Positions 1-64,000 of a stretch of DNA of 64,000 nucleotides are shown here, piece by piece. The stretch is taken from NCBI RefSeq assembly GCF_009650215.1, contig NZ_CP045851.1, positions 620,001 to 684,000 on the forward strand. Reading direction: 5' to 3'. A program made the translations under genes and the position numbers. The DNA is from Actinomarinicola tropica (lineage in GTDB: Bacteria; Actinomycetota; Acidimicrobiia; Acidimicrobiales; SKKL01). The notes beneath the pieces are model-generated. The model searched no databases, was not told the DNA's origin, and worked only from the letters and a program-made list of their open reading frames with translations. Numbering within the stretch: the first letter of the stretch is position 1; every line of letters starts with the position of its first letter.

Positions 1-151
1 CGGCCCGCATGACGCGCTGGTCGGCCCGCAGTTCAGTGGCGTCGCCGGCGACGAAGGCGCCGAGGTAGGCGGGGAGCAGTGAGAAGCCGCAAGGGTTGAA
101 CGTGGCGACCATGCCTGCGGTGAAGGCGAGCGCGACGGGGGCGCTGATCAT
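1..151 (-). CDS. ccdA: CcdA/DsbD-type thiol-redox membrane protein, N-terminal part
   Basis: Partial gene running off the left edge; only about 50 residues are visible. The N-terminus has the hydrophobic CcdA signature TAGMVATFNPCGFSLLPAYL, with the Pro-Cys-Gly of the first membrane segment that relays electrons. CcdA proteins carry reducing power from cytoplasmic thioredoxin across the membrane to extracytoplasmic thioredoxin-like proteins. The ATG at 149-151 (minus strand) has a GAGGAG ribosome site about 8 nt upstream. It is divergent from the thioredoxin-like gene at 215, its expected electron acceptor. The family call is firm; the C-terminal part cannot be judged. Confidence 0.85.
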   Translation of the reverse strand, partial: MISAPVALAFTAGMVATFNPCGFSLLPAYLGAFVAGDATELRADQRVMRA

Positions 152-174
152 CGGGGGCTCTCCTCGGCGTCGAA

Positions 175-193
175 CAACGACGCGATGTAGTAC
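175..193. promoter_or_regulatory. Candidate BlaI-type operator between ccdA and tlpA-like genes
   Basis: An 8-3-8 inverted arrangement, CAACGACG-cga-TGTAGTAC, matches 12 of 16 half-site positions of the perfect palindrome at 15040-15058. It lies between two divergent redox genes, where one site could control both. The match is imperfect, so this is inference. Confidence 0.35.
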
Positions 194-214
194 ACAGGAT
201 CAGCGTAGGGCACA

Positions 215-778
215 ATGGCCTCCGTGGCGCCAGCAACAACGAGCTCGACCAGTGGGCGGCGACGAGTCGCAGTGGTCGTCGTGGTGGTGGTCGTCGCTGG
301 TTGGTTGGGGTGGACGGCGCTGCGCCAGCCGGCCCTTCCCGAGTTCGTGGCCTCGGGTGAGCCGGTCGAACTGCCCGCCGACAGGGACTTCCCGGCGGTG
401 TCGCTCGAGCAGTTCGAGGGGATGCTGGTAGGTCAGCAGGGTCGCCCGGTGGTGGTGAACATCTGGGCCTCCTGGTGTGCGCCGTGTCGCACGGAGATGC
501 CCCTGCTCGACGAGGCGGCCCGATCGTACGGGTCCGAGGTGGTGATCCTCGGTGTCGCGTCCAAGGATGACCCGGAAGAAGCGGAGCGCTTCCTCGATGA
601 GCTGGGCATCACGTACCCCAACGTGTTCGACGAGTCCGGCCAGATCCGCGTCGCGCTCGGACTCACCGCCTACCCGACGACCTACGTGTTCGGTGCCGAC
701 GGGCAGCTCCGCGCCCGGGTCAACGGTGGCATCTCCGAGCAACGACTCGCCGGCCTGATCGAGGACGCGCTGCGGTGA
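215..778 (+). CDS. TlpA/ResA-like extracytoplasmic thioredoxin
   Basis: A 187-residue protein with a short basic N-terminus, one long Val-rich membrane anchor (about residues 18-32), then a thioredoxin fold. The active site WASWCAPCRTEMP lies near residues 85-97, with both redox cysteines in a CAPC motif and a Trp before it, as in TlpA/ResA/CcmG. A YPTTYVFGADG strand near residues 152-162 supplies the family's cis-proline region. It probably reduces disulfides outside the membrane, perhaps on cytochrome c or copper proteins, fed by the divergent CcdA. It overlaps the next gene by 4 bp (ATGA), so the two are probably co-translated. Confidence 0.9.
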   Translation: MASVAPATTSSTSGRRRVAVVVVVVVVAGWLGWTALRQPALPEFVASGEPVELPADRDFPAVSLEQFEGMLVGQQGRPVVVNIWASWCAPCRTEMPLLDEAARSYGSEVVILGVASKDDPEEAERFLDELGITYPNVFDESGQIRVALGLTAYPTTYVFGADGQLRARVNGGISEQRLAGLIEDALR

Positions 779-1488
779 TCGACTTCGGCCTCGTCGTCTC
801 CTTGATCGCGGCCATCGGAGCTCCGGCACTGCTCGCCATCCGATGGGCCTCATACGACGACTGGGGCTCGAACTTCCTCGACGACGTGACCGTCCCACTC
901 CTGGTCGGCCTGGTGACGGGCAGGCTGGTGACCCTCGCCCTCGACGACCCGAACTCGATCGGGAGCCTGTCGGACATGTTGGTGATCCGCAGCGGGGTCG
1001 AGTTCTGGCCCGGGGTTGCCGCGGCCGCGGGCGTGGTGGCCTGGCAGGCGAACCGTGCCCACCGGTCACCACTCGAGCGCCTGGCCGCGCTCGCCCCCCT
1101 CGCACTCGTCGGCTATGCGGCCTACGAGGCGACCTGTGTGTTCCGCGACGGATGCCTCGGCCCGGTGTCGCCGGTGGGGCTGCGCCCACCCGGGCTGCAG
1201 ACCACGATGCTGCCGGTCGGGTGGCTGATGGCGGCAGCCACCCTCGCCGGTGCGGTGATCGTGCACCGACTACAGGATCGTGTCCGGCCCACGGTCGTGG
1301 TCGCGACTGCGGCGGCCATCGTCGCGGCCGTGCGGTCGCTCGGTTCCGTGTGGCTGCCGCACGTCGGCGATGGCATGACCCGCCAGCACCAGACGTCCAT
1401 CGCCGTTCTCCTCGTGGCCACCGCGGCCCTCGTCGCAGCGGCCTCCCGGAGTGTGGGCCCCACCGAGCCGGCTGTGCCAGATGGCTGA
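775..1488 (+). CDS. Polytopic membrane protein, possibly Lgt-like
   Basis: A 237-residue protein with about six or seven hydrophobic segments and short loops. Starts at an ATG overlapping the TlpA-like stop (ATGA). The segment IRSGVEFWPGVAAAAGVVAW recalls the membrane core of prolipoprotein diacylglyceryl transferase (Lgt) relatives, and an extracytoplasmic loop has two cysteines (CVFRDGC). I do not see enough Lgt catalytic residues to assign that activity. Coupling to the thioredoxin-like gene suggests a role in the same membrane redox or lipoprotein maturation step. Function is otherwise unknown. Confidence 0.7.
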   Translation: MIDFGLVVSLIAAIGAPALLAIRWASYDDWGSNFLDDVTVPLLVGLVTGRLVTLALDDPNSIGSLSDMLVIRSGVEFWPGVAAAAGVVAWQANRAHRSPLERLAALAPLALVGYAAYEATCVFRDGCLGPVSPVGLRPPGLQTTMLPVGWLMAAATLAGAVIVHRLQDRVRPTVVVATAAAIVAAVRSLGSVWLPHVGDGMTRQHQTSIAVLLVATAALVAAASRSVGPTEPAVPDG

Positions 1489-2061
1489 CCGGCGGCATGC
1501 TCGTCCGGTGATCGTGGCCGGGCTGGTGAAACGATGCAGACCTGCCGCCCTGCAGCTGCCGGACGCCGGGTCGTGCCCTCGGAGTAGCGGCGCACCTCCT
1601 TCGAGGGATCGAGGCGGAGATCTGGGCCCGACTGGATGTCGGGCGCAGCGGCCCGAGCACCATGCGAGCGCGGTCGACACGCTGGCGAGGACGAAGAGCG
1701 CCCAGATGTCCGGCCCGAAGCTGGCGCCGGGGACCGTGACGGAGACCTCAGTGGCGAAGTGCGGCGACGACGAGTGGTCGAACGTCTCGGTAGGTGACCG
1801 CAGGCGGGAGTCCGTAGTTCGCGCCGATGCGAACGGCGCCTGGTCCGGAGACCATGGCGGTATGCCCAAGGACCAGCCGTCTCAGAGTGGCCCTCACCAA
1901 CGGCGCCGGAGGCTGGCTGAGCCGCGACCACGTCGCCGACGGGTTGAGCCGGCGATGCGTGGTGCGCTCGGCCGCCACCACGAACCATGCCCGCCCTCAC
2001 CGCGTCGTGCCGCCACGACACCCGCTCGTCTCGGTCGTTCCCGCGAGGACCGCCCCCGTCG
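1489..2061. other. Gap of about 570 bp without a convincing gene
   Basis: Open frames exist on both strands but have arginine/proline-rich compositions of shadow type and no recognisable motif. A hydrophobic stretch on the minus strand around 1690-1730 (PDIWALFVLASVSTALAW) could be a relic of a membrane protein. The stretch lies just before a SHOCT-domain relic, so it is probably decayed coding DNA. Confidence 0.4.
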
Positions 2062-2148
2062 CGGGCCAAAGAGATCCTCGAGGAGCGCTACGCCAGCGGC
2101 GAGCTCTCCGCCGAGGAGTATCGCGAACGACTCGACCACCTCCGATGA
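2062..2148 (+). pseudogene. Relic of a SHOCT-domain membrane protein (C-terminus only)
   Basis: In one frame the DNA reads AKEILEERYASGELSAEEY and continues ...RERLDHLR to a stop at 2146-2148. This is a complete SHOCT (short C-terminal) domain, the helical hairpin that normally follows a short membrane segment. No start codon or membrane segment precedes it in frame, so only the 3' end of the gene survives. SHOCT proteins are common next to copper-resistance genes. The domain call is strong; the alternative of an unusual-start mini-protein cannot be excluded. Confidence 0.6.
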
Positions 2149-2183
2149 TGCCACCGATCCCACCAGCAACCAGGAGCAAACCA

Positions 2184-2468
2184 ATGCCCACCACCGACCC
2201 CGCTGCGACCGACCAGCAGACCCACGGACCGGATCCCGGCCCGTCCGGCGGGCACCAGATGGACAGCCGGATGATGTGGGCCATGATGCTCGGCTGCTGC
2301 CTGGCCATCCCCCTCGCCCTCATCATCGGTGGCGCCGGCTTCGCCGGGTTCGCCGGCGCCAGTCCTTGGCTCATCGGCGCCGGCGTCGTCCTCGCCGTCG
2401 CCCTCGTCGTCGTCCGGCGCAGCTCCGCCGGAGCCCACTGCGACACGCCGCCGAATGGCCATGGCTGA
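2184..2468 (+). CDS. Small membrane protein, DUF2933-like
   Basis: A 94-residue protein with a hydrophilic, Pro/Gly/Gln-rich N-terminus (about 30 residues), then two close hydrophobic helices; the first begins MDSRMMWAMMLGCCLAIPL. The AGGAG at 2172-2176 lies 7 nt before the ATG and decides this start. The pattern (Met-rich entry, CC pair, two short helices, polar tail) resembles DUF2933/copper-island small proteins such as the one at 8255-8464. It sits 36 nt after the SHOCT relic and upstream of a cupredoxin. No enzymatic motif; role unknown. Confidence 0.65.
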   Translation: MPTTDPAATDQQTHGPDPGPSGGHQMDSRMMWAMMLGCCLAIPLALIIGGAGFAGFAGASPWLIGAGVVLAVALVVVRRSSAGAHCDTPPNGHG

Positions 2469-2595
2469 CATCGCCCCGTTGGGCCCGGCAATTCACCGCC
2501 GCACCGAGACGAAGGTCTGGTGACCGGCGTCGATGTCACTGCACATCGCCCACATGTCGGCACACATCGACACAGCGTCGAGCCGACCGAGTCGT

Positions 2596-2614
2596 CTCCT
2601 ACAGAATGTCGTAC
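2596..2614. promoter_or_regulatory. Candidate BlaI-type operator upstream of cupredoxin
   Basis: CTCCTACA-gaa-TGTCGTAC matches 13 of 16 half-site positions of the palindrome at 15040-15058, with the same 3-nt spacer. It lies 38 bp before the cupredoxin start, a suitable place for repression. Confidence 0.4.
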
Positions 2615-2651
2615 TACCGTCGGGCACACGATGTCCGCAGGAAGGGAATTG

Positions 2652-3113
2652 ATGAAGCGCTTCGCAGCACTTGCCACTGTTCTGTTCGCTCTCGGTCTGC
2701 TCCTAGCCGGCTGCGGCTCCGATGACGACCAGTCCGACCAGGGCGGCGACACTGGCGACCAAACCGACGAAGAGATGATGGAAACTGGCGACGACGGCCA
2801 CGACGAGGGCGGCCACAACGAGTCCAGCGACATCGCCGCCGACTCGCGGCGCATCGAGGTGACCGCCGACTCGTTTGCCTTCGACCCGGCTGAGATCCGC
2901 GTCGCCGCCGGCGAGGACATCGCCATCGTGTTGACCTCGACCGACATCCTCCACGACCTGACCATCGACGAGCTCGACGCCCACGTGGCCGCCGACCGGG
3001 GTGAAACCGCCGAGGGAGGCTTCACCGCCGACGAGCCCGGGCGCTACACCTACTACTGCACGGTGGCCGGACACCGCGAGGCCGGCATGGAGGGCACTCT
3101 CATCGTGGAGTGA
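2652..3113 (+). CDS. Lipid-anchored cupredoxin (type-1 copper protein)
   Basis: A 153-residue lipoprotein: MKRF then a hydrophobic signal and lipobox LLAGC, a linker rich in Asp, Glu, Met and His (about residues 22-60), then a cupredoxin domain. The likely type-1 copper ligands are all visible: His in LHDLTID, and Cys, His and Met in YYCTVAGHREAGMEG. The ATG at 2652 follows AGGAAGGGAA; an in-frame ATG at 2631 has no better site and would add residues before the signal. The acidic His/Met linker could also bind copper. Probably binds or shuttles copper outside the membrane. A close paralogue lies at 16537-16995. Confidence 0.88.
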   Translation: MKRFAALATVLFALGLLLAGCGSDDDQSDQGGDTGDQTDEEMMETGDDGHDEGGHNESSDIAADSRRIEVTADSFAFDPAEIRVAAGEDIAIVLTSTDILHDLTIDELDAHVAADRGETAEGGFTADEPGRYTYYCTVAGHREAGMEGTLIVE

Positions 3114-3198
3114 CGACCCTCGTGGTGAAGGGCCCTCGCCTGCGCGGAGTGACGACTGCCGTGGGTGTGGCCGATCCGCACGTGACGGCGACGAGCAC

Positions 3199-3206
3199 CC
3201 CAACGT
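3199..3206. repeat. Left 8-bp target-site duplication of the IS
   Basis: CCCAACGT immediately outside the left inverted repeat; the identical 8-mer lies immediately outside the right one at 4614-4621. Eight-bp duplications are the rule in the ISL3 family. Confidence 0.85.
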
Positions 3207-3237
3207 GGCGCTTCGCGTTTCAGCGGGGAGTGACGGT
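3207..3237 (+). repeat. Left terminal inverted repeat of ISL3 element
   Basis: Begins GGCGCTTCGCG and pairs with the reverse complement of 4583-4613; five mismatches over 31 positions. It contains the last codons of the transposase gene. Confidence 0.88.
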
Positions 3238-4512
3238 GGCGAGTAGCGCCCAGTTGGGGCGGCCGGCGTAGAGCAGGGCGCGGACGCGGTAGTGGGCGAA
3301 GCGGCGGAACCCGAAGGCCACCCGCTTGACCCTCTTGATGAGGTTGTTGATCGCCTCGGTCGGCCCGTTGGACACGCGAGCCCGGTGCCAGGCGGCGATC
3401 TGGTGGCGCCACTTGGTGATGGTGCGGCCGAGCTGGCGGACCTCGGGCGGGCAGGACTCGTCTTGGAGGTCGTGGCCGAGCCGATCGATGAACTCGGCAG
3501 CGACGGTGGGGTCGTCGATGTCGTAGATGCCGCGCACGGTCTCCTTGGCGTGCCACGCGGTGCGGACCTCGCCTCGGGGGTCACCGGCGTCGAGCAGTCC
3601 CAACAGCTTCTCTCTGCCCTTGTCGTCGAGGCGTTCGTCGGCTCGGGTCAACAGCCGCCTGGATCGGTAGAGCGGGTCGTCCTTGCGGCCCCGATGCCCC
3701 AGGGTGTCCTGCTGGACGCGGCGGCGGACCTCGTCGAGGCGCTGGTTGGCGAGCTTGATGAGATGGAACGGGTCGGCGACCTGGCCGGCGTCGGGCAGCA
3801 TCGTGTCGAACGCGAGGCGCCACGGCCCCGACAGGTCCAGCACCGCCCAGGCGATCGCGTCACGCCATGTGACGGGCATGGCCGCCAACCACGCGCACAG
3901 CCCCGCCGAGGAGCGCCCTTCGATCACGTCGAGCAGCTGGCCCGAGGTGACATCGGTGATCGAGGTCGACCACGCCTGGGTCCGCCATCGACCCAGCCGG
4001 GCGAACAGCACCTCATCGACCCCGAGCGCCGCCACCGCGCCGACCCGTGTCTGGTCGGCGTCGAGCAGCGCGGTCCCGTAGGCGATCACGGCGTCGTTGA
4101 TCGCGTGCCAGTCCGCGCCGAGCTCAGCCGCGACATCGGACACGGCCCGGCCGTTGCGGCCGACCTGGCGGGTCGCCCACCGCCCAGCCCGGTCGGTCAC
4201 CGACAACCGCGGCGCGGCGATCCGCGGGTCCTCATGGGTCCACGACCCCTGCCGGCACCACCGCCTCGGACAGCAGAACCGGTGCTTGCGCCACCGCAAC
4301 GTCACCGGGCGGCCGAAGCAGGTGAGATCGACCAGCTCGACCACCGGCCGGTCCTTGACCCACGCCCGCTCCCCGCAGTTCGGACAGACCGGCGCGTCCA
4401 CGATCGACTCGACGGTGATCTCGAGCCGGCCGACCAGCGGCTCGACCACCTCGAGGACCTTCACAGCGCCAAGACCGACAAGAAGCTCGCACGCGCGCGT
4501 AGCGTTGAACAC
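3220..4512 (-). CDS. ISL3-family transposase
   Basis: A 430-residue intact transposase. The N-terminus has a zinc-ribbon-like CPNCGERAW (about residues 42-50) with a second cysteine pair further on (FCCPRRWC), used for DNA binding. The catalytic part follows with ALGVDEVLFA (about 162-171, first Asp of the DDE triad), DLSGPWRLAFD (second region) and DPFHLIKLANQRLDEVRRR, typical of DDE_Tnp_ISL3. The C-terminus has SNGPTEAINNLIKRVKRVAF, containing the family's final Glu. Length is normal and the ends of the element are intact, so it is probably active. Confidence 0.95.
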   Translation of the reverse strand: MFNATRACELLVGLGAVKVLEVVEPLVGRLEITVESIVDAPVCPNCGERAWVKDRPVVELVDLTCFGRPVTLRWRKHRFCCPRRWCRQGSWTHEDPRIAAPRLSVTDRAGRWATRQVGRNGRAVSDVAAELGADWHAINDAVIAYGTALLDADQTRVGAVAALGVDEVLFARLGRWRTQAWSTSITDVTSGQLLDVIEGRSSAGLCAWLAAMPVTWRDAIAWAVLDLSGPWRLAFDTMLPDAGQVADPFHLIKLANQRLDEVRRRVQQDTLGHRGRKDDPLYRSRRLLTRADERLDDKGREKLLGLLDAGDPRGEVRTAWHAKETVRGIYDIDDPTVAAEFIDRLGHDLQDESCPPEVRQLGRTITKWRHQIAAWHRARVSNGPTEAINNLIKRVKRVAFGFRRFAHYRVRALLYAGRPNWALLATVTPR

Positions 4513-4582
4513 AGCAGGGGCACCTCGGACTCGACGACGTCAGACATCGCCAAGTTCGCAGGGCCCCTGCTACGCGTCAGGG

Positions 4583-4613
4583 ACCCTCACACCCCGCTCA
4601 TCCGCGAAGCGCC
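4583..4613 (-). repeat. Right terminal inverted repeat of ISL3 element
   Basis: Reverse-complement partner of 3207-3237; its outer end reads CGCGAAGCGCC up to 4613. Confidence 0.88.
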
Positions 4614-4621
4614 CCCAACGT
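4614..4621. repeat. Right 8-bp target-site duplication of the IS
   Basis: CCCAACGT, identical to 3199-3206. Confidence 0.85.
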
Positions 4622-4753
4622 CGGGTCCATTGCGCGCGCCGACGGGCAGCGCGCTCTCTTCCGTAGCTGCCCGTAGTGCGCTCCGTCGGAGGCCCGGATG
4701 GCGCGAGCCGGCGCGTGTGGCCTGATGGCAGCACACGACCTCGGAGGTGGACG

Positions 4754-5425
4754 ATGTCCGGTTACGGCTATGGGCTGTGGTTGCTGGTGGTCGTGAACTC
4801 TGCGGTGTTCGTCCTCTTCGCAGCCAGCTTCTTTCGGCCCCGAACGGGTCGGGATTGGAAGGTCATGGGCGGCTTCTCGGCGTTCGTGGTCGCGCTCATG
4901 GTGGAGATGTACGGGTTTCCGCTCACGATCTACCTGCTGTCAGGCTGGCTCGGGAGCCGCTTCGATTTCCTGACCCTCACCCACGACGGCGGCCACCTGT
5001 GGAGCGAGCTGATCGGCTGGACCGGCGATCCGCACCTCAGCCCGTTTCACTTGGCGAGCTACGTGTTCATCGGGGGCGGGTTCTGGGCGATCGCCGCGGC
5101 CTGGCCGGTGCTGCTGCGCGCCACCAAGCAGGGAGAGGTTGCCAGCACAGGCCTGTACGCCCGGGTGCGACACCCCCAGTACGTGGGATTCCTCGCCATC
5201 ATGATCGGGTTCTTGCTCCAGTGGCCGACGATCCCGACGCTGGCGATGTTCCCGATCCTCGTCTGCATCTACCGAAGATTGGCGATCCGCGAAGAGCACG
5301 TCGTCGCCACCGCCTTCGGTGACGATTGGCACCGCTACGCCGACGCCACGCCACGCTTTGCCCCGAGGCTTCGCCGTCGAGCCCGGCCGGTGAGCCCGCC
5401 CAGTGTCGGCACGCCGATGCCATGA
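4754..5425 (+). CDS. ICMT/phospholipid-methyltransferase-like membrane methyltransferase
   Basis: A 223-residue protein with about five membrane segments. The C-terminal half has the isoprenylcysteine carboxyl methyltransferase/PEMT signature GLYARVRHPQYVGFLAIM (about residues 134-151), where RHPQY helps bind S-adenosylmethionine, followed by REEHVVATAFGDDWHRY with the family's Glu-Glu and Tyr. The ATG at 4754 follows GGAGGTGG and is preferred to an upstream in-frame start. Such genes are frequent in actinobacterial copper islands, but the substrate is unknown. It overlaps the next gene by 4 bp, so the pair is co-translated. Confidence 0.85.
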   Translation: MSGYGYGLWLLVVVNSAVFVLFAASFFRPRTGRDWKVMGGFSAFVVALMVEMYGFPLTIYLLSGWLGSRFDFLTLTHDGGHLWSELIGWTGDPHLSPFHLASYVFIGGGFWAIAAAWPVLLRATKQGEVASTGLYARVRHPQYVGFLAIMIGFLLQWPTIPTLAMFPILVCIYRRLAIREEHVVATAFGDDWHRYADATPRFAPRLRRRARPVSPPSVGTPMP

Positions 5426-6381
5426 GCGCTCTGCCGGTCGGCCGTCCGGACCCTGGACGGATGCTGTGGATCACCGCTGCGTGGGGTGCGTGCTTCGTCG
5501 CAATCCGATGGGGCCTGCGGGATGCACCAGTGCTGTGGTTCGCCGCGCTGCGAGCGCTCGTAGCCGGAGTGGCGCTCATCGTCGTCGCGCGGGTGCAACA
5601 CCGACCACAGCCCTCCGACTGGCGGGCCTGGAGGCTGATCACCCTCTTGGCGATCACGAACGCCAGCATTGCCTTCGCGGCGATGTTCGCCGGCGTCGAC
5701 GGCCTCGCCACCGGCGCTGCGGCGGTTCTTGCCAACGCCCAGCCGCTGCTGATCCTGCTGCCGGCGTGGTGGCTCTACGGCGAGCGCGTGAGCGCCCAGT
5801 CGGGCGCAGCGCTCTTCGTCGGATTCGTCGGGCTGCTCGTCGTCACCGTCCCCGGCGGCGGCGGGTCCGGTGCATCGTTGTCGATCCTCGCCGCGGTCGC
5901 GATCACGGCCGGGACGTTGCTGTCCAGGCGACTCGCCGGCATCGACGTCGTCCAGGCCACCGGCTGGCACTTGCTCATCGGTGGTGTCGTTCTCGCCGCC
6001 GCGGCCGGTGCGGTTGAGGGCGTGCCCCGGATCGACTGGACCGTTCGCTTCGTCGCGTCCCTTGCTTTCCTGGCCCTGGTCGGGACGGCGCTGGCGTATT
6101 GGGCGTGGTTCACCGAGACGCTGCGCTGTCCGCTCGGCTCGCTCGCTGCGTGGACCTTCCTGACGCCCGTGTTCGGCGTCGGCTTCGGCGTGCTGCTGAC
6201 CAACGAGTCCCCCGACCCTTGGGTGGCCACCGGGGTGGTACTCGTGCTTGCGTCGCTCTGGGTCAGCGTTCAGGGCACTCCAGGTCATCGTCGCGCCGAG
6301 TCGCCTATCGGGGACCTCGAGCAATCTGGCGGAGATGGCAGCGCTGAACGAGCGCCGCGATCTCCTCGGGCTCGTCGCTGA
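5422..6381 (+). CDS. EamA/DMT-family transporter
   Basis: About 319 residues with ten hydrophobic helices arranged as two EamA repeats, each of about 130 residues; the first starts MLWITAAWGACFVAIRWGLR and shows the family's WG and R-alpha pattern. Probably exports a small metabolite; the substrate is not predictable. The ATG overlaps the preceding stop (ATGA). The C-terminal 30 residues are polar and arginine-rich, and the gene end overlaps the convergent LOG-like gene by 77 bp, so the last part of this frame may be a non-essential extension. Confidence 0.85.
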   Translation: MSALPVGRPDPGRMLWITAAWGACFVAIRWGLRDAPVLWFAALRALVAGVALIVVARVQHRPQPSDWRAWRLITLLAITNASIAFAAMFAGVDGLATGAAAVLANAQPLLILLPAWWLYGERVSAQSGAALFVGFVGLLVVTVPGGGGSGASLSILAAVAITAGTLLSRRLAGIDVVQATGWHLLIGGVVLAAAAGAVEGVPRIDWTVRFVASLAFLALVGTALAYWAWFTETLRCPLGSLAAWTFLTPVFGVGFGVLLTNESPDPWVATGVVLVLASLWVSVQGTPGHRRAESPIGDLEQSGGDGSAERAPRSPRARR

Positions 6382-7009
6382 CGACGAGCAGGTCTGTATC
6401 GCCTGGGCCCGTGAAGCCGTTGGCCTCCAGCGCCTCGCCCAGCCAGTTGACCAGGCCGCCCCAGTGGTGATGTCCGACGAGGACCACAGGGAACTCGTGG
6501 ATCTTTCCCGTCTGGACGAGGGTCAACGCCTCGAAGAGCTCGTCGAGGGTCCCGAATCCGCCAGGCATGACGACGAAGGCGGAGGCGTATCGGACGAACA
6601 TGAGCTTGCGGGCGAAGAAGTAGCGGAACGTCAGGGCCACGTCGAGGTGATTGTTGAGGTGCTGTTCGTGCGGCAGCTCGACACCGAGACCGACCGACGT
6701 CGCTCCAACGTCTCGCGCCCCTCGGTTGGCTGCCTCCATCAGTCCAGGCCCACCGCCGGTGATCACGGCGAAGCCGGCTCGTCCGAGCTCAGCGGTGACC
6801 CGGCGCGCCAGCTCGTAGCGAGGGTCGTCGTGGGCGACCCGAGCCGACCCGAACACCGACACCGCCTTCCCGATCGACGCAAGGGTTGCGAATCCAGTGG
6901 CGACCTCGTGCCGGATCCGATCGACGCGCTCGCCGTCGCCGTCGCCGGATCCGACCGCGTGCAGGCAGTGCAGAAGGTCTTCGTCAGCGGTGCGCGGGTT
7001 CGGCGTCAT
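6305..7009 (-). CDS. LOG-family (TIGR00730) nucleotide phosphoribohydrolase-like protein
   Basis: A 234-residue Rossmann-fold protein with both hallmark motifs: GGGPGLMEAANRGA (about residues 85-98) and PGGFGTLDELFE (about 148-159), which in LOG enzymes hold the phosphate and catalyse release of the base from nucleoside 5'-monophosphates. The ATG at 7009 has GGGAG 7 nt upstream; a TTG four codons earlier lacks a good site. Its start lies inside the end of the upstream OLD-like nuclease (26-bp overlap), implying translational coupling. It could be a housekeeping phosphoribohydrolase, or a SLOG-type nucleotide sensor or effector partner of that nuclease; the sequence does not decide. Confidence 0.88.
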   Translation of the reverse strand: MTPNPRTADEDLLHCLHAVGSGDGDGERVDRIRHEVATGFATLASIGKAVSVFGSARVAHDDPRYELARRVTAELGRAGFAVITGGGPGLMEAANRGARDVGATSVGLGVELPHEQHLNNHLDVALTFRYFFARKLMFVRYASAFVVMPGGFGTLDELFEALTLVQTGKIHEFPVVLVGHHHWGGLVNWLGEALEANGFTGPGDTDLLVVSDEPEEIAALVQRCHLRQIARGPR

Positions 7010-8249
7010 GGCTGCTCCCAAGGAGGTCGCGCATCGCGATGGTCAACTCGACCACGCGGCGCAGATCCGCCGGGGCGTCCTCGGCGGTCAGGGCGTGAAA
7101 GTGCTGCCACGCCTGTTCGGGCTTGTGGCTGTGCCGCCGGAGCCCGACAACGGCTTCGAAGTCAGGCGCAAGCTCAACGACGTTCTCACCGCCGGACAGG
7201 GTGCGAATCCGCTCATTGAGCCGACGCTCCGACGCGATCGGTTGGCGATCGGGCGGCGCATCCCTGTCGTGGACGACAACGAACGGTACGCCGGTGGCTC
7301 GGCAGAGCCTGACGAACACCGGCAGGTTCGCCTTCCCGCCGCATTCGACGATGGAGATCCCGATGCGGTCGATGTCGATCCCAAGCGCGCGGAAGACGTG
7401 GGGGAGTGCGAGCTTCTCGGTGCGGCCCTCCACCAGGACGGCCACGTCGGCGAGGAACAGCTCACTGCGTTCGGCGTCGAACTCGCTCATGGCCCGAAAG
7501 CCGTCGGAGGCCGACAACGCCCCCGCCTGGTGGGCCGTCGTGCCGACGCTGAGGTCACGGGTGACAACAGCGAGTTCCTCGAGGCGGGCGACGTTCAGGA
7601 ACGCTGGGGCGTGCGTGCTGTAGATGACCTGGTTGCCGCCGGCGGCGAACTGGTGGAGGAGGCGGTACAGGTAGCGTTGCGCCTGGGGTCGCAGGTACAG
7701 CTCGGGTTCCTCGATGAGCAGCAGCACGCCGGACAGGTCACGCTCGCAGCAGCGCTCCAGCGCGGTGACCAACCTGCCCGCGCCGCTGCTGGGCGAGGCG
7801 CCGGAGCCCGCCTGCTCACGGATGGCGTCGGCGACCGCGGCGACGTCCGCGCCCGCGTGCGCCGCGGGTGGCACGATCGTGGTGGCGCGCTGTGCGCTGG
7901 GCAGGACAACGATCGGCCAGCCGCCGTGCCGTGTCGCGGTGCCGTCCTCGTAACGGACGGCGACCCGGCCTGCGGTGGTGATGGCCTCGACGGTGATCAC
8001 GCCGCTGATGTCGGCGTCCTCCGGCGTCGGCGCGGTGCCGCTCTCGTCGAGCAGAGCGATGGCGGCGAGAAGGTTGGACTTACCGGCGGCAGCTTCGCCG
8101 ACGAGGGCGGTCACCGCGCCGAGGCGCAGCTCGGTTGCGACGACGGTGCGGAACCCGCTCACGGCGACCTGTCGGATCGCGCACGTGCCGCCCGTCGGGA
8201 TCACCGAGCGGGCGGCGTCGTCATGGGCTGTGGTGCTGGGGTCTGACAT
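6984..8249 (-). CDS. OLD-like AAA ATPase-TOPRIM nuclease
   Basis: A 421-residue protein. The N-terminal ABC/AAA ATPase has Walker A GEAAAGKSN (about residues 41-49) and Walker B LLLIEEPELYLRP, with a YSTHAPAFL switch. The C-terminal TOPRIM domain has VAVLVEGRTEKLALP (catalytic Glu) and VVVHDRDAPP (the DxD motif). This order defines overcoming-lysogenization-defect (OLD) nucleases. It is shorter than typical OLD proteins (about 550-600 residues). Start ATG at 8249, 5 nt after the stop of the small membrane gene. OLD nucleases occur both in phage defence and alone; no UvrD-like GajB partner is present, so Gabija is excluded here. Confidence 0.88.
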   Translation of the reverse strand: MSDPSTTAHDDAARSVIPTGGTCAIRQVAVSGFRTVVATELRLGAVTALVGEAAAGKSNLLAAIALLDESGTAPTPEDADISGVITVEAITTAGRVAVRYEDGTATRHGGWPIVVLPSAQRATTIVPPAAHAGADVAAVADAIREQAGSGASPSSGAGRLVTALERCCERDLSGVLLLIEEPELYLRPQAQRYLYRLLHQFAAGGNQVIYSTHAPAFLNVARLEELAVVTRDLSVGTTAHQAGALSASDGFRAMSEFDAERSELFLADVAVLVEGRTEKLALPHVFRALGIDIDRIGISIVECGGKANLPVFVRLCRATGVPFVVVHDRDAPPDRQPIASERRLNERIRTLSGGENVVELAPDFEAVVGLRRHSHKPEQAWQHFHALTAEDAPADLRRVVELTIAMRDLLGSSHDAEPAHR

Positions 8250-8254
8250 CGCGG

Positions 8255-8464
8255 TCAGTGTCGGTGCGCCGCGGGTCGGTCCTCGCGAGTGGTGTCGCTG
8301 TCCTGGCCCATGCGCCACATCATGAACATCATCATGAGCGGGCAGATCGCCAGGATCGCGAGCAACGGCAGGTAGGAGAGGACGGGGACGCCGAGCACAG
8401 CGAGAACGGCGAAGCCGACAACTGCGGCGAGGATGAGCTTGGTGTGGGTCCCGTGGTCGTGCAT
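8255..8464 (-). CDS. DUF2933-like small membrane protein
   Basis: A 69-residue protein: MHDHGTHTKL, then two hydrophobic helices (about residues 9-28 and 31-50) ending in PLMMMFMMWRMGQD, and a polar His-containing tail. The histidine-rich start, Met-rich second helix and size fit DUF2933 proteins found in copper/silver islands. The ATG at 8464 has AGAGAGG upstream; an earlier in-frame ATG at 8500 has no ribosome site. It is the first gene of a tight run with the OLD-like and LOG-like genes, an unusual association. Confidence 0.78.
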   Translation of the reverse strand: MHDHGTHTKLILAAVVGFAVLAVLGVPVLSYLPLLAILAICPLMMMFMMWRMGQDSDTTREDRPAAHRH

Positions 8465-8583
8465 GGTGTGCACCTCTCTGGTCGAAGCTGACATCGTCAT
8501 CGTGCGCCGCCTGCGTCGATGGGGAATCCGGCGCAGCTACGGAACCCCGCTGCGGTCGGGTACCGATGCGCGTGGGGATCGCG

Positions 8584-10182
8584 TCATGCCGCGACCGCCC
8601 TCCCTGTGCGCCGCCAGAACACGGCGGCCGCCACCGTGGCGCTGACGGCGAGCCACGCGGCGCCGAGCAGGAGGCCCTCGGCCTGGTCGAAGCGTCCGGT
8701 GAAGGCGCCGTCAATGAGCATCCTCGAGGCACCGCGTCCGGGCAGATAGGCGCCCCAGGCGGGGGCGCCACCAGGGAGCATCACGGTCTGGCCGAGGCCG
8801 ACGTCGATGAAGGCCAGCAGAAGGACGAGGTAGAGCCCGCCGAGGCGCCCGGTGAGCGGACCGAGGACGAGGCCGATCATGGCGTAGGTGGCGGCGATGA
8901 GGAGGTTGGCGCCCGCGAAGACGACCCACTGCCGGGGCGGGTACCAGGCCCCGGAGACGGCCACGGCGGCGCCCGTGGTGACGACCGTGGCCAGCGCGAT
9001 CACGGCCAACCGGGCGCCGAGGACGTGGCCCGTGCGGAGGCCGGCGAGCACCAGTCGACGATCACCGTCGGTCGTGCCGGTGGCGACGAACAGCCCGGCG
9101 AGCCCGGCCAGGAAGGCGGCGGTGACCGGGACCATGGTCGCGGCGTGCATGCGACGCTCGGACAGCATCGCCGTGTAGCGGCGCCCCCCCTCGACGACCT
9201 CCACTGGTCCCGGCGTGTCGACGGTGACCAGGATGGCCAAGCCGATGAAGACGGCGGGGACGCCGACCAGGAGCGCCCAGAGCACCCGGTTGCGGCGGTA
9301 GTCACGGACACCCGCGCGCACCGCGGCCCCCAGCGGCTTCCCCGCCCGTGGTCGCCACGCCACCGGAGCGCTCCGGGCGGCAGGCGCCCCGGCCTCGATC
9401 GGGGCCGGCGCCGCACGCAGGTCCGAGGCGCGCGCAGTCCGGCCGGGCACACCCGCGACCGGTCGCCGCGCCGTCGCCGTCACGGCGAGCAGCCGGAGGA
9501 CGGCGAAGCCGCCGAGGCCGACAGCCCACAGCAACGACCACGCCAGGTCGCCAACGGGCCCGCCGTGGCCCGTGACCTGGCTGGTGAGCAGCAGCTGGGG
9601 GAAGTGGAGAGGAAAGACGCGGGTGAGCGCGGAGGTGCCGCCGCCGAAGGCGGGGCCGAGGAACACGTCGAGGATCCAGGCGAGGGTGACGAGCAGGGCG
9701 CCGTTCATGTCGGAGCGGACCGCGCTGCCGACCAGGACGCCGATGGCGACGTAGATGGTCGCCACCACCACCGTGCCGACGACCGCGCGGACGGGGTCGT
9801 TGATGCCGGTGCGGACCGCCAGCGCGATGAGCCCACCAGCCGCCGCCAGCCCCGCCAGCGCGAGGCAGGCGGCGACGCGGCCGGCCACGACGGGTGCTGG
9901 ATGGGCACTGGCGGCGGCGAGGCGGCGATCGGCGGTCCGAGCGCCGGTGATCTGGAACAGGCCGCCGAGTCCCGCGAGTGCCGCCGCGGCCCACCCGGCG
10001 GTGGCGGCTTCGAGCTGGACCGGATCGGCGGTGCCGCCCATGAGCGCCGAGAGGTCGGCGAGCGAGCCACCCCAGACGAACACCAGCACGACCGGTACGG
10101 CGACGAGGAGCACGAGGTTGAGGGGCCGACGGGCGTAGTCGACGAGCGCCCGGCGGGCGACGAGCACTCCGAGTCCGGTCAT
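8584..10182 (-). CDS. ABC exporter permease, two fused halves
   Basis: A 532-residue membrane protein containing two ABC-2-like halves of about 230 residues joined by a cytoplasmic Ala/Pro/Arg-rich linker (about residues 235-290). Each half has five to six hydrophobic helices and an N-terminal amphipathic segment (ARRALVDYARRPLNLVLL; AAVRAGVRDYRRNRVLWALL). The start ATG overlaps the ATPase gene's stop by 4 bp, so the two form an exporter. The half-and-half architecture suggests one polypeptide replaces a permease dimer. Substrate unknown; its place in a metal island does not prove metal transport. Confidence 0.85.
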   Translation of the reverse strand: MTGLGVLVARRALVDYARRPLNLVLLVAVPVVLVFVWGGSLADLSALMGGTADPVQLEAATAGWAAAALAGLGGLFQITGARTADRRLAAASAHPAPVVAGRVAACLALAGLAAAGGLIALAVRTGINDPVRAVVGTVVVATIYVAIGVLVGSAVRSDMNGALLVTLAWILDVFLGPAFGGGTSALTRVFPLHFPQLLLTSQVTGHGGPVGDLAWSLLWAVGLGGFAVLRLLAVTATARRPVAGVPGRTARASDLRAAPAPIEAGAPAARSAPVAWRPRAGKPLGAAVRAGVRDYRRNRVLWALLVGVPAVFIGLAILVTVDTPGPVEVVEGGRRYTAMLSERRMHAATMVPVTAAFLAGLAGLFVATGTTDGDRRLVLAGLRTGHVLGARLAVIALATVVTTGAAVAVSGAWYPPRQWVVFAGANLLIAATYAMIGLVLGPLTGRLGGLYLVLLLAFIDVGLGQTVMLPGGAPAWGAYLPGRGASRMLIDGAFTGRFDQAEGLLLGAAWLAVSATVAAAVFWRRTGRAVAA

Positions 10183-10895
10183 GGCGAGCTGGTCTGTCCG
10201 TCGCGCAGCTCGACGATGCGGTCGAACCGCTCCCGGTCGGTGACGAAGTGGCTGATGACGAGCACGCTGCGTCCCGCTGAGCGCCGCTCGGCCGCCAGTG
10301 CCCAGAACCGCTGGTAGGTGTCCCAGTCGAACCCGGCGTAGGGCTCGTCGAGCAGCAGGATCTCTGGGTCCGCCAGAAGCGCGACGCTGAGGTTGAGCTT
10401 GGCTCGGGTGCCGCCGGAGAGCTCCTCGACTCGGCTCGACCGCCAGTTCCCGAAGCCGAGGGTGGCGTACAGCCCGTCGGCGGATTCGGCGATGGTGTCG
10501 GCGTCCATGCCGTAGGCGACACCGAACAGCTCGAGGTGCTCGTCGCAGGTGAGCCGGTCATACAGGACGGGGTCCTGTGGGCAGTACCCGATCCGGCCGC
10601 CAACGCGGATCTCACCGGCGTCCGCGGCGAGCGCGCCGACGAGGATCTTCATCAGCGTGCTCTTGCCGGACCCGTTCTCTCCGACAAGACCCACGATCTC
10701 GCCCGCGTGAACGGCGAGATCAGCGCCCCGCAAGACGGGCAGGACTCGGGTTCGAGGCCAGACACCGCGCCGGTAGGACTTCGTGACGCCGATCGCTTCG
10801 AGCCGGGCCGCCGCGGGACGTGGGTCGGGCGTTGCGCCCGGACGCTCCTCGCCACCGGTACGTCCGACGCCGACGGGGCGCGCTTGTCGGCTCAC
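10179..10895 (-). CDS. ABC exporter ATPase
   Basis: A 238-residue ATPase with Walker A GENGSGKST (about residues 73-81), Q-loop YCPQDP, signature ELSGGTRAKLNL, Walker B ILLLDEPYAGFD and switch His in VISHF. It has a 35-residue basic, proline-rich N-terminal extension. Start is GTG at 10895, with GGGAG 6 nt upstream; the GTG overlaps the TGA of a 17-codon upstream frame, so translation may be coupled. It energises the permease at 8584-10182. Confidence 0.9.
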   Translation of the reverse strand: MSRQARPVGVGRTGGEERPGATPDPRPAAARLEAIGVTKSYRRGVWPRTRVLPVLRGADLAVHAGEIVGLVGENGSGKSTLMKILVGALAADAGEIRVGGRIGYCPQDPVLYDRLTCDEHLELFGVAYGMDADTIAESADGLYATLGFGNWRSSRVEELSGGTRAKLNLSVALLADPEILLLDEPYAGFDWDTYQRFWALAAERRSAGRSVLVISHFVTDRERFDRIVELRDGQTSSP

Positions 10896-10945
10896 CGATG
10901 GCTCCCGGCTGCCACACCGCCGTCAAGGGTCATCAACTCAGTCAT
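10892..10945 (-). CDS. Possible 17-residue coupled leader peptide
   Basis: A strong AGAGGAGG ribosome site precedes an ATG at 10945 that opens a frame of 17 codons (MTELMTLDGGVAAGSHR). Its TGA overlaps the GTG start of the ABC ATPase gene. A good ribosome site in front of a tiny frame ending exactly at the next start suggests a coupling peptide rather than a functional protein. No known family; might instead be the 5' remnant of a longer gene. Confidence 0.4.
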   Translation of the reverse strand: MTELMTLDGGVAAGSHR

Positions 10946-11199
10946 GAAGAGCCTCCTCTTCTGCCATCGTGGTCGCCTGACGCCGAGGAGTCATCCGCGG
11001 GCACTACCGAGCGGCCTGCGGCGCGCTACCTACGCCCTTCGGTCATCGTCTGACCGGAGCGGACCCCGTATCGGCGACCAGGGGTTGACGGCCACCGGGG
11101 CGAAGCCGCAAGCGTCAGTCCGTGTCCGCCCCGGATGCCCCGCCAGCGGAGTCGCGCGACGATCGGCATGACACACGCGACCCATCTCAGGAGGACTCA

Positions 11200-13683
11200 G
11201 TGAGGTCCGCCAGCCAGCACGACGATCACCGCCCCGACCACAGCACCGCCGCGACGGCGACGGCCGTCCTCGAGGTGAAGGGCCTGCACTGGGCGTCGGA
11301 GAAGTCGGTCGTCGAAGCCACCCTCGGCCGGCTCGACGGGGTCTACCGCATCGACGCCAACCCGGTCTCGCAAACGGCGACGGTCACGTACGATCCCTCC
11401 GCCACCAGCGTGGCCGCGCTGCGCCGCTGGATCGAGGACTGCGGCTACCACTGTGCCGGGCGTTCAGTTCCCGGCCACGTCTGCCACCCGATGGAAGAGC
11501 CGGGGGATGCACTGCGAACCGCCGCCGCGCATCCTGGGCAGGAGGCCCACACCAGCCACGAGCACCGGGAGCCTGTCGGCGACGGCCAGGGCGCCGCAGA
11601 AGGAGTGCGGTCGCCCCACGACGCCATGGGCCACGGCGGCCACGGCGGCATGTCGATGGCTGACATGGTCGCCGACATGCGCCGCCGCTTCCTGGTCGCA
11701 GCGGCGTTCTCGATCCCGATCCTGTTGTGGTCACCGATCGGCCGCGACGTACTCGGCTTCGACGTCGCCGCGCCGTTCGGGCTGCGCGATGACGTCTTCA
11801 TGCTCCTGTTGAGCCTGCCTGTGGTGTTCTGGTCGGCGTGGATCTTCTTCGACGGCGCCTACCGGGCGCTCCGGGCTCGAACTCTCGACATGATGGTCCT
11901 CGTCGCCGTCGCGGTGGGCGCCGGGTGGCTCTACTCGCTCGGCGTCACCCTCTCGGGCGGGGGCGAGGTCTTCTACGAAGCCGCCACCGTCCTGTCCGCG
12001 TTCGTGCTGCTCGGCCACTGGTTCGAGATGCGCGCCCGCGGTGGCGCCAACGAGGCGATCCGAGCTCTGCTCGATCTCGCGCCACCGATGGCCACCGTGA
12101 TCCGAGGCGGCGAGACCGTAGATGTGCCGACCGCCGAAGTGCAGGCCGGCGACCTCCTCCTCGTGCGTCCGGGCGCCAAGCTGGCCGTCGATGGCACGGT
12201 CGAGGAAGGCGAGAGCGAGCTCGACGAGTCGATGGTCACCGGCGAGAGCCTGCCGGTCCACAAGGCGCCCGGTGACGCCGTCATCGGTGCCACGCTCAAC
12301 ACCACTGGCACGCTTCGAGTACGGGCCACCAAGGTCGGCAGCGACACGGCGCTCGCCCAGATCGTCAAGCTCGTGCAGGAGGCCCAGAACTCCAAGGCAC
12401 CCGGCCAGCGCCTCGCCGACCGCGCCGCGTTCTGGCTGGTGTTCGTCGCCCTGATCGGCGGCACCGGCACGTTCCTGGTGTGGAGCGTCCTGGTGGGCAG
12501 ACCGGTGAGTGAGGCGATGCTCTTCGCCATCACCGTCGTCGTCATCACGTGCCCCGATGCCCTCGGCCTCGCGACACCCACTGCGATCATGGTCGGCACC
12601 GGTCTCGGCGCCCGCCGCGGCGTGCTGTTCAAGAACGCGATGGCCCTGGAAGCCTCGGCACACATCGACACCGTGGTGATGGACAAGACCGGCACCCTCA
12701 CCAAGGGCGAACCCGAAGTCACCGATGTCATCGCCACCGGGATCGACGAGGACCGCCTGCTGGCACTCGTCGCCGCCGTCGAGCGCGAGTCCGAACATCC
12801 TCTCGCCCAGGCGATCGTCACCGAAGCCGAACGCCGCGGTGTGCTCGTCCTGCGCGCCGAGGACTTCGACAGCGTTCCCGGCCACGGCGCCCTCGCCACC
12901 GTTGACGGCCAGCGAGTCGTCGTCGGCAACCGACGGCTCATGGAGCGCGACAGCATCGACCTCGGCGAGCTCGCCGCCCGCCGCGAGGAGCTCGCCGAAG
13001 GCGGCCGCACAGCGGTGGTCGTCGCGGTCGACGGCCGCGCCGCCGGCCTGGTCGGGATGGCGGACGCGCCCCGAGAGACCGCAGGTGCCGCGGTCGCCGA
13101 GCTGCAAAGGCTCGGTGCCGAGGTGGTCATGCTCACCGGCGACAACGAGGCCACCGCTCGGCGCATCGGATCGCTGCTGGGCGTGACGGCGGTGATCGCC
13201 GAGGTGCTCCCTGGCGACAAGTCGGCCAAGGTGGCTGAGCTACAAGCCCAAGGCAGGAAGGTGGCCATGGTCGGCGACGGCGTCAACGATGCCCCGGCTC
13301 TCGCTCAGGCCGACGTCGGCATCGCCATCGGCGCCGGCACAGACGTCGCCATCGAGACCGCTGACCTGGTGCTCATGCGCAGCGACCCTCTCGACGTGGC
13401 GGTGGCTCTCCAGATCGGACGCGGAACGGTCCGCAAGATGCGCCAGAACCTCGGATGGGCCATCGGCTACAACGCGATCGCACTTCCGATCGCCGCAGGC
13501 GTCTTCGAACCTGCTTTCGGTCTCGTGCTGCGCCCCGAGATCGCCGCCCTCTCGATGTCGGGCTCGAGCTTCCTCGTCGCGGTCAACGCCCTGATGCTCA
13601 AGCGACTGCGGCTACCGTCAGGTCCTCCGGGCGAGGCCGGTCCATTGTCCGACCGCGCCGGCGACCCAGCCTCGACGGGATGA
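11200..13683 (+). CDS. P1B-type heavy-metal ATPase with CPD motif
   Basis: An 827-residue metal-transporting ATPase. Order: degenerate HMA domain (about residues 22-85), a His/Gly/Met linker ([12 protein letters not shown]), membrane helices, actuator motif [10 protein letters not shown], metal motif [12 protein letters not shown] (Cys about 451), phosphorylation motif DKTGT (Asp about 495), and hinge [10 protein letters not shown] with [10 protein letters not shown]. The HMA lacks the usual CxxC (it reads GLHWASE), and the membrane motif is CPD rather than CPC or CPH, so the metal is uncertain; copper is likely from context. GTG at 11200 is chosen because AGGAGG at 11189-11194 precedes it. 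Confidence 0.9.
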
Positions 13684-13713
13684 CGTCGGTCGGGCGCAAC
13701 GCAGTTGCCAGGA

Positions 13714-13732
13714 CTACGACATGCTGTCGTGG
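13714..13732. promoter_or_regulatory. BlaI-type operator before the blaI-like gene
   Basis: CTACGACA-tgc-TGTCGTGG, an inverted repeat with one mismatch, 48 bp before the regulator start. It has the same half-sites and 3-nt spacer as the perfect copy at 15040-15058, so the regulator probably controls its own gene. Confidence 0.65.
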
Positions 13733-13779
13733 CTCGTTGGATCGACCGGATTAGGCTTCGGGCATGAGACGTGCGCGTC

Positions 13780-14138
13780 ATGGCTGAGCGCCGACCGATG
13801 GGTGCCCTCGAGGCTGAGGTACTCGACGTGCTGTGGCACGCCGACGGCCCCGTGACCCCGCGGACGTGCGCACCGCGATGGACACGGACCTGGCGTACAC
13901 GACGGTGATGACGATCCTCGTGAGACTGTGGGACAAGGGTCTCGCGGGGCGCACCAAGCAGGGTCGTGCCTTCGCCTATTCGGCGGTCGTGTCGGAGTCC
14001 GAGCTGGCGGCCCGCCGGATGCGTGCCGCCCTCGCGACCGCGTCTGACCGGACCGCGACCATGAGCCGGTTCGTGGACGGGCTCGACAAGCGCGAGGCCG
14101 CCGCTCTTCGGGACCTGCTCGGCGAGGCCGGCGGGTGA
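13780..14138 (+). pseudogene. BlaI/MecI-family repressor, frameshifted
   Basis: The coding sequence is split over two frames. From ATG 13780 it reads MAERRPMGALEAEVLDVLWH and on to ADGPVTP; then, after a single missing G at about 13860, the frame shifts to ADVRTAMDTDLAYTTVMTIL and ends at 14138. Together they make a normal BlaI winged helix (about 120 residues) with the recognition-helix signature YTTVMTILVRLWDKG. The downstream M56 protease gene overlaps the stop by 4 bp (GTGA), the usual blaI-blaR1 layout. Either the repressor is inactive or the base loss is a sequencing error. Confidence 0.8.
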
Positions 14139-15019
14139 ACCTCCTCCTCGTCGCGCCGCTGATGCTCACGACCGGCGGGATCGTCGCCGGCTGGTTCCTC
14201 CCCCGGTTCGTCGCACCCGCAGCTTGCGCGCGCGCCCTCACCGCCGCCGTCGTACTCGCGGCGGCCAGCGTCGGCTCCGCGCTGCTCCTGGTCACCTTGG
14301 CGGCATCCTCGGAGCTCCACGCCGTGTCTGATGCCTTCGGCTGGTGTCGGGCTCTGTACCCCGGTGACCACGGCGCGGCCCCCTGGGCTGGCGCCGTCGC
14401 CGGCGGCCTCCTGGTTGCCGCTGTGGTGCGGGCGTCCCGCTACCGAGGTCGGGTCCGGGCCGAGCACGCGCCGTTCGCGAAGGTCGACGGACTCGAGATC
14501 ATCGAGTCGCATGAGCCGATCGCCTTCGCCGTGCCCGGTCGGCCAGGGGGTGTAGTGATCGGATCGACGCTTCTCGGGCACCTCGATCCCGACGAGAGAT
14601 CCGCCGTGCTTGCCCATGAGAACGCCCACCTCACGCTCCACCACCACCGCTACGTGCACACCGTGGAGCTGTGCGCCGCTGCGTTCCCCCTCCTCATCCC
14701 TCTCGCCCGCCAGGTCCGCTTCGCGACCGAACGCTGGGCCGACGAGACCGCCGCGGCCGCCCTCGGCTCGCGGCGCACCGTCGCCCGGGCCATCGCACGA
14801 GTCGCGCTCATGTCGAGCAACGACGAGCTCAGCCCGGCGCTGGCGTTCAGCGGCCGGGGGACCAGCGCCCGGGTGGATGCGCTGCTGCACCCCGTTGGTC
14901 CCCGACGCGTCGAGCTTCCCGCCGCAGTGGTGTTCGCCACCGTCATGACAACGATGGCGGGATCATCAGTACAGGCCCACCACCTCGCCATGTTCCTGGT
15001 CCACGCCTGCCGCGCCTGA
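14135..15019 (+). CDS. BlaR1/MecR1-like M56 membrane metallopeptidase
   Basis: A 294-residue protein with about four membrane helices and an M56 catalytic domain. The zinc motif HExxH is seen as HENAH (about residues 161-165), with the downstream Glu in ERWADETAAA. In this family the protease cleaves or inactivates the paired BlaI-type repressor. It has no large extracellular penicillin-binding domain, so it is not a beta-lactam sensor. Coupled to the frameshifted blaI-like gene. Its genomic setting suggests a metal or redox signal, which is inference. Confidence 0.87.
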   Translation: MNLLLVAPLMLTTGGIVAGWFLPRFVAPAACARALTAAVVLAAASVGSALLLVTLAASSELHAVSDAFGWCRALYPGDHGAAPWAGAVAGGLLVAAVVRASRYRGRVRAEHAPFAKVDGLEIIESHEPIAFAVPGRPGGVVIGSTLLGHLDPDERSAVLAHENAHLTLHHHRYVHTVELCAAAFPLLIPLARQVRFATERWADETAAAALGSRRTVARAIARVALMSSNDELSPALAFSGRGTSARVDALLHPVGPRRVELPAAVVFATVMTTMAGSSVQAHHLAMFLVHACRA

Positions 15020-15039
15020 GCCGTCCCAAACCCGATAGT

Positions 15040-15058
15040 CTACGACAGACTGTCGTAG
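15040..15058. promoter_or_regulatory. Perfect BlaI-type operator
   Basis: CTACGACA-gac-TGTCGTAG is a perfect 8-3-8 palindrome located 13 bp before the GTG of the small membrane gene at 15071. With the similar site before blaI it forms a convincing operator pair of the BlaI/CopY type. Confidence 0.72.
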
Positions 15059-15070
15059 AAAGAGGATGTC

Positions 15071-15346
15071 GTGACCTCACCCGCACCGTCGAGCGGCCCG
15101 GGCTCCGTGACCGGACCACAGGAGAAGCCAGACGCAGGCAGCGACCGACCGCTGCTGCTCGCCCTCGCGTTCTGCTGCGTTGTGCCGATGCTCGCGATCA
15201 TCGTCTTGACCTCGGTCATCGGGGTCGCGCTCGGTCCCGCCGTTGCGGTGTCGCTTGGCCTCGTTGCCGCCCTGGTATGTGGGGCAGTGATGGTCCAGCG
15301 CCACCGCCGTGGGAAGCACCATCAGGGACATCACTCTGAGGAGTGA
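15071..15346 (+). CDS. Small two-helix membrane protein
   Basis: A 91-residue protein with a polar Pro/Ser/Gly N-terminus (about 25 residues), two hydrophobic helices (ALAFCCVVPMLAIIVLTSVI and a second from about 55 to 72) and a basic His-rich tail (RHRRGKHHQGHHSEE) that could bind metal. GTG start with AAAGAGGA upstream, directly behind the perfect operator. It is clearly related to 18053-18268, which has the same CCV/GPM and LxLGPA pattern. No function known. Confidence 0.75.
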   Translation: MTSPAPSSGPGSVTGPQEKPDAGSDRPLLLALAFCCVVPMLAIIVLTSVIGVALGPAVAVSLGLVAALVCGAVMVQRHRRGKHHQGHHSEE

Positions 15347-15400
15347 AGCCAGGGGCACCGACAATGCGCGGCTTCGCTTCGTACTCCTGATCGCGCCGAC

Positions 15401-15993
15401 GTGGCTTTGACGTTGGGGCGGACCACCTTCGCCGGGCGGTGCGTCGCCGCCGTCGCAGCGATGGTCATCGCAGGGGTCGTGATAGTGGCCACTTCCTCGC
15501 CGGTGTGGGCACACATCGAACTCGCCGACAGCGACCCGCAGAACGTCTCGACCGTTGCGGAGCCCGTAGAGCAGATCCGACTGACCTTCACCAACGACGC
15601 GGACCCGGCACTGGACCAGTTCGCCATCGAGGGCCCCGACGGGAACGCCGTTCCGCTCGTCTCGGTCGAACCCGCGGGCGACGGCTCCACACTGATCGTC
15701 ACCCCTGCCCACCCACTCGCCGGGGGACGCCACCGCGTGTCGTGGGCGATCCGCTCGATGACACCCACACGATGAACGGGACCGTCGCGTTCACTGTGAC
15801 GGCGCCGGCTCTCGCGCTGTCGGGGGGAGGTGCGGCGGGCCAGTCGGGCACCGTGACGATGAACGCGGGTCCAATCGTCGGCGCCTCGGCGACCCGCTGC
15901 GTCACGAACGCCGAAGGACGCGATGGCGCCGAAGCGCCGGATGTCATGGTCAACGAGGCCATGACCGCCTTCGATCGGCTGCTGCGGTCATGA
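15401..15993 (+). pseudogene. copC: CopC-domain copper-binding protein, frameshifted
   Basis: The first frame (15401-15754) gives a signal peptide ending SSPVWA and a CopC domain starting with the copper-ligand histidine of AHIELADSDPQNV, with LTFTNDADP and GGRHRVSWAIRS. At about 15755 one G appears missing (CGCTC-GATG where CGCTCGGATG is expected) and the sequence continues in the next frame as DDTHTMNGTVAFTV. The second CopC histidine region (DTHTMNG) therefore lies beyond the break. CopC binds copper outside the membrane. The trailing about 50 residues do not look like a CopD fusion. The gene is inactive or contains a sequencing error. Confidence 0.75.
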
Positions 15994-16057
15994 GCTCCAC
16001 CGCTCGCCGGCGCGGTGACCGGACCGAGCGCCAGCTCGGGCGGTACGGTCGATCGTG

Positions 16058-16462
16058 ATGCCGACCCGCCTGCCCCGCTGGACCTGGCTGCTGGTCCTGC
16101 CGCTGCTGGTCCTGCCGCTGCTGGTCGGCGCGCTCTTGTTGATGCACGGCCTCGACGCCCACGTCGGTGCTCTGCACTCGCCGGAGGTGGCCGCCGCTGA
16201 GCTGGTGGTCCCTGACCATCCCCACCGCGACTCTGTCCCCGCCGAACACGACCACTGCGCCGAATGCCTCGCGGGTCATGTCATGGCGGCCTGCGTCGCC
16301 ATCGTCACCGCCATCGGCGGCATCGGGATCGCCCGCAGGCTGCTTCGCCAGGCGAGCTTCGTGGCTTCTGTGGTTGCCGCCGCGACGCGGGTCCGTGGTC
16401 TGGTCGAACTGCCCCGGCCACCCGACCCGGCGTGGGTCCGGCTGTCAGTCATGCGCTGTTGA
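16058..16462 (+). CDS. Small Cys/His-rich membrane protein, DUF6153-like
   Basis: A 134-residue protein: an N-terminal hydrophobic helix (LLVLPLLVLPLLVGALLLMH), a His/Asp/Glu-rich outer segment, the motif HDHCAECLAGHVMAAC (about residues 67-82), and a second hydrophobic segment. The HCxxCxxGHxxxxC pattern matches actinobacterial DUF6153-type proteins and could hold a metal ion. Start at ATG 16058; a GTG one codon earlier is equally possible. It lies between the CopC remnant and the second cupredoxin. Confidence 0.65.
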   Translation: MPTRLPRWTWLLVLPLLVLPLLVGALLLMHGLDAHVGALHSPEVAAAELVVPDHPHRDSVPAEHDHCAECLAGHVMAACVAIVTAIGGIGIARRLLRQASFVASVVAAATRVRGLVELPRPPDPAWVRLSVMRC

Positions 16463-16536
16463 GACGCCCTTTCACCTGAACCGGCGGTGCGCCCCCGCGC
16501 GCCGCGTCATCTGATTCTGTTGAAAGGAGCGCACGT

Positions 16537-16995
16537 ATGCGCCGACCCCTTATTGCTGTCCTGTTGTCCGTCCTCGCGCTCGGGTTCGTCCTCACCGCCT
16601 GTGGTGACGACGACCCCAGCGCTGACCGCCCGATGGAGTCCATGGCCGACGGGGGCATGGATGACGAGATGATGAACGACCACGACGACCACGACGAGTC
16701 GACGCCGGTGGCCGACGGCGCCCGACGCATCGAGGTGGCCGCCACCTCCTTCGAGTTCGACCCCGACGAGATCACTGTCACCGCCGGAGAGGACGTCGCG
16801 ATCGTCCTCACCTCCGACGATCTGCTCCACGACTTCACCATCGACGACGTCGACGTGCACGTGGCCGCGGACCGCGGCGAGACGGCCGAAGGCGGCCTCC
16901 GCGTCGACGAGCCAGGTGAGTACACCTACTACTGCACCATCGCCGGCCACCGCGAGGCCGGCATGGAAGGAACCTTGGTGGTCGAGGAGCCGTAG
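16537..16995 (+). CDS. Second lipid-anchored cupredoxin
   Basis: A 152-residue paralogue of the protein at 2652-3113. The lipobox is VLTAC; an acidic Met/His linker (MDDEMMNDHDDHDE) follows, then the cupredoxin domain with the same copper ligands (His in LLHDFTID; Cys, His and Met in YYCTIAGHREAGMEG). The ATG has AAAGGAG upstream. The two copies share long identical stretches in the domain core but differ in the signal and linker, which suggests an old duplication or two acquisitions. A strong hairpin follows the stop. Confidence 0.9.
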   Translation: MRRPLIAVLLSVLALGFVLTACGDDDPSADRPMESMADGGMDDEMMNDHDDHDESTPVADGARRIEVAATSFEFDPDEITVTAGEDVAIVLTSDDLLHDFTIDDVDVHVAADRGETAEGGLRVDEPGEYTYYCTIAGHREAGMEGTLVVEEP

Positions 16996-17000
16996 GCGAC

Positions 17001-17031
17001 GTGGGTCGCCCGGCACCACCGGGCGACCCAC
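17001..17031 (+). terminator. Perfect 13-bp hairpin after cupredoxin
   Basis: Stem GTGGGTCGCCCGG (17001-17013), loop CACCA, and the exact complementary arm at 17019-17031, 5 bp after the cupredoxin stop. No U-tract follows, as is common for hairpin terminators in high-GC actinobacteria. Confidence 0.7.
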
Positions 17032-17073
17032 CGCCACGACCACCTGCGACCACAGTCGCCAGCCGCAACTGCC

Positions 17074-18056
17074 GTGATCGCGGCGGCTCCGGGCGCGCAC
17101 ACCGTCGTCGGCGTGGCCGGCGCCGGGATCGCCGAGGACGAGGTGCTGCGGCCGGCGGCGTCGAGTCCGACAGCGAACACCCCCTCGCCCGCGCCATCGT
17201 CACCGCCGCACGAGACCGCGGCGCGGTCGCTACCGCCACCGAGTTCCGCTCACTCACCGGGCGCGGCGTGGAAGCCACCATCGACGGAACCGCGTACGCG
17301 GTCGGCGGGCCGGCCCTGCTGCGGCAGCGTTCCCTCGCCGAGCCCGACGAGCTCTCCGAGTGGTCCGCTCGGTGGCGCGACCGCGGCGCCTCGATCCTCT
17401 ACCTCACCCGCGACGACGCGATTGTCGGCGGCATCGCCCTCGAGGACGAGATCCGGACCGAGGCACGTCACGCCGTCGCCGAGTTGCAGGCGATGGGTCG
17501 GCGCACCGTGATGATCACCGGCGACGCCCGACAGGTCGCCGACGCCGTCGGCGCCGATCTCGGCATCGACGAGGTCATGGCCGAGGTCCTCCCCGAGGAC
17601 AAAGACGCAAAGGTCGCCGAGCTCCAAGCCCGCCACCTCAAGGTGGCAATGGTCGGCGACGGCGTCAACGACGCCCCCGCCCTCGCCCGCGCCGATGTCG
17701 GCATCGCCATCGGCGCCGGCACCGACGTCGCCATCGAATCGGCCGGGCTCATCCTCGCCAGCTCCGATCCCCGCGCCGTGGTCAGCATCATCCGTCTCTC
17801 CAAGGCCGCCTACCGCAAGAGCCTCCAGAACCTCTGGTGGGCCGCGGGGTACAACGTGCTCGCCATCCCCATCGCCGCCGGCGCCTTGGGCTGGGCCGGC
17901 ATCACCATGCCCCCGGCGGTGGCCGCGATCCTGATGAGCGTGTCCACCATCGTCGTGGCCCTCAACGCCCAGCTCCTCCGCCGCGTCGAGCTCCGCCCAC
18001 CGGCACTCGCCGACGACGCGACCCCGCGGCCATCTGCCGAGGCGGTGGCGTCATGA
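17074..18056 (+). pseudogene. 5'-truncated, frameshifted P1B metal ATPase
   Basis: Only the C-terminal part of a heavy-metal ATPase survives. The upstream piece GIAEDEVLRPAAS reads in one frame, then continues in another as VESDSEHPLARAIV from 17160, so a frameshift lies at about 17158. The remainder is intact: [42 protein letters not shown] and the last two helices. The membrane metal motif and the phosphorylated DKTGT are missing, so it cannot pump. It starts just after the cupredoxin terminator, consistent with a deletion. It ends in a 4-bp overlap with the next gene. Confidence 0.8.
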
Positions 18057-18268
18057 CCGGACACGGCCCCACCCACGCCGACACCGACGACCGAAAGCTC
18101 CTCACTGCGCTCGCCGCGTGCTGCGTCGGGCCGATGCTGCTCATCATCGTGCTGACCGCGGTGCTCGGTCTCGCCCTCGGTCCCGCGGCGGCGATCACCC
18201 TCGGCGCCGTCGCCGCCGGGGTCTGCGTCGCCGTCATGGTCCAACACCACCGACGTCACGGGTCCTGA
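18053..18268 (+). CDS. Small two-helix membrane protein, paralogue of 15071 gene
   Basis: A 71-residue protein with a His/Asp-rich start (MTGHGPTHADTDDRK), two hydrophobic helices (ALAACCVGPMLLIIVLTAVL then LGLALGPAAAITLGAVAAGV) and a basic His tail (HHRRHGS). It shares pattern and spacing with 15071-15346. The ATG overlaps the stop of the broken ATPase, so the ancestral operon was ATPase-small membrane protein. Could assist metal export; unproven. Confidence 0.72.
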   Translation: MTGHGPTHADTDDRKLLTALAACCVGPMLLIIVLTAVLGLALGPAAAITLGAVAAGVCVAVMVQHHRRHGS

Positions 18269-18328
18269 CGTAACCGCCGCCCCGCCCGCGCCGACACTGG
18301 GGCTAGCCGGCCCGGCGGTCGAGCGTCG

Positions 18329-18712
18329 TCAGGACGGCGGGTACGGCTCGAGGCCGTGGATCTCCTGCTGCTCGCGCACGTAGGCGATGATCCGGTCGAT
18401 CTCGTCATCATCGAGACCCTCGACCGGGGGCATGTCGCCGAAGTTCCAGTGGTGTGCACGCGAACCCTGGCTGATCGCCGCACGGAACGACGCATCGGGA
18501 TGGTGGTCAGATGCGTACACCTGCGACAGGTGTGGCGGGCCTTGGTCGGTTCCGCGCAGGTCGCTGCCGTGACACGACGCACACGACTCCTGGTAGAGAG
18601 CCTCGCCCGACGAACCAGATGCCACGGTCGACGATGTCTCATCCGAACACGACGAGAGCACCGCTGCGAGCACTGCGCACAGCAGCACCATCGCTCGGAG
18701 CGAACCGCCCAT
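18329..18712 (-). CDS. Lipid-anchored class I cytochrome c
   Basis: A 127-residue lipoprotein: hydrophobic signal with lipobox LSSC, then a cytochrome c domain with heme motif CASCHG (about residues 45-50) and probable axial Met in FGDMPPVEG near the end. ATG at 18712 has TGGAG upstream; an in-frame GTG at 18730 is possible. HHWNFGDMPP and the following DDEIDRIIAYVREQQ helix are typical of small electron carriers. Paired with the DUF305 gene upstream; the same pair recurs at 35770-36554. Confidence 0.88.
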   Translation of the reverse strand: MGGSLRAMVLLCAVLAAVLSSCSDETSSTVASGSSGEALYQESCASCHGSDLRGTDQGPPHLSQVYASDHHPDASFRAAISQGSRAHHWNFGDMPPVEGLDDDEIDRIIAYVREQQEIHGLEPYPPS

Positions 18713-18728
18713 TGGTCTCCAGGTCACC

Positions 18729-18742
18729 ACGGTAACGACCGT
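18729..18742. promoter_or_regulatory. Inverted repeat before cytochrome c gene
   Basis: ACGGT-aacg-ACCGT, perfect 5-bp arms, 17 bp upstream of the cytochrome start. Could be an operator; no similar copy elsewhere was noticed. Confidence 0.3.
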
Positions 18743-18757
18743 AGCGTCAGCACCCGC

Positions 18758-19381
18758 TCAGCCGGTGGGGCACTCCCGATCGGCCGACACGTCGAACTGC
18801 GGGACCTCCCGCTCCTGTGCCTCGGCAGGAGTCGTGGCAGCGCCGTTCTCGTTGATGTCGTCGATCAGCCAGTCCATCTCCATGATCTCGCGACGCTGCG
18901 CCTCGCTGATCTCGACCGCCAGCTCGCACACCCGCACATCGTCGTTGCCGAAGCGCTCGGATCGGGTGATGGCGAGGGAGTGGTGCGGGATCATCGCCTG
19001 CATGAACGAGACGTCGTCGACGGTGGCCTGGCTGCGGTCCAGAGCGATGCCCCCGCCGAGCAGCAGCAGGCTGACGACGACGATGGCGATGTTGCCCCTG
19101 ACGTTGCGGTACATGTTCAACATCCAGGCGAGCATGACCAGGCCCATGGTCCCGCCCATGGTGACGGCCATGAAGATGCGGCTCTGGCTGAAGCGAACGT
19201 GGCTGAGCTCCCACGAACCGACGAACATCACGAAGTACATCAGCACCATCGACGTGAGGATCATCGCCGCGAACCGCAGGTACATCTTCCGCTCCATGTC
19301 GGACTGATCCCCGTCGTGTCGATCATGGGTGTTCTGCTCGTCAGCTGACGAGGTCCCCTCGTGGTCCTTCTTGGTCTGCAT
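18758..19381 (-). CDS. DUF305 membrane-anchored protein
   Basis: A 207-residue protein: polar N-terminus (about 35 residues), three hydrophobic helices (about 40-115), then a DUF305 domain with the signature MIPHHSLAITRSERF (about residues 137-151) and ISEAQRREIMEMDWL. DUF305 domains are ferritin-like helical bundles with conserved His and Met residues linked to copper handling. ATG at 19381 with GAGAGGAG upstream. It precedes and probably shares an operon with the cytochrome c. An N-terminally deleted relative lies at 36216-36554. Confidence 0.87.
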   Translation of the reverse strand: MQTKKDHEGTSSADEQNTHDRHDGDQSDMERKMYLRFAAMILTSMVLMYFVMFVGSWELSHVRFSQSRIFMAVTMGGTMGLVMLAWMLNMYRNVRGNIAIVVVSLLLLGGGIALDRSQATVDDVSFMQAMIPHHSLAITRSERFGNDDVRVCELAVEISEAQRREIMEMDWLIDDINENGAATTPAEAQEREVPQFDVSADRECPTG

Positions 19382-19704
19382 GTTGGCTCCTCTCGCTACG
19401 GTCGTGCGTGCCGGTACCCCCTCGAGCGCCACTACCCCCGGCACTTCGGATCCAGAACCCGAAGATGGCCTTGCCGACCGCCACGTGGAACCGGGACAGG
19501 CGGCCGGACGGGCTGTTCGTCGGCGGGGCCGCTGGACTCGATGGCGTACCCGAGTCAGCCCGCACGCTTCTACCGTTCCTTCTACTGTGCGGGCCGGTAC
19601 AGGGGTGTACGGACTGACACGACCGGCGTAGACTGATCGGAGAAACCCCAGCTCAAGGGCACTATCGGGTACTGGCTGGTACGGGCTGAGATCCCGATCG
19701 GAAA
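19382..19704. other. Non-coding stretch before the tRNA-like junction
   Basis: About 320 bp with no convincing gene. It contains a small inverted repeat GTACA-gggg-TGTAC at 19597-19610 and the start of the 100-bp repeat unit (19641-19740). It probably carries the DUF305 promoter and the end of the island. Confidence 0.4.
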
Positions 19705-19750
19705 CCTCATAACCCGAAGGTCGCAGGTTCAAATCCTGCCCCCGCCACCA
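19705..19750 (+). other. tRNA-Met 3' half: attachment-site scar
   Basis: The DNA reads as the 3' half of a tRNA: anticodon loop CTCATAA (anticodon CAT, 19706-19712), variable region, T-arm GCAGG-TTCAAAT-CCTGC (19723-19739), acceptor strand CCCCGCC, discriminator A and encoded CCA (19748-19750). No matching 5' half (GGCGGGG acceptor, D-arm, anticodon 5' stem) precedes it; GAAAC cannot pair with CCCGA. A tRNA half beginning at the anticodon loop is what a tyrosine recombinase leaves at the distal end of an integrated element, so this is probably attR of the island to the left. Confidence 0.75.
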
Positions 19751-19765
19751 ACGAAACCGCAGGTC

Positions 19766-19790
19766 AGGCCCGGTCCCAGCGACCGGGCCT
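19766..19790 (+). terminator. Hairpin terminator behind the tRNA half
   Basis: Perfect 10-bp stem AGGCCCGGTC / GACCGGGCCT with loop CCAGC, followed by TCTGCTGT. It lies 15 bp past the CCA end, a normal place for a tRNA gene terminator, and supports the view that the original tRNA locus downstream sequence is here. Confidence 0.72.
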
Positions 19791-19808
19791 TCTGCTGTCC
19801 GGGCCCGA

Positions 19809-19830
19809 CTTCTAACGGATCTTCTAACGG
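19809..19830. repeat. 22-bp direct repeat, copy 1
   Basis: Starts CTTCTAACGGATC and ends CTTCTAACGG; it is itself built from two CTTCTAACGG units. Identical to 22219-22240. It covers the stop codon of the Fic gene. Confidence 0.8.
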
Positions 19831-21017
19831 GTGGGCGTCGGTGCAGGCCGGAAGAGGATGTCCAGCACGGCGGGCGCCTGGAAGACGCGGTTGTAGCTGC
19901 GGCCGGTGACCTCTTCGAGGATGCCGGCTTCGGTGAGCCGGCCGACGGCGTGGTTGGCGGCCTGGACACTGACGTTGTGGGTGTCCGAGACGTGCTTGAC
20001 GGTCAGCGATGGGAACTCGATGAGCTTCTCGGTCACGGCAAGGGCCACTCCCTTCATCCCTCGGGCCCGCAGCGTGGCCAGCGCATCCTCCCGCCAAGCC
20101 AGCAGGGCACGGATGCGGGACTCGGCATCCATCGCCTGCGCGCTGAGCGCGTTGCAGAAGTAGGTGATCCAAGCGTCGAACGCCCCGACCGTGCTCACCT
20201 CGCGCAGCAGGTGGCGATACCGGTCTGACTGTGCCTCGAAGTACGGCGAGAGGTTGATCAGTGGCTCGCTGAGGAGCCCGTAGTCCATGAGCTGGAGGAT
20301 GGCGATGAGGCGCCCGATCCGGCCGTTCCCGTCCGTGAACGGGTGCAGCGCCTCGAACTGGTAGTGAGCCGCGGCGACGCGGATGACGGGATGGAGATCC
20401 GTCTCGGTGTGGATCCACTTCTCCCAGTCGGACATGCCGTTCGAGAGCTCGTCTCCGGGCGGAGGTGGGATGTAGGTCGCCTCGAGCACGCTGCAGCCTT
20501 TGTAGGGCCCGATGAGCACCTGTGTCTGGCGGACCTTTCCGGTCTGCCAGTCCTCGCTCGGCGTGCCACTGATCAGGGTCTCCTGCAGCTCGCACGCGAG
20601 TCGCGTGCTGATCGGCAGGACCTTCATCCGCGCGATGCCTTGCTCGGTGGCGTGGATGAAGTTCAACACCTCGGTGACGGCGTGGCTCCGGGGGATGTCG
20701 GCATCGAGCTCCGAGCTGAGGACGTCGGCGGCGGGCGCGAATGTTCCCTCGAGTGCCGAGGTGCTGACCGCCTCCCGGCGGATGGTCGGCCGCGCGACCA
20801 GCATGGGGTTCGGTAGGAGCTCCTTGGCCAGCGCATCCAAGCGGCCGAGGTGGTGTGCGGCATCGATCGCTGCACCCCAGGTCTTGGGGCCGAGGTGGAG
20901 ATCGGACGGCAGCGGGCTGGGGACGAAGGCGAAGTGGTTGACCTCGTGGCCGGCCTCCTCGACGGTGATCGGCACCAGCCTCCCGGTAGGCGACTCGCGG
21001 AACCGCTCGATCTGCAT
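19824..21017 (-). CDS. Fic-domain protein with N-terminal inhibitory helix and HTH
   Basis: A 397-residue protein. The Fic active site HPFTDGNGRIGR (His about residue 225) is complete, and an inhibitory motif TSALEG (residues 86-91, the [S/T]xxxE[G/N] pattern) precedes it, so this is a self-inhibited class II Fic protein. The C-terminal about 70 residues form a winged-helix region (LTVKHVSDTHNVSVQAANHA). Such proteins transfer AMP to target proteins and often regulate their own gene. Start ATG at 21017 begins MQIERF. It lies between two copies of a 22-bp repeat with a broken integrase, so it is cargo of a decayed element. Confidence 0.92.
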   Translation of the reverse strand: MQIERFRESPTGRLVPITVEEAGHEVNHFAFVPSPLPSDLHLGPKTWGAAIDAAHHLGRLDALAKELLPNPMLVARPTIRREAVSTSALEGTFAPAADVLSSELDADIPRSHAVTEVLNFIHATEQGIARMKVLPISTRLACELQETLISGTPSEDWQTGKVRQTQVLIGPYKGCSVLEATYIPPPPGDELSNGMSDWEKWIHTETDLHPVIRVAAAHYQFEALHPFTDGNGRIGRLIAILQLMDYGLLSEPLINLSPYFEAQSDRYRHLLREVSTVGAFDAWITYFCNALSAQAMDAESRIRALLAWREDALATLRARGMKGVALAVTEKLIEFPSLTVKHVSDTHNVSVQAANHAVGRLTEAGILEEVTGRSYNRVFQAPAVLDILFRPAPTPTR

Positions 21018-21113
21018 GACTCAAGCTTAGCGCCATGAACCTTGAATTCCAGGGGTGAAACTTCTCGCAACCGTTCAGGCGCTGACTCGGCGATCAAGGT
21101 TGCGCGCGGATGC

Positions 21114-21138
21114 TTGAAATCGAGCCTGTGGATTTCAA
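21114..21138. repeat. Inverted repeat between fic and integrase remnant
   Basis: TTGAAATC-gagcctgtg-GATTTCAA, perfect 8-bp arms with a 9-bp loop, at the 3' end of the integrase remnant and 97 bp upstream of fic. Could be a terminator or an operator for the Fic winged helix. Confidence 0.4.
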
Positions 21139-21567
21139 GTGGCGCGCTCGCCGTAGAGGGCCTCGCAGAAGAGCCTGGCGGCGTCGGCTTACATGCCGGG
21201 GATGACGTGCTGGTAGACGGTCATGGTGAAGGCGGGGCTGCTGTGGCCGAGGCGTTCGCTGACGACCTTCACGTGGACGCCCGCCTTGAGCAGGATCGTG
21301 GCGAGGGTGTGGCGGAGGTCGTGGAACCGGATCCTCGGCAGCTCGCTCGTGGCGAGGTGACGGTCGAAGACCTGGCTGAAGTAGTCGGGGTGCGTGAGGC
21401 TGCCATCGGGGCAGGCGAAGACGGTCTCGTCCTCGCTCACCTTCAGCCCGGCGAGCGTCGCCTCCTGCTCTCGCACGAGCCGCCATGAGCGCAACGCGTC
21501 GACGGTGCGCTCGTCGAGGTCGATGGTGCGGCGGGCGGAGCCGGTCTTCACGTCAGCGATGGTGCGC
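21135..21567 (-). pseudogene. Tyrosine recombinase, C-terminal catalytic remnant
   Basis: Begins near ADVKTGSARRTIDLDERT and lacks the N-terminal core-binding domain and the first catalytic Arg region's upstream part. The rest shows RFHDLRHTLATILLKAG (HxxR) and VVSERLGHSSPAFTMTVYQH with the nucleophilic Tyr. An in-frame TAA at 21189-21191 follows IPGM, after which ADAARLFCEALYGERAT continues to a natural stop. It is therefore truncated at its start and carries a late nonsense codon. It was the integrase of this element and explains the nearby tRNA scar. Confidence 0.82.
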
Positions 21568-21653
21568 GCAACTGGCCGCTGGATCGAACGCGTGGGGAGC
21601 AGGAGTGGCGGCGATCGACCTGGTGTCGAAGGGTAGGCGGACGTATCCGGTTG

Positions 21654-21659
21654 TAATAC
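21654..21659 (+). promoter_or_regulatory. Probable -10 box of the toxin-antitoxin pair
   Basis: TAATAC preceded by TTG, 10 bp before the GTG start at 21670. The spacing suggests a nearly leaderless transcript, common in actinobacteria. No clear -35 box was seen. Confidence 0.35.
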
Positions 21660-21669
21660 ACTGGCTCGT

Positions 21670-21975
21670 GTGCCTGAACCGTTCGATCTCGATCTTCTCG
21701 ACGACGAGGACCCGTTCGAGATCGACGACCAGGCCGCCCACCTGTTCAAACATCCGAGGCTCGGGGTCGAGGACATCTACGAGGTGTGGCAGTCCGACCC
21801 GCTCTTCTACCCGGCGAAGCCGCCAGCGCACTGGCTGATGGTGGTGGAGGTCGCCGGCGACGTGCTGGTCGTGCCGCTCGCTCCACCAGATTCCGACGAC
21901 CCCACCAAGTGCCGACCGATCGGCTGCTACGTCGCAGCCACGCACCTCGTCACCCGATACCGGGAGGACCGATGA
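21670..21975 (+). CDS. Probable toxin of a BrnT-like toxin-antitoxin pair
   Basis: A 101-residue acidic protein. It has HLFKHPRLGVEDIYEVW (about residues 24-40), a central hydrophobic strand pair (HWLMVVEVAGDVLVVPLAP) and a basic end (ATHLVTRYRED). This order (N-terminal helix with a boundary Pro, beta pair, C-terminal basic helix) is BrnT-like, but sequence similarity is weak, so the family is inferred mainly from the partner. It overlaps the RHH antitoxin gene by 4 bp (ATGA). Toxin-first order is typical of BrnTA. Confidence 0.55.
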   Translation: MPEPFDLDLLDDEDPFEIDDQAAHLFKHPRLGVEDIYEVWQSDPLFYPAKPPAHWLMVVEVAGDVLVVPLAPPDSDDPTKCRPIGCYVAATHLVTRYREDR

Positions 21976-22211
21976 CCAAGAAGAAGATGACCCGAGAAGA
22001 GGAGTACGAGTTCTACGCCAAGCCCGAGAACCAGGAGCCCCAGGGTCCTGCTCGGCGGCGGAAGCGCTCGAACCTGACGGAGATGGTGCCGGTGCGATTC
22101 CCGCCCGAGACCCTCGAGGAGGTTCGCCGACTCGCCGAAGCCGACGACCGCTCGGTGTCGAGCTGGATCCGTCGCGCCGTCGAGCACGAGCTCGAACAGC
22201 AGGTCGGCTGA
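21972..22211 (+). CDS. Ribbon-helix-helix antitoxin
   Basis: A 79-residue protein with a basic, charged N-terminus (MTKKKMTREEEYEFYAKPEN) and a C-terminal RHH domain: beta strand EMVPVRFPPETLEEV, then helices RLAEADDRSVSSWIRRAVEHEL. The strand binds DNA and the second helix pairs the dimer, as in CopG/BrnA antitoxins. It is co-translated with the preceding gene and probably represses the promoter before 21670. Confidence 0.78.
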   Translation: MTKKKMTREEEYEFYAKPENQEPQGPARRRKRSNLTEMVPVRFPPETLEEVRRLAEADDRSVSSWIRRAVEHELEQQVG

Positions 22212-22218
22212 CGGCCGG

Positions 22219-22240
22219 CTTCTAACGGATCTTCTAACGG
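22219..22240. repeat. 22-bp direct repeat, copy 2
   Basis: Identical to 19809-19830; lies 7 bp after the antitoxin gene. The two copies bracket the Fic/integrase/toxin-antitoxin segment. Confidence 0.8.
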
Positions 22241-22292
22241 ACGGGCCGTCATGAGGCGGTTCTGACGGGACCCGGCGAGACGGGCTGGCACA

Positions 22293-22392
22293 CGAAACCG
22301 CAGGTCAACGGCACAATCCGGCGTTGGACGACACAGGCTGACATGGCCCGCAAGCACCTCCTAACCCGAAGGTCACAGGTTCACTCCTTCGG
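22293..22392 (+). repeat. Diverged copy of the tRNA-like junction
   Basis: Aligns without gaps to 19641-19740 at 67 of 100 positions. The best-kept part is AACCCGAAGGTCACAGGTTC (22361-22380), one mismatch from the tRNA anticodon-to-T-arm segment at 19711-19730. It does not fold as a tRNA. It is probably the decayed outer attachment site of the second element. Confidence 0.6.
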
Positions 22393-22507
22393 CCGTTGGT
22401 GTGGCCGACGCCATCACCGAGCGTCCTGGGATCGGCCGACAACGCCGCATCTCGGCACTACTCTCGCGAGCCGACAGCGCAGCCGAGGGCGAGGCGGGCG
22501 GTGGGAC

Positions 22508-23260
22508 ATGGGTCTGGTGCGGCGGGCATGCGGTGGCCGTTCACGCTCGTCCCGGGGCGTGGCCCCCACGACGAGAGCATCTCGTCGGGTAGCGCGGTTG
22601 GCTCGGATGGTGCTGGCCATCACGGCCGTGGCGTTGGTGTCGGGCTCGTGCGCCGACGAATGCGACGAGCTCGAGTACGAGTGGATCGGCGGGGCTATCG
22701 GCTACTACGACGACTGGGCGGAGGCGACCGAGGTCGAGGTCGGCGCTCCGGAGGGCAGCGAGCTCTCCGAGGTCGAGCAGTGGCGCCTCGAGACGTTCCG
22801 CTCGGAGGGCGCTCTCATGGTGCGCGTCGAGGACGCTCAGGTCCTGCGCGGAGAGCGATTCGAACGTGGGCTCGCGACGGAGAGCCTCGGGCGCGAGGCG
22901 CCTCGGGTGGTCGAACGCGGCGGCACGCTGCTCCTCGGGCACCGGGACGGCGGGGTCGCTGGCATGGAGCTGCGGTCTGACGGCTCTGTCCGCTGGCTCG
23001 GCCCCTGCGCAGGGTCGGCGACCGAGCAGCTGTCCGGTTTCGCGGGGCACCTCGCAGCGACCACCGACCTCTTCGCGGGGGCCAGCGCTGCCGATGTCGC
23101 GCGGGCTCTCGTGGCCGAGGATCCGGGCGGTCCGCTCAGCCGCCAGTTCGAGGAGTGGTGGCGACCCAGCAGCCGGGAGACGGCGTCGTCGACGGGCGGG
23201 CCGCTCCTGGGGTCTCGGCATCACACGGGCCCCGACATCGATGGGCGCAGCGGACGGTGA
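22508..23260 (+). CDS. Putative lipoprotein of unknown function
   Basis: A 250-residue protein with a basic N-terminus of about 33 residues, a hydrophobic signal and lipobox LVSGSC, then CDELEYEWIGGAIGYYDD and an acidic, Glu-rich domain ending in a low-complexity tail. No known domain is recognised. ATG at 22508 was chosen because upstream codons of the open frame overlap the repeat and read as shadow. It is the first gene after the element. A start at ATG 22608, closer to the signal, is also possible. Confidence 0.6.
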   Translation: MGLVRRACGGRSRSSRGVAPTTRASRRVARLARMVLAITAVALVSGSCADECDELEYEWIGGAIGYYDDWAEATEVEVGAPEGSELSEVEQWRLETFRSEGALMVRVEDAQVLRGERFERGLATESLGREAPRVVERGGTLLLGHRDGGVAGMELRSDGSVRWLGPCAGSATEQLSGFAGHLAATTDLFAGASAADVARALVAEDPGGPLSRQFEEWWRPSSRETASSTGGPLLGSRHHTGPDIDGRSGR

Positions 23261-23318
23261 GCACCGGCCGGGGTTCGACGTCCCCGTCCGATCTCCGGTG
23301 GCATGAGCGCTCGAGTCG

Positions 23319-24260
23319 TCACAGTCTCTGCTGCTCGAGCCAGGACAGGATCGCCCGGTTCGTCTCCGTCGGCAGCTCGTCCATGACCCAGTGGCCGCAG
23401 TCGAGCTCGACCTCGGTCAGGTCCGGCACGAGCTCGGCGATCCGCTCGTTCCTCGCCACGACGTCGCGAGCGCCGTAGATCATCAGCGCGGGTTGCCTGA
23501 CGACCGGATCGACGTCGGCGAGCAGGTGCCAGTTGCGGTCGACGTTGCGGTACCAGTTGATGCTGCTGGTGAACCCGGAGGTCTCGAACGCGGACGTGAG
23601 CACGGCCAGCTCGTCGTCGCTCATGACGGGGTCGCCGGGCGGTTCGTCCGCGAGCGCGAGGTGCACCATGGCGTTCCCGGGCTCGGGCGCAGGAGGCGGC
23701 TGGTTCCTCCGATACAGGTTCCGCAGGAACCGAGCGGTGTGGGCCTCGAGCACCGCATCGGCGACGCCGGGCCGGCGGTTGAAGTCCACGAAGTAGAAGT
23801 CGCTCCCGAGCATCTGCTCCATGGCGTCCACCCAGGGCTGCTCGCCGCGCTCCATGTACGCCATGCTCAGCGCGACCACCTGGCCGACGCGGGTCGGATG
23901 CAGGATCGCCGTCCACCAGACGACCATCGCGCCCCAGTCGTGACCGACGAAGGTGGCGTCCTCGTAGCCGAAGTGGTCGAGCAGACCGACCAGGTCGCCT
24001 GCCAGGTGCTCGATGTCGTAGGCGGTGACATCGCTCGGACGCGAGGATCTTCCGTATCCCCGCTGGTTCGGGACGATGACGTGGTAGCCGGCGTCGACGA
24101 GGGCGGGCACCTGGTGGCGCCACGAGAACGCGTGCTCGGGCCAGCCGTGGCACAGGACGACCGGTCGTCCTGCGTTCTCGCGTCCGGCCTCGAACACCTC
24201 GAGCTCGACGTCGTCGAGGGCGACCATGGTGGGCGTTGGGAACTCGATCGGATCGAACAC
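23319..24260 (-). CDS. Epoxide hydrolase-like alpha/beta hydrolase
   Basis: A 313-residue hydrolase. Oxyanion motif CHGWPEHAFSWRHQ (about residues 37-50), nucleophile elbow FVGHDWGAMV (Asp about residue 108), lid tyrosines in the cap region (MAYMERGEQP and SINWYRNV), the acid residue near GARDVVARN and catalytic His in DCGHWVMDE. HGWPE, GHDWG and the two lid tyrosines are diagnostic of epoxide hydrolases, which open epoxides to diols; a haloalkane dehalogenase is less likely. Monocistronic on the minus strand. Confidence 0.88.
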   Translation of the reverse strand: MFDPIEFPTPTMVALDDVELEVFEAGRENAGRPVVLCHGWPEHAFSWRHQVPALVDAGYHVIVPNQRGYGRSSRPSDVTAYDIEHLAGDLVGLLDHFGYEDATFVGHDWGAMVVWWTAILHPTRVGQVVALSMAYMERGEQPWVDAMEQMLGSDFYFVDFNRRPGVADAVLEAHTARFLRNLYRRNQPPPAPEPGNAMVHLALADEPPGDPVMSDDELAVLTSAFETSGFTSSINWYRNVDRNWHLLADVDPVVRQPALMIYGARDVVARNERIAELVPDLTEVELDCGHWVMDELPTETNRAILSWLEQQRL

Positions 24261-24423
24261 TGCGTGCCTCTCTCTCCTGGGCGGTCGCCGAGGAGAGGCG
24301 CAACGTACGAACCGCTCCGGACAGATGATGTCCGCAGCGTGCCGAGACCCCGGCGCAGTGGTCTGCGATGCTCGGGCTCGTCCGAGGTGTGATGCCGTCG
24401 GAGCCGAGGGGGGACCGGATCAG

Positions 24424-24774
24424 TTGGGAACCGACGCGACACCACCGCCGCATCCCGATGCCCGGCCGTGGCCCGACGACCACCGCCCGACCCCGTTCCA
24501 GGCGGCGGTGGTCGCCGTCGTCGAGGCGCTCGAACCCGGTGAGCTGGTCACGTTCAGCGACGTCGCCGATCAGATCGGCCGTCCCGGCAGCGGGCAGGCC
24601 GTCGCGAACGTCCTCCGTGCCGCCCCGGACCTGCCGTGGTGGCGCGTGCTGCCGAGCGACGGCCGCGTCTACCGCAACCTCGCACCGATCCAGGTCCCGC
24701 TCCTGCGAGCCGAGGGCCACCAGGTCGACGACAACCGGAACGTGCGACCGTCACCGACTCCCCCGCAGAGCTAG
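24424..24774 (+). CDS. Alkyltransferase-like (ATL) DNA-binding protein
   Basis: A 116-residue protein of the MGMT DNA-binding domain: FQAAVVAVVEALEPGELVTF, SDVADQIGRPGSGQAVANVL (helix-turn-helix with RPGSGQAV) and LPWWRVLPSDGRVYRNL. The cysteine acceptor motif PCHR is replaced by PWWR, so it cannot remove alkyl groups itself. ATL proteins bind alkylated guanine and flag it for nucleotide excision repair. Start is a TTG at 24424 with GAGGGGGG about 10 nt upstream; an alternative start further upstream is possible. Confidence 0.78.
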   Translation: MGTDATPPPHPDARPWPDDHRPTPFQAAVVAVVEALEPGELVTFSDVADQIGRPGSGQAVANVLRAAPDLPWWRVLPSDGRVYRNLAPIQVPLLRAEGHQVDDNRNVRPSPTPPQS

Positions 24775-25307
24775 ATCCCCTGGGGTGCTCCATCGCGGGT
24801 CGGTGCCCGGTGCAGCCGCAGCCCGTGTTCGATCCGGAAGAGCCGGTGGATGCGCTGCTCGCTCGCTGGGAACCAGTCTCGTGCCTCGGCGACGCGGATG
24901 AGCTCCGGGCGATCGACCGGTACCGTCCGGCCCTCGTGGACGAGCACGGCGGAGCCGGCGGCCATCACGTTCTGCACCCAATCGGCGGTCGAGCCGTAGG
25001 GCAGCGTCACGACGAAGCCGTCCTCGATCTCGAACGCGCCGATCGGGGTCGCGTAGGCGCGTCGGGAGCGGCGACCCTCGTGTCGGATCAGGGAGGCGGC
25101 CGCGCCGGGCGTCCCGGCGAACCGCCGCTGCACCCGGTTCGTGAACGCGCGGTTGAACCGTCGCACCAGCCGCAGCATGCGCGGTGAGCGCGTCCGGATC
25201 GCCACGAACACGAAGGCGAGGAACCCGACGGGAGCACCGACGACCACCGCGATGAGGACCCTCGTGCGTCGCTGCACGCCGCCACTCTTGCACGGCGTCT
25301 CACCCAC
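24771..25307 (-). CDS. DUF385 deazaflavin-dependent nitroreductase-like protein
   Basis: A 178-residue protein with an N-terminal membrane helix (about residues 17-37), then a split beta-barrel of the Ddn/DUF385 type: SLIRHEGRRSRRAYATPIG, EDGFVVTLPYGSTADWVQNV and AAGSAVLVHEGRTVPV. In this family the barrel binds F420 and reduces nitro compounds or quinones. A GTG opens the frame at 25307; an internal GTG at 25277 would give a shorter protein. It converges with the ATL gene, ends overlapping by 4 bp. Confidence 0.82.
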   Translation of the reverse strand: MGETPCKSGGVQRRTRVLIAVVVGAPVGFLAFVFVAIRTRSPRMLRLVRRFNRAFTNRVQRRFAGTPGAAASLIRHEGRRSRRAYATPIGAFEIEDGFVVTLPYGSTADWVQNVMAAGSAVLVHEGRTVPVDRPELIRVAEARDWFPASEQRIHRLFRIEHGLRLHRAPTRDGAPQGI

Positions 25308-25367
25308 GTGCGGCGGCCCGCCGTCGGACGCTCAGGCGGCCTCGACGCCTGACACCAGCGACACCCG

Positions 25368-27950
25368 CTACTGCGTCTCCTTGATGGTGAGCGGCGCACC
25401 TTGGACGCCTCGGACGAGCACGCTCTGGGAGCTGAACCCCAGCGGCCCCGCCGCGTCGAACAGCTCGGCTCCGCTCACCCCGGCACCGTGGTCGCCGACG
25501 AGCGATCGCGTGCGGATGCCGACCCACTCGCCGACGAGGGGCCGGAAGCAGCTCACGGTCGTGTCGGTGTCGATGCCGAAGGTCCGGCGCCCATCGGCCG
25601 CATCCGAGTCGTCCCCGTGGTGCCGGTGTCCTGCGACCACCGGGACGGCGTAGGTCCAGTCGCAGAGCGTGGCGATGGTGACGAAGCCCGACGTCACCTC
25701 ACCCTCGACCACGGGCACGTTGAGGCGGAACCAGGCCAGCGGCACCGGGTGGCTGGGGTCGCCGTACAGGTCGATCGCGTGGTGGAACGCCGTCTCGCCA
25801 CCGTCGTCGCGACCGAAGAACGGCTCGCCGAGGTCGTCGTCGACGGGTGGCGTCGGCGGCTCCGACACCGAGGGTTCCGGTTCGACCTCCAGCTCGGTCG
25901 TGCGCATCCGCTGGGCCGTGGCACGCACGCACAGATCGTCGCCGGCGAACAGTCGTGCGTCGACGACGTCGAGGCTCTTCCCTGCGTGCAGCGTCTCGGT
26001 GACCACCCGCAAGGGCGACAGGGGAGCGGCGCGGATCAGGTCGACCGTGAGGCGCACGACCTCGCGGGGTACGTCGCTCGGATGTCGCTCGGCCGCCCAC
26101 GCCATCGCGGCCAGCATCGGACTGCCGTGCAACGTCCCTTCGTACCACGGCCCCTTCGAGAGAGCGGTGGGTACGAGGTGCTCGCCGTCGAAGCGGAAGA
26201 GCGCGGAGGGCTCGTCGGAGTGGACCACCAACGCAGTCTGGTGCCCACAGCTCGCGCTGGCCGACCTTGAGGCTCGGTGGTCGTGAGGCTGTGCCCGGGT
26301 GGGTGCGCCTGGCGATCGCCGCTCCAGGGCCAGCTCGGGCCAGTCGGACAGGTCCCGTCGGAGCTGGCGGTCGTGGGTCACGACGACGATCGCCGCGCCG
26401 CTGGCGTCGAACGCCTCGGTCAGCTCGTCGACCAGGGCGATCGACAGGTGGTTCGTCGGCTCGTCGAGGAGCAGGAGGTGCGGGCGACCCGCGAGGGCGA
26501 GTGCGAGGTCGAGCCGGCGTTGTTGGCCCATCGAGAGCTCCGCCAGCCGTCGACCCGCGTCGGCGGAGGACAGCAGACCGAGCGAGGCGAGCGCGACCGT
26601 GTCGTCGATGCCGCGGTACCGCAGCTCGTGCAGGTGCCCCTCGTAGACGTCGTGGACCCGACGGGTGTCGACCGACGGCGACTCCTGGGCGACGACGCCC
26701 ACGCGTGCTGCGGGCGCGATCGAGATCGTTCCCTCCTCCGGCCGGAGCCGCCCGGCGAGCACGTGGAGCAGCGTCGACTTCCCCGCACCGTTCGGGCCCG
26801 TGACGAGCAGCCGCCCGCCGGACTCCAGGGTGACCGTCACCGGACCGTCGAGGCGGCCCTCCACGGCGACCCGATCGGCGTGGACGACGGTGGTGCCGGG
26901 GAGCGCCGGGAGCTCCGGCAGGTGGAACCGCAGGGGCGCGACCGGTCTGGAGACGGCGTGGTCCGCCAGGTCGTCGAGCCGCCGGTTCACCGCCCGCACC
27001 AGTGAGGGTGCACGCGTCGCTCGCTGGTGCTTCCCCGTCCCCTTCGGCGGACGCCAACCGGAGCGCAACCGGTTCTGGGCTGCGGAGAGGCCGTCGGCCA
27101 GGCGGGCCTCCTCGGCGCGGTGCTGCTCGAACTCCTGCTCCCACCGCAGCAGCTCGGCCGCTCGACCCGTCACGTAGCCGTCGTACCCCTCGCCGTAGAC
27201 CCGGGCCCGCCCGTCCCGGGTCGGGTCGAGGTCGAGGATCTTCGTCGCCACGTCGCGCAGCAGGGCTCGGTCGTGGCTCACCACGACGACACCACCGGCG
27301 TGGTCCCGCAGCGCCGTGGTGAGGAACTCCAGTCCGTGCTGGTCCAGGTGGTTCGTGGGTTCGTCGAGCAGCAAGATGTCGTGGTCGGCGCCGAGGAGGC
27401 ACGCGAGGCGCACCCGGTAGCGCTCACCGACGGACATCTCCGAGAGCCGACGCGTCCGGTCGCTGATCGCGGAGAGCTCGGCCAGGGCGAGATCGACCCG
27501 TCGGTCGGCATCCCACGCGTCGAGCACGGTGGCCGCGTCGAGCGCCGCAGCGTAGGCGGCGTCGGACCCGTCGCGGCCCTCCGAGAGCGCGACGGTGGCG
27601 TCCTCCAGGGCCCGAAGCGCAGCGCGCGCGTCGGCCAGCTCCACGTCGATCAGCTCGCCGACCGTCCGTGAGGAGCTCACCTCGAGCTCCTGCTCTGCGA
27701 GGCCGAGGCTGCCGACCCGGGTGACCGACCCCTCGTCGGGCTGGAGCGACCCCGAGAGGATGTGCAACAGCGTCGACTTGCCCCGGCCGTTCTCGCCGAC
27801 GACGCCGAGTCTGGTGCCGGGGGTGACCGACACGCTCAGGTCCACCAGCACCGGTCGTCCGCCGCGTTCGATGCTCACCGCGGTGGCGACGAGCTGGGCG
27901 CGAGCTCGCGCTCGCACATCCACATCGATCACGTCGATGTCCTTCCTCAT
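25368..27950 (-). CDS. ABC-F ATPase fused to a TesB-like acyl-CoA thioesterase
   Basis: An unbroken 860-residue frame. Residues about 1-550 are a soluble ABC-F protein: Walker A GENGRGKST, signature MSVGERYRVRLA, Walker B LLLDEPTNHLDQ; linker; second Walker A GPNGAGKST, signature LSMGQQRRLDLA and LLLLDEPTNHLS. ABC-F proteins bind ribosomes, some giving antibiotic resistance. Residues about 570-860 form a double-hotdog thioesterase (LFRFDGEHLVPTALSKGPWYE, then FRPLVGEWVGIRTRS). No stop separates them. Internal starts (TTG, GTG) near 26240 could give a separate thioesterase. ATG at 27950 chosen; no strong ribosome site. Confidence 0.8.
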   Translation of the reverse strand: MRKDIDVIDVDVRARARAQLVATAVSIERGGRPVLVDLSVSVTPGTRLGVVGENGRGKSTLLHILSGSLQPDEGSVTRVGSLGLAEQELEVSSSRTVGELIDVELADARAALRALEDATVALSEGRDGSDAAYAAALDAATVLDAWDADRRVDLALAELSAISDRTRRLSEMSVGERYRVRLACLLGADHDILLLDEPTNHLDQHGLEFLTTALRDHAGGVVVVSHDRALLRDVATKILDLDPTRDGRARVYGEGYDGYVTGRAAELLRWEQEFEQHRAEEARLADGLSAAQNRLRSGWRPPKGTGKHQRATRAPSLVRAVNRRLDDLADHAVSRPVAPLRFHLPELPALPGTTVVHADRVAVEGRLDGPVTVTLESGGRLLVTGPNGAGKSTLLHVLAGRLRPEEGTISIAPAARVGVVAQESPSVDTRRVHDVYEGHLHELRYRGIDDTVALASLGLLSSADAGRRLAELSMGQQRRLDLALALAGRPHLLLLDEPTNHLSIALVDELTEAFDASGAAIVVVTHDRQLRRDLSDWPELALERRSPGAPTRAQPHDHRASRSASASCGHQTALVVHSDEPSALFRFDGEHLVPTALSKGPWYEGTLHGSPMLAAMAWAAERHPSDVPREVVRLTVDLIRAAPLSPLRVVTETLHAGKSLDVVDARLFAGDDLCVRATAQRMRTTELEVEPEPSVSEPPTPPVDDDLGEPFFGRDDGGETAFHHAIDLYGDPSHPVPLAWFRLNVPVVEGEVTSGFVTIATLCDWTYAVPVVAGHRHHGDDSDAADGRRTFGIDTDTTVSCFRPLVGEWVGIRTRSLVGDHGAGVSGAELFDAAGPLGFSSQSVLVRGVQGAPLTIKETQ

Positions 27951-28121
27951 GGGGTGGCGACGCCGGACGGCGGCCACGAGATCCAGGGACGAGCGGCCCG
28001 TCGACGACGGGGCGCGGCGCGACCCGGGGCGCGTCAGCGGCCCGGGGATCGTCCGAGGATCAGAGGAAGATCGAGTGGATCACGTCGAGCAGCGTATCGA
28101 GCGACGATCGGGCTGAGGCGC

Positions 28122-30524
28122 TCAGCGCTCGATCGGCACCCACACCACGCTGAGCTGGCGAACCGTGATGTCGGCCTTCTCGAGACCCACCTCGATCTCC
28201 TCGACCTGCTCGGCCGTCGCGTCCCACTCCGCGGCGATGTCGGCCATGGCGTCGGTGAGCTCGGACTCGAGCTCGGCGAGCTCCATCTCCTTCTGCTCGA
28301 CCTTGGCGAGCGCAGCCTCGACCCGCGCCTCGGCCGTGGAGGCCGACCGACGCCGCGACGAGGCGCCCTTCACCTTGCCGAGCATGGACCGGGTGGAGCG
28401 GCGGCCACCGAGGAGCGAGCCGAGCAGGTCGCCGGCACCGGAGATCCACTCGTGCTGCTTGGCGTCCCCGGCCTTCTGCCGCAGCTCTTCGACCCGGATG
28501 TTCTCGCGCTCGATCGCCGTGCGGACCGTCGACATCTTCGACTCGAGGCGGGCGCGGAGCTTGGCCGTCTCGGCGTCGGCGGCCTCGTCGGCCGCGGCGT
28601 GGCACCGGGCGAGGAACTCCTCGTGCGTCTCACCGGGGCGGGAGTAGAGCTTCAACTCCTTGTTGACCGACAGGGCCAGGGTGTTGTCGCGGTGGATGCG
28701 GGCAGTGATCGCCGATGTGGCGGCGTCGACGTAGCGCTTCGTGTCGATCGGCGCGGTGGGCAGGACGTAGGTCGCGCCCTCGGGAGCGGCGTCGCGCAGG
28801 TCGCGGTCGTCGAAGTCGACGGCGACGGCCTCGTCGGCCTCGAAGGGGTCGGTGAGCCCGACGGTCACCAGCTCGTACTCCTCGACGTGGCGGAGGTCAG
28901 CCTTCGTCTCGTCGAAGAGCAGCTCCACCCGTGCCGCGATCCCGGCGACGTAGGTGGTCGAGGTCGGCGCGCCTCCGACCTCGGGGAGCCACGGCGCGGC
29001 GGGGTCGACCCACCGCACGGGCGTGCCCTCGGCGGTGCGGGGAACCACGGCGACCTCGTCCTCGGCCAGCGCCGCGGTCGGGGATGCGGTGGACGGCGAC
29101 GCGGCGGTCGGTGCGTCGGCGACGGCCGGCGGCGCGTCGGCGGGTGCCGCTGTGACCGGGGATGGCGACGCCGCCGGCGTCGTCGGCTGGCCCGGGAGCT
29201 GCGACACCTGGGCCTTGGTGAGCGGGCCGGCCAGGTAGTCGAGCGCCCAGCGCGTGGTGAAGGTGCGCGGCGCCGACCCCTTCGTGGTGTGCAGGACGAA
29301 CTCCCGCTTGCCGAGACCGGCGATCGAGACCGACAGGGCGGCGACGTCCACCTCGCCCGAGCTCGCGGCGAGACCCTCCTCGAGCCGGCCCACGTCCCGT
29401 TCGGTCTGGAGTCGACCGATCATCCAGGCGCCGGCGTTGGAGATCGCCTTGTAGTCGAGGTCGACGGGGTTCTGCGTCGACAGGACCATGCCCACCCCGT
29501 AGGCCCGGGCCTGCTTGAGGATGGTGAGGATCGGCTGCTTCGCCGGCGGCATCGCGGTCGGCGGGACGAACCCGAACACCTCGTCCATGTAGACGAGCGC
29601 CCGCAGCCCGGGGGACCCCGACTGGCCGCGCATCCAGGTCACCAGCTTCGTGAGCAGCAGCGTCACCACGAACTGCCGCTCCTCGTCGCTGAGGTGGGCG
29701 AGGTAGACCACCGAGCAGACGGCGCCTCCGTCGGTCGACAGCATCCGGCCGATGTCGACGGGCACGCCCTCGGTCCACGCGGCGAACGACGGCGAGGCCA
29801 GCAATCCGTTCAGCTTCAGCGCCAGGGAGGTGCGATCGGCCGCCGGGTAGAACGTGTCGAGCTCGAGCACGCCCAGCTTGCGGAGGGGCGGATCCTGGAC
29901 CTGGTGGACGAGCATCCCGAGATCGAGGCTCTGCCCGTCGGACCACGCCTTGGCCACCAGGTTGGTGAGCAGGATGTGCTCGCGCGACGAGAGGGGGTCG
30001 GCGGTGATGCCGACGAGCGAGAGGAGGCTGCTGATCAGCCCCTCGATCTCGGCGGCGATCGACTCGGCGTCGTCGGTGGTGGGTGCCGCCAACGAGCCGA
30101 TGAGGTCGAGCGGCACGCCTGCCGACGACCCGGGCGTGTAGACGGTCACGCGGGAGGCGTCGGCGAGCCCCTGCACGTGCGAGCCGTCGAGCGCCCAGGA
30201 GGCGAGCCCGTCGGCCCACGAGGTGGCCGTCTCGGCCGGATCGGACCCCTCGGGGACCCACGGTGCGAACTCGTCGGGGGTGAGGCCAGGGAAGCGCAGG
30301 GCGAGGTTGGTCATGTCGCCCTTGGGGTCGAGCACCAGCGTCGGGATGCCGTTGCGCAGCGCCTCCTCGATGAGGACCACGCCGAGGCCGGTCTTGCCCG
30401 AGCCGGTCATGCCGACGATCACGCCGTGGGTGGTCAGGTCGTCGGCGTCGTGGTCGAGGCGCTCGCCGGTCCGCTCGTGCGCCGCGGGGTCGATGAGCTC
30501 GCCGAGGAAGAGGTCTGCACCCAT
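28122..30524 (-). CDS. HerA/DUF853-like ATP-binding protein
   Basis: An 800-residue protein. Walker A GMTGSGKTGLG (about residues 38-48), LVLDPKGDMTNLA, Walker B ALVYMDEVFGFVPP and sensor MVLSTQNPVDLDYK form the DUF87/DUF853 HerA-type motor. A disordered Ala/Pro/Thr segment (about residues 465-510) separates it from a C-terminal part with a long coiled coil (about 700-770, Glu/Ala/Leu-rich). HerA motors pump DNA; this type lacks the N-terminal HAS barrel and no NurA partner is adjacent. The minus-strand gene begins MGADLFLGELID. Confidence 0.85.
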   Translation of the reverse strand: MGADLFLGELIDPAAHERTGERLDHDADDLTTHGVIVGMTGSGKTGLGVVLIEEALRNGIPTLVLDPKGDMTNLALRFPGLTPDEFAPWVPEGSDPAETATSWADGLASWALDGSHVQGLADASRVTVYTPGSSAGVPLDLIGSLAAPTTDDAESIAAEIEGLISSLLSLVGITADPLSSREHILLTNLVAKAWSDGQSLDLGMLVHQVQDPPLRKLGVLELDTFYPAADRTSLALKLNGLLASPSFAAWTEGVPVDIGRMLSTDGGAVCSVVYLAHLSDEERQFVVTLLLTKLVTWMRGQSGSPGLRALVYMDEVFGFVPPTAMPPAKQPILTILKQARAYGVGMVLSTQNPVDLDYKAISNAGAWMIGRLQTERDVGRLEEGLAASSGEVDVAALSVSIAGLGKREFVLHTTKGSAPRTFTTRWALDYLAGPLTKAQVSQLPGQPTTPAASPSPVTAAPADAPPAVADAPTAASPSTASPTAALAEDEVAVVPRTAEGTPVRWVDPAAPWLPEVGGAPTSTTYVAGIAARVELLFDETKADLRHVEEYELVTVGLTDPFEADEAVAVDFDDRDLRDAAPEGATYVLPTAPIDTKRYVDAATSAITARIHRDNTLALSVNKELKLYSRPGETHEEFLARCHAAADEAADAETAKLRARLESKMSTVRTAIERENIRVEELRQKAGDAKQHEWISGAGDLLGSLLGGRRSTRSMLGKVKGASSRRRSASTAEARVEAALAKVEQKEMELAELESELTDAMADIAAEWDATAEQVEEIEVGLEKADITVRQLSVVWVPIER

Positions 30525-30664
30525 GCGGCGAACCTAGCCCCGACGTCTGCCGGGCGGACGAGGCCGCCGCCGGTCGGCCAGGCCGACGGATGTCACTCGT
30601 GGTGGTGAGGAACGCGCGCTCGGCGGGGATAGGGAGGAGGGAGCACGCCGACAGGAGAGCAACC

Positions 30665-31381
30665 GTGACCACCGCAGAGACCGACGACCGCGACCAGAGC
30701 TCCGAGCTGACCGAGCTGGACGGCGGACCCCACGACATCGAGTTCTTCTTCGATCCGGGCTGCCCGTTCGCCTGGCAGACCTCGGTCTGGATCCGGCGCG
30801 TCGTCGAGCTGCGGGGCATCTCCGTCGGCTGGCGCTTCATCTCGCTGGCGCACATCAACCGTGAGCGCGACCTGCCCGAGCGGATGCGGGAGGGCCATCG
30901 CCGCAGCCGTCGCTACCACCGGATCTGCGTCGCGGCGAGGGAGCGGCTGGGGAACGAGGCGGTCGGCGACCTCTACCAGGCGTGGGGTGAGCGCTACTGG
31001 TACACCACCGAGGAGGGCGACCTCGTGGAGCGACTGGCCGCCGCCGCGGAGCGGACCGACCCGGAGAAGATCCTCGCCGACCTGGGCCTGCCCGCGGACC
31101 TGATCGCAGCGGCGGACGACGAGTCCTACGACGCCGTCCTCGTCGCCGAGAGCGACGAGGCGTTCCGTCGGGCCGGCTCCGACGTCGGCACGCCGATCAT
31201 CACCTACGACCCGCCCCACGGGAGCTCGCTGTTCGGTCCGGTCATCAGCAGCGTGCCCGACGACGAGACGTCCCTCGCGTTCTACGACGCCCTGCGTGTC
31301 TTCGTCGACGTCCCGGAGTTCTCCGAGCTCAAGCGCAGCAGCCGGGCGCCGCTCGACCTCCCTCTCTTCGCCGACAGCTGA
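30665..31381 (+). CDS. DsbA-family protein, mycothiol nitroreductase-like
   Basis: A 238-residue protein with a thioredoxin-like DsbA fold. The redox region EFFFDPGCPFAWQTSVWIRR (about residues 28-47) carries a single cysteine, Cys-Pro-Phe-Ala in place of CxxC, as in mycothiol-dependent nitroreductases that form a mixed disulfide. GSDVGTPIITYD supplies the cis-proline. GTG at 30665 has AGGAGAG upstream. It is divergent from the HerA-like gene. Substrate unknown. Confidence 0.82.
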   Translation: MTTAETDDRDQSSELTELDGGPHDIEFFFDPGCPFAWQTSVWIRRVVELRGISVGWRFISLAHINRERDLPERMREGHRRSRRYHRICVAARERLGNEAVGDLYQAWGERYWYTTEEGDLVERLAAAAERTDPEKILADLGLPADLIAAADDESYDAVLVAESDEAFRRAGSDVGTPIITYDPPHGSSLFGPVISSVPDDETSLAFYDALRVFVDVPEFSELKRSSRAPLDLPLFADS

Positions 31382-31399
31382 CAGCGGTCCCGGGGCGGA

Positions 31400-32137
31400 T
31401 CAGCCGGCGGTGTAGCCACCGTCGACGACCATCTCCGCGCCGGTGACGAAGCTGGCCTCGTCGCTCGCGAGGAAGGCGATCATCGCCGCGATCTCCTCGG
31501 GCTGGCCGAGGCGCCCCATCGGCGTGGCGCCGACCAACATGTCGCGGTCGGTGTCGCCGAGGATCGGCGTGTCGATGTAGCCCGGGTGCACGGAGTTGAC
31601 GCGCACGCCCTCCTTGGCCCATCCGAGCGCAGTCGTCTTGGTGAGCAGCCGCACCGCGCCCTTGGCCGCGTGGTACGCGGGGCTCACCCCGGAGCCGACG
31701 ATCCCGTACATCGAGCTGATGTTGACGACCGACCCGTTCCCGCTCGCCTTGAGCGCCTCGGCCGCCGCCTTCATGCCGAGGAAGACGCTCGTCTGGGTGA
31801 CGGCGACGACCTTGTCCCACGTCGCCGTCGTCGTGACCTCGAGTGGCTCGGTGTCGCCGATGCCGGCGTTGTTGACGAGGACGTCCAGCCGCCCGAACCG
31901 CTCGAGCACGGCGTCGACAGCGGCGGCCCACCCGGACTCGTCGGTGACGTCGAGGTGCACGAACATGGCGGCGCCCTCCGAACCCTCGATGTCGGCGACG
32001 ACCTGCGCGCCGGCGTCGTCCTGGACGTCGGCGACGACCACCGAAGCTCCTTCGGCGGCGAGGCGCGACGCTGTCGCCTTGCCGATCCCGCTCGCCCCGC
32101 CGGTCACCAACGCCACGCGTCCATCGAACCTGGCCAT
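31400..32137 (-). CDS. Short-chain dehydrogenase/reductase
   Basis: A 245-residue classical SDR. NAD-binding motif VTGGASGIGKA (about residues 10-20), VADVQD, NNAGIG, catalytic Ser in NISSMYG and Tyr-x3-Lys in YHAAKGAV (about 152-159), HPGYIDTP, and C-terminal GAEMVVDGGYTAG. Length and motif spacing match 3-alpha/20-beta-hydroxysteroid or acyl reductase relatives; specificity cannot be read. It converges with the DsbA-like gene and is divergent from the FMN oxidase gene. Confidence 0.9.
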   Translation of the reverse strand: MARFDGRVALVTGGASGIGKATASRLAAEGASVVVADVQDDAGAQVVADIEGSEGAAMFVHLDVTDESGWAAAVDAVLERFGRLDVLVNNAGIGDTEPLEVTTTATWDKVVAVTQTSVFLGMKAAAEALKASGNGSVVNISSMYGIVGSGVSPAYHAAKGAVRLLTKTTALGWAKEGVRVNSVHPGYIDTPILGDTDRDMLVGATPMGRLGQPEEIAAMIAFLASDEASFVTGAEMVVDGGYTAG

Positions 32138-32270
32138 CTGCCGCTCCCTCTGTCGGTCTGTTCCCGTGACCTTTCCCCGAACGACGGACGATCAACGGCA
32201 CGCACGAGGTGGGAGAGTGGGAGCCGCCCGGCACCGCGCCGGCGCCGTGGCGGTGGAGGGAGGCCCAGAG

Positions 32271-33494
32271 ATGATCGACGTGCTGCGCACGCTGCGGTCG
32301 GTGGTGCGGCTCGACCGCATCGAGTCCGATCCGATCGAGCGTCGGTTGCGTCGTGCGGCGTCGGTGGCCGACCTGCGTCGGATCGCCCGTCGACGCCTGC
32401 CGGGCGGCGTCTTCGACTACATCGACGGCGCCGCGGAGGACGAGCGCACGCTCGCCGCCAACTCGGGTGCCTTCGCGGCGACGACCTTCCGGCCCCGCGT
32501 GCTGCGCGGACTCGACGCGGTCGACCCGACGGGGACACTGCTGGGCGGCCCGGTCGCCTACCCGTTGGTGCTCGCGCCGACGGGCTTCACGCGCATCGCC
32601 GACCCGGAGGGTGAGCTGGCTGTGGCTCGCGCCGCGGCGAGGGCCGGCCTGCCCTACACCCTGTCGACGCTCAGCACTCGCTCGATCGAGGAGGTCCGTG
32701 CGGTCAGCGCGGGTCGGCTCTGGTTCCAGGTGTACGCGTGGCGGGACCGCGGCCTGGTCGCCGAGATGGTCCGGCGTGCGGCCGACGCCCGGTACGAGGC
32801 GCTGGTGCTCACCGTCGACACCGCGGTTCTCGGCCGCCGCGAGCGCGACGTCCGCCGCGGGTTCTCGCTCCCGCCGGCGATCGGGCCGGGCACGATCCTC
32901 GACGGCGCCCTGCACCCCGCCTGGACGCTGGCCTTCCTCAGATCCGAGCCGATCCGGTTCGCCAACGTCGTCGGTCGTGACGTGGGAGACGGCGCGTCGC
33001 CGGTCACGCTCTCGGACTACATCAACACCCAGTTCGATCCCGCCCTGTCGTGGGACGACGTCGACTGGCTGCGGTCGATCTGGGACGGCCCCATCGTGCT
33101 CAAGGGCGTGCAGACGGTCGACGACGCCGCCCTCGCCGCCGAGCGCGGCGTCGATGTCGTGTGCCTGTCGAACCACGGCGGTCGCCAGCTCGACGGCGCG
33201 CCGGCGACCTTCCCGCTCGTCGCTCCGGTCCGTGACGCCGTGGGGGACGACGTCACCGTCATCTGCGACGGCGGGGTTCGGCGGGGGAGCGACATCGTCA
33301 AGGCCGTCGCCGCTGGGGCGAACGCCGCGATGGCGGGTCGGGCATACCTCTACGCGCTCGGCGCCGCGGGCGAGCGCGGGGTCGACCGCCTGCTCGGGTG
33401 GTTCCGCGACGACGTCGTGCGCACGATGAGCCTGCTCGGCGCCGGGACGATCGCTGACCTGGATCGGGATCTCATCGAGCTGCCCGGCGCGTGA
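32271..33494 (+). CDS. FMN-dependent alpha-hydroxyacid oxidase/dehydrogenase
   Basis: A 407-residue TIM-barrel flavoprotein. GGVFDYIDGAAEDERTL (about residues 44-60), LAPTGFTRIADPEGE, YTLSTLSTRSIEEV, WFQVYAWRDR, catalytic SNHGGRQLDGAP (about residues 301-312, His and Arg that abstract the alpha proton) and DGGVRRGSDIVKA-like FMN phosphate loop. This is the lactate/mandelate/glycolate oxidase family. GGAGGGAGG precedes the ATG at 32271. Oxidase versus dehydrogenase cannot be decided. Confidence 0.9.
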   Translation: MIDVLRTLRSVVRLDRIESDPIERRLRRAASVADLRRIARRRLPGGVFDYIDGAAEDERTLAANSGAFAATTFRPRVLRGLDAVDPTGTLLGGPVAYPLVLAPTGFTRIADPEGELAVARAAARAGLPYTLSTLSTRSIEEVRAVSAGRLWFQVYAWRDRGLVAEMVRRAADARYEALVLTVDTAVLGRRERDVRRGFSLPPAIGPGTILDGALHPAWTLAFLRSEPIRFANVVGRDVGDGASPVTLSDYINTQFDPALSWDDVDWLRSIWDGPIVLKGVQTVDDAALAAERGVDVVCLSNHGGRQLDGAPATFPLVAPVRDAVGDDVTVICDGGVRRGSDIVKAVAAGANAAMAGRAYLYALGAAGERGVDRLLGWFRDDVVRTMSLLGAGTIADLDRDLIELPGA

Positions 33495-33513
33495 GGCCGG
33501 TCAGCCGGCGCAG

Positions 33514-35001
33514 TCAGGTGCCGCAGAAGGTGCGGTAGGGACCGAAGTCGTCAGGGGCGGGCTCGGCGTAGCGCTCGAGGCCCGGCCGCGCCGTGAAGGG
33601 GTCGGCGAGCACGGCCAGGAGCTGGCCGGTGGGGGCGAGGTCGCCGGACGTGGCGGCGTCGAGCGCCTCCTCGACCAGGTGGTTCCGTGGGATGTAGACG
33701 GGGTTGGTCGCGTCCATCGCCGCGCCGACGGACGCGCGGTCGTCGCCGAGGTGGGCGCTCCACCGGTCGAGCCACTGCTGGGCCTCGGGCGCCTCGTCGA
33801 GCAGCGCGAGCGTCCTCGCCACGTCGCCCCGCGCCGCGTCCGACAGAGAACGGAACGCCGACGTGTGGTCCGCTCGGTGCTCCTGCATCAGGGCGACCAG
33901 CTCGGCAGCGAGCTCGTCCACCGCGTCGTCGTCGACGGATGCGTCGGCGGCGTCGAGGCCGAGCTTGGCCCGCATCAGGGACCGGTGCTCGGCGCGGAAG
34001 CGCTCGGCGAAGCCCTCGAGGGCGGCGGTGGCGGCCGCGACGGCGGTGTCCTGGTCGTCGTCGATGAGCGGGAGGAGCGTCTCGGCGAGCCGGGCGAGGT
34101 TCCACGCCGTGATCGCCGGCTGGTTGCCGTAGGCGTAGCGCCCGCCGTGGTCGATCGAGCTGAAGACCGTGGCGGGGTCGTGGGCCTCCATGAACGCGCA
34201 GGGGCCGTAGTCGATCGTCTCGCCGGAGATCGTCGTGTTGTCGGTGTTCATCACCCCGTGGATGAACCCGACGGCCATCCAGCGCGCCACGAGGGACGCC
34301 TGCACGGCGACGACCGCCTCGAACAGGGCGAGGGCCGGCCGGTCGGTGTCGGCGGCGTGGGGGTGGTGCCGCTCGATGGCGTAGGTGAGGAGGCGCCGGA
34401 GGAGCGCCTCGTCGCCGGTGGCCGCGGCGAACTGGAAGGTGCCCACGCGCAGGTGGCTCGCGGCGACCCGGCACAGCACGGCGCCGGGCAGCGCCGTCTC
34501 CCGCGCCACCTGCTCGCCGGTGGCCACGACCGCGAGCGCCCGGGTGGTGGGGATGCCGAGGCGGTGCATCGCCTCTCCCATCACCAGCTCCCGCAGCATC
34601 GGTCCCACCGCGGCCTTGCCGTCGCCACCTCGGGCGAACGGGGTGCGTCCCGAGCCCTTCAGGTGCAGGTCGCGCCGGCGACCCTCGCGGTCGATGACCT
34701 CGCCGAGCAGCACCGCCCGGCCGTCGCCGAGTCGCGGCGAGTAGCCGCCGAACTGGTGGCCGGCGTAGGCCTGGGCGACGGGGACGGCCCCGGCGGGGAT
34801 CGCGTTGCCGACGAGAACATCGACGCCCTCCCGCTCCAACAGCGACGTCGGGTCGAGCCTGAGCTCGGTGGCCAGGTCCTCGTTGAGCGCCAGCAGCCGC
34901 GGCGCCGGGACCTGGTCCGGTTCCCACGGCACGTAGAGCCCGTCGAGCTGGTCGGCGAAGGTCGCGTCGGCGGCGAACGGCCAAGAGGTCGTGGTGGTCA
35001 C
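33514..35001 (-). CDS. selO: SelO/YdiU protein adenylyltransferase
   Basis: A 495-residue pseudokinase-fold enzyme that transfers AMP to proteins. It has [20 protein letters not shown] (about residues 80-99), [19 protein letters not shown] (about 112-130), [15 protein letters not shown], and the catalytic [20 protein letters not shown] (about 251-270) holding metal-binding Asn and Asp. The C-terminus is the CGT of SelO, where the family often has a final Cys or Sec near the end. Length is usual for bacteria. It converges with the alpha-hydroxyacid oxidase gene. Confidence 0.93.
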
Positions 35002-35064
35002 CCGCTCAGGCTACGGGCGGGTCTCGGCGACCCCGCGGCCGACCGACGCGGCGAGGAGGGCCGT

Positions 35065-35440
35065 TCATCGCTCGAGCCGGCGCTCGAGAGCGTCGAGGAC
35101 CAGGTCCAACCCGTAGGCGAACTCCTCGCCGTAGTCGTAGCTGCCCGACAGCACGTGCTCGGTCGCCAGCTCCGCCAGGTGCGGATACGCCTCGGCCTCA
35201 CCGAGGATGGCGTCGGCCACCTGCGCGGCCTCCTCGCCGGTGGTGAAGGGCAGGCTGCGCTCCTGGACGGCGAACCCGTAGAGGTAGCTGTCGATGAGGG
35301 AGATGGCGTGGGCGGTCATCTCGACGGAGAAGCCCGCGGCGCGCAGGCAGCCGAGCACCGCGTCGTGGTGACGGAGGGTGGCGGGCCCAGGGGCCGTACG
35401 GGAGTCGGTGAGGCCGATCGCCCAGGGGTGACGCCACGCC
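35065..35440 (-). pseudogene. TetR regulator, C-terminal domain only
   Basis: Reads [20 protein letters not shown], then [20 protein letters not shown] and [21 protein letters not shown], which is the ligand-binding TetR_C_1 half. No helix-turn-helix precedes it; beyond about 35440 the sequence becomes a fragment of another gene on the opposite strand. It is a truncated relic. Confidence 0.68.
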
Positions 35441-35455
35441 GGCGAGCCGGGCCGC

Positions 35456-35640
35456 GCCGGCGCCATCGAGCACCGAGGCCGGGTCACCGGGCGGGCCCAC
35501 CGCACGCCGGTCGACCCGATCCCGGTCGAGGGAGGGTTCCTCGTCGCCTTGCCGCACGGCGATCAGACCGAGTGGCTGCGGAACGTGCTGGCTGATGGAG
35601 GAGCGGTCCGTCGTCTCGTAGGTCGGCACCGCCGGGCCCT
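35456..35640 (+). pseudogene. Fragment of a DUF385 deazaflavin-dependent protein
   Basis: On the plus strand the frame around 35465-35620 reads [20 protein letters not shown] followed by [26 protein letters not shown], which matches the core of DUF385 proteins such as the one at 24771-25307. The start and the C-terminal strands are missing, and the following residues are arginine-rich nonsense. It abuts the TetR fragment head-on. Confidence 0.6.
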
Positions 35641-35769
35641 CGGTGGGCGCGGGGTCCGGTGGGCAGACTGCCGGCGTCGAAGGGATGCTCGCCGACCTGG
35701 GAGCCGTACTCCCCCGAGGACGCGCTCGAGCGGCTGAGCTTCGCCGCTCCCCGAGCGACCCGCCTCGAT

Positions 35770-36183
35770 TCAGGACGGCGGGTACGGCTCGAACCCGTGG
35801 AGCACCTGCTGTTCGCGCACGTAGGCGATGATCTGGTCGATCTCCTCCTCGTCCAACCCCTCGACCGGCGGCATGTCACCGAAGTTCCAGTGGTGAGCGC
35901 GGGAGCCCTGGGTGATGGCGGCGCGGAACGACGCATCGGGGTGGTGGTCGGGCGCGTACACCTGGGAGAGATGGGAGGGGCCGGCGTCGGTCCCGCGCAG
36001 GTCGCTGCCGTGGCACGACGCGCACGACTCCTCGTACAGCTCGGCGCCGGTCGACGCCTCCGCCGAGCCACCGGCCGCGTCGTCGTCGCCGGCGCAGGCG
36101 CCGAGGACGAGGGCCGCCAGCACGAGCGCCGACGCAGCAGCGCGGCGCCCGCGTCGCCGCGGCACGTACGGTGGGTCAGTCAT
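35770..36183 (-). CDS. Lipid-anchored class I cytochrome c, second copy
   Basis: A 137-residue protein with a basic N-terminus, signal and lipobox LGAC, then the heme motif CASCHGSDLRGTDAG and probable axial Met in NFGDMPPVEG. The domain is nearly identical to 18329-18712 over about 85 residues but the signal and linker differ. ATG at 36183 chosen. It lies 32 bp from the truncated DUF305 frame, the same order as in the island, so the two-gene module was duplicated or acquired twice. Confidence 0.88.
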   Translation of the reverse strand: MTDPPYVPRRRGRRAAASALVLAALVLGACAGDDDAAGGSAEASTGAELYEESCASCHGSDLRGTDAGPSHLSQVYAPDHHPDASFRAAITQGSRAHHWNFGDMPPVEGLDEEEIDQIIAYVREQQVLHGFEPYPPS

Positions 36184-36215
36184 CGTCGTCGAACCTAGCC
36201 GCGCCCGCCCGGCCG

Positions 36216-36554
36216 TCAGCCGCCCGGGCACTCGCGCTCGGCGGACACCTCGTACTGCGGCACCGGCCGTGCCTCGGCCTCCTCCGGGGTCGTCGCCGCC
36301 CCGTTCTCCTCGATGTCCTCGATCAGCCAGTCCATCTCCATGATCTCCCGGCGCTGGGCCTCGCTGATCGCGACCGCGAGCTCGCAGACCCGCACGTCGT
36401 CGTTCCCGAAGCGCTCGGAGCGAGTGATGGCCAGGGAGTGGTGGGGGATCATCGCCCGCATGAACGACGTGTCGCCCACGGTCGCCTGACTGCGGTCGAG
36501 AACGATGCCGCCACCGAGGAGCAGGAGGCTCACCACGACGATGGCGATGTTGCC
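36216..36554 (-). pseudogene. DUF305 protein lacking its first membrane helices
   Basis: Homology to 18758-19381 begins abruptly at GNIAIVVVSLLLLGGG and continues through MIPHHSLAITRSERF to the C-terminus. The first three helices and polar head are absent; upstream in frame is a shadow of the EamA-like gene, whose stop lies 20 bp away. A GTG inside GNIAIVVVS could still start a one-helix protein, so partial function is possible. The breakpoint suggests a deletion or insertion joining the two genes. Confidence 0.72.
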
Positions 36555-36573
36555 CAGCGACGCCCGCCGGCGG

Positions 36574-37614
36574 TCAGGACCGGTCGTGGGTGTGGTGGTG
36601 GTGGAGGTCGGGCACGTGGGGGTGGCGATGGCGGAACGGCTCGTGGGCGTGCCGGTGGCTGTGGCGGCCGACGAATGCAGGCCCATGGTCGTGTGCGTGG
36701 TGCTCGTCGGGGTGCGTGTGCTCGTGCTCGTGCACCTGCGCCATGTGGTCGTGGACGTGGTCGTGGTCGGACCGCAGTGAGAGCCCCACGCCGATGGCTG
36801 CGAGGAGGGCGGCGGCCACCTGGGCTGCCGTGACGGGTGTCGAGAGCGCAGACCACGAGATCAGCGCACCGATGAAGGGCGCTGTAGCGAAGATGACCTG
36901 CCCGCGCGACGCGCCGAGATCGCGTGCCCCCTTCACCCACAGCGTGATCGACAGGCCGTAGCCGGTGGCCCCGATGAGCAGCGCAGCGATCACCGGTCCG
37001 ACGCCGAGCCCGGTGCCTGCGTCTCCGGCGAACACCATGCCGAGCGCCAGGTTGGCGCCTCCGGCGACCAGACCCTTGGCGGCCACGACGGTCTCGGGCG
37101 AGAGCTCGTCCAGCTGGGCGGTGACCCCGTTGTCGACGCCCCAGGCCACGCACGCGGCGGCGATCAGGAGCGCCCCAGTGCTCCACTCGGCCCCGGGCTC
37201 CCACACGAGCACTGCGCCGCCGGCGGCGACGAGACCCGCGCCGACGATGACCCGACCTCCGAGGTGCTCGCGGAAGACGGTGGCGGCGAGGGCGACGGTG
37301 GCCACCAACTCGAGGTTCAGCAGGATCGACGCAGTCGCGGCGTCGACGCGCGCCAGACCGGCGACCAGGAGTGCCGGCCCGACCGCACCGCCGGCCACGA
37401 CTGCGACGGCGAGCGGCCGCCACCCCGCCCGTAGGTCGGCCAGCGTCGGTGGCCGCCGAGCGACCGCTGGTGCGACAGCGAGCGCTGCTCCCAAGTAGAG
37501 GAGGCCCGCGAGCACGAGCGAGGCCATGTCACCTGCGAGTCGAGACGCGGCGGGCGCTGATGCGCCGAAGAGCGCGGCGGCGGCGAGGGTGCGGGCGACG
37601 GCGCGGCGGTTCAC
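36574..37614 (-). CDS. EamA-family transporter with histidine-rich tail
   Basis: About 346 residues: ten membrane helices in two EamA repeats (residues about 1-280, e.g. FGASAPAASRLAGD and DAATASILLNLELVATVAL), then a 63-residue cytoplasmic or outer tail with 24 histidines, such as HEHEHTHPDEHHAHDHG and HHHHTHD. His-rich tails are typical of divalent-metal transporters, so this EamA protein may export or sense Zn, Ni, Co or Cu; that is inference. GTG at 37614 chosen because no ATG is available in frame; the ribosome site is weak. Confidence 0.82.
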   Translation of the reverse strand: MNRRAVARTLAAAALFGASAPAASRLAGDMASLVLAGLLYLGAALAVAPAVARRPPTLADLRAGWRPLAVAVVAGGAVGPALLVAGLARVDAATASILLNLELVATVALAATVFREHLGGRVIVGAGLVAAGGAVLVWEPGAEWSTGALLIAAACVAWGVDNGVTAQLDELSPETVVAAKGLVAGGANLALGMVFAGDAGTGLGVGPVIAALLIGATGYGLSITLWVKGARDLGASRGQVIFATAPFIGALISWSALSTPVTAAQVAAALLAAIGVGLSLRSDHDHVHDHMAQVHEHEHTHPDEHHAHDHGPAFVGRHSHRHAHEPFRHRHPHVPDLHHHHTHDRS

Positions 37615-37776
37615 GGGGCACCACCGTATGACCCATCGGAGAGGTGCTGGGGTGGCGAACCTCGTGGCCGGGAACCGGAGCCTCCGTGTCGACGTCGGAG
37701 GAGGGACCGCACCCAGGGTGTGGCGTCGGGCACGATCGGTGTCCGGCGCGGGTGCCACGACACAGGAGGAAGATGG

Positions 37777-38376
37777 ATGCCACGAACCGGACGTCTGCGC
37801 GCTCGGCTCACCGGAGGGCTGCTGGCCCTCGTCGCCGTGCTCGGATCGACCGCCGTGATCGGTGCCTCGCCGGCCGACGCCCAACCGGTGGACCGCTGCG
37901 GATCGGCGGGCACCGAGTGGGTGCCCGACAGCGGGGCCGGCTTCGACTTCAACGAGGCGTGCCGGCTGCACGACCACTGCTACGGGATCAAGCCGCACGG
38001 TGCCGGGTCGTCGGGTCGTCTGGCGTGCGACCGCGAGTTCCTGAACCACATGCGTTTCAGCTGCGCGGCGATCCACGGCCCGATGGTGGGGAGCTCGCCC
38101 TGCCTCACCCTCGCCGACCTCTACTACCTCGGCGTCCGCGTCGGTGGCACGACCCCGTTCGAGGAGGCCGAGGTGCCGACCGGGCACGTCGAGGTCGGAC
38201 CAGTCGAGCCGATCCGTGACGAGCCGCCGGCGTCCTCGGGTGGCGGCGGTGGCGGCTACGGCGGAGGCGGCGGCGGCGGATGGATCGGTGGCGGGTTCGG
38301 TGGCGGTGGTGGGGGCACGCCGACCGGCACCGTGACCGTCGGCGAGCCCGAGACCGTCGCGACGCAGGCGGAGTGA
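37777..38376 (+). CDS. Secreted phospholipase A2-like protein with Gly-rich tail
   Basis: A 199-residue secreted protein. Signal peptide ends near ADAQ (about residue 35). The catalytic motif CRLHDHCYG (His-Asp, about residues 62-70) is that of prokaryotic phospholipase A2, with paired cysteines (RLACDREF, FSCAAIH, SPC). The last about 60 residues contain two Gly runs (GGGGGGYGGGGGGG) and form a flexible tail. AGGAGGA precedes the ATG at 37777. It probably cleaves the sn-2 ester of phospholipids outside the cell. A strong hairpin follows. Confidence 0.85.
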   Translation: MPRTGRLRARLTGGLLALVAVLGSTAVIGASPADAQPVDRCGSAGTEWVPDSGAGFDFNEACRLHDHCYGIKPHGAGSSGRLACDREFLNHMRFSCAAIHGPMVGSSPCLTLADLYYLGVRVGGTTPFEEAEVPTGHVEVGPVEPIRDEPPASSGGGGGGYGGGGGGGWIGGGFGGGGGGTPTGTVTVGEPETVATQAE

Positions 38377-38382
38377 CGCGGC

Positions 38383-38423
38383 CGGCCGGCACCCCCGCCT
38401 CGACGCGGCGAGGGTGCCGGCCG
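38383..38423. terminator. 12-bp hairpin between convergent genes
   Basis: Perfect stem CGGCCGGCACCC / GGGTGCCGGCCG (38383-38394 and 38412-38423), 7 bp after the phospholipase gene and 79 bp from the end of hmgA. It could serve both convergent genes. Confidence 0.7.
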
Positions 38424-38501
38424 TCCTACATCTGTCCGTGGAGCACGGGGCCGGCGGGTTCGTAGGTGCGGGTCGGGGCAGACGGGGCTGCGCCGCAGGA
38501 C

Positions 38502-39650
38502 TCAGCGCCCCGACCAGGAGCCCCAGTAGGCCTCGTCCTCGACGGCGGCCGCAGCGGCGTAGACCTGCAGCGGGCGGAACGTGTCGAGCATGACCGCGAC
38601 CTCGTTCGTGCCGTCAGCCGCGTCGGCCTTGTCCGACGAGCCGGGCTGCGGCCCGTGCGTGAAGCCCGCCGGGTGCAACGAGATCGAGCCCCGACCGATG
38701 CCCGACCCGGACCGGCTCATGAAGTCGCCCTCGGCGTAGAAGAGCACCTCGTCGCTGTCGACGTTGTGGTGGTGGTACGGCACCCGCACCGCGTCGGGGT
38801 CGAAGTCGTAGGGGCGGGGCACGAACGAGCACACGACCGCGCCGGGTAGGGCCCAGGTCTGGTGCACGGGGGGCGGCTGGTGGATGCGACCGACGATCGG
38901 CTCGAACTCGTGAATGCTCAGGGCGTGGGGGTAGACGCAGCCGTCCCACCCGACGACGTCGAACGGGTGGGTCGCGTGGATGTAGCGCAGCCACCCGGAG
39001 CGGGTGCGGACGAGCACCGGGACCTCCGTGCCGTCGGAGTGGAGCGGCTCGGTCGGTGCCCGCAGGTCCCGCTCGCTGAACGGAGCACCCTCCAGGAGCT
39101 GCCCGTGGGGGGAGAGGTACTTGTCGGGGATCCGCACGTGCCCGCTCGACTCGAGGACCAGGGCGGCGACCTCGCCGTCGGGCACCCAGCGGTGCGTGAC
39201 CCCGGCCGGCACGACGACGTAGTCGCCGGCTCCCACGTCGAGCGCGCCGAACACCGACTCCAGGCGTGCCGTGCCGTCGTGCACGTAGACGAGCTCGTCG
39301 CCCACGACCGAGCGGTGCAGCGGCGACGGGTCAGCGCTGCGCACGAACGCCAGGGTGACGTCGGCGTTGCCGGCCAGGCGGTGCCGTCCGGTGACGAGGT
39401 CGGGTCCGGGAGCGAGGTCGCCGGTGCGGAGGTGGCGCGGCCCGATGCCGTCGTCGGCGGCCGGGTCGGGGAGATCGACCGGCTCGACGCCGAGGATCGC
39501 CGACGGCGAGCAGCGGTGGTACAGCAGCGCTGACTCGCGCGAGAAGCCTTCGGTGCCGATCAGCTCCTCGAACAGCACGCTCCCGTCGTCGGCGCGGGCC
39601 TTGGTGTGGCGCTTGCGGGGGATGGTGCCGACGGCGCGGTAGTGGGGCAT
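38502..39650 (-). CDS. hmgA: Homogentisate 1,2-dioxygenase
   Basis: A 382-residue cupin-fold dioxygenase that opens the ring of homogentisate to maleylacetoacetate. The iron-site region PYHHHNVDSDEVLFYAEGDF (about residues 287-306) supplies His and Glu ligands, and HPAGFTHGPQPG near the end carries the last His. ATG at 39650 shares its A with the TGA of the upstream fumarylacetoacetase gene. It is the last gene of the tyrosine operon. Confidence 0.93.
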   Translation of the reverse strand: MPHYRAVGTIPRKRHTKARADDGSVLFEELIGTEGFSRESALLYHRCSPSAILGVEPVDLPDPAADDGIGPRHLRTGDLAPGPDLVTGRHRLAGNADVTLAFVRSADPSPLHRSVVGDELVYVHDGTARLESVFGALDVGAGDYVVVPAGVTHRWVPDGEVAALVLESSGHVRIPDKYLSPHGQLLEGAPFSERDLRAPTEPLHSDGTEVPVLVRTRSGWLRYIHATHPFDVVGWDGCVYPHALSIHEFEPIVGRIHQPPPVHQTWALPGAVVCSFVPRPYDFDPDAVRVPYHHHNVDSDEVLFYAEGDFMSRSGSGIGRGSISLHPAGFTHGPQPGSSDKADAADGTNEVAVMLDTFRPLQVYAAAAAVEDEAYWGSWSGR

Positions 39651-40768
39651 CAGCGGACCTCCGGTGCGGGGACGATCGTGCCGGTGACGGGGGCGAGCGA
39701 CCCGCCACCGTCGGCTGAGCGCCAGCAGCCGGTGAGCTCGACGACGTCGCCGTCCTCGAGCCAGGTGCGGGTCGAGCCGTCGGCCAGGGTGATCGGCTGC
39801 TCCCCGGCGCGGGCCGCTTCGATGAGCGAGCCCTCCTGGCCCGGGTCGGGCCCCGAGACCGTGCCCGACGCGAACAGGTCGCCCCGTCGCAGCCCGGCGC
39901 CGTTGGCCGTGAGGTGGCAGAGCATCTGGGCGAACGTCCACCACAGGTGGCGGGTGCCGGCCCGACCGATCGGCGTGCCGTTGAGCGACCAGGCGAGCTC
40001 GAGGTCGAGCGCCCCGTCGCCCTCGGCGCGCAGCACGGGGTCGGGCGGTGGGTCCTGGACGACGCCGGCGCAGCGGGGGAGCGCCGCGAGCGGTGTGACC
40101 CAGCCGGCGATCGACGTGGCGAAGCTCTTCCCCGCGAAGGGACCGAGCGGCCGGTACTCGAAGGACTGGATGTCCCGCGCCGACCAGTCGTTGACCAGCA
40201 CGACGCCGAACACGTGGTCGTCGGCGTCGTCGGGAGCGACGACCTGACCCATCGGGACGGCGGTGCCGACCACGAAGCCCAGCTCCAGTTCGAGGTCCAG
40301 CCGCTCGCTCGGCCGACGGGCGCCCGGTCCGACGAGGCCCACCGGCCGGGTGATCGGCGTGCCGGACACGACGATCGATCCCGCACGGCCGTGGTAGCCG
40401 ATCGGCAGGTGCCGCCACGCTGCGGGCAGTGGCTCCTCGCCCGGTCGGAGGATGCGCCCCAGGTTGGTCGCGTGGTGCTCCGACGCGTAGAAGTCGACGT
40501 AGTCGCCCGGCACCACGGGGAGCTCCACCGCGAGCCGGTCGACCGGCACGGCTGGCGGCTGGTGGGCGAGGTGCTCGTGGACGGCGCCGTGCACGTCGTC
40601 CCAGCCGTGGCGGCCGAGGGCGAGCAGCGGGTCGAGCGTCGTCGCGCGCGCGACGTGGTCGGGCACGCCGGGCACCCCGCGGAGGTCGACCGCACGATCG
40701 TCGACGCGCGCCGCGAGGTGCGGCGCGCCCGTGGGGTCGTCGCCGACGATCCCGTAGGCGTGGCGCAC
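39650..40768 (-). CDS. fahA: Fumarylacetoacetase
   Basis: A 372-residue FAH hydrolase that splits fumarylacetoacetate into fumarate and acetoacetate, the last step of tyrosine breakdown. It has VVPGDYVDFYASEHHATNLG (about residues 77-96), LPIGYHGRAGSIVVSGTPI, ELELGFVVG with metal-binding Glu residues, and NDWSARDIQSFEYRPLGPF (about 207-225) of the metal site. Start GTG at 40768. It is 14 bp after hppD and overlaps hmgA by one base. Confidence 0.94.
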   Translation of the reverse strand: MRHAYGIVGDDPTGAPHLAARVDDRAVDLRGVPGVPDHVARATTLDPLLALGRHGWDDVHGAVHEHLAHQPPAVPVDRLAVELPVVPGDYVDFYASEHHATNLGRILRPGEEPLPAAWRHLPIGYHGRAGSIVVSGTPITRPVGLVGPGARRPSERLDLELELGFVVGTAVPMGQVVAPDDADDHVFGVVLVNDWSARDIQSFEYRPLGPFAGKSFATSIAGWVTPLAALPRCAGVVQDPPPDPVLRAEGDGALDLELAWSLNGTPIGRAGTRHLWWTFAQMLCHLTANGAGLRRGDLFASGTVSGPDPGQEGSLIEAARAGEQPITLADGSTRTWLEDGDVVELTGCWRSADGGGSLAPVTGTIVPAPEVR

Positions 40769-40782
40769 GCCGGCCTCGCCGG

Positions 40783-41922
40783 TCAGAGGTGCCCGCGACG
40801 GGCCTGGTCGCGCTCGATCGCCTCGAACAGGGCCTTGAAGTTGCCCTCGCCGAACCCCTTGGCCCCGTGGCGCTCGATGATCTCGAAGAACACCGCGGGC
40901 CGGTCGGTGACCGTCTCGGTGAAGATCTGGAGCAGGTAGCCGTCGTGGTCGCGGTCGGCGAGGATGCTCAGCCGCTGGAGGTCGTCCCACGGCAGGTCGT
41001 GCCCGGCCAGCCGCTCCTTCGCCTCGGCGTAGTAGGTGTCGGGCACCTCCATGAACCGCACGCCCCGCTGGCGCAGTGCGTCGACGGTGCCGACGATGTC
41101 GTCGGTGCGCATCGCGATGTGCTGCACGCCCGGGCCGTCGTAGCACTCGAGGTACTCCTGGATCTGGCTCTTCTTCAGCCCGTCGGCCGGCTCGTTGATC
41201 GGCATGACGATCTTCGACCCGTCCCACACGACGGTCGACATCAGCGCCGAGTACTCGGTGGCGATCTGGTCGTCGTCGAAGTGGACCAGCTGCTCGAAGC
41301 CGAGGACCTTGCCGTAGAAGTCGACCCAGGTGTCGAGCGAGCCCTTCTCGACGTTGCCGACCACGTGGTCGACGGCCGTGAGGCCGACCTCGGGCCCGAC
41401 CGGTGCCGGCGGGAGGCGGTCGTCGTGGAAGCCGGGCTCGAGGCGCCGCATGCCGCTGCCGTCGCCGTAGCGCCCACGGTCGACGAAGGTGTGCACGGTC
41501 TCGCCGTAGGTGGCGATCTGGGCCAGGCGGAGCGTGCCGAGCTCGTCCTGCTCCTCCCAGGGCTCGCGCACCGCGCGTGCGCCCCGGGTCACCGCCGCGG
41601 CGAAGGTGGCGTCGACGTCGTCGACGATCCAGGCGAGGTCGTGCACGCCGTCGCCGTGGCGACGCACGTGGTCGGCGATGGGGGAGCCGGCGTCGAGGGC
41701 GCCCGACACGACGAAGCGGATGTCGCCCTGCTCGAGCACGTAGCTGACCTTGTCGGCCACACCGGACTCCGGGCCCGCGTAGCCGGTGCAGCGGAACCCG
41801 AACGCCGACATCAGGAAGCCCGCGGTGCTGCGCGCGTTGCCGACCCACCACTCGATGCAGTCCCAGCCCCGCAGGTGGGCGGCGGGGACCTCGGAACGGG
41901 GTGCCTCCTCGAGGGTGGTCAT
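40783..41922 (-). CDS. hppD: 4-Hydroxyphenylpyruvate dioxygenase
   Basis: A 379-residue Fe(II) enzyme made of two vicinal-oxygen-chelate halves. It converts 4-hydroxyphenylpyruvate to homogentisate. Iron ligands are visible: His in LTAVDHVVGNV, His in GVQHIAMRTDD and Glu in RPAVFFEIIERHG near residue 355; LLQIFTETVTDRP completes the signature. Start ATG at 41922 overlaps the end of phhA (ATGA). Confidence 0.95.
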   Translation of the reverse strand: MTTLEEAPRSEVPAAHLRGWDCIEWWVGNARSTAGFLMSAFGFRCTGYAGPESGVADKVSYVLEQGDIRFVVSGALDAGSPIADHVRRHGDGVHDLAWIVDDVDATFAAAVTRGARAVREPWEEQDELGTLRLAQIATYGETVHTFVDRGRYGDGSGMRRLEPGFHDDRLPPAPVGPEVGLTAVDHVVGNVEKGSLDTWVDFYGKVLGFEQLVHFDDDQIATEYSALMSTVVWDGSKIVMPINEPADGLKKSQIQEYLECYDGPGVQHIAMRTDDIVGTVDALRQRGVRFMEVPDTYYAEAKERLAGHDLPWDDLQRLSILADRDHDGYLLQIFTETVTDRPAVFFEIIERHGAKGFGEGNFKALFEAIERDQARRGHL

Positions 41923-42752
41923 GCGGTCAACCTCCGGTGGGTGTCGTCGTCGAACTCGTCGAAGAACGCTCCGAGCTCGTCGACCATCCGGTCGGTGCTC
42001 GGCGCGGCGAAGAGGAGCGGCTGGTACTGCGTGATGTCGTAGGAGGTGGTGCCCATGGCACGGAGGTCCCACGGTCGGATCTCCGCCTGGTCGAACACCT
42101 GGATCTCGCCGTAGGAGGACAGGAGGCCGGCGCCGTAGGCGCGCACGCCGCCGCCCTCGTGGACGACGCCGAACTCGAGCGTGAACCAGAAGACGCGGCT
42201 GAAGAAGTCGAGGGCCTCGTCGGACGTGGCCCGCAGCGAGGCGTGCCCGGCGGCCTCGTAGAGGTCGGCGAGGTGGGGGGACGCCAGCATCGTGGCGTGC
42301 CCGATGATCTCGTGCACGATGTCGGGCTCGGGCGTGTAGAAGGGCACCGAGTGGTGGCGGATGTACTGCGTCGACAGGAACGTCCGCTCGGCGAGGGCGC
42401 CGTAGAACTGCCGCGTGGGCACGAGGCCGGGGACGGGTCGGATGCGGAAGCCGGTCAGCTCGTGGAGCCGGGCGTCGACCTCGCGCAGCTGCGGGACGCG
42501 CTCGGTGGGCAGCCCCAGACGAGCGATGCCCTGCCGCACCTCCTCGCACGCGTACCGCTGGTGCAGCTCGGCGAGCTCGGTCGACACGGTGGCCCAGACG
42601 TCGTCCTCCTCGCGGCTGTAGTGCACGTTGGGGATGGGCTCGCCGGCCTGGTGGCGGGCACCGACCTCGGCGATGCGGGCGCGGCGTCGGAGGTACTCCT
42701 GGTCGTGCACCCCGGGGTGGTCGACCGGCAGCTCGACGGTGAGCTCAGCCAT
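41919..42752 (-). CDS. phhA: Phenylalanine-4-hydroxylase (pterin-dependent)
   Basis: A 277-residue aromatic amino acid hydroxylase. FRIRPVPGLVPTRQFYGALA (about residues 93-112), TQYIRHHSVPFYTPEPDIVH with the metal motif HEIIGHATMLA (two His), and the downstream Glu in FWFTLEFGVV complete the 2-His-1-Glu iron site. It makes tyrosine from phenylalanine and feeds the following three genes. ATG at 42752 chosen; an ATG at 42761 is possible. A pterin-recycling enzyme is not adjacent. Confidence 0.92.
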   Translation of the reverse strand: MAELTVELPVDHPGVHDQEYLRRRARIAEVGARHQAGEPIPNVHYSREEDDVWATVSTELAELHQRYACEEVRQGIARLGLPTERVPQLREVDARLHELTGFRIRPVPGLVPTRQFYGALAERTFLSTQYIRHHSVPFYTPEPDIVHEIIGHATMLASPHLADLYEAAGHASLRATSDEALDFFSRVFWFTLEFGVVHEGGGVRAYGAGLLSSYGEIQVFDQAEIRPWDLRAMGTTSYDITQYQPLLFAAPSTDRMVDELGAFFDEFDDDTHRRLTA

Positions 42753-42932
42753 GGAGCCCATCGTGGCGCGTTTCACATCGTGAGACAACCGTCACGCCGC
42801 ACCGGGTCGCCGCCGCCCCGCCAGGGTCCATCGTCCCACGCCGAGGGGGGCTTGCCGCAAGCGGCCGACCCGTGCTGAGGATGACCGTCCTCCTGGGCCG
42901 TCCGGTCCGGGCCGGTGAGGTGAGGAGAGGCG

Positions 42933-45383
42933 ATGGGGGACCAGCGCGGCGTGGTGGCGCTCGACGAGGTGGGCCGGGAGGACGTGGCCCTGGTCGGCGG
43001 GAAGGGGGCCCAGCTCGGGGAGCTGCGGCGGATCGAGGGGGTGCGCGTCCCCGACGGCGTCTGCGTGACGACCGCTGCGTTTCGTCGAGCGGTCGCAGGA
43101 TCAGACCGCGGGCAACCCGTCGTCCCGCCCGAGGTGGCCGACGAGCTGGCGGCTGCGCTGAACCGGCTCGGGGGCACGGCGACGAGGTTCGCCGTCCGGT
43201 CGAGCGCCACCTCGGAGGACCAGCCGTCGGCGTCGTTCGCCGGCCAGCACGACACGTTCCTCGGGGTCGAGGCTGCGTCGGTCGCCGACCGCGTGGCCGC
43301 CTGCTGGTCGTCGCTCGGGACGGCGCGCGCCGTCGCCTACCGGAGGAACCACGACGTCGACGAGCTCGGCGTCACGATGGCCGTCGTCGTGCAGCGGATG
43401 GTCGACGCCCGGGTGTCCGGCGTGCTGTTCACCGCCGACCCCCTGTCGGGCCACCGCCGCACGTGCCGCGTGGAGGCGGTGGAGGGGCTCGGCGACGCCT
43501 TGGTCTCCGGCCGCGTCGCGCCGCAGGCGTGGACGATGCGCGCCGGTGTCGTGGGCGCCCGTCCGTCCGGCGCCGCACTGCTGACCGACGCCGAGCTCGA
43601 CGAGCTGGAGCGGGCGGGTCGACGCATCGAGGCCCACGCGGGCGGTCCTCAGGACGTCGAGTGGTGCCTGGACGACGACGGCCTGTGGATCGTGCAGTCC
43701 CGCCCGATCACGACCCTCTTCCCCGTGCCCGAGACCGGTGACGACGGGTTCCACGTCTACGTGTCGGTGGGGCACCAGCAGATGATGACCGACGCCATGA
43801 CGCCGTTCGGGTTGTCGGTCTGGCGGATGACGACACCCCGGCCGATGGAGGTCGCCGGCAGCCGGCTCTTCGTCGACGTGACGCCGCAGCTGGCGTCACC
43901 CGCGACGCGGGCGCCGATGCTCGAGATGTTCGGTCGGTCCGATCCGCTGCTCCGCGACGCGCTGGAGGCCGTGCTCGAGCGCGACGAGCTCGGTTCGCCG
44001 CCCGAGCAGGCTCCGGGCGGGCCGCCCCTCCCGTCCGGTCCGCCGACGCCGCCCGACCCGGACCCGGCCGTCGTGCCGGAGCTGATCGCTCGCAACCGGG
44101 CCTCGGTCGATCAGCTGCGCGTCGACATCGCCGCCCTGTCCGGGCCCGAGGTGTGCGCGTGCATCCGCCGGGACCTCGACGAGCTGCGCGCCCTGCTCTT
44201 CGCCCCGGACAGCAGCGCCGTGGTGATGGCTGCCATGGAAGCGGCGTGGTGGTTGAACGATCGCATGGAGGAGTGGCTCGGAGTGCGAAGCGCCGTCGAC
44301 GCCCTCACGCGCTCCGTCCCCCACAACGTCACCGCCGACATGGGTCTGGCGCTCCTCGACGTCGCCGATGCGGTGCGCCCCCACCCCGCGGTGGTCGCGT
44401 TGCTGGGCGCCCTGCGGGGCGACGAGGGGGAGGAGGTCCTCGATGCGCTCGCCGAGGTCCCCGGTGGCCGCGAGGCGAGCGGGGCGCTGCGGTCCTGGCT
44501 GGAGGAGTACGGCGTGCGCTGCGTCGGCGAGATCGACATCACCCGCCCGCGCTGGCGCGAGACGCCAGGCGCGCTGGCCCCGCTGATCCTCGGCCACGTC
44601 GCGGCCTTCGCCCCGGGTGAGTCGGCGCGTCGGTGGGCCGAGGGGCTCGAGGAGGCGGCACGCGCGGAGCGCGACCTCCTCGCGCGGGTCCGGGGCCTCC
44701 CCGACGGGGAGGTCAAGGCGGCCGAGACCGAGGCGAGGATCCGGCTGGTGCGCACGTTCACCGGCTACCGGGAGTACCCCAAGTTCGGGATGGTGAGCCG
44801 CTACGCCCTCTACCGGGACGCCTTGCTGCGGGAGGTCGACCGCCTGGTCGGCGACGGCGCGCTCGCGGCGCGGGACGACGCCTGGCTCCTGACCTTCGAC
44901 GAGCTCGAGGAGGCCCTCCGCACCGGTGGCGTCGACCGCGACGTCATCGCCGGCCGGCGGGAGGCCCATGCTGGCCACCGGACGCTGTCCCCGCCGCGCG
45001 TCCTCACCTCCGACGGCGAGGCGCTCCACGGGTCCCACCGGCGCACCGACGCCCCCGCCGACGCGCTCCTGGGCCTCGGCGTCTCGGCCGGCGTCGTCGA
45101 GGGGAGGGCCCGGGTCCTCCTCGACATCGGGGACGGCATCGTGGAGCCCGGCGACGTCCTCGTCACCCGCTTCACCGATCCGTCCTGGTCGCCGCTGTTC
45201 GTGTCGGCCGGTGGGTTGGTCACCGAGGTGGGCGGCCTGATGACCCACGGGGCGGTCGTGGCGCGCGAGTACGGGCTGCCCGCCATCGTCGGGGTGGACC
45301 GTGCGACCGAGCTCGTGCCGGATGGCGCGTGGGTCCGGCTCGACGGCACGCGCGGCACCGTCGAGGTGGTCGAGGGCCGGTGA
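42933..45383 (+). CDS. Rifampicin-phosphotransferase-like PEP-utilising enzyme
   Basis: An 816-residue enzyme with an ATP-grasp N-terminus (GGKGAQLGEL, about residues 22-31; RFAVRSSATSEDQPSASFAG, about 88-107; VEWCLDD..VQSRPIT, about 245-263), a middle domain with FGMVSRYALYRDALLREV, and a swivelling phosphohistidine domain at the end (GGLMTHGAVVAREYGLPAIV, His about 772). This three-part order matches rifamycin-inactivating phosphotransferases rather than true PEP synthase, which has a PEP-binding C-terminal domain. Function as resistance is inference; it could act on another substrate. GAGGAGAGG precedes the ATG. Confidence 0.8.
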   Translation: MGDQRGVVALDEVGREDVALVGGKGAQLGELRRIEGVRVPDGVCVTTAAFRRAVAGSDRGQPVVPPEVADELAAALNRLGGTATRFAVRSSATSEDQPSASFAGQHDTFLGVEAASVADRVAACWSSLGTARAVAYRRNHDVDELGVTMAVVVQRMVDARVSGVLFTADPLSGHRRTCRVEAVEGLGDALVSGRVAPQAWTMRAGVVGARPSGAALLTDAELDELERAGRRIEAHAGGPQDVEWCLDDDGLWIVQSRPITTLFPVPETGDDGFHVYVSVGHQQMMTDAMTPFGLSVWRMTTPRPMEVAGSRLFVDVTPQLASPATRAPMLEMFGRSDPLLRDALEAVLERDELGSPPEQAPGGPPLPSGPPTPPDPDPAVVPELIARNRASVDQLRVDIAALSGPEVCACIRRDLDELRALLFAPDSSAVVMAAMEAAWWLNDRMEEWLGVRSAVDALTRSVPHNVTADMGLALLDVADAVRPHPAVVALLGALRGDEGEEVLDALAEVPGGREASGALRSWLEEYGVRCVGEIDITRPRWRETPGALAPLILGHVAAFAPGESARRWAEGLEEAARAERDLLARVRGLPDGEVKAAETEARIRLVRTFTGYREYPKFGMVSRYALYRDALLREVDRLVGDGALAARDDAWLLTFDELEEALRTGGVDRDVIAGRREAHAGHRTLSPPRVLTSDGEALHGSHRRTDAPADALLGLGVSAGVVEGRARVLLDIGDGIVEPGDVLVTRFTDPSWSPLFVSAGGLVTEVGGLMTHGAVVAREYGLPAIVGVDRATELVPDGAWVRLDGTRGTVEVVEGR

Positions 45384-45447
45384 CGGAACAGCTGGCGGTC
45401 GGTGGGGGTTGGACCCTCCGCCGGACGACGCCGCGGAGGTCATGCCC

Positions 45448-45873
45448 ATGACGACAGCACCCGAGAGCGACCACCTCGCGGAGGTGCCCGAGGACCTCCG
45501 GCCCCTCCTGGAGTCGGACGCGGTGGCACTCGTCTCGACGCTGGGTGCGGGCGGCGAGCCGCAGACCACGCCGCTGTGGTTCCTGTGGGAGGACGGGCAG
45601 CTCCGGTTCAGCCTCGTCGAGGGTCGCCAGAAGCTGCGCAACCTGCGGCGCGATCCCCGCATCTCGGTGGTCGTGATCGATCCGTCCGATCCGACCTGGT
45701 ACGTCGAGCTGCGGGGCCGCATCGGTCCGCTCGTCGAGGATCCGGCGCTGGAGCTGGAGCGGAAGGTCGCCGAGAAGTACCGGGGCGCCCACGTCGACGT
45801 CGAGCCGCCGGGCACCGTGCGCTGGGCCACCCATGTCGTGCCGCACAAGGTGACCGGCCAGCGCGGTCACTGA
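45448..45873 (+). CDS. Pyridoxamine-5'-phosphate-oxidase-family (PPOX) F420/FMN protein
   Basis: A 141-residue split-barrel flavin/F420-binding protein. ALVSTLGAGGEPQTTPLWFL (about residues 25-44), LVEGRQKLRNLRRDPRISVV (about 57-76, phosphate-binding Lys/Arg) and YVELRGRIGPLVEDP are the family's strands. The ATG at 45448 has GGAGG 8 nt away; the ATG at 45442 is too close. Typical actinobacterial F420-dependent reductases are this size. Substrate unknown. Confidence 0.82.
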   Translation: MTTAPESDHLAEVPEDLRPLLESDAVALVSTLGAGGEPQTTPLWFLWEDGQLRFSLVEGRQKLRNLRRDPRISVVVIDPSDPTWYVELRGRIGPLVEDPALELERKVAEKYRGAHVDVEPPGTVRWATHVVPHKVTGQRGH

Positions 45874-46385
45874 CGGGCGGCGGCCTCCTCGGGGACGACG
45901 ACGCCGGCGGTGCGCACGCCCGACCACCGACGGACGTCGCCCGCCAGGTCGAGGTGCTCGATCGGGGCGGCGTGCTCGTGCTCGCCCCAGGCCTCCCGGG
46001 GCAGCATCCACATGACCTCGAACTCGTTGCCGTCGGGGTCGGCGCCGTAGATGCTCTTGGTCGCACCATGGCTCGACTCGCCGGTGTAGGCGCCGCTCGC
46101 GAGCAGCGACTCCCGCGCCGCGACGAGCTCGTCGATCGTGTCGAGCTGCCAGGCCAGGTGGTACAGGCCGATGCCACGCCGCCGTGGCCCGGTACCGGTG
46201 CCGATGCCGAACAAGCCGAGGTCGTGGTGGTTGCCGGAGCGGGGCAACCGCAGGAAGGCGGCGTTGGCGCGGGGTTCGCGGGCGATGACCTCCATGCCGA
46301 ACACGTCGCGGTAGAAGCGCTCGCTGCGGGCGAGGTCGGCGACGAACAGCACGGCGTGGTTCAGCCGGACGGGGGAGAAGGACAT
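45867..46385 (-). CDS. VOC-family (glyoxalase/dioxygenase-like) protein
   Basis: A 172-residue metal-binding VOC protein: RLNHAVLFVADLARSERFYR (about residues 6-25, first His ligand), HHDLGLFGIG, YHLAWQLDTIDELVAAR and YGADPDGNEFEVMWMLPR, with Glu in NEFEV as the last ligand. The second repeat is complete. This resembles ring-cleaving dioxygenases or fosfomycin/glyoxalase relatives; substrate not predictable. GAGGAG precedes the ATG at 46385. Its end overlaps the convergent PPOX gene by 7 bp. Confidence 0.82.
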   Translation of the reverse strand: MSFSPVRLNHAVLFVADLARSERFYRDVFGMEVIAREPRANAAFLRLPRSGNHHDLGLFGIGTGTGPRRRGIGLYHLAWQLDTIDELVAARESLLASGAYTGESSHGATKSIYGADPDGNEFEVMWMLPREAWGEHEHAAPIEHLDLAGDVRRWSGVRTAGVVVPEEAAARQ

Positions 46386-46434
46386 GACGGGCTCCTCTGC
46401 GTGGGTGCTCACCCCGTTCAACATCGTTGAGGCT

Positions 46435-47148
46435 TCAACTATTTCGGTCGGCCTCGTCCTCGAGCTCCTCGACCAGCTCCTCGAGCGTCGCCTCGGCGTA
46501 GCCCGGGTGCGCCGCCTCCTCGGCGGCGCGCTGGCGGCGCGACCGGACGAGCGAACGCACGACGAGCCCCACCGCCGCCAGGGCGAGGCCCACGACGACG
46601 ACGTCCTGGAACGGCTCGGTCACGTCGAGGATGCGCTCCCAGCGGTCGCCCAGCGCGAACCCGGCCGCGACGAGCACGGTGTTCCACACCAGGCTGCCCA
46701 CCAGCGTGAGGAGTGTGAACACGCCGAGGGGCATCCGGCGGAACCCCGCGGGCACCGAGATGATCGAGCGCAGCAGCGGGATGCAGCGACAGACGAGCAC
46801 CGCGGTGCGCGAGCGGCGGTCGAACCACTGCTCGGCCCGATCGAGGTCCTCCTCGCCGAAGCCGATCCACGACCCGTAGCGGATGACGATGGCCCGCAGT
46901 CGGATCGGACCGATGGCGGCCGAGAGGCCGTAGAGGATCAGCGCACCGACGACCGAGCCGATGGTCGCGGCCACGACCATGCCCACGACCCACGCGTCGC
47001 CCCGCGCCGCGGCGTACCCGGCGAGGCCGAGCACCACCTCCGAGGGGATGGGCGGGAAGACGTTCTCGACCGCGACGAGGACCGCGACCCCCACGTAGCC
47101 CAGGGCGTCGACCACGTCGGCGGCCCAGTCGGCCAGGGAATCCAGCAC
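46435..47148 (-). CDS. DedA-family membrane protein
   Basis: A 237-residue member of the DedA/SNARE-associated family. ENVFPPIPSEVVLGLAGY (about residues 27-44), IGSVVGALILYGLS, FDRRSRTAVLVCRCIPLLRS with conserved Arg, and VPAGFRRMPLGVFTLLTLVG are its core. DedA proteins are linked to lipid flipping and membrane potential. GTG at 47148 has GGAGG upstream. The C-terminus ends in an acidic helix. A second DedA gene is at 58856-59518. Confidence 0.88.
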   Translation of the reverse strand: MLDSLADWAADVVDALGYVGVAVLVAVENVFPPIPSEVVLGLAGYAAARGDAWVVGMVVAATIGSVVGALILYGLSAAIGPIRLRAIVIRYGSWIGFGEEDLDRAEQWFDRRSRTAVLVCRCIPLLRSIISVPAGFRRMPLGVFTLLTLVGSLVWNTVLVAAGFALGDRWERILDVTEPFQDVVVVGLALAAVGLVVRSLVRSRRQRAAEEAAHPGYAEATLEELVEELEDEADRNS

Positions 47149-47262
47149 CGTCGCGCCTCCTCGCCCGGTGGTCGGGGTGTCACCCGGGCGGAGGAGAGCG
47201 TAGGGACCGCCGGCGGAGGAGCCGTGTCGGGTCCCCGCTGCGACGTCCGTCGAGCCGGCGAA

Positions 47263-47278
47263 CCTCGCAGATGCGAGG
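47263..47278. promoter_or_regulatory. Palindrome upstream of molybdate operon
   Basis: CCTCGCA-ga-TGCGAGG, perfect 7-bp arms, 15 bp before the ATG of the HTH-Mop gene. Position and symmetry suit an operator for that regulator. Confidence 0.55.
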
Positions 47279-47292
47279 CAGTAGCCAGCCAG

Positions 47293-47733
47293 ATGTCGAC
47301 AAGTACCAGTCTCCTGTGGTGGGCTGCCCGGGTGAGCTCCGCCTACCGACCGGGCCAGGTCGCCGACCTCCTCGGCGTCAGCGTCGACACCGTCCGTCGC
47401 TGGTGCGACGACGGGCGGCTCCCCACCGTGCGCACGGAGGGCGGTCACCGGCTCGTGTCCGGCCCCGGCCTCGCCCGGTACCTCCGAGGTCGGGCCGCGG
47501 CATTCGAGGCCGACGGCCTCCCCGCCCAGTCGGCGCGCAACCGGTTCACCGGCGTCGTCACCCGTGTCGAGCGCGACACCCTGAGCGCCGTCGTCGAGAT
47601 CCAGTCCGGTCGCCACCGGATCGTGTCGCTCATGACCCGTGACGCCGCCGACGAGCTCGACCTCGAGGAGGGAGATCTGGCCGTCGCCGCGGTCAAGGCG
47701 ACGACCGTGGTCGTCGAGGTGCCGGACCGGTGA
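47293..47733 (+). CDS. HTH-Mop (molybdate-binding) regulator
   Basis: A 146-residue two-domain protein. The N-terminal excisionase/MerR-type helix-turn-helix reads YRPGQVADLLGVSVDTVRRW (about residues 17-36) with a TEGGHRLV wing; the C-terminal Mop/TOBE domain reads NRFTGVVTRVERDTLSAVVE (about 79-98) and ends VKATTVVVEV. This is the actinobacterial counterpart of ModE. It sits first in a four-gene operon with modABC, all with 4-bp overlaps. ATG at 47293 is assumed; GTG 47332 would remove 13 residues. It probably senses molybdate and controls the operon. Confidence 0.85.
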   Translation: MSTSTSLLWWAARVSSAYRPGQVADLLGVSVDTVRRWCDDGRLPTVRTEGGHRLVSGPGLARYLRGRAAAFEADGLPAQSARNRFTGVVTRVERDTLSAVVEIQSGRHRIVSLMTRDAADELDLEEGDLAVAAVKATTVVVEVPDR

Positions 47734-48485
47734 CGCGGGCGTTCGTGCTCTCGCTCGTCCTGCTCACCCTCGCGTCGTGCAGCGGCGACGATGCCGACGA
47801 GGAAGGGCGCGGGACGCTGACCGTGGCGGCCGCGGCCTCGCTCAGCGACGCGTTCACCCGCATCGGGGAGGACTTCGAAGCCGCCCACCCCGGCGTGGAG
47901 GTCACCTTCACGTTCGACTCGTCGTCGACCCTCGCGGCGCAGATCGTCGAGGGCGCACCCGCCGACGTCTACGCCTCGGCCGACCCCTCCGACCTGGACC
48001 GGCTCCGCCGCGACGGGCTGGTCCGCGACGTCGAGGTGTTCGCGGGCAACGAGCTGGTCGTCGTGACCGCACCGGGCAACCCCGAGGGCATCCGTGGCCT
48101 GGGGGACCTGGTCGGCGTGGGCGTCGTGGCCCTCTGCGGGTCGGACGTCCCGTGCGGTCGCTACGCCGGCCAGGCCCTCGACCGGGCGGGCGTCGCGCTC
48201 CCCGAGAGCCAGGTCACCCGGGGTCAGAACGTCACCGCGACGCTCACGGCGGTGTCCGACGGCGATGCGGTCGCCGGGATCGTCTACGCGAGCGACGCGG
48301 TGCGGGCCGGCGACGCCGTCGACACCGTCGCGATCCCCGAGGACCGCAACGTCGTCGCCGGCTACCCGATCGGCGTCGTCGCGGCCACCGCGGACGCCGA
48401 GCTGGCCGACGCCTTCGTGGCGCACGTCCTCGGAGCCGACGGCCAGCGCGTGCTCGACGAGCTCGGCTTCCTCCCCGCACCGTGA
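47730..48485 (+). CDS. modA: Molybdate ABC transporter substrate-binding protein
   Basis: A 251-residue lipoprotein. Signal and lipobox LASC, then the ModA fold: LTVAAAASLSDAFTRIGEDF (about residues 29-48), FTFDSSSTLAAQIVEGAPAD with Ser and backbone contacts to oxyanion, NELVVVTAPGN, and a cysteine pair in ALCGSDVPCGRYA. It binds molybdate outside the membrane and delivers it to ModB. GTG start overlaps the preceding stop. Confidence 0.93.
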   Translation: MTRAFVLSLVLLTLASCSGDDADEEGRGTLTVAAAASLSDAFTRIGEDFEAAHPGVEVTFTFDSSSTLAAQIVEGAPADVYASADPSDLDRLRRDGLVRDVEVFAGNELVVVTAPGNPEGIRGLGDLVGVGVVALCGSDVPCGRYAGQALDRAGVALPESQVTRGQNVTATLTAVSDGDAVAGIVYASDAVRAGDAVDTVAIPEDRNVVAGYPIGVVAATADAELADAFVAHVLGADGQRVLDELGFLPAP

Positions 48486-49273
48486 ACCGGGCTCGACCCC
48501 GCCCTCCCGCGCTCGTGGTGGCGGCCGGTCTGGTCGGCGTCGCGTTCTTCGCCATCCCCCTCGTCGGGCTCCTCCAACGTGTCGACTGGGGAGGGCTGTG
48601 GGCGGACCTGACCACCGACGAGGCGCGCCAGGCGCTCCGCCTGTCGCTCGTGTCCTCGTCGGCCGCCGTCGGGCTCGTCCTCTGCATCGGGACGCCGCTC
48701 GCGTGGCTGCTCGCCCGCACCGAGCTCCCGGGTCGTTCCGTGGTGCGAGCGCTCGTGCTGCTGCCGATGGTGCTCCCGCCGGTGGTGGGGGGCGTCGCCC
48801 TCCTCTCGGCGTTCAGCCTCCGCAGCCCGCTCGGCGGCTGGCTCCACGACACGTTCGGCCTCCAGCTCACGTTCTCGACGGCGGGCACCGTGCTCGCCCA
48901 GACCTTCGTGGCGATGCCCTTCTTCGTCCTCACCGTCGAAGGAGCGCTGCGGGGGTTGGACCCGCGCTACGAGGACGCGGCCGCGGGGCTCGGCGCGGGG
49001 CGGGCCCTGGTGTTCCGCCGCGTCACGCTGCCGCTGATCGCGCCGTCCGTCGCGGCCGGGGCGGTGCTGGCGTGGGCGCGGGCGCTCGGCGAGTTCGGCG
49101 CCACGATCACCTTCGCGGGGAACGTCGCCGGGCGGACGCGCACCCTGCCACTGGCCGTCTACCTCGCCCTCGAGTCCGACCGGGACGCGGCGCTCGCGCT
49201 CAGCGTCGTCCTCCTCGCGATCTCGCTCCTCGTGCTCGTGTCCCTCCGCGACCGGTGGTGGACGCGCGCATGA
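48482..49273 (+). CDS. modB: Molybdate ABC transporter permease
   Basis: A 263-residue permease with six membrane helices. The BPD_transp_1 coupling motif is YEDAAAGLGAGRALVFRRVT (about residues 163-182) followed by AWARALGEFGATITFAGNVA (about 198-217). LPPVVGGVALL is the ModB/CysW helix. GTG start overlaps modA and its stop overlaps modC. Confidence 0.93.
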   Translation: MNRARPRPPALVVAAGLVGVAFFAIPLVGLLQRVDWGGLWADLTTDEARQALRLSLVSSSAAVGLVLCIGTPLAWLLARTELPGRSVVRALVLLPMVLPPVVGGVALLSAFSLRSPLGGWLHDTFGLQLTFSTAGTVLAQTFVAMPFFVLTVEGALRGLDPRYEDAAAGLGAGRALVFRRVTLPLIAPSVAAGAVLAWARALGEFGATITFAGNVAGRTRTLPLAVYLALESDRDAALALSVVLLAISLLVLVSLRDRWWTRA

Positions 49274-50319
49274 ACCTCCACCTCGACATCGCGGTCGACC
49301 TCGGGACCTTCGACCTCGCCGTCGCGCTCGGCGCCGCCGGCGGGGCGGTCACCGCGGTGCTCGGCCCCAACGGAGCGGGCAAGAGCACGTTGCTGCGCTG
49401 CATCGCCGGCAGCCTCGCCATCGACCGCGGCACCATCTCGCTCGGCGGTCGCGTCCTCGACGCCCCGCCGACCACGTTCGTCCGGCCGGAGCACCGCGCG
49501 ATCGGCGTCGTCCACCAGGACCACCTCCTGTTCCCGCACCTGTCGGCCCTCGACAACGTGGCGTTCGGCCTGCGGAGCCGGGGCGTCCGGAGGGCGGCCG
49601 CGCGCGACGGGGCCCGCGAGCTCCTCGACCGCTTGGGGGTGGGATCGGTGGCCTCGTCGCCCCCGACGGAGCTGTCGGGTGGTCAGGCCCAGCGGGTCGC
49701 CCTCGCCCGGGCGCTGGCCACCGAGCCCGACGCGCTGCTGCTCGACGAGCCGCTGGCCGCGCTCGACGCCGCGACCCGGATCGAGGTGCGGCGGGACCTG
49801 CGGCGCCACCTCGCCGAGTTCGCCGGACCGGCGATCCTGGTCACCCACGACCCGGTCGACGCCCTGGCGCTCGCCGACGAGGTCGTCGTGCTCGAGGCCG
49901 GTCGCGTCGCCCAGCGCGGCCCGATCGGCGAGGTCACGTCCGAGCCCCGCTCCCGCTACGTCGCCGACCTCATCGGCACCAACCTGCTCGTCGGCACCGC
50001 CGACGGGACGTCGCTCACGACCGACCGGGGGCTGGTCGTCGCCCTGGCCGAGGCACCCCGGGGGCCGGTCTTCGCCACGATCGCCCCGGCGGCCGTCGCC
50101 CTCCACCGCCGCGAACCCGAGGGCAGCCCCCGCAACCGGTGGCGGACGACCGTCGCCCACCTCGACCGCCTCGGCGACAGGGTGCGGGTCCACGCCGCCC
50201 TGCCGGTCGGGCTCGTCGCCGAGATCACCCCGGCGTCGGCCGCGGACCTGGCGCTGGCCGAGGGATCCGAGCTGTGGGTGAGCGTGAAGGCCACCGAGGT
50301 CGTCGCCTACCCGCGGTAG
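49270..50319 (+). CDS. modC: Molybdate ABC transporter ATPase
   Basis: A 349-residue ATPase. Walker A GPNGAGKSTLL (about residues 32-42), HQDHLLFPHLSALDNVAFGL, signature TELSGGQAQRVALARALATE, Walker B ALLLDEPLAALD and switch His in LVTHDP. The C-terminal part is a TOBE domain (about 285-349). It powers ModAB. Confidence 0.94.
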   Translation: MNLHLDIAVDLGTFDLAVALGAAGGAVTAVLGPNGAGKSTLLRCIAGSLAIDRGTISLGGRVLDAPPTTFVRPEHRAIGVVHQDHLLFPHLSALDNVAFGLRSRGVRRAAARDGARELLDRLGVGSVASSPPTELSGGQAQRVALARALATEPDALLLDEPLAALDAATRIEVRRDLRRHLAEFAGPAILVTHDPVDALALADEVVVLEAGRVAQRGPIGEVTSEPRSRYVADLIGTNLLVGTADGTSLTTDRGLVVALAEAPRGPVFATIAPAAVALHRREPEGSPRNRWRTTVAHLDRLGDRVRVHAALPVGLVAEITPASAADLALAEGSELWVSVKATEVVAYPR

Positions 50320-50347
50320 TCACACGGGCCTGGCGGGCGCACGGCCG

Positions 50348-50833
50348 ATGTGGGACCGTGCGCACGTGGCCCGCAAGATCGCGACCAACCGCACCGTCGA
50401 CCGAGACGAGCTCCTCGAGTTCGTCCGCAGCCGCCACCGCGTGATCCTCATGACCACGCGCCGCGACGGCACCTCGCAGGCGTCGCCGGTCAGCGCCGGC
50501 GTCGACGGCGAGGGTCGCCTCGTCGTCTCGACCTACCCGGAGCGAGCGAAGGCGCACAACGCCCGTCGGGACCCGGCCGGCTCCGCGCTCGTCCTGTCCG
50601 ACGACTGGAACGGCGAGTGGGTGCAGCTGTGGGGCAGCTTCGAGGTTCTCGACCTGCCCGACGCGCTCGAGCCGCTCGTCGAGTACTACCGCTCGATCGC
50701 GGGCGAGCACCCCGACTGGGACGAGTACCGGACGGCGATGGTCGACCAGGGCAAGAGCCTGCTGCGCCTCACGATCGAGCGGTGGGGTCCCATCGCCACC
50801 GGCGGCTTCCCGGAGCGCCTCGCCGACGCCTGA
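50348..50833 (+). CDS. PPOX-class F420-dependent oxidoreductase-like protein
   Basis: A 161-residue split-barrel protein. HRVILMTTRRDGTSQASPVS (about residues 29-48), VVSTYPERAKAHNARRDPAG with cofactor-binding basic residues, and WVQLWGSFEVLDLPDALEPL. The pattern is that of F420-binding PPOX proteins. The ATG at 50348 is used; a GTG at 50366 would remove six residues. No strong ribosome site, so it may be leaderless. Confidence 0.8.
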   Translation: MWDRAHVARKIATNRTVDRDELLEFVRSRHRVILMTTRRDGTSQASPVSAGVDGEGRLVVSTYPERAKAHNARRDPAGSALVLSDDWNGEWVQLWGSFEVLDLPDALEPLVEYYRSIAGEHPDWDEYRTAMVDQGKSLLRLTIERWGPIATGGFPERLADA

Positions 50834-50852
50834 CCCGGGGCCGGTCCGATGC

Positions 50853-51311
50853 TCAGAGCGCGTCGTGCGCCGCGGCGACCGAGCGGCTGAGGCCCTCGAC
50901 GAAGCCGATCGCCAACGCGTGGGCGAAGGTCGCCTCGGAGGTGAAGCCAGCCGTGACGACCATCTGCGTGCTGCCGTCCACCTCGGGGACGATCCGCACG
51001 TCGACCTCGGTCGGCTCGAGCCCGTCGCTGCTGAAGGTGAAGCGCAGCGCCCGAGGAGGCTCGACCGCGATGACGTCCCACCGGCCGCGGATCGTCCCGC
51101 CGGGGGCGTCGACCGTCACCTCGACGGTGCCGCCCGGACGGAGGTCGTGGTGGTCGACGGTCATCGGGAGCCCCGGAGGCCCCCACCACCGGGCGACCGC
51201 GGCGGGGTCCGACCAGAGCCGCCACACCGCCTCCGGCGGGTGGTCGAACGTGGTGGTGATGGTGGCGGTGCGCCGGTCGTGGTCGACGGTCGCCTCGACG
51301 TCCCGGCTCAT
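50853..51311 (-). CDS. SRPBCC/AHSA1-like protein
   Basis: A 152-residue START-like ligand-binding protein of the AHSA1/Aha1-C group: ATITTTFDHPPEAVWRLWSD (about residues 16-35), RWWGPPGLPMTVDHHDLRPG (about 40-59), then the fold's closing helix (AIGFVEGLSRSVAAAHDAL). Such proteins bind hydrophobic ligands or act as cyclases; the ligand is unknown. Start ATG at 51311 overlaps the ArsR-like gene stop (ATGA), a very common regulator-SRPBCC pair. Confidence 0.83.
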   Translation of the reverse strand: MSRDVEATVDHDRRTATITTTFDHPPEAVWRLWSDPAAVARWWGPPGLPMTVDHHDLRPGGTVEVTVDAPGGTIRGRWDVIAVEPPRALRFTFSSDGLEPTEVDVRIVPEVDGSTQMVVTAGFTSEATFAHALAIGFVEGLSRSVAAAHDAL

Positions 51312-51676
51312 CGGGCGTCCTCCTCGTCCTCGTGCGCCCTGTCGTCCTCGGGCGCGCTGGCGTCGCTGAGCACGTCGTGCATGCGCTCCACCCTGCCGCG
51401 CCACACGTCGCGCAGGGCGAGGAGGTCGGCCTCGACCTCGTCGAGCGCCTCGGCCCGGGCGCGCACGTAGCGGTGCCGGTGGACCGCACGCTTGGTGACC
51501 AGGCCCGCGTCCTCCAGCACCGCGACGTGCCGCTGCACGGCGGCGAAGCTCATCGGATAGGCGGCGGCGAGGTCGGACACGGCGTGGTCGCGGTGGAGCG
51601 TGCGGGCGACGATGTCGCGCCGGGTGGGGTCCGACAGCGCGCGGAGCCGACGGTCGAGGGTGTCTGATACAACCAT
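51308..51676 (-). CDS. ArsR-family regulator paired with SRPBCC
   Basis: A 122-residue winged-helix regulator: RRLRALSDPTRRDIVARTLH (about residues 8-27), then MSFAAVQRHVAVLEDAGLVT with recognition helix, and an acidic C-terminus. No thiol metal site (CxC) is present, so a non-metal signal is likely. ATG at 51676 overlaps a palindrome at 51667-51686, so the protein probably represses its own gene and the divergent RibD-like gene. Confidence 0.85.
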   Translation of the reverse strand: MVVSDTLDRRLRALSDPTRRDIVARTLHRDHAVSDLAAAYPMSFAAVQRHVAVLEDAGLVTKRAVHRHRYVRARAEALDEVEADLLALRDVWRGRVERMHDVLSDASAPEDDRAHEDEEDAR

Positions 51677-51686
51677 ATTGTTGTAT
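51667..51686. promoter_or_regulatory. Operator overlapping ArsR start codon
   Basis: ATACAAC-catatt-GTTGTAT, perfect 7-bp arms. It covers the ArsR start codon and lies between two divergent genes, so the regulator could control both. Confidence 0.6.
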
Positions 51687-51719
51687 GATAGCGGGCCCCG
51701 ACACGGAAAGGAGGCGCCC

Positions 51720-52346
51720 GTGCGCCTCGTGCTCATGCAGTTCTGCTCCCTCGACGGCGTCACCCAGGGGCCGGGCAGCCCCGACGAGGACACCAGCCAC
51801 GGCTTCTCGCGCGGTGGTTGGTTCGCGCCCTACGTCGACGAGACGTTCCTCCCCATCGTCCGCCGGTGGGCCGAGTCCGCGGACGCCTACCTGTTCGGTC
51901 GCCGGACCTACACGGCGTTCGCCGACGCGTGGCCACACATGCCCGACCTCGACGACCCGGTGGCCGCCAGCCTCAACGGCCGCCCGAAGCACGTCGTGTC
52001 CTCCAACCTGACCGACGCCGATCTCACCTGGGGTCCTGCAACCCTCCACCAGGGCGACGTCGAGGCCGCCGTCGCCGAGATCACCGCCGCGCCCGGCGCC
52101 GAGGTCCAGGTCCACGGCAGCACCACGCTCGGCCGCGCCCTCCTCCGCGCCGGTCTCGTGGACGAGCTGCGACTCGTCGTCGCGCCGGTCATCGTCGGCG
52201 ACGGGCGCCGGCTCCTGACCGAGGCCGACAGCGCCCGGGGTCTGCGCCTCCTCGACCTCGAGCGCACCGATGCCGGCCTCGCGGTCCACACCTACGCCGT
52301 CGAGGGCCCGGCGACGTTCGCCACCTACGCCCCCGCCGAGCGCTGA
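51720..52346 (+). CDS. RibD-C/DHFR-like reductase
   Basis: A 208-residue RibD C-terminal-like reductase: MRLVLMQFCSLDGVTQGP at the start, then DAYLFGRRTYTAFADAWPH, KHVVSSNLTDADLTWGP, VHGSTTLGRALLRAGLVDEL (about residues 130-149) and VAPVIVGDGRRLL. This family binds NADPH and reduces pyrimidine-type or dihydrofolate-like substrates; specificity unknown. GTG at 51720 with AAAGGAGG upstream. Divergent from the ArsR-like gene. Confidence 0.85.
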   Translation: MRLVLMQFCSLDGVTQGPGSPDEDTSHGFSRGGWFAPYVDETFLPIVRRWAESADAYLFGRRTYTAFADAWPHMPDLDDPVAASLNGRPKHVVSSNLTDADLTWGPATLHQGDVEAAVAEITAAPGAEVQVHGSTTLGRALLRAGLVDELRLVVAPVIVGDGRRLLTEADSARGLRLLDLERTDAGLAVHTYAVEGPATFATYAPAER

Positions 52347-52410
52347 GCTCCGGCGCCGCCCCCGCCGATCCGCGATCATCCGGTTACCGACGAGTGGGGA
52401 GGAGTCGGCG

Positions 52411-52716
52411 ATGCCAGCCGCGTACTGGGTGAACACGTTCCGCGAGGTCCGGGATCCGGCCCGGCTCGCGGCCTACGCCGAGGCGGCGGGGTCGGTGATG
52501 GAGACCTACGGCGGGCGGTTCCTCGCCCGTGGCATGCCCGCCGCGGTCTTCGAGGAGGCGCCGATGGAGCGCACGACGGTGATCGAGTTCCCGAGCGTCG
52601 AGCGGGCCGTGGAGGCCTACGAGAGCGCCGAGTACCAGGCGGCGCTCGCCGTGCTCGGCGACGGCGCGGTCCGCGACATCCGGATCGTGCCGGCTGTCGG
52701 TGACGGCGGGGGTTGA
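52411..52716 (+). CDS. DUF1330 protein
   Basis: A 101-residue DUF1330 (dabb-like) protein: YWVNTFREVRDPARLAAYAE (about residues 5-24), GGRFLARGMPAAVFEEAPME, VIEFPSVERAVEAYESAEYQ and a final strand DIRIVP. It folds as a small ferredoxin-like dimer of unknown catalysis. GGGGAGGAG precedes the ATG. Confidence 0.82.
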   Translation: MPAAYWVNTFREVRDPARLAAYAEAAGSVMETYGGRFLARGMPAAVFEEAPMERTTVIEFPSVERAVEAYESAEYQAALAVLGDGAVRDIRIVPAVGDGGG

Positions 52717-52743
52717 CCCCCTCATCGGTTCGTCGTAACTTAC

Positions 52744-52761
52744 CGTTCGTGGACACGAACG
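52744..52761. promoter_or_regulatory. Perfect palindrome over ArsR start codon
   Basis: CGTTCGTG-ga-CACGAACG, perfect 8-bp arms with a 2-bp spacer. The ArsR GTG start (52749-52751) lies inside it, so transcription and probable leaderless translation start would be blocked by bound repressor. Confidence 0.6.
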
Positions 52762-53069
52762 AAAGCGAGAGCGGATGGGCGACGCTCGGCGACGGAAGCC
52801 GACGGGCGATCGTCCTGCGGCTGGCCGAGCGGCCACATGCGGTCGGCGAGCTCGCCGCATCGCTGCCGATCAGTCGCCCGGCCGTGTCCCAGCACCTGAG
52901 GGTCCTGAAGGACGCGGGCCTGGTCGAGGAGGAGTCCGCCGGCACCCGGCGGATCTACCGCCTCAACGCGGCCGGCCTGCTCGCCCTCCGGGACCAGCTC
53001 GACACGTTCTGGGCCCGTGCCCTCACGGGCTACGAGGACGTGGCGAACCGACCGGAGGAGACACCATGA
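52749..53069 (+). CDS. ArsR-family regulator of an SRPBCC gene
   Basis: A 106-residue winged-helix protein: SGWATLGDGSRRAIVLRLAE (about residues 8-27), VGELAASLPISRPAVSQHLR and VLKDAGLVEEESAGTRRIYR, all typical of ArsR helices. No metal-thiol motif. GTG at 52749 lies within a palindrome. It overlaps the following SRPBCC gene by 4 bp. Confidence 0.87.
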   Translation: MDTNESESGWATLGDGSRRAIVLRLAERPHAVGELAASLPISRPAVSQHLRVLKDAGLVEEESAGTRRIYRLNAAGLLALRDQLDTFWARALTGYEDVANRPEETP

Positions 53070-53542
53070 CCAACGCGACCGAAGCGGTCGTCCGCCGCTC
53101 CGTCACCGTCGACGCACCGCTGGCGCAGGCCTTCGACCTGTTCGTCGAGCGGTTCGGCGACTTCAAGCCGCGCGAGCACAACCTGCTCGGTGCGGAGATC
53201 GTCGAGACGCGGTTCGAGCCTCAGGTCGGCGGCCACATCTACGACCGTGCCGCAGACGGCAGCGAGTGCCGGTGGGCCCGCATCCTGGCCTACGAGCCGC
53301 CGGCCCGATTGGTGTTCAGCTGGGACATCAGCCCGACCTGGCAGCTGGAGGCGGACACCTCGAACGCCAGCGAGGTTGAGGTCCGCTTCACCGAGGAGAC
53401 GCCCACCCGGACGCTCGTCGAGCTTGAGCACCGCCACCTCGAGCGTCACGGGCCGGGGTGGGAGAGCGTGCGCGACGGCGTCGCGGACGAGGGCGGCTGG
53501 CCGCTCTACCTGGCCCGGTACGCCGACCTCGTGGGCACGTGA
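53066..53542 (+). CDS. SRPBCC-family protein
   Basis: A 158-residue START-like protein: VVRRSVTVDAPLAQAFDLFV (about residues 8-27), FKPREHNLLG, ETRFEPQVGGHIYDRAADGS, WARILAYEPPARLVFSWDIS and a closing helix ESVRDGVADEGGW. The ligand is not predictable. GGAGGAG precedes the ATG at 53066, which overlaps the ArsR-like stop (ATGA). It ends just before a strong inverted repeat. Confidence 0.86.
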   Translation: MTNATEAVVRRSVTVDAPLAQAFDLFVERFGDFKPREHNLLGAEIVETRFEPQVGGHIYDRAADGSECRWARILAYEPPARLVFSWDISPTWQLEADTSNASEVEVRFTEETPTRTLVELEHRHLERHGPGWESVRDGVADEGGWPLYLARYADLVGT

Positions 53543-53550
53543 CCGGGACA

Positions 53551-53580
53551 GCGACGCATTCCTTGACGGGAATGCGTCGC
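53551..53580. repeat. 12-bp inverted repeat, hairpin or operator
   Basis: Arms GCGACGCATTCC and GGAATGCGTCGC are perfect; the 6-bp centre is TTGACG. It is 9 bp after the SRPBCC stop, so it can end that transcript, but its centre also looks like the -35 box of the next gene's promoter. Confidence 0.65.
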
Positions 53581-53591
53581 GGTCGTACCGT
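53563..53591 (+). promoter_or_regulatory. Probable promoter of the DUF1801 gene
   Basis: TTGACG (53563-53568), 17-bp spacer, TACCGT (53586-53591), both close to actinobacterial TTGACN/TANNNT consensus. Transcription would begin near 53598, giving a 28-nt leader before the ATG at 53626. The -35 box is the loop of the 12-bp inverted repeat. Confidence 0.55.
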
Positions 53592-53625
53592 CGGCGCACC
53601 AACGGTCGACGAGAGGGGCAGCACG

Positions 53626-53979
53626 ATGGCGGGAGCCACCGACGGCGAGACGGCGGTGAAGGACAAGATCGGCGAGCTCCCGGCGTTCCAGGAGCTCGCT
53701 GCGCGCCTGCACCACGTGATCGTGCAGGCCGCACCGGACCTGCAGCCTCGCCTCTGGTACGGGATGCCGGGCTACGCGCGGACGAAGAGCAGCCCCGTGC
53801 TCTGCTTCTTCCGGGTGGACGACGACCAGTTCGTCACGTTCGGTCTCACCGAGAAAGCACACCTCGAGCCGGAGGAGGGCGCCGCGGACCGCCTGATCGG
53901 ATCGGCGTGGTTCCTGCGCGAGCTCGACGAACCGACCGAGGCGCGCATCGCCGACATCGTCCGTCGGGCGGTGGGCTGA
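53626..53979 (+). CDS. DUF1801-like protein
   Basis: A 117-residue protein with an N-terminal helix (DKIGELPAFQELAARLHHVI), then RLWYGMPGYARTKSSPVLCF (about residues 45-64), FVTFGLTEKAHLEPEEGAAD and ARIADIVRRAV. This matches the DUF1801/YdhG fold, small alpha-beta proteins of unknown activity. ATG at 53626 with GAGAGGGG upstream. It has its own predicted promoter. Confidence 0.7.
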   Translation: MAGATDGETAVKDKIGELPAFQELAARLHHVIVQAAPDLQPRLWYGMPGYARTKSSPVLCFFRVDDDQFVTFGLTEKAHLEPEEGAADRLIGSAWFLRELDEPTEARIADIVRRAVG

Positions 53980-53988
53980 CCGGCGCAG

Positions 53989-55089
53989 TCAGGCGCCGTC
54001 GGGTCGGCGGGCCGCGGCGCGCGCCTGGAGCGCCGCGAGCGTGAACCCGAGCAGCACGAGCGGCACGACGACGAGGGCGACCGGGCGCACGACGTCGACG
54101 GCCTCGCTGTCACCGGCGTCGAGCACCAGGAACGTGACGTAGAGGGTGTACGCCGCGACGAGGACGATGCCCTCCCACCGCCGGATCTCGAAGCCCTTCC
54201 AGATGATGGGCACGAGCACGATCGTCGCCGCCAGCATCACCGGCACGTCGACCTGCAGCGCGCTGTCGGGCACGGGGATCGGTGTGCCCGCCGCGAGCCC
54301 GGTGAGGCCCAGCACGCACAGCAGGTTGAACAGGTTCGACCCGACCACGTTGCCGACGGCGATGTCGCGCTGTCCCCGGTACGCCGCGAGGAACGACGTG
54401 GCCAGCTCCGGGAGCGACGTCCCGATGGCGACGACGGTGAGCCCGATGACGAGGTCGCTGACGCCCATCTCCTCGGCGATGTCGGTGGCCGAGCCGACGA
54501 GCAGCTGCGATCCGCCGACGAGGACCGCGAGCCCCAGGACGACGAGGCCGACCTGCACGGGCAGGGGCTTGTCGACGACGTCGACCTCGAGCTCCTCGAT
54601 CGACTCGTCGTACTCGTCGATGACGTCCTGCTCCCGCTCGCCCCGCGCGGCGCGGATGAGCCACCAGGTGTAGGTGACCACACCGGCGAAGAGGATCGCG
54701 CCGTCGACGCGCCCGATCTCGTTGTCGAGGCCGAGGAGCAGCGCCACGAACGAGGCACCGATGAGCACCGGGATGTCGATGCGGATGATGCGCTGGGACA
54801 CGGCGAGCGTGCCGATGACGGCCGACCCGCCGAGTATGAGGAGGATGTTGGCGATGTTCGACCCGGCGACGTTGCCGAACGCCACCTCGCCGTTGCCGCC
54901 GATCGCGGCGCTGACGCTCACGGCCAGCTCGGGGGCGCTCGTCCCGAAGGCCACCACGGTGAGCCCGATGACCACCGGGGCGATGCCGAACCGGGTGGCG
55001 ATGGACGCCGCGCCGCGGACGAGCAGCTCCGCACCGGCGACGAGGAAGACGAGCCCCACGGCGAGGGCGACGAAGGTCCAGGCGGTCAC
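53989..55089 (-). CDS. CaCA-family cation (Ca2+/Na+-type) exchanger
   Basis: A 366-residue membrane protein with ten helices in two inverted repeats. The alpha-1 motif is TVVAFGTSAPELAVSVSAAI with GNVAGSNIANILLILG; alpha-2 is TVVAIGTSLPELATSFLAAY with GNVVGSNLFNLLCVLG. The conserved GxSxPE motifs form the ion pathway. A cytoplasmic acidic loop (about residues 155-185) separates the repeats. GTG at 55089 with GGAAGGA upstream. Exchange stoichiometry is not predictable. Confidence 0.92.
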   Translation of the reverse strand: MTAWTFVALAVGLVFLVAGAELLVRGAASIATRFGIAPVVIGLTVVAFGTSAPELAVSVSAAIGGNGEVAFGNVAGSNIANILLILGGSAVIGTLAVSQRIIRIDIPVLIGASFVALLLGLDNEIGRVDGAILFAGVVTYTWWLIRAARGEREQDVIDEYDESIEELEVDVVDKPLPVQVGLVVLGLAVLVGGSQLLVGSATDIAEEMGVSDLVIGLTVVAIGTSLPELATSFLAAYRGQRDIAVGNVVGSNLFNLLCVLGLTGLAAGTPIPVPDSALQVDVPVMLAATIVLVPIIWKGFEIRRWEGIVLVAAYTLYVTFLVLDAGDSEAVDVVRPVALVVVPLVLLGFTLAALQARAAARRPDGA

Positions 55090-55146
55090 CGGCGCATCCT
55101 TCCACTGACCCGGCCCTCGTGGTGGAGCATGCCTGAGGAGTAGATA

Positions 55147-55166
55147 ATCTGACAAAGTCGTCAGAT
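55147..55166. promoter_or_regulatory. Operator/promoter before ArsR-SulP operon
   Basis: ATCTGAC-aaagtc-GTCAGAT, perfect 7-bp arms, overlapping an AT-rich TAGATAAT stretch that looks like a -10 box. It lies 32 bp before the ArsR start. Confidence 0.55.
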
Positions 55167-55198
55167 CGTCTGCCGCAGCAGGGAAGGATCCGTCCGTC

Positions 55199-55558
55199 AT
55201 GCCGTCATCGGGACCCAGCGACGCCCGACCTCTCTCCGAGGTGAAGGCCGAGCTGTTCAAAGCCATGGGCCACCCGGCGCGCATCCGCGCGCTCGAGGTG
55301 CTCGCCGAGGGCGAGCGCTCGGTGTCCGAGCTCCAGCCCCTGGTGGGGATCGAGTCGTCGCACCTCTCCCAGCAGCTCGGCGTCCTCCGCCGCGCCGGGC
55401 TCGTCACGACCCGCCGCGAGGGCTCCAACGTCGTCTACGCGCTGAAGGACCCGCTCGTCGGCGACCTCCTCGCTGTGGCCAAGCGGTTCCTCCTCGCATC
55501 CCTCACCGAGACCCGCGACCTGCTCGCCGACCTGCACGCCGAGGTCGAGCCCCGGTGA
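55199..55558 (+). CDS. ArsR-family regulator of SulP transporter
   Basis: A 119-residue winged-helix regulator: LFKAMGHPARIRALEVLAEG (about residues 19-38), VSELQPLVGIESSHLSQQLG (recognition helix) and VLRRAGLVTTRREGSNVVYA. No metal-binding cysteines are present, so it may sense something other than metal. Its stop overlaps the SulP start (GTGA) and it probably represses this operon. Confidence 0.88.
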   Translation: MPSSGPSDARPLSEVKAELFKAMGHPARIRALEVLAEGERSVSELQPLVGIESSHLSQQLGVLRRAGLVTTRREGSNVVYALKDPLVGDLLAVAKRFLLASLTETRDLLADLHAEVEPR

Positions 55559-57255
55559 CCCTCCCCACCCGTTCCCGGACGTCGCTGCGCTCGCTGCTGC
55601 CGCACCGGGCGGACTACGCCGGGCTCGCCTCGACGTGGCGAGCGGACGTGATGGCCGGGCTCACCGTCGGCGTGGTGGCCCTGCCGCTCGCCCTCGCCTT
55701 CGGCATCACGACGGGGTTGGGCGCGGCCGCCGGGCTCACGACAGCCATCGTCGCCGGTCTCGTGGCGGCCGTCTTCGGCGGGTCGCACGTCCAGGTGTCC
55801 GGACCGACCGGCGCGATGACCGTCGTCCTCGTCCCGCTGGTCGCCCGCCACGGCGCCGACGCCGTGGTTGTCGTCGGCGTGATCGCGGGTCTGTTCGTGG
55901 TCGTCGCCAGCGCACTGCGCCTCGGGCGGCTCCTCGCCTACATCCCGTGGCCCGTCATCGAGGGCTTCACGCTCGGCATCGCCGTCATCATCTTCCTCCA
56001 GCAGGTGCCTGCTGCCCTCGGCGTCGCGACGCCCGAGGGCGAGAACACCGCCATCGTGGCGGTCCGTGCCGCACTCGACGCCCTGGACCACGGGTCCTTC
56101 GCGGCTCTGCTGCTCGTCGGCCTCGTCGTCGCGGTCATGGTGCTGGCGCCGCGGCTGCACCGCTCGCTCCCGGCGTCGCTACTCGCCGTCGTCGCTGCCA
56201 CGTCGGCTGTGAAGGTGGTCGGGCTCGACGTGGCGACGATCGGCGCCCTGCCGTCGACGCTTCCCGCTCCCTCCCTGCCTGCGGTCGACCTCGGTGTGCT
56301 CGGCGGCTTCATCGGCCCGGCGTTCGCCGTGGCGCTGCTCGCCGCGATCGAGTCGCTGCTCTCCGCCAAGGTGGCCGACGGCATGGTCGACGGCCCGCGC
56401 CACGACCCCGATCGCGAGCTCTTCGGACAGGGCCTGGCCAACGTGGTCTCGCCGCTCTTCGGCGGCATGCCCGCGACCGGTGCGATCGCCCGCACCGCGG
56501 TCAACGTCAGGGCCGGTGCCCGCACGCGGCTGGCCTCGGTCGTCCACTCGCTGGCACTCGTCGCCGTCGTGCTCGCCGGGTCCGATCTCGTCGCCGAGAT
56601 CCCGCTCGCCGCGCTCGCCGGCGTCCTCGTCGTGACCGCGATGCGCATGGTCGAGGTCCACAACATCCGTTCGATCCTGCGATCGACCCGCTCGGACGCA
56701 GCGGTCCTCGGGATCACGGCCGCGGCGACCATCGTGTTCGACCTCGTCGTCGCGGTGGAGGTCGGCGTCGCCGTCGCCGCCGTCCTTGCCCTCCGTCAGG
56801 TGGCGCGCACCACCGCGCTGGCCGAGACGCCGGTGCCCGCCGAGGTCGACCCCGAGGACGAGGAGTCGCTCCTCCATGAGCACATCGTCGCCTACCGGAT
56901 CGACGGCGCCCTGTTCTTCGGCGCCTCCCAACGCTTCTTGGCCAGCCTGTCGCAGGTGGCCGACGTGCGGGTCGTCATCCTCCGGCTGCCCGACCTGCAG
57001 GTCCTCGACGCCACCGGCGCCCACGCCCTCGGTGAGATCGTGGCCGACCTCGAGCGTCGGCACATCACCGTCCTGCTGAAGGGCCCCCGGCCGGAGCACG
57101 AGCGGTTGCTGCGCAACGTCGGCGCGCTCGACCACCTCGCGTCGGAGCACCACCTCTTCACCGACCTCGACGCCGCGGTGGCCCACGCGCGGCTCCACGC
57201 GTCGGGCGCGGGGCACGATCCGACCTGTCGACCGCCGTCGCCCCGCGCTGCGTGA
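55555..57255 (+). CDS. SulP-family anion transporter with STAS domain
   Basis: A 566-residue transporter. About 10-12 helices with GLTVGVVALPLALAFGITTG (about residues 34-53), VSGPTGAMTVVLVPLV and GGMPATGAIARTAVNVRAGA (about 302-321) typical of SulP. The C-terminal STAS domain (about 430-545) includes DLQVLDATGAHALGEIVADL. SulP proteins carry sulfate, bicarbonate or chloride; co-regulation by an ArsR-like protein hints at a stress or anion signal but does not fix the ion. Confidence 0.92.
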   Translation: MTLPTRSRTSLRSLLPHRADYAGLASTWRADVMAGLTVGVVALPLALAFGITTGLGAAAGLTTAIVAGLVAAVFGGSHVQVSGPTGAMTVVLVPLVARHGADAVVVVGVIAGLFVVVASALRLGRLLAYIPWPVIEGFTLGIAVIIFLQQVPAALGVATPEGENTAIVAVRAALDALDHGSFAALLLVGLVVAVMVLAPRLHRSLPASLLAVVAATSAVKVVGLDVATIGALPSTLPAPSLPAVDLGVLGGFIGPAFAVALLAAIESLLSAKVADGMVDGPRHDPDRELFGQGLANVVSPLFGGMPATGAIARTAVNVRAGARTRLASVVHSLALVAVVLAGSDLVAEIPLAALAGVLVVTAMRMVEVHNIRSILRSTRSDAAVLGITAAATIVFDLVVAVEVGVAVAAVLALRQVARTTALAETPVPAEVDPEDEESLLHEHIVAYRIDGALFFGASQRFLASLSQVADVRVVILRLPDLQVLDATGAHALGEIVADLERRHITVLLKGPRPEHERLLRNVGALDHLASEHHLFTDLDAAVAHARLHASGAGHDPTCRPPSPRAA

Positions 57256-57259
57256 CCTG

Positions 57260-57874
57260 TCAGGGCGTGGGCCGCGTGAAGACCGCCCGTGCCGCTTCGG
57301 TCGTCGTCCGTTGGGCGCACCCGTGCACGTGGTCGTTGACCAGGCCCATCGCCTGCATGAACGCGAAGACGGTGGTCGGCCCGACGAAGCGCCAGCCTCG
57401 CCGCTTCAGCTCCTTGGCCATCGCCACCGACTCGGGGGAGGTCGTGACCGTCTGCGGGTCGGGGAGCGTCGCCGGGTCCGGCTCGAAGCGCCAGACGAAC
57501 GATCCGAGCGAGCCCTCGGCGTCGATCAGCTCGACGGCGGCACGGGCGTTGGCGAGGACGGCCTCGATCTTGCCCCGGTGCCGCACGATCCCGGCGTCGC
57601 CGAGCAGCCGTTCGACGTCCGCTGCCCCGTAGGCCGCGACCCGTTCGATCGCGAACCCGTCGAACGCGGCGCGGAAGTTCTCACGCTTGGCGAGGATCGT
57701 CCGCCAGCTCAGGCCGGACTGGAACGCCTCCAGGCTGAGCTTCTCGAAGAGCCGGTCGTCGTCGCCGACGGGCTGGCCCCACTCGTCGTCGTGGTAGGCG
57801 AGGAAGTCCGGAGCGCCGGCCGCCCACGGGCACCGCTCGACGCCGTCCGGCCCCCGCCAGGTGGCCGTGGTCAT
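57260..57874 (-). CDS. tag: 3-Methyladenine DNA glycosylase I
   Basis: A 204-residue Tag enzyme that removes 3-methyladenine from DNA. CPWAAGAPDFLAYHDDEWGQ (about residues 15-34, with the zinc Cys), LFEKLSLEAFQSGLSWRTIL (about 42-61), AFDGFAIERVAAYG, RFVGPTTVFAFMQAMGLVND and HVHGCA with zinc His/Cys ligands at the end. ATG at 57874 overlaps the end of the YciI gene. Confidence 0.95.
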   Translation of the reverse strand: MTTATWRGPDGVERCPWAAGAPDFLAYHDDEWGQPVGDDDRLFEKLSLEAFQSGLSWRTILAKRENFRAAFDGFAIERVAAYGAADVERLLGDAGIVRHRGKIEAVLANARAAVELIDAEGSLGSFVWRFEPDPATLPDPQTVTTSPESVAMAKELKRRGWRFVGPTTVFAFMQAMGLVNDHVHGCAQRTTTEAARAVFTRPTP

Positions 57875-58179
57875 CGGCCGACCGCGGCAGCGAGCTCGGG
57901 ATGGATGCGCGATGGCACGATCTCGGTGATCGTCGGCGTGGCGACCCCGTGCGCCACGAACGGGTCCTGGTGCACGCGGGCTGAGAGGGTCGCCTCGGAG
58001 GTCCGGCGGGCGAGGATGGCGCCACCGCGGCCTGGCACAGAGCCGACGAGCAGGAAGACGCCGTCCTCGACGCCCCGGTCGATCCACGCGGCGTGGCCAG
58101 GTGCGTGAGCCCCGGCGTGTGTCGGATCGGTGATCTCGAGGGTCACGAGGTACACGGGGTCCGGCGTCTCTGCGGTCAT
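57871..58179 (-). CDS. YciI-like protein
   Basis: A 102-residue YciI/dabb-like protein: YLVTLEITDPTHAGAHAPGH (about residues 9-28), FLLVGSVPGRGGAILA and DPFVAHGVATPTITEIVPSR. The conserved His and Asp of the YciI active site are seen. It overlaps tag and the TetR-like gene on both ends by 4 bp, so all three form one operon. Reaction unknown. Confidence 0.82.
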   Translation of the reverse strand: MTAETPDPVYLVTLEITDPTHAGAHAPGHAAWIDRGVEDGVFLLVGSVPGRGGAILARRTSEATLSARVHQDPFVAHGVATPTITEIVPSRIHPELAAAVGR

Positions 58180-58769
58180 CGGGTCGTCCTTCCGTCGTCG
58201 GTGGTGGTGATCTCGGCCAGCCACGCGTGGAGCAGCTGGGCCTCGCGGCGCACGAACGAGGCGTCGCGGTGGACCTGGGCGAGCAGGGCGATCCCCTGGC
58301 TGCGCATCAGGACGTGGAGCGCCCGCTCGTCGGCCAGGTCCGCGTCGCCGAGGGCGGCGAACTGCTGGCGGAGCCAGGCGCGGAACTGGTCGAGGATCGA
58401 TGCGGCGTCGTCGCGCATCGGGTGGTCGGCCTTGGCCAGCTCGGCGCAGAGGGAGCCGACCGGGCACCCGTGCTCGATGATCGGGGCCATGTTCGTGATG
58501 ACGATGTCGATGAACCGGCCGATGCGTCCGGCCGGGGAGTCCTCGTCCTGCTCCCACTCGGCGAGCATCTCAGCGGTGCGCTGCGTGCGGCGCTCGATCA
58601 CCGCCCGGAGCAGGTCGTCCTTCGCTCGGAAGTGGTAGTGGAAGTTCCCCTTCGCGATGCCGGTGCGGGCGGCGAGCGACGAGAAGGAGGTGGCGGCCAC
58701 GCCGTGCTCGTAGAACTCGTCGTCGGCGCAGGCCACGATCCGCTCCCTCGTCGCCGCTGCGTTCCGCAT
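58176..58769 (-). CDS. TetR-family regulator
   Basis: A 197-residue regulator: RERIVACADDEFYEHGVAAT (about residues 8-27), then SLAARTGIAKGNFHYHFRAKDDLL with the typical TetR recognition helix, followed by an all-helical ligand domain with a CPVGSLCAEL segment. It starts the YciI-tag operon. A perfect 10-bp-arm palindrome lies 21 bp upstream. Confidence 0.9.
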   Translation of the reverse strand: MRNAAATRERIVACADDEFYEHGVAATSFSSLAARTGIAKGNFHYHFRAKDDLLRAVIERRTQRTAEMLAEWEQDEDSPAGRIGRFIDIVITNMAPIIEHGCPVGSLCAELAKADHPMRDDAASILDQFRAWLRQQFAALGDADLADERALHVLMRSQGIALLAQVHRDASFVRREAQLLHAWLAEITTTDDGRTTR

Positions 58770-58790
58770 CGCACCTCCCCGTTCGTTTCC

Positions 58791-58812
58791 CTCTAGGACG
58801 AGCGTCCTAGAG
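58791..58812. promoter_or_regulatory. Perfect TetR-type operator
   Basis: Arms CTCTAGGACG (58791-58800) and CGTCCTAGAG (58803-58812) around AG; all 10 pairs match. It lies 21 bp before the TetR ATG and about 40 bp from the end of the DedA gene, so it regulates the TetR-YciI-tag operon. Confidence 0.8.
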
Positions 58813-58855
58813 CGGGTGAACCATAGCTCGTCGCTGGGGCACCGCCACGACGGGA

Positions 58856-59518
58856 TCAGTTGCGTGAGCCGATGCGGTCGCGCCGACGCCAGACGGCGCG
58901 TCCGATGAGCACGAGAAGGGCGAGGATCACCGCCACGTCGATGTAGTCGGAGTACCTGCCGACCGACTGCCACTGGCTCCCGAGGAGGTAGCCCGCCCCG
59001 ACGAGGAGGCAGTTCCACGCCACCGTCCCGAGGAGGGTGAGGCCGATGAACGCCGGGAACGGCATCGCCTGGAACCCGGCGGGGAGAGAGACGATGCTCC
59101 GAACGCCGGGCACCAACCGCCCGATGAGCACCGACGAGCCGCCGTGCCGTCTGAACCAGGCCTGTGCCCGATCGAGGTCCTCGCGCTCGACGAGCGGCAC
59201 CCGCACGAGCAGGTCGTTCACCCGCTGCTCGCCCCACCGCCGGCCGAGTCCGTAGAGGGCCAGGGCGCCGATGAGCGAACCGATGGTGGCCGCGACCACA
59301 GCGCCGAGCAGGTGCATCCGGTCCCGCTCGGCGAGGTAGCCAGCGAGGGGGAGGACGACCTCGCTCGGGATCGGGGGGAAGAGGTTCTCGAGGAGGGTGA
59401 GCGCACCGACGCCGAGGACGCCGAGCGCGTCGATCACGTCGACCACCCAACCCGACAGTCCGCTGAGCTCGTCGGCATCCGAGGCGGCCGCGACGAGCAT
59501 GAGGGTGTCGATCGTCAT
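58856..59518 (-). CDS. DedA-family membrane protein, second copy
   Basis: A 220-residue protein of the same family as 46435-47148: LLENLFPPIPSEVVLPLAGY (about residues 42-61), IGSLIGALALYGLG, FRRHGGSSVLIGRLVPGVRS with the conserved Arg and LPAGFQAMPFPAFIGLTLLG. ATG at 59518 was chosen; its C-terminus ends in a short basic segment. It is divergent from the GlcD-like gene. Confidence 0.88.
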   Translation of the reverse strand: MTIDTLMLVAAASDADELSGLSGWVVDVIDALGVLGVGALTLLENLFPPIPSEVVLPLAGYLAERDRMHLLGAVVAATIGSLIGALALYGLGRRWGEQRVNDLLVRVPLVEREDLDRAQAWFRRHGGSSVLIGRLVPGVRSIVSLPAGFQAMPFPAFIGLTLLGTVAWNCLLVGAGYLLGSQWQSVGRYSDYIDVAVILALLVLIGRAVWRRRDRIGSRN

Positions 59519-59586
59519 GGAACCTGTGCCTGCCCCGTCGGGCGCCCGCTGGAACCCGACCGGCGGGCGGCCCGTACAGTCGGACC

Positions 59587-60936
59587 ATGGACCGCGTCGT
59601 CGAGGAACTGGTCGCTGCCCTCCCGGAGGGAGCGGTCGTCTCCGACCCCGACGTCGTCGAGGGCTACCGGTTCGATCGCGCATCGACGGTCACACCGGGT
59701 CGTCCTCGCGCCGTGGTGCGCGCCACCTGCACCGCCGACGTGCAGGCCGTGCTGCGCATCGCGTCGCAGCACCGGGTGCCGGTCGTGCCGCGCGGCGCGG
59801 GCACCGGCCTGTCGGGCGGTGCGGCGGCGGTCGACGGGGCGATCACCCTGTCGACCGATCGCATGCGTGCCGTCGACGTCGACCCGGCGGCGATGGTCGC
59901 CGTCGTCCAGCCGGGCGCGCTCAACGCCGAGGTGAAGGCGGCGGCTGCCGAGCACGGGCTCTGGTACCCGCCCGATCCGTCGTCCTACGAGATCTGCTCG
60001 ATCGGCGGCAACCTCGCCACCAACGCCGGCGGCCTGTGCTGCGTCCGGCAGGGGGTCACCACCGACTACGTCCTCGGCATCGAGGTCGTCCTCGCCGACG
60101 GTCGGGCCGTCCGTCTCGGCGGGCGCACGATCAAGGACGTCGCCGGCTACGACCTGAAGCGCCTGTTCGTGGGCTCCGAGGGCACCCTCGGCGTCATCAC
60201 CGAGGCGACGCTGCGCCTGCGCCCGGCCCCGCCACCGCTGGCCACGATCGTCGCGACGTTCGACGACGTCGTCGACGCCGGTCGGGCCGTGACGGCGATC
60301 ATGGGGCAGCTCCGCCCGGCCACGCTCGAGCTGATGGACGCCGCCGCCGTGGCCGCGGTCGAGGCGGTGAAGCCGATGGGGCTCGCCGCGGTCGGCGCCC
60401 TCCTCCTCGCGCAGTGCGACGTGGGGAGCGCGGACGTCGCCGCCGTCGTCGCCGCCTGCGAGTCCGCCGGCGCCGCGTACGTCGCGGCGACCGAGGACGC
60501 CGACGAGGGCGAGCTCCTCCTCGGTGCCCGTCGCATGGCGATCCCGTGCGTCGAGCGTCTGGGTGCCGTGCTCATCGAGGACGTCGGCGTGCCCATCCCG
60601 CGCATCCCCGACCTCGTCGCCGCGGTCGAGCAGGTCGCGGCGCGCACGCAGACCCGCATCCCGGTAATCGGCCACGCCGGTGACGGCAACTTCCACCCCC
60701 TCGTCACCTTCGACCCGGCGGACGCCGACGCCGCGGCCCGGGCGCAGGTCGCCTTCGACGAGGTCATGCGGGCCGCGCTCGCGCTGGGCGGGACCATCAC
60801 GGGGGAGCACGGCGTCGGCAGCCTGAAGGCCGCGCACCTGCACGACCAGCTGGGGCCCGACGTGCTCGACCTCTCCCGGCGGGTGAAGGCGGCCCTCGAC
60901 CCCGACGGCATCCTCAACCCAGGCAAGTGGATCTGA
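59587..60936 (+). CDS. GlcD-like FAD-linked 2-hydroxyacid oxidase
   Basis: A 449-residue FAD-binding oxidase (PCMH plus C-terminal cap). VPVVPRGAGTGLSGGAAAVD (about residues 64-83) and SIGGNLATNAGG (about 139-150) bind FAD; IKDVAGYDLKRLFVGSEGTL (about 182-201) and the C-terminal FxHAGDGNFHP-like IGHAGDGNFHPLVTF (about 361-375) and GEHGVGSLK complete the family. Glycolate oxidase subunit or D-lactate dehydrogenase are both possible; partner subunits GlcE/GlcF are not adjacent. Confidence 0.9.
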   Translation: MDRVVEELVAALPEGAVVSDPDVVEGYRFDRASTVTPGRPRAVVRATCTADVQAVLRIASQHRVPVVPRGAGTGLSGGAAAVDGAITLSTDRMRAVDVDPAAMVAVVQPGALNAEVKAAAAEHGLWYPPDPSSYEICSIGGNLATNAGGLCCVRQGVTTDYVLGIEVVLADGRAVRLGGRTIKDVAGYDLKRLFVGSEGTLGVITEATLRLRPAPPPLATIVATFDDVVDAGRAVTAIMGQLRPATLELMDAAAVAAVEAVKPMGLAAVGALLLAQCDVGSADVAAVVAACESAGAAYVAATEDADEGELLLGARRMAIPCVERLGAVLIEDVGVPIPRIPDLVAAVEQVAARTQTRIPVIGHAGDGNFHPLVTFDPADADAAARAQVAFDEVMRAALALGGTITGEHGVGSLKAAHLHDQLGPDVLDLSRRVKAALDPDGILNPGKWI

Positions 60937-60953
60937 CGCACCATCTCTCAGCA

Positions 60954-60987
60954 TGAGTTGACTCAATCTCTGTTGACCTTTTACCGT
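60954..60987 (+). promoter_or_regulatory. Promoter and operator of the arsenic operon
   Basis: Palindrome TGAGT-tg-ACTCA (60954-60965) overlaps a -35 box TTGACT (60958-60963); after an 18-bp spacer comes TACCGT (60982-60987). Transcription would then start at about the ATG at 60995, so the mRNA is probably leaderless. Repressor binding at the palindrome would block RNA polymerase. Confidence 0.55.
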
Positions 60988-60994
60988 GTCGGTC

Positions 60995-61657
60995 ATGGAC
61001 GGACCTCCCGACCTGGAGCATCGAGCACGACGTCACGCCGCGCTGGGTGACCCGGTGCGCCTCCGCATCGTCGACGAGCTGGCGACCTCCGACCGGGCGC
61101 CGGTCGAGCTGCGGCAGCGGCTCGGGATCGAGTCGAACCTCCTCGCCCACCACCTCGAGGTGCTGGAGTCGGTCGGCGTCGTCGAGCGCCACCGGTCGAG
61201 CGGCGACGGTCGCCGCCGGTACGTCCACCTCGTCCGTCGGTCGCTCGACGACCTGGTCCTCCGCCCGTCCCTCGCCCCCGGGCCCGCGCTGTTCGTGTGC
61301 ACCGCCAACTCCGCCCGCTCGCAGCTGGCCGCAGCGTTGTGGCGGGCGCGCACAGGCCACGACGCGTCGTCCGCCGGCACCCACCCCGCCGAGCGCGTCC
61401 ACCCGGGTGCGGTGCACGCCGCGCGCCGCGCCGGCCTCGACCTGGGGGACGCGGTGCCGCAGGCGTTGGAGGCGGCCGGTGCGGCGCCGGCGCTGGTCGT
61501 CACCGTGTGCGACCGCGCCCACGAGGAGCTCTCGCCGTCAGGGGAGTGGCTCCACTGGTCGGTACCCGACCCCGTGCCCGACGGCTCCGCCAAGGCCTTC
61601 GACGCCGCCGTCGCCGAGCTGCGGACGCGGATCGACGGGCTGGTGGGGGTCTCGTGA
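60995..61657 (+). CDS. ArsR-ArsC fusion (regulator plus low-MW phosphatase-type reductase)
   Basis: A 220-residue two-domain protein. Residues about 1-85 are an ArsR winged helix (RLRIVDELATSDRAPVELRQ, then HHLEVLESVGVVERHRSSGD). Residues about 95-220 are a low-MW phosphatase-type fold with the P-loop FVCTANSARSQLAAALWRAR; the nucleophile Cys and CX5R Arg are present, so this half may be active. Fusions of this type occur in actinobacterial arsenic operons. It probably senses arsenic and represses the promoter at 60954-60987. An upstream GTG at 60986 is inside the -10 box and is rejected. Confidence 0.86.
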   Translation: MDGPPDLEHRARRHAALGDPVRLRIVDELATSDRAPVELRQRLGIESNLLAHHLEVLESVGVVERHRSSGDGRRRYVHLVRRSLDDLVLRPSLAPGPALFVCTANSARSQLAAALWRARTGHDASSAGTHPAERVHPGAVHAARRAGLDLGDAVPQALEAAGAAPALVVTVCDRAHEELSPSGEWLHWSVPDPVPDGSAKAFDAAVAELRTRIDGLVGVS

Positions 61658-62385
61658 CCGATGCCCAGCTGGCGCACGAACCGCAGACCGGCATCGGGGA
61701 GCTGCGCCTCGACCTCGTCCGCCGGCTCGTGGCCGAGGGGTTCGGCACCGCGATGCTCATCGTCGCCGTCGTCGGATCCGGCATCGCAGCCAGTCGGCTG
61801 TCGGCCGGCGACGTCGGGCTGCAGCTCCTCGAGAACGCCGCGGCGACCACCGCCGCGCTGATCGGGCTCATCCTCATGTTCGGTGCGGTGTCCGGCGCGC
61901 ACTTCAACCCCGTCGTGACGCTCCTCGACCGGGCGCTCGGCACGATGACCACCCGCGACACCGGTCTCTACGTGCTCGCCCAGGTCGTGGGGGGATGCGT
62001 CGGCACCGTCCTCGCCAACGTGATGTTCGAGCTGCCCGCCGTCGCCTGGTCCACCACCGACCGCTCGTCCGCCGCGCTGTGGCTGTCCGAGGTCCTCGCC
62101 ACCCTCACCCTGCTCGTCCTCATCCAGGGGTGCGTGCGCACCGGTCGGACGTCGGTCGTCCCCTTCGCCGTCGGCATCTGGATCGGCGGGGCCTACTGGT
62201 TCACGTCGTCGACGAGCTTCGCGAACCCGGCGGTCACCATCGCCCGGACGCTGTCGGACAGCTTCGCCGGCATCGCGCCGGCCTCGGCGCCCGGGTTCGT
62301 GGCCGCCCAACTGGTCGGCTGCGTCCTGGCGTACGCGCTCGTCCGGTTCCTCTACCCGCACCACCGATCGGAGGCTGCGCTGTGA
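61654..62385 (+). CDS. MIP-family aquaglyceroporin, probable arsenite channel
   Basis: A 243-residue MIP channel with six helices and two NPA-type half-helices: SGAHFNPVVTLLDR (about residues 83-96, NPV) and TSFANPAVTIARTL (about 187-200, NPA). The first NPA is NPV, a common aquaglyceroporin change. Its GTG overlaps the ArsR-ArsC stop. In such operons MIP channels let arsenite leave, replacing the usual ArsB or Acr3 pump. The role in arsenic is inferred from neighbours. Confidence 0.87.
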   Translation: MTDAQLAHEPQTGIGELRLDLVRRLVAEGFGTAMLIVAVVGSGIAASRLSAGDVGLQLLENAAATTAALIGLILMFGAVSGAHFNPVVTLLDRALGTMTTRDTGLYVLAQVVGGCVGTVLANVMFELPAVAWSTTDRSSAALWLSEVLATLTLLVLIQGCVRTGRTSVVPFAVGIWIGGAYWFTSSTSFANPAVTIARTLSDSFAGIAPASAPGFVAAQLVGCVLAYALVRFLYPHHRSEAAL

Positions 62386-62807
62386 CCACCACCGTCCCCG
62401 AGGTCCTCTTCGTCTGCGTCCACAACGCGGGTCGCTCCCAGATGGCCGCGGCGCTGCTCGCGCGCCACGCCGGCGACCGGGTCGTCGTCCGCTCGGCCGG
62501 CTCGGCCCCGGCCGACGACCTCAACCCCGCCGTCGTCGAGGCCATGGCCGAGGTCGGCATCGACCTGCGGGCTGCCGGCGCACGCCCGAAGCGCCTGGAG
62601 GACGCCGCCGTCGCGGCCTCCGACGTCGTCATCACGATGGGCTGCGGCGACGCCTGCCCCTTCTACCCGGGCACCCGCTACGAGGACTGGCAGCTCGACG
62701 ACCCCGCCGGCCAGGGCATCGAGGCGGTCCGACCGATCCGCGACGAGATCGACCGACGGGTCCTCGATCTGCTGGCCTCGCTCGGGATCGAACGCGCGAC
62801 CGCCTGA
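62382..62807 (+). CDS. arsC: Arsenate reductase, low-MW phosphatase type
   Basis: A 141-residue ArsC: P-loop FVCVHNAGRSQMAAALLARH (about residues 10-29, nucleophile Cys with CX5R), and MGCGDACPFYPGTRYEDWQL (about 86-105) with the two further cysteines that form the catalytic disulfide in thioredoxin-type ArsC. It reduces arsenate to arsenite for export by the channel. GTG at 62382 overlaps the channel gene stop. Confidence 0.94.
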   Translation: MTTTVPEVLFVCVHNAGRSQMAAALLARHAGDRVVVRSAGSAPADDLNPAVVEAMAEVGIDLRAAGARPKRLEDAAVAASDVVITMGCGDACPFYPGTRYEDWQLDDPAGQGIEAVRPIRDEIDRRVLDLLASLGIERATA

Positions 62808-62813
62808 TGCGCC

Positions 62814-63761
<948 letters not shown>

Positions 63762-63845
63762 CCCGGTTCCTCCTCTCGGTCGAACGGCCGGAGCCTACGT
63801 GCGCAGCCGACCGCGAGGAACCACGCCGCTGTACGGTCCCCGTCC

Positions 63846-64000
63846 GTGGACCGGACCTTGGACGAGATCGGCTTCTACACCCTGGCCGGCGCGCCGGACT
63901 CGCCCGCCGACCTCTTCGACGAGGTCCGTGAGGCGGAGCGGCTCGGCCTCGGTGCGGTGTTCATCTCCGAGCGCTTCAACTCGAAGGAGGCGGTGACGCT
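63846..64000 (+). CDS. LLM-class F420-dependent oxidoreductase, N-terminal part
   Basis: A partial gene running off the right edge. Starting at GTG 63846 the first 51 residues read DEIGFYTLAGAPDSPADLFD and then EAERLGLGAVFISERFNSKE. The first beta strand of a bacterial-luciferase-like barrel and the AERLGLGAVFISER motif are typical of F420-dependent LLM-class oxidoreductases. Its C-terminus and substrate cannot be judged. Confidence 0.8.
   Translation, partial: MDRTLDEIGFYTLAGAPDSPADLFDEVREAERLGLGAVFISERFNSKEAVT

Follow-up and report, generated by a model that had tools for sequence, protein, structure and literature searches.

The window is a 64,000-nucleotide stretch of the Actinomarinicola tropica genome (contig NZ_CP045851.1, positions 620,001 to 684,000 of the forward strand). 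A preliminary description, made from the sequence alone, had singled out an EamA transporter with a 63-residue tail containing 24 histidines, and the open reading frame, the match to PF00892 and a residue count bear this out. The features considered here, all on the minus strand, are as follows (evidence in parentheses):

36574..37614, minus: eamA gene, EamA/DMT transporter, putatively CnrT-like (Pfam, CnrT alignment, AlphaFold2 model)
36577..36765, minus: His-rich C-terminal tail, residues 284-346, 24 His in 63 residues (residue count, conservation)
36685..36765, minus: tail module A, residues 284-310, with a predicted beta-hairpin at 285-301 (alignment, AlphaFold2)
36586..36663, minus: tail module B, residues 318-343, with a predicted beta-hairpin at 316-332 (alignment, AlphaFold2)
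36216..36554, minus: DUF305 copy, 5'-truncated (PF03713, E 4.2e-8; paralogue alignment)
35770..36231, minus: c-type cytochrome downstream of the DUF305 copy and duplicated with it (PF00034, E 1.1e-12)
18329..19381, minus: intact DUF305-cytochrome c pair, paralogous to the module next to eamA (ATG at 19381 assumed as the DUF305 start)

The eamA reading frame starts with GTG, ends with TGA and encodes a protein of 346 residues. Divergent from it, at 37720-38376, lies a gene with a match to prokaryotic phospholipase A2 (PF09056, E 5e-8) and a Gly-rich C-terminus. No promoter or terminator patterns were found between 35500 and 38500, and a search for a metal riboswitch gave no Rfam match in the window and nothing but a tRNA in the 14 relatives' loci covered (of 19 chosen).

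The transporter core

PF00892 (EamA) matches two stretches of the transporter (E 2.4e-25; 89.8 bits, cut-off 28.2). A weak match to UAA was the sole further Pfam hit up to E 1; there was none to the profiles of ZIP or CDF, the metal transporters named for comparison in the preliminary description, and among NCBIfam models TIGR00950 alone matched, below its threshold. The host genome (3.7 Mb, one contig) contains 14 EamA matches. Two of its ordinary EamA genes (L001 and L002) each adjoin an open reading frame that by eye resembles a P-type ATPase.

An AlphaFold2 model of the transporter has a good core and a mean pLDDT of 83.4 over the whole protein, and on our reading of the model there would be ten membrane helices. 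The model has the DMT fold, matching LicB (7b0k) with a Z-score of 26.3 and an rmsd of 2.6 over 249 aligned residues; the structure comparisons mostly cover residues 1-287. A sequence search against solved structures returned a single match, to an antibody chain (E 1.2). LicB and 5i20 (presumably YddG) are ordinary EamA/DMT proteins with the same fold and organic substrates. With loops assigned by hand from the helices, those facing the same side as the N-terminus have 2, 3, 2, 0, 2 and 1 Lys or Arg within five residues, and those facing the opposite side 1, 1, 0, 0 and 0. These charges weakly suggest that the tail and the N-terminus are cytosolic, as both ends usually are in DMT proteins with ten helices.

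Nine core residues (Y40, E102, D161, N162, K180, Y219, S222, R231, and R237) are common to the window protein, CnrT of Cupriavidus metallidurans, a homologue from Methylococcaceae (L020) and an Azospirillum protein. Two ordinary EamA outgroups from the host's own genome have the same residue at R237 but differ at the other eight positions, so that E102 and D161-N162 are absent from both. Y40, E102, N162, K180, and R231 are also common to the tailed and tailless family members examined, while three tailless members (L028, L030, and L031) have glutamate at position 161.

A conserved two-module histidine tail

The last 63 residues of the protein contain 24 histidines and the 283-residue core contains one; at an assumed histidine frequency of 2.25%, at least 24 in 63 residues would arise by chance with a probability of about 2e-23. 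The tail consists of two copies of a 26-27-residue module, the second of which ends in a conserved PDxHHxHxH motif. Aligned with each other, modules A and B of the window tail score 69. Of 300 composition shuffles 3 scored as high, and of 300 dipeptide shuffles none did; the tails of CnrT and L020 gave 0 of 300 in both tests. In the AlphaFold2 model the tail forms two beta-hairpins with pLDDT 65-79, and from residue 331 onwards pLDDT drops to 47. The same two hairpins appear in a model of L020 that is poor overall (mean pLDDT 65.2), and the two models are not independent because most alignment rows are common to both. Our confidence in the predicted hairpins is therefore modest.

To describe the tail across the family we aligned 44 tailed proteins: the window protein and those from 16 genome loci, 17 plasmid loci and 10 further Pseudomonadota loci, each with at least 15 histidines in its last 70 residues. 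Homologues running into contig ends (L021 and L027) or lacking a tail (L028-L032 and L102) stood outside this set. Sixteen histidines are invariant in all 44 (H284, 286, 288, 290, 295, 297, 305, 306, 322, 324, 329, 331, 333, 338, 339, and 341), as are two aspartates, D303 and D336. Since rows were selected for high histidine content, the composition of the tail was preset by the filter but the spacing of its fixed residues was not. The tail is thus neither a frameshift nor an annotation artefact, being conserved in related proteins, and its pattern of two fixed modules is more orderly than the description "His-rich tail" implies.

A scan of named genomes for homologues gave 12 loci. Nine of these (L011-L019), labelled variously Actinomycetota, Actinomycetes, Acidimicrobiia, Acidimicrobiales, Acidimicrobiaceae or Ilumatobacter, encode proteins 56-66% identical to the window protein, all with the tail. 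The tail is also present in a homologue from the same genus (L010), in L020 and in L022 (Proteobacteria); the L021 homologue ends at a contig end. Within the host's taxonomic family the gene occurs in two of four genomes, the host's own included. A sample of Actinomycetota gave matches at E 1e-20 in 11 of 296 genomes, again including the host's: five are tailed (the window and L023-L026, with 17 histidines in the last 70 residues of L025 and L026), five are tailless (L028-L032) and the contig of one (L027) ends within the gene. In Pseudomonadota, to which L020 belongs, 299 genomes yielded 12 with a match at 1e-40, and of the 11 apart from that of L020 itself, ten are tailed and one (L102) is tailless. 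The core therefore occurs without the tail in six relatives (L028-L032 and L102). When a DNA pattern for PDxHHxHxH was searched in the 296 Actinomycetota genomes, it occurred at 11 places in ten genomes, and five of these places are tailed EamA genes; the other six were considered as instances of the tail elsewhere and rejected, as they lie in frames without such a tail and look like chance.

Plasmid relatives were not found at 1e-20 with the window protein as the query. With the L020 homologue, 44 plasmid records matched, five of which have a gene annotated as cnrT, nickel diffusion facilitator. We fetched 17 of these records, chosen by eye for variety from the 44, and set aside the other 27.

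The preliminary description had called for a search for other EamA proteins with histidine tails, and these exist in both Actinomycetota and Pseudomonadota, with the tail retained in every one of the close homologues L010-L019. Part of what that description said would refute its reading, a tail missing from close homologues, is thus not what is seen. The tail is a conserved feature of a transporter subfamily and not an oddity of one genome.

Relationship to CnrT and gene neighbourhoods

The window protein aligns over its full length with CnrT from plasmid pMOL28 of Cupriavidus metallidurans. Identity is 43% in the core (120 of 276 residues) and 51% in the tail (30 of 59), so CnrT of strain CH34 has the same EamA/DMT core and the same two-module histidine tail. 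In a tree of 44 cores, 40 family rows including CnrT were split from four EamA paralogues of the host genome with support of 100/97, with the caveat that these four outgroups are few and sit on very long branches. The window protein belongs to an actinobacterial clade of 15 (100/99), and CnrT is not its nearest branch. Support is weak for the inner branches that join the big groups. The family rows include tailed and tailless members; with three changes required for the tailed rows, the tree gives no order for gain and loss of the tail.

Factors resembling CnrT form a class already established in print (PMC11647595, PMC7019866, PMC9045368, PMC4917562), and passages of two papers refer to Nies 2003 for cnrT or CnrT-like factors (PMC10133563, PMC4917562). 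In the passages available to us, CnrT is described as an inner-membrane efflux system, with Ni(II) export "by DmeF, CnrT, and CnrCBA" (PMC11647595), as an inner membrane exporter of Ni(II) (PMC9045368), as a nickel diffusion facilitator of the DMT family (PMC7019866) and as one of the exporters from the cytoplasm (PMC11647585); a figure legend names it a cation diffusion facilitator (PMC4803752). The listings, abstracts and passages of the open-access literature that we consulted contained no description of the CnrT tail.

The two genes differ in their setting. The gene for CnrT ends the cnrYXHCBAT operon, whereas the window gene has an actinobacterial host and no adjoining cnr genes, and queries with CnrA, CnrB, CnrX, CnrH, DmeF, and RcnR-like proteins had no match in the 14 kb around it. 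Genetic linkage to a nickel/cobalt efflux or sensing system holds for cnr and not for every relative of the transporter.

Among the 17 plasmid stretches, nine have a gene for an RND permease, a CDF or cation transporter, or a heavy-metal P-type ATPase in the flanks. On pMOL28, cnrCBA lie beside cnrT. The Variovorax and Acidovorax relatives have an RND gene in the flank, those of Janthinobacterium and Cupriavidus a CusA/CzcA-type RND gene, and those of Ideonella and Azospirillum dmeF together with a metal-type repressor; a cation transporter and an RND gene flank the Magnetospirillum relative, and an RND gene and a heavy-metal ATPase flank that of Sphingomonas. The other eight stretches have no such metal-transporter gene or a doubtful one only; a stretch with an RND adaptor only (L051) and one with chromate genes (L047) were not counted. 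Plasmids supply most of the evidence from gene context, and plasmids are enriched in metal resistance anyway.

Genome neighbourhoods contributed fewer cases. In the 11 Pseudomonadota genome stretches, a CzcA/CnrA-like RND gene shares the strand of the transporter gene in L094, an RND gene lies on the opposite strand in L095, and in eight others the 18 queries matched nothing but the transporter. The remaining stretch is that of the tailless L102 (the homologue from genome G533), which has an RcnR-like repressor directly before the transporter gene and a weak chromate-transporter match. The position of this tailless gene directly behind the repressor suggests that the core alone may serve metal export. 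For actinobacterial homologues, the transporter gene of genome G191 overlaps at its end with a CDF gene, and in genome G137 (L037, 7408-9943) a multicopper oxidase gene, a small unassigned ORF and, just before the transporter homologue, a full-length DUF305 gene precede it. A Pfam scan of the neighbours of loci other than L018, L020, and L022 found no recognised metal gene in most actinobacterial neighbourhoods, with genes picked by a simple gene-calling script that may miss some. L036 has a potassium transporter as a neighbour, and the remaining scanned neighbours have no evident metal function.

The full-length match to CnrT and the metal genes beside several relatives support the suggestion in the preliminary description of a metal exporter, but one of a known kind: "unusual" does not fit a protein whose tail is a feature of its subfamily. 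Judged by its sequence, the transporter appears to be an actinobacterial member of the CnrT-like class, and in that sense ordinary.

The adjacent DUF305-cytochrome c module, the metal and a possible mechanism

The preliminary description had also placed the transporter beside a copper-type cytochrome-DUF305 module. The matches to PF03713 and PF00034 are real, but the DUF305 copy is truncated and the link to copper is weak. This module and the intact DUF305-cytochrome c pair about 17 kb away are 78% identical over 793 alignment columns (18329-19097). Homology of the DUF305 beside eamA to its intact paralogue starts some 18 bases beyond the stop codon of eamA, and the 95 N-terminal residues of the intact protein (start ATG 19381) have no counterpart in it. 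The only in-frame ATG, GTG or TTG upstream is the ATG at 36686, inside the sequence for the tail, and the list of open reading frames begins the truncated gene within eamA (36216-36686). Differences between the copies at codon positions 1, 2, and 3 number 5, 10, and 38 for DUF305 and 7, 4, and 28 for cytochrome c; as they fall mostly at position 3, the copies have probably been under selection for much of their history. Because the module is a truncated duplicate, its juxtaposition with eamA looks like the product of a rearrangement. Co-transcription with eamA is possible, and the truncated DUF305 is probably a neighbour and not a working partner of the transporter.

We searched for similar arrangements in 57 loci, which represent 51 distinct places (six were fetched twice) and 12 of which are shorter than 5 kb. 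A DUF305 profile matched in G137 and in the Azospirillum locus (L046) only, where DUF305 lies 1.6 kb from the homologue; both proteins had been included in building that profile. Matches to the cytochrome c profile were weak (L100, E 4e-5; L099, E 0.005). Searches with tblastn for DUF305 and cytochrome c found the G137 gene only, with the G137 query only, and are too insensitive to count because the DUF305 annotated in L046 escaped them. G137 encodes a full-length DUF305 distinct from that of the window and only weakly similar to it (phmmer E 7e-5). G137 has one DUF305 match in its genome, the host has four, and the genome of the same genus (G001) has none. An intact DUF305 gene is thus not conserved beside the transporter, being truncated here and with DUF305 present in two of 51 related places, and a copper partnership with the adjacent module is weakened as a candidate by the finding that the module is a truncated duplicate.

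These observations bear on whether the transporter exports a metal other than nickel or cobalt, such as copper or zinc, perhaps with the DUF305 protein or a CDF partner. In G137 the single DUF305 gene of the genome immediately precedes the homologue, and a multicopper oxidase gene is found beyond it. The adjacency of DUF305 in both G137 and the host is, in our judgement, more than expected by chance, and of all the observations it speaks most for a link to copper or to a periplasmic chaperone. Presence of DUF305 near the transporter in two other places could hint at copper, the CDF gene overlapping the G191 homologue also fits another metal, and the window DUF305 matches the model for the metallochaperone CopM (32.4 bits, against a cut-off of 90), which according to a published abstract binds Cu(I). 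Against this stand the duplicate origin of the window module and the rarity of DUF305 beside relatives. Nickel, cobalt, and zinc, moreover, suit poly-His segments better than Cu(I) does. We consider export of such another metal improbable, though it is the most serious alternative.

Less probable still is that the tail acts mainly as a cytosolic metal sponge or sensor, with resistance arising by chelation or gating and not by bulk export. A tail with 24 histidines in 63 residues would suit this role, and a passage on RcnA of Escherichia coli, whose His-rich segment has 17 histidines in 67 residues, allows that RcnA might be an exporter or a chelator via its His-rich loop (PMC11247825). The core of the CnrT-like family is, however, conserved as well (Y40, E102, N162, K180, and R231, with D161 replaced by glutamate in the L028 group), and the gene of the tailless L102 follows that of an RcnR-like repressor. 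Export of an organic solute or a metal complex, merely metal-regulated through the tail, would accord with the EamA core and with solved structural relatives that carry choline, nucleotide sugars and similar compounds, but it is very unlikely given the full-length identity to CnrT and the metal-gene context of some relatives.

Metal export by the window protein is likely, with nickel and cobalt as the best guess: we think it probable, on sequence grounds, that it is a CnrT-like exporter of a divalent metal, with Ni(II) as the most likely substrate and Co(II) as a possible one. In the mechanism we propose, the ten-helix DMT-fold core would take up the metal ion on the cytosolic side and move it through the inner membrane, presumably powered by an ion gradient. 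The two-module tail, lying in the cytosol, would bind the ion near the inner mouth; its modules may fold as hairpins with alternating histidines on one face of each, and the tail could then feed the ion to the core or buffer it. In a more specific form, which we offer tentatively and hold to be somewhat doubtful, the tail would be a folded, duplicated beta-hairpin "His ladder" (16 fixed His and 2 fixed Asp) that delivers Ni(II) or Co(II) to a pore of DMT fold with E102, D161, and N162 as the ion site.

Two other kinds of exporter resemble the CnrT-like protein in part. RcnA, of the NicO family, is an inner-membrane exporter of nickel and cobalt with a His-rich segment that, as in the window protein, is predicted to be cytosolic. 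It belongs to a different family, its segment is an internal loop and not a tail, and the host genome has no match to NicO (PF03824). DmeF and other CDF exporters likewise export metal, their genes lie beside some CnrT-like genes and the two DmeF proteins that we read have a His-rich stretch, but they too are of a different family from the window protein with its EamA and weak UAA matches.

A gene otherwise labelled only "EamA transporter" can thus be described as a probable nickel/cobalt exporter, and CnrT-like proteins occur on Acidimicrobiia chromosomes as well as in operons of metal-resistant Pseudomonadota. Should the "His ladder" reading be true, DMT proteins would comprise, in at least two phyla, a class dedicated to pumping metal ions, with the metallochaperone built into the transporter itself. 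The invariant tail residues provide a concrete list of testable sites for the question of how bare metal ions could be selected and transported by a DMT-fold protein.
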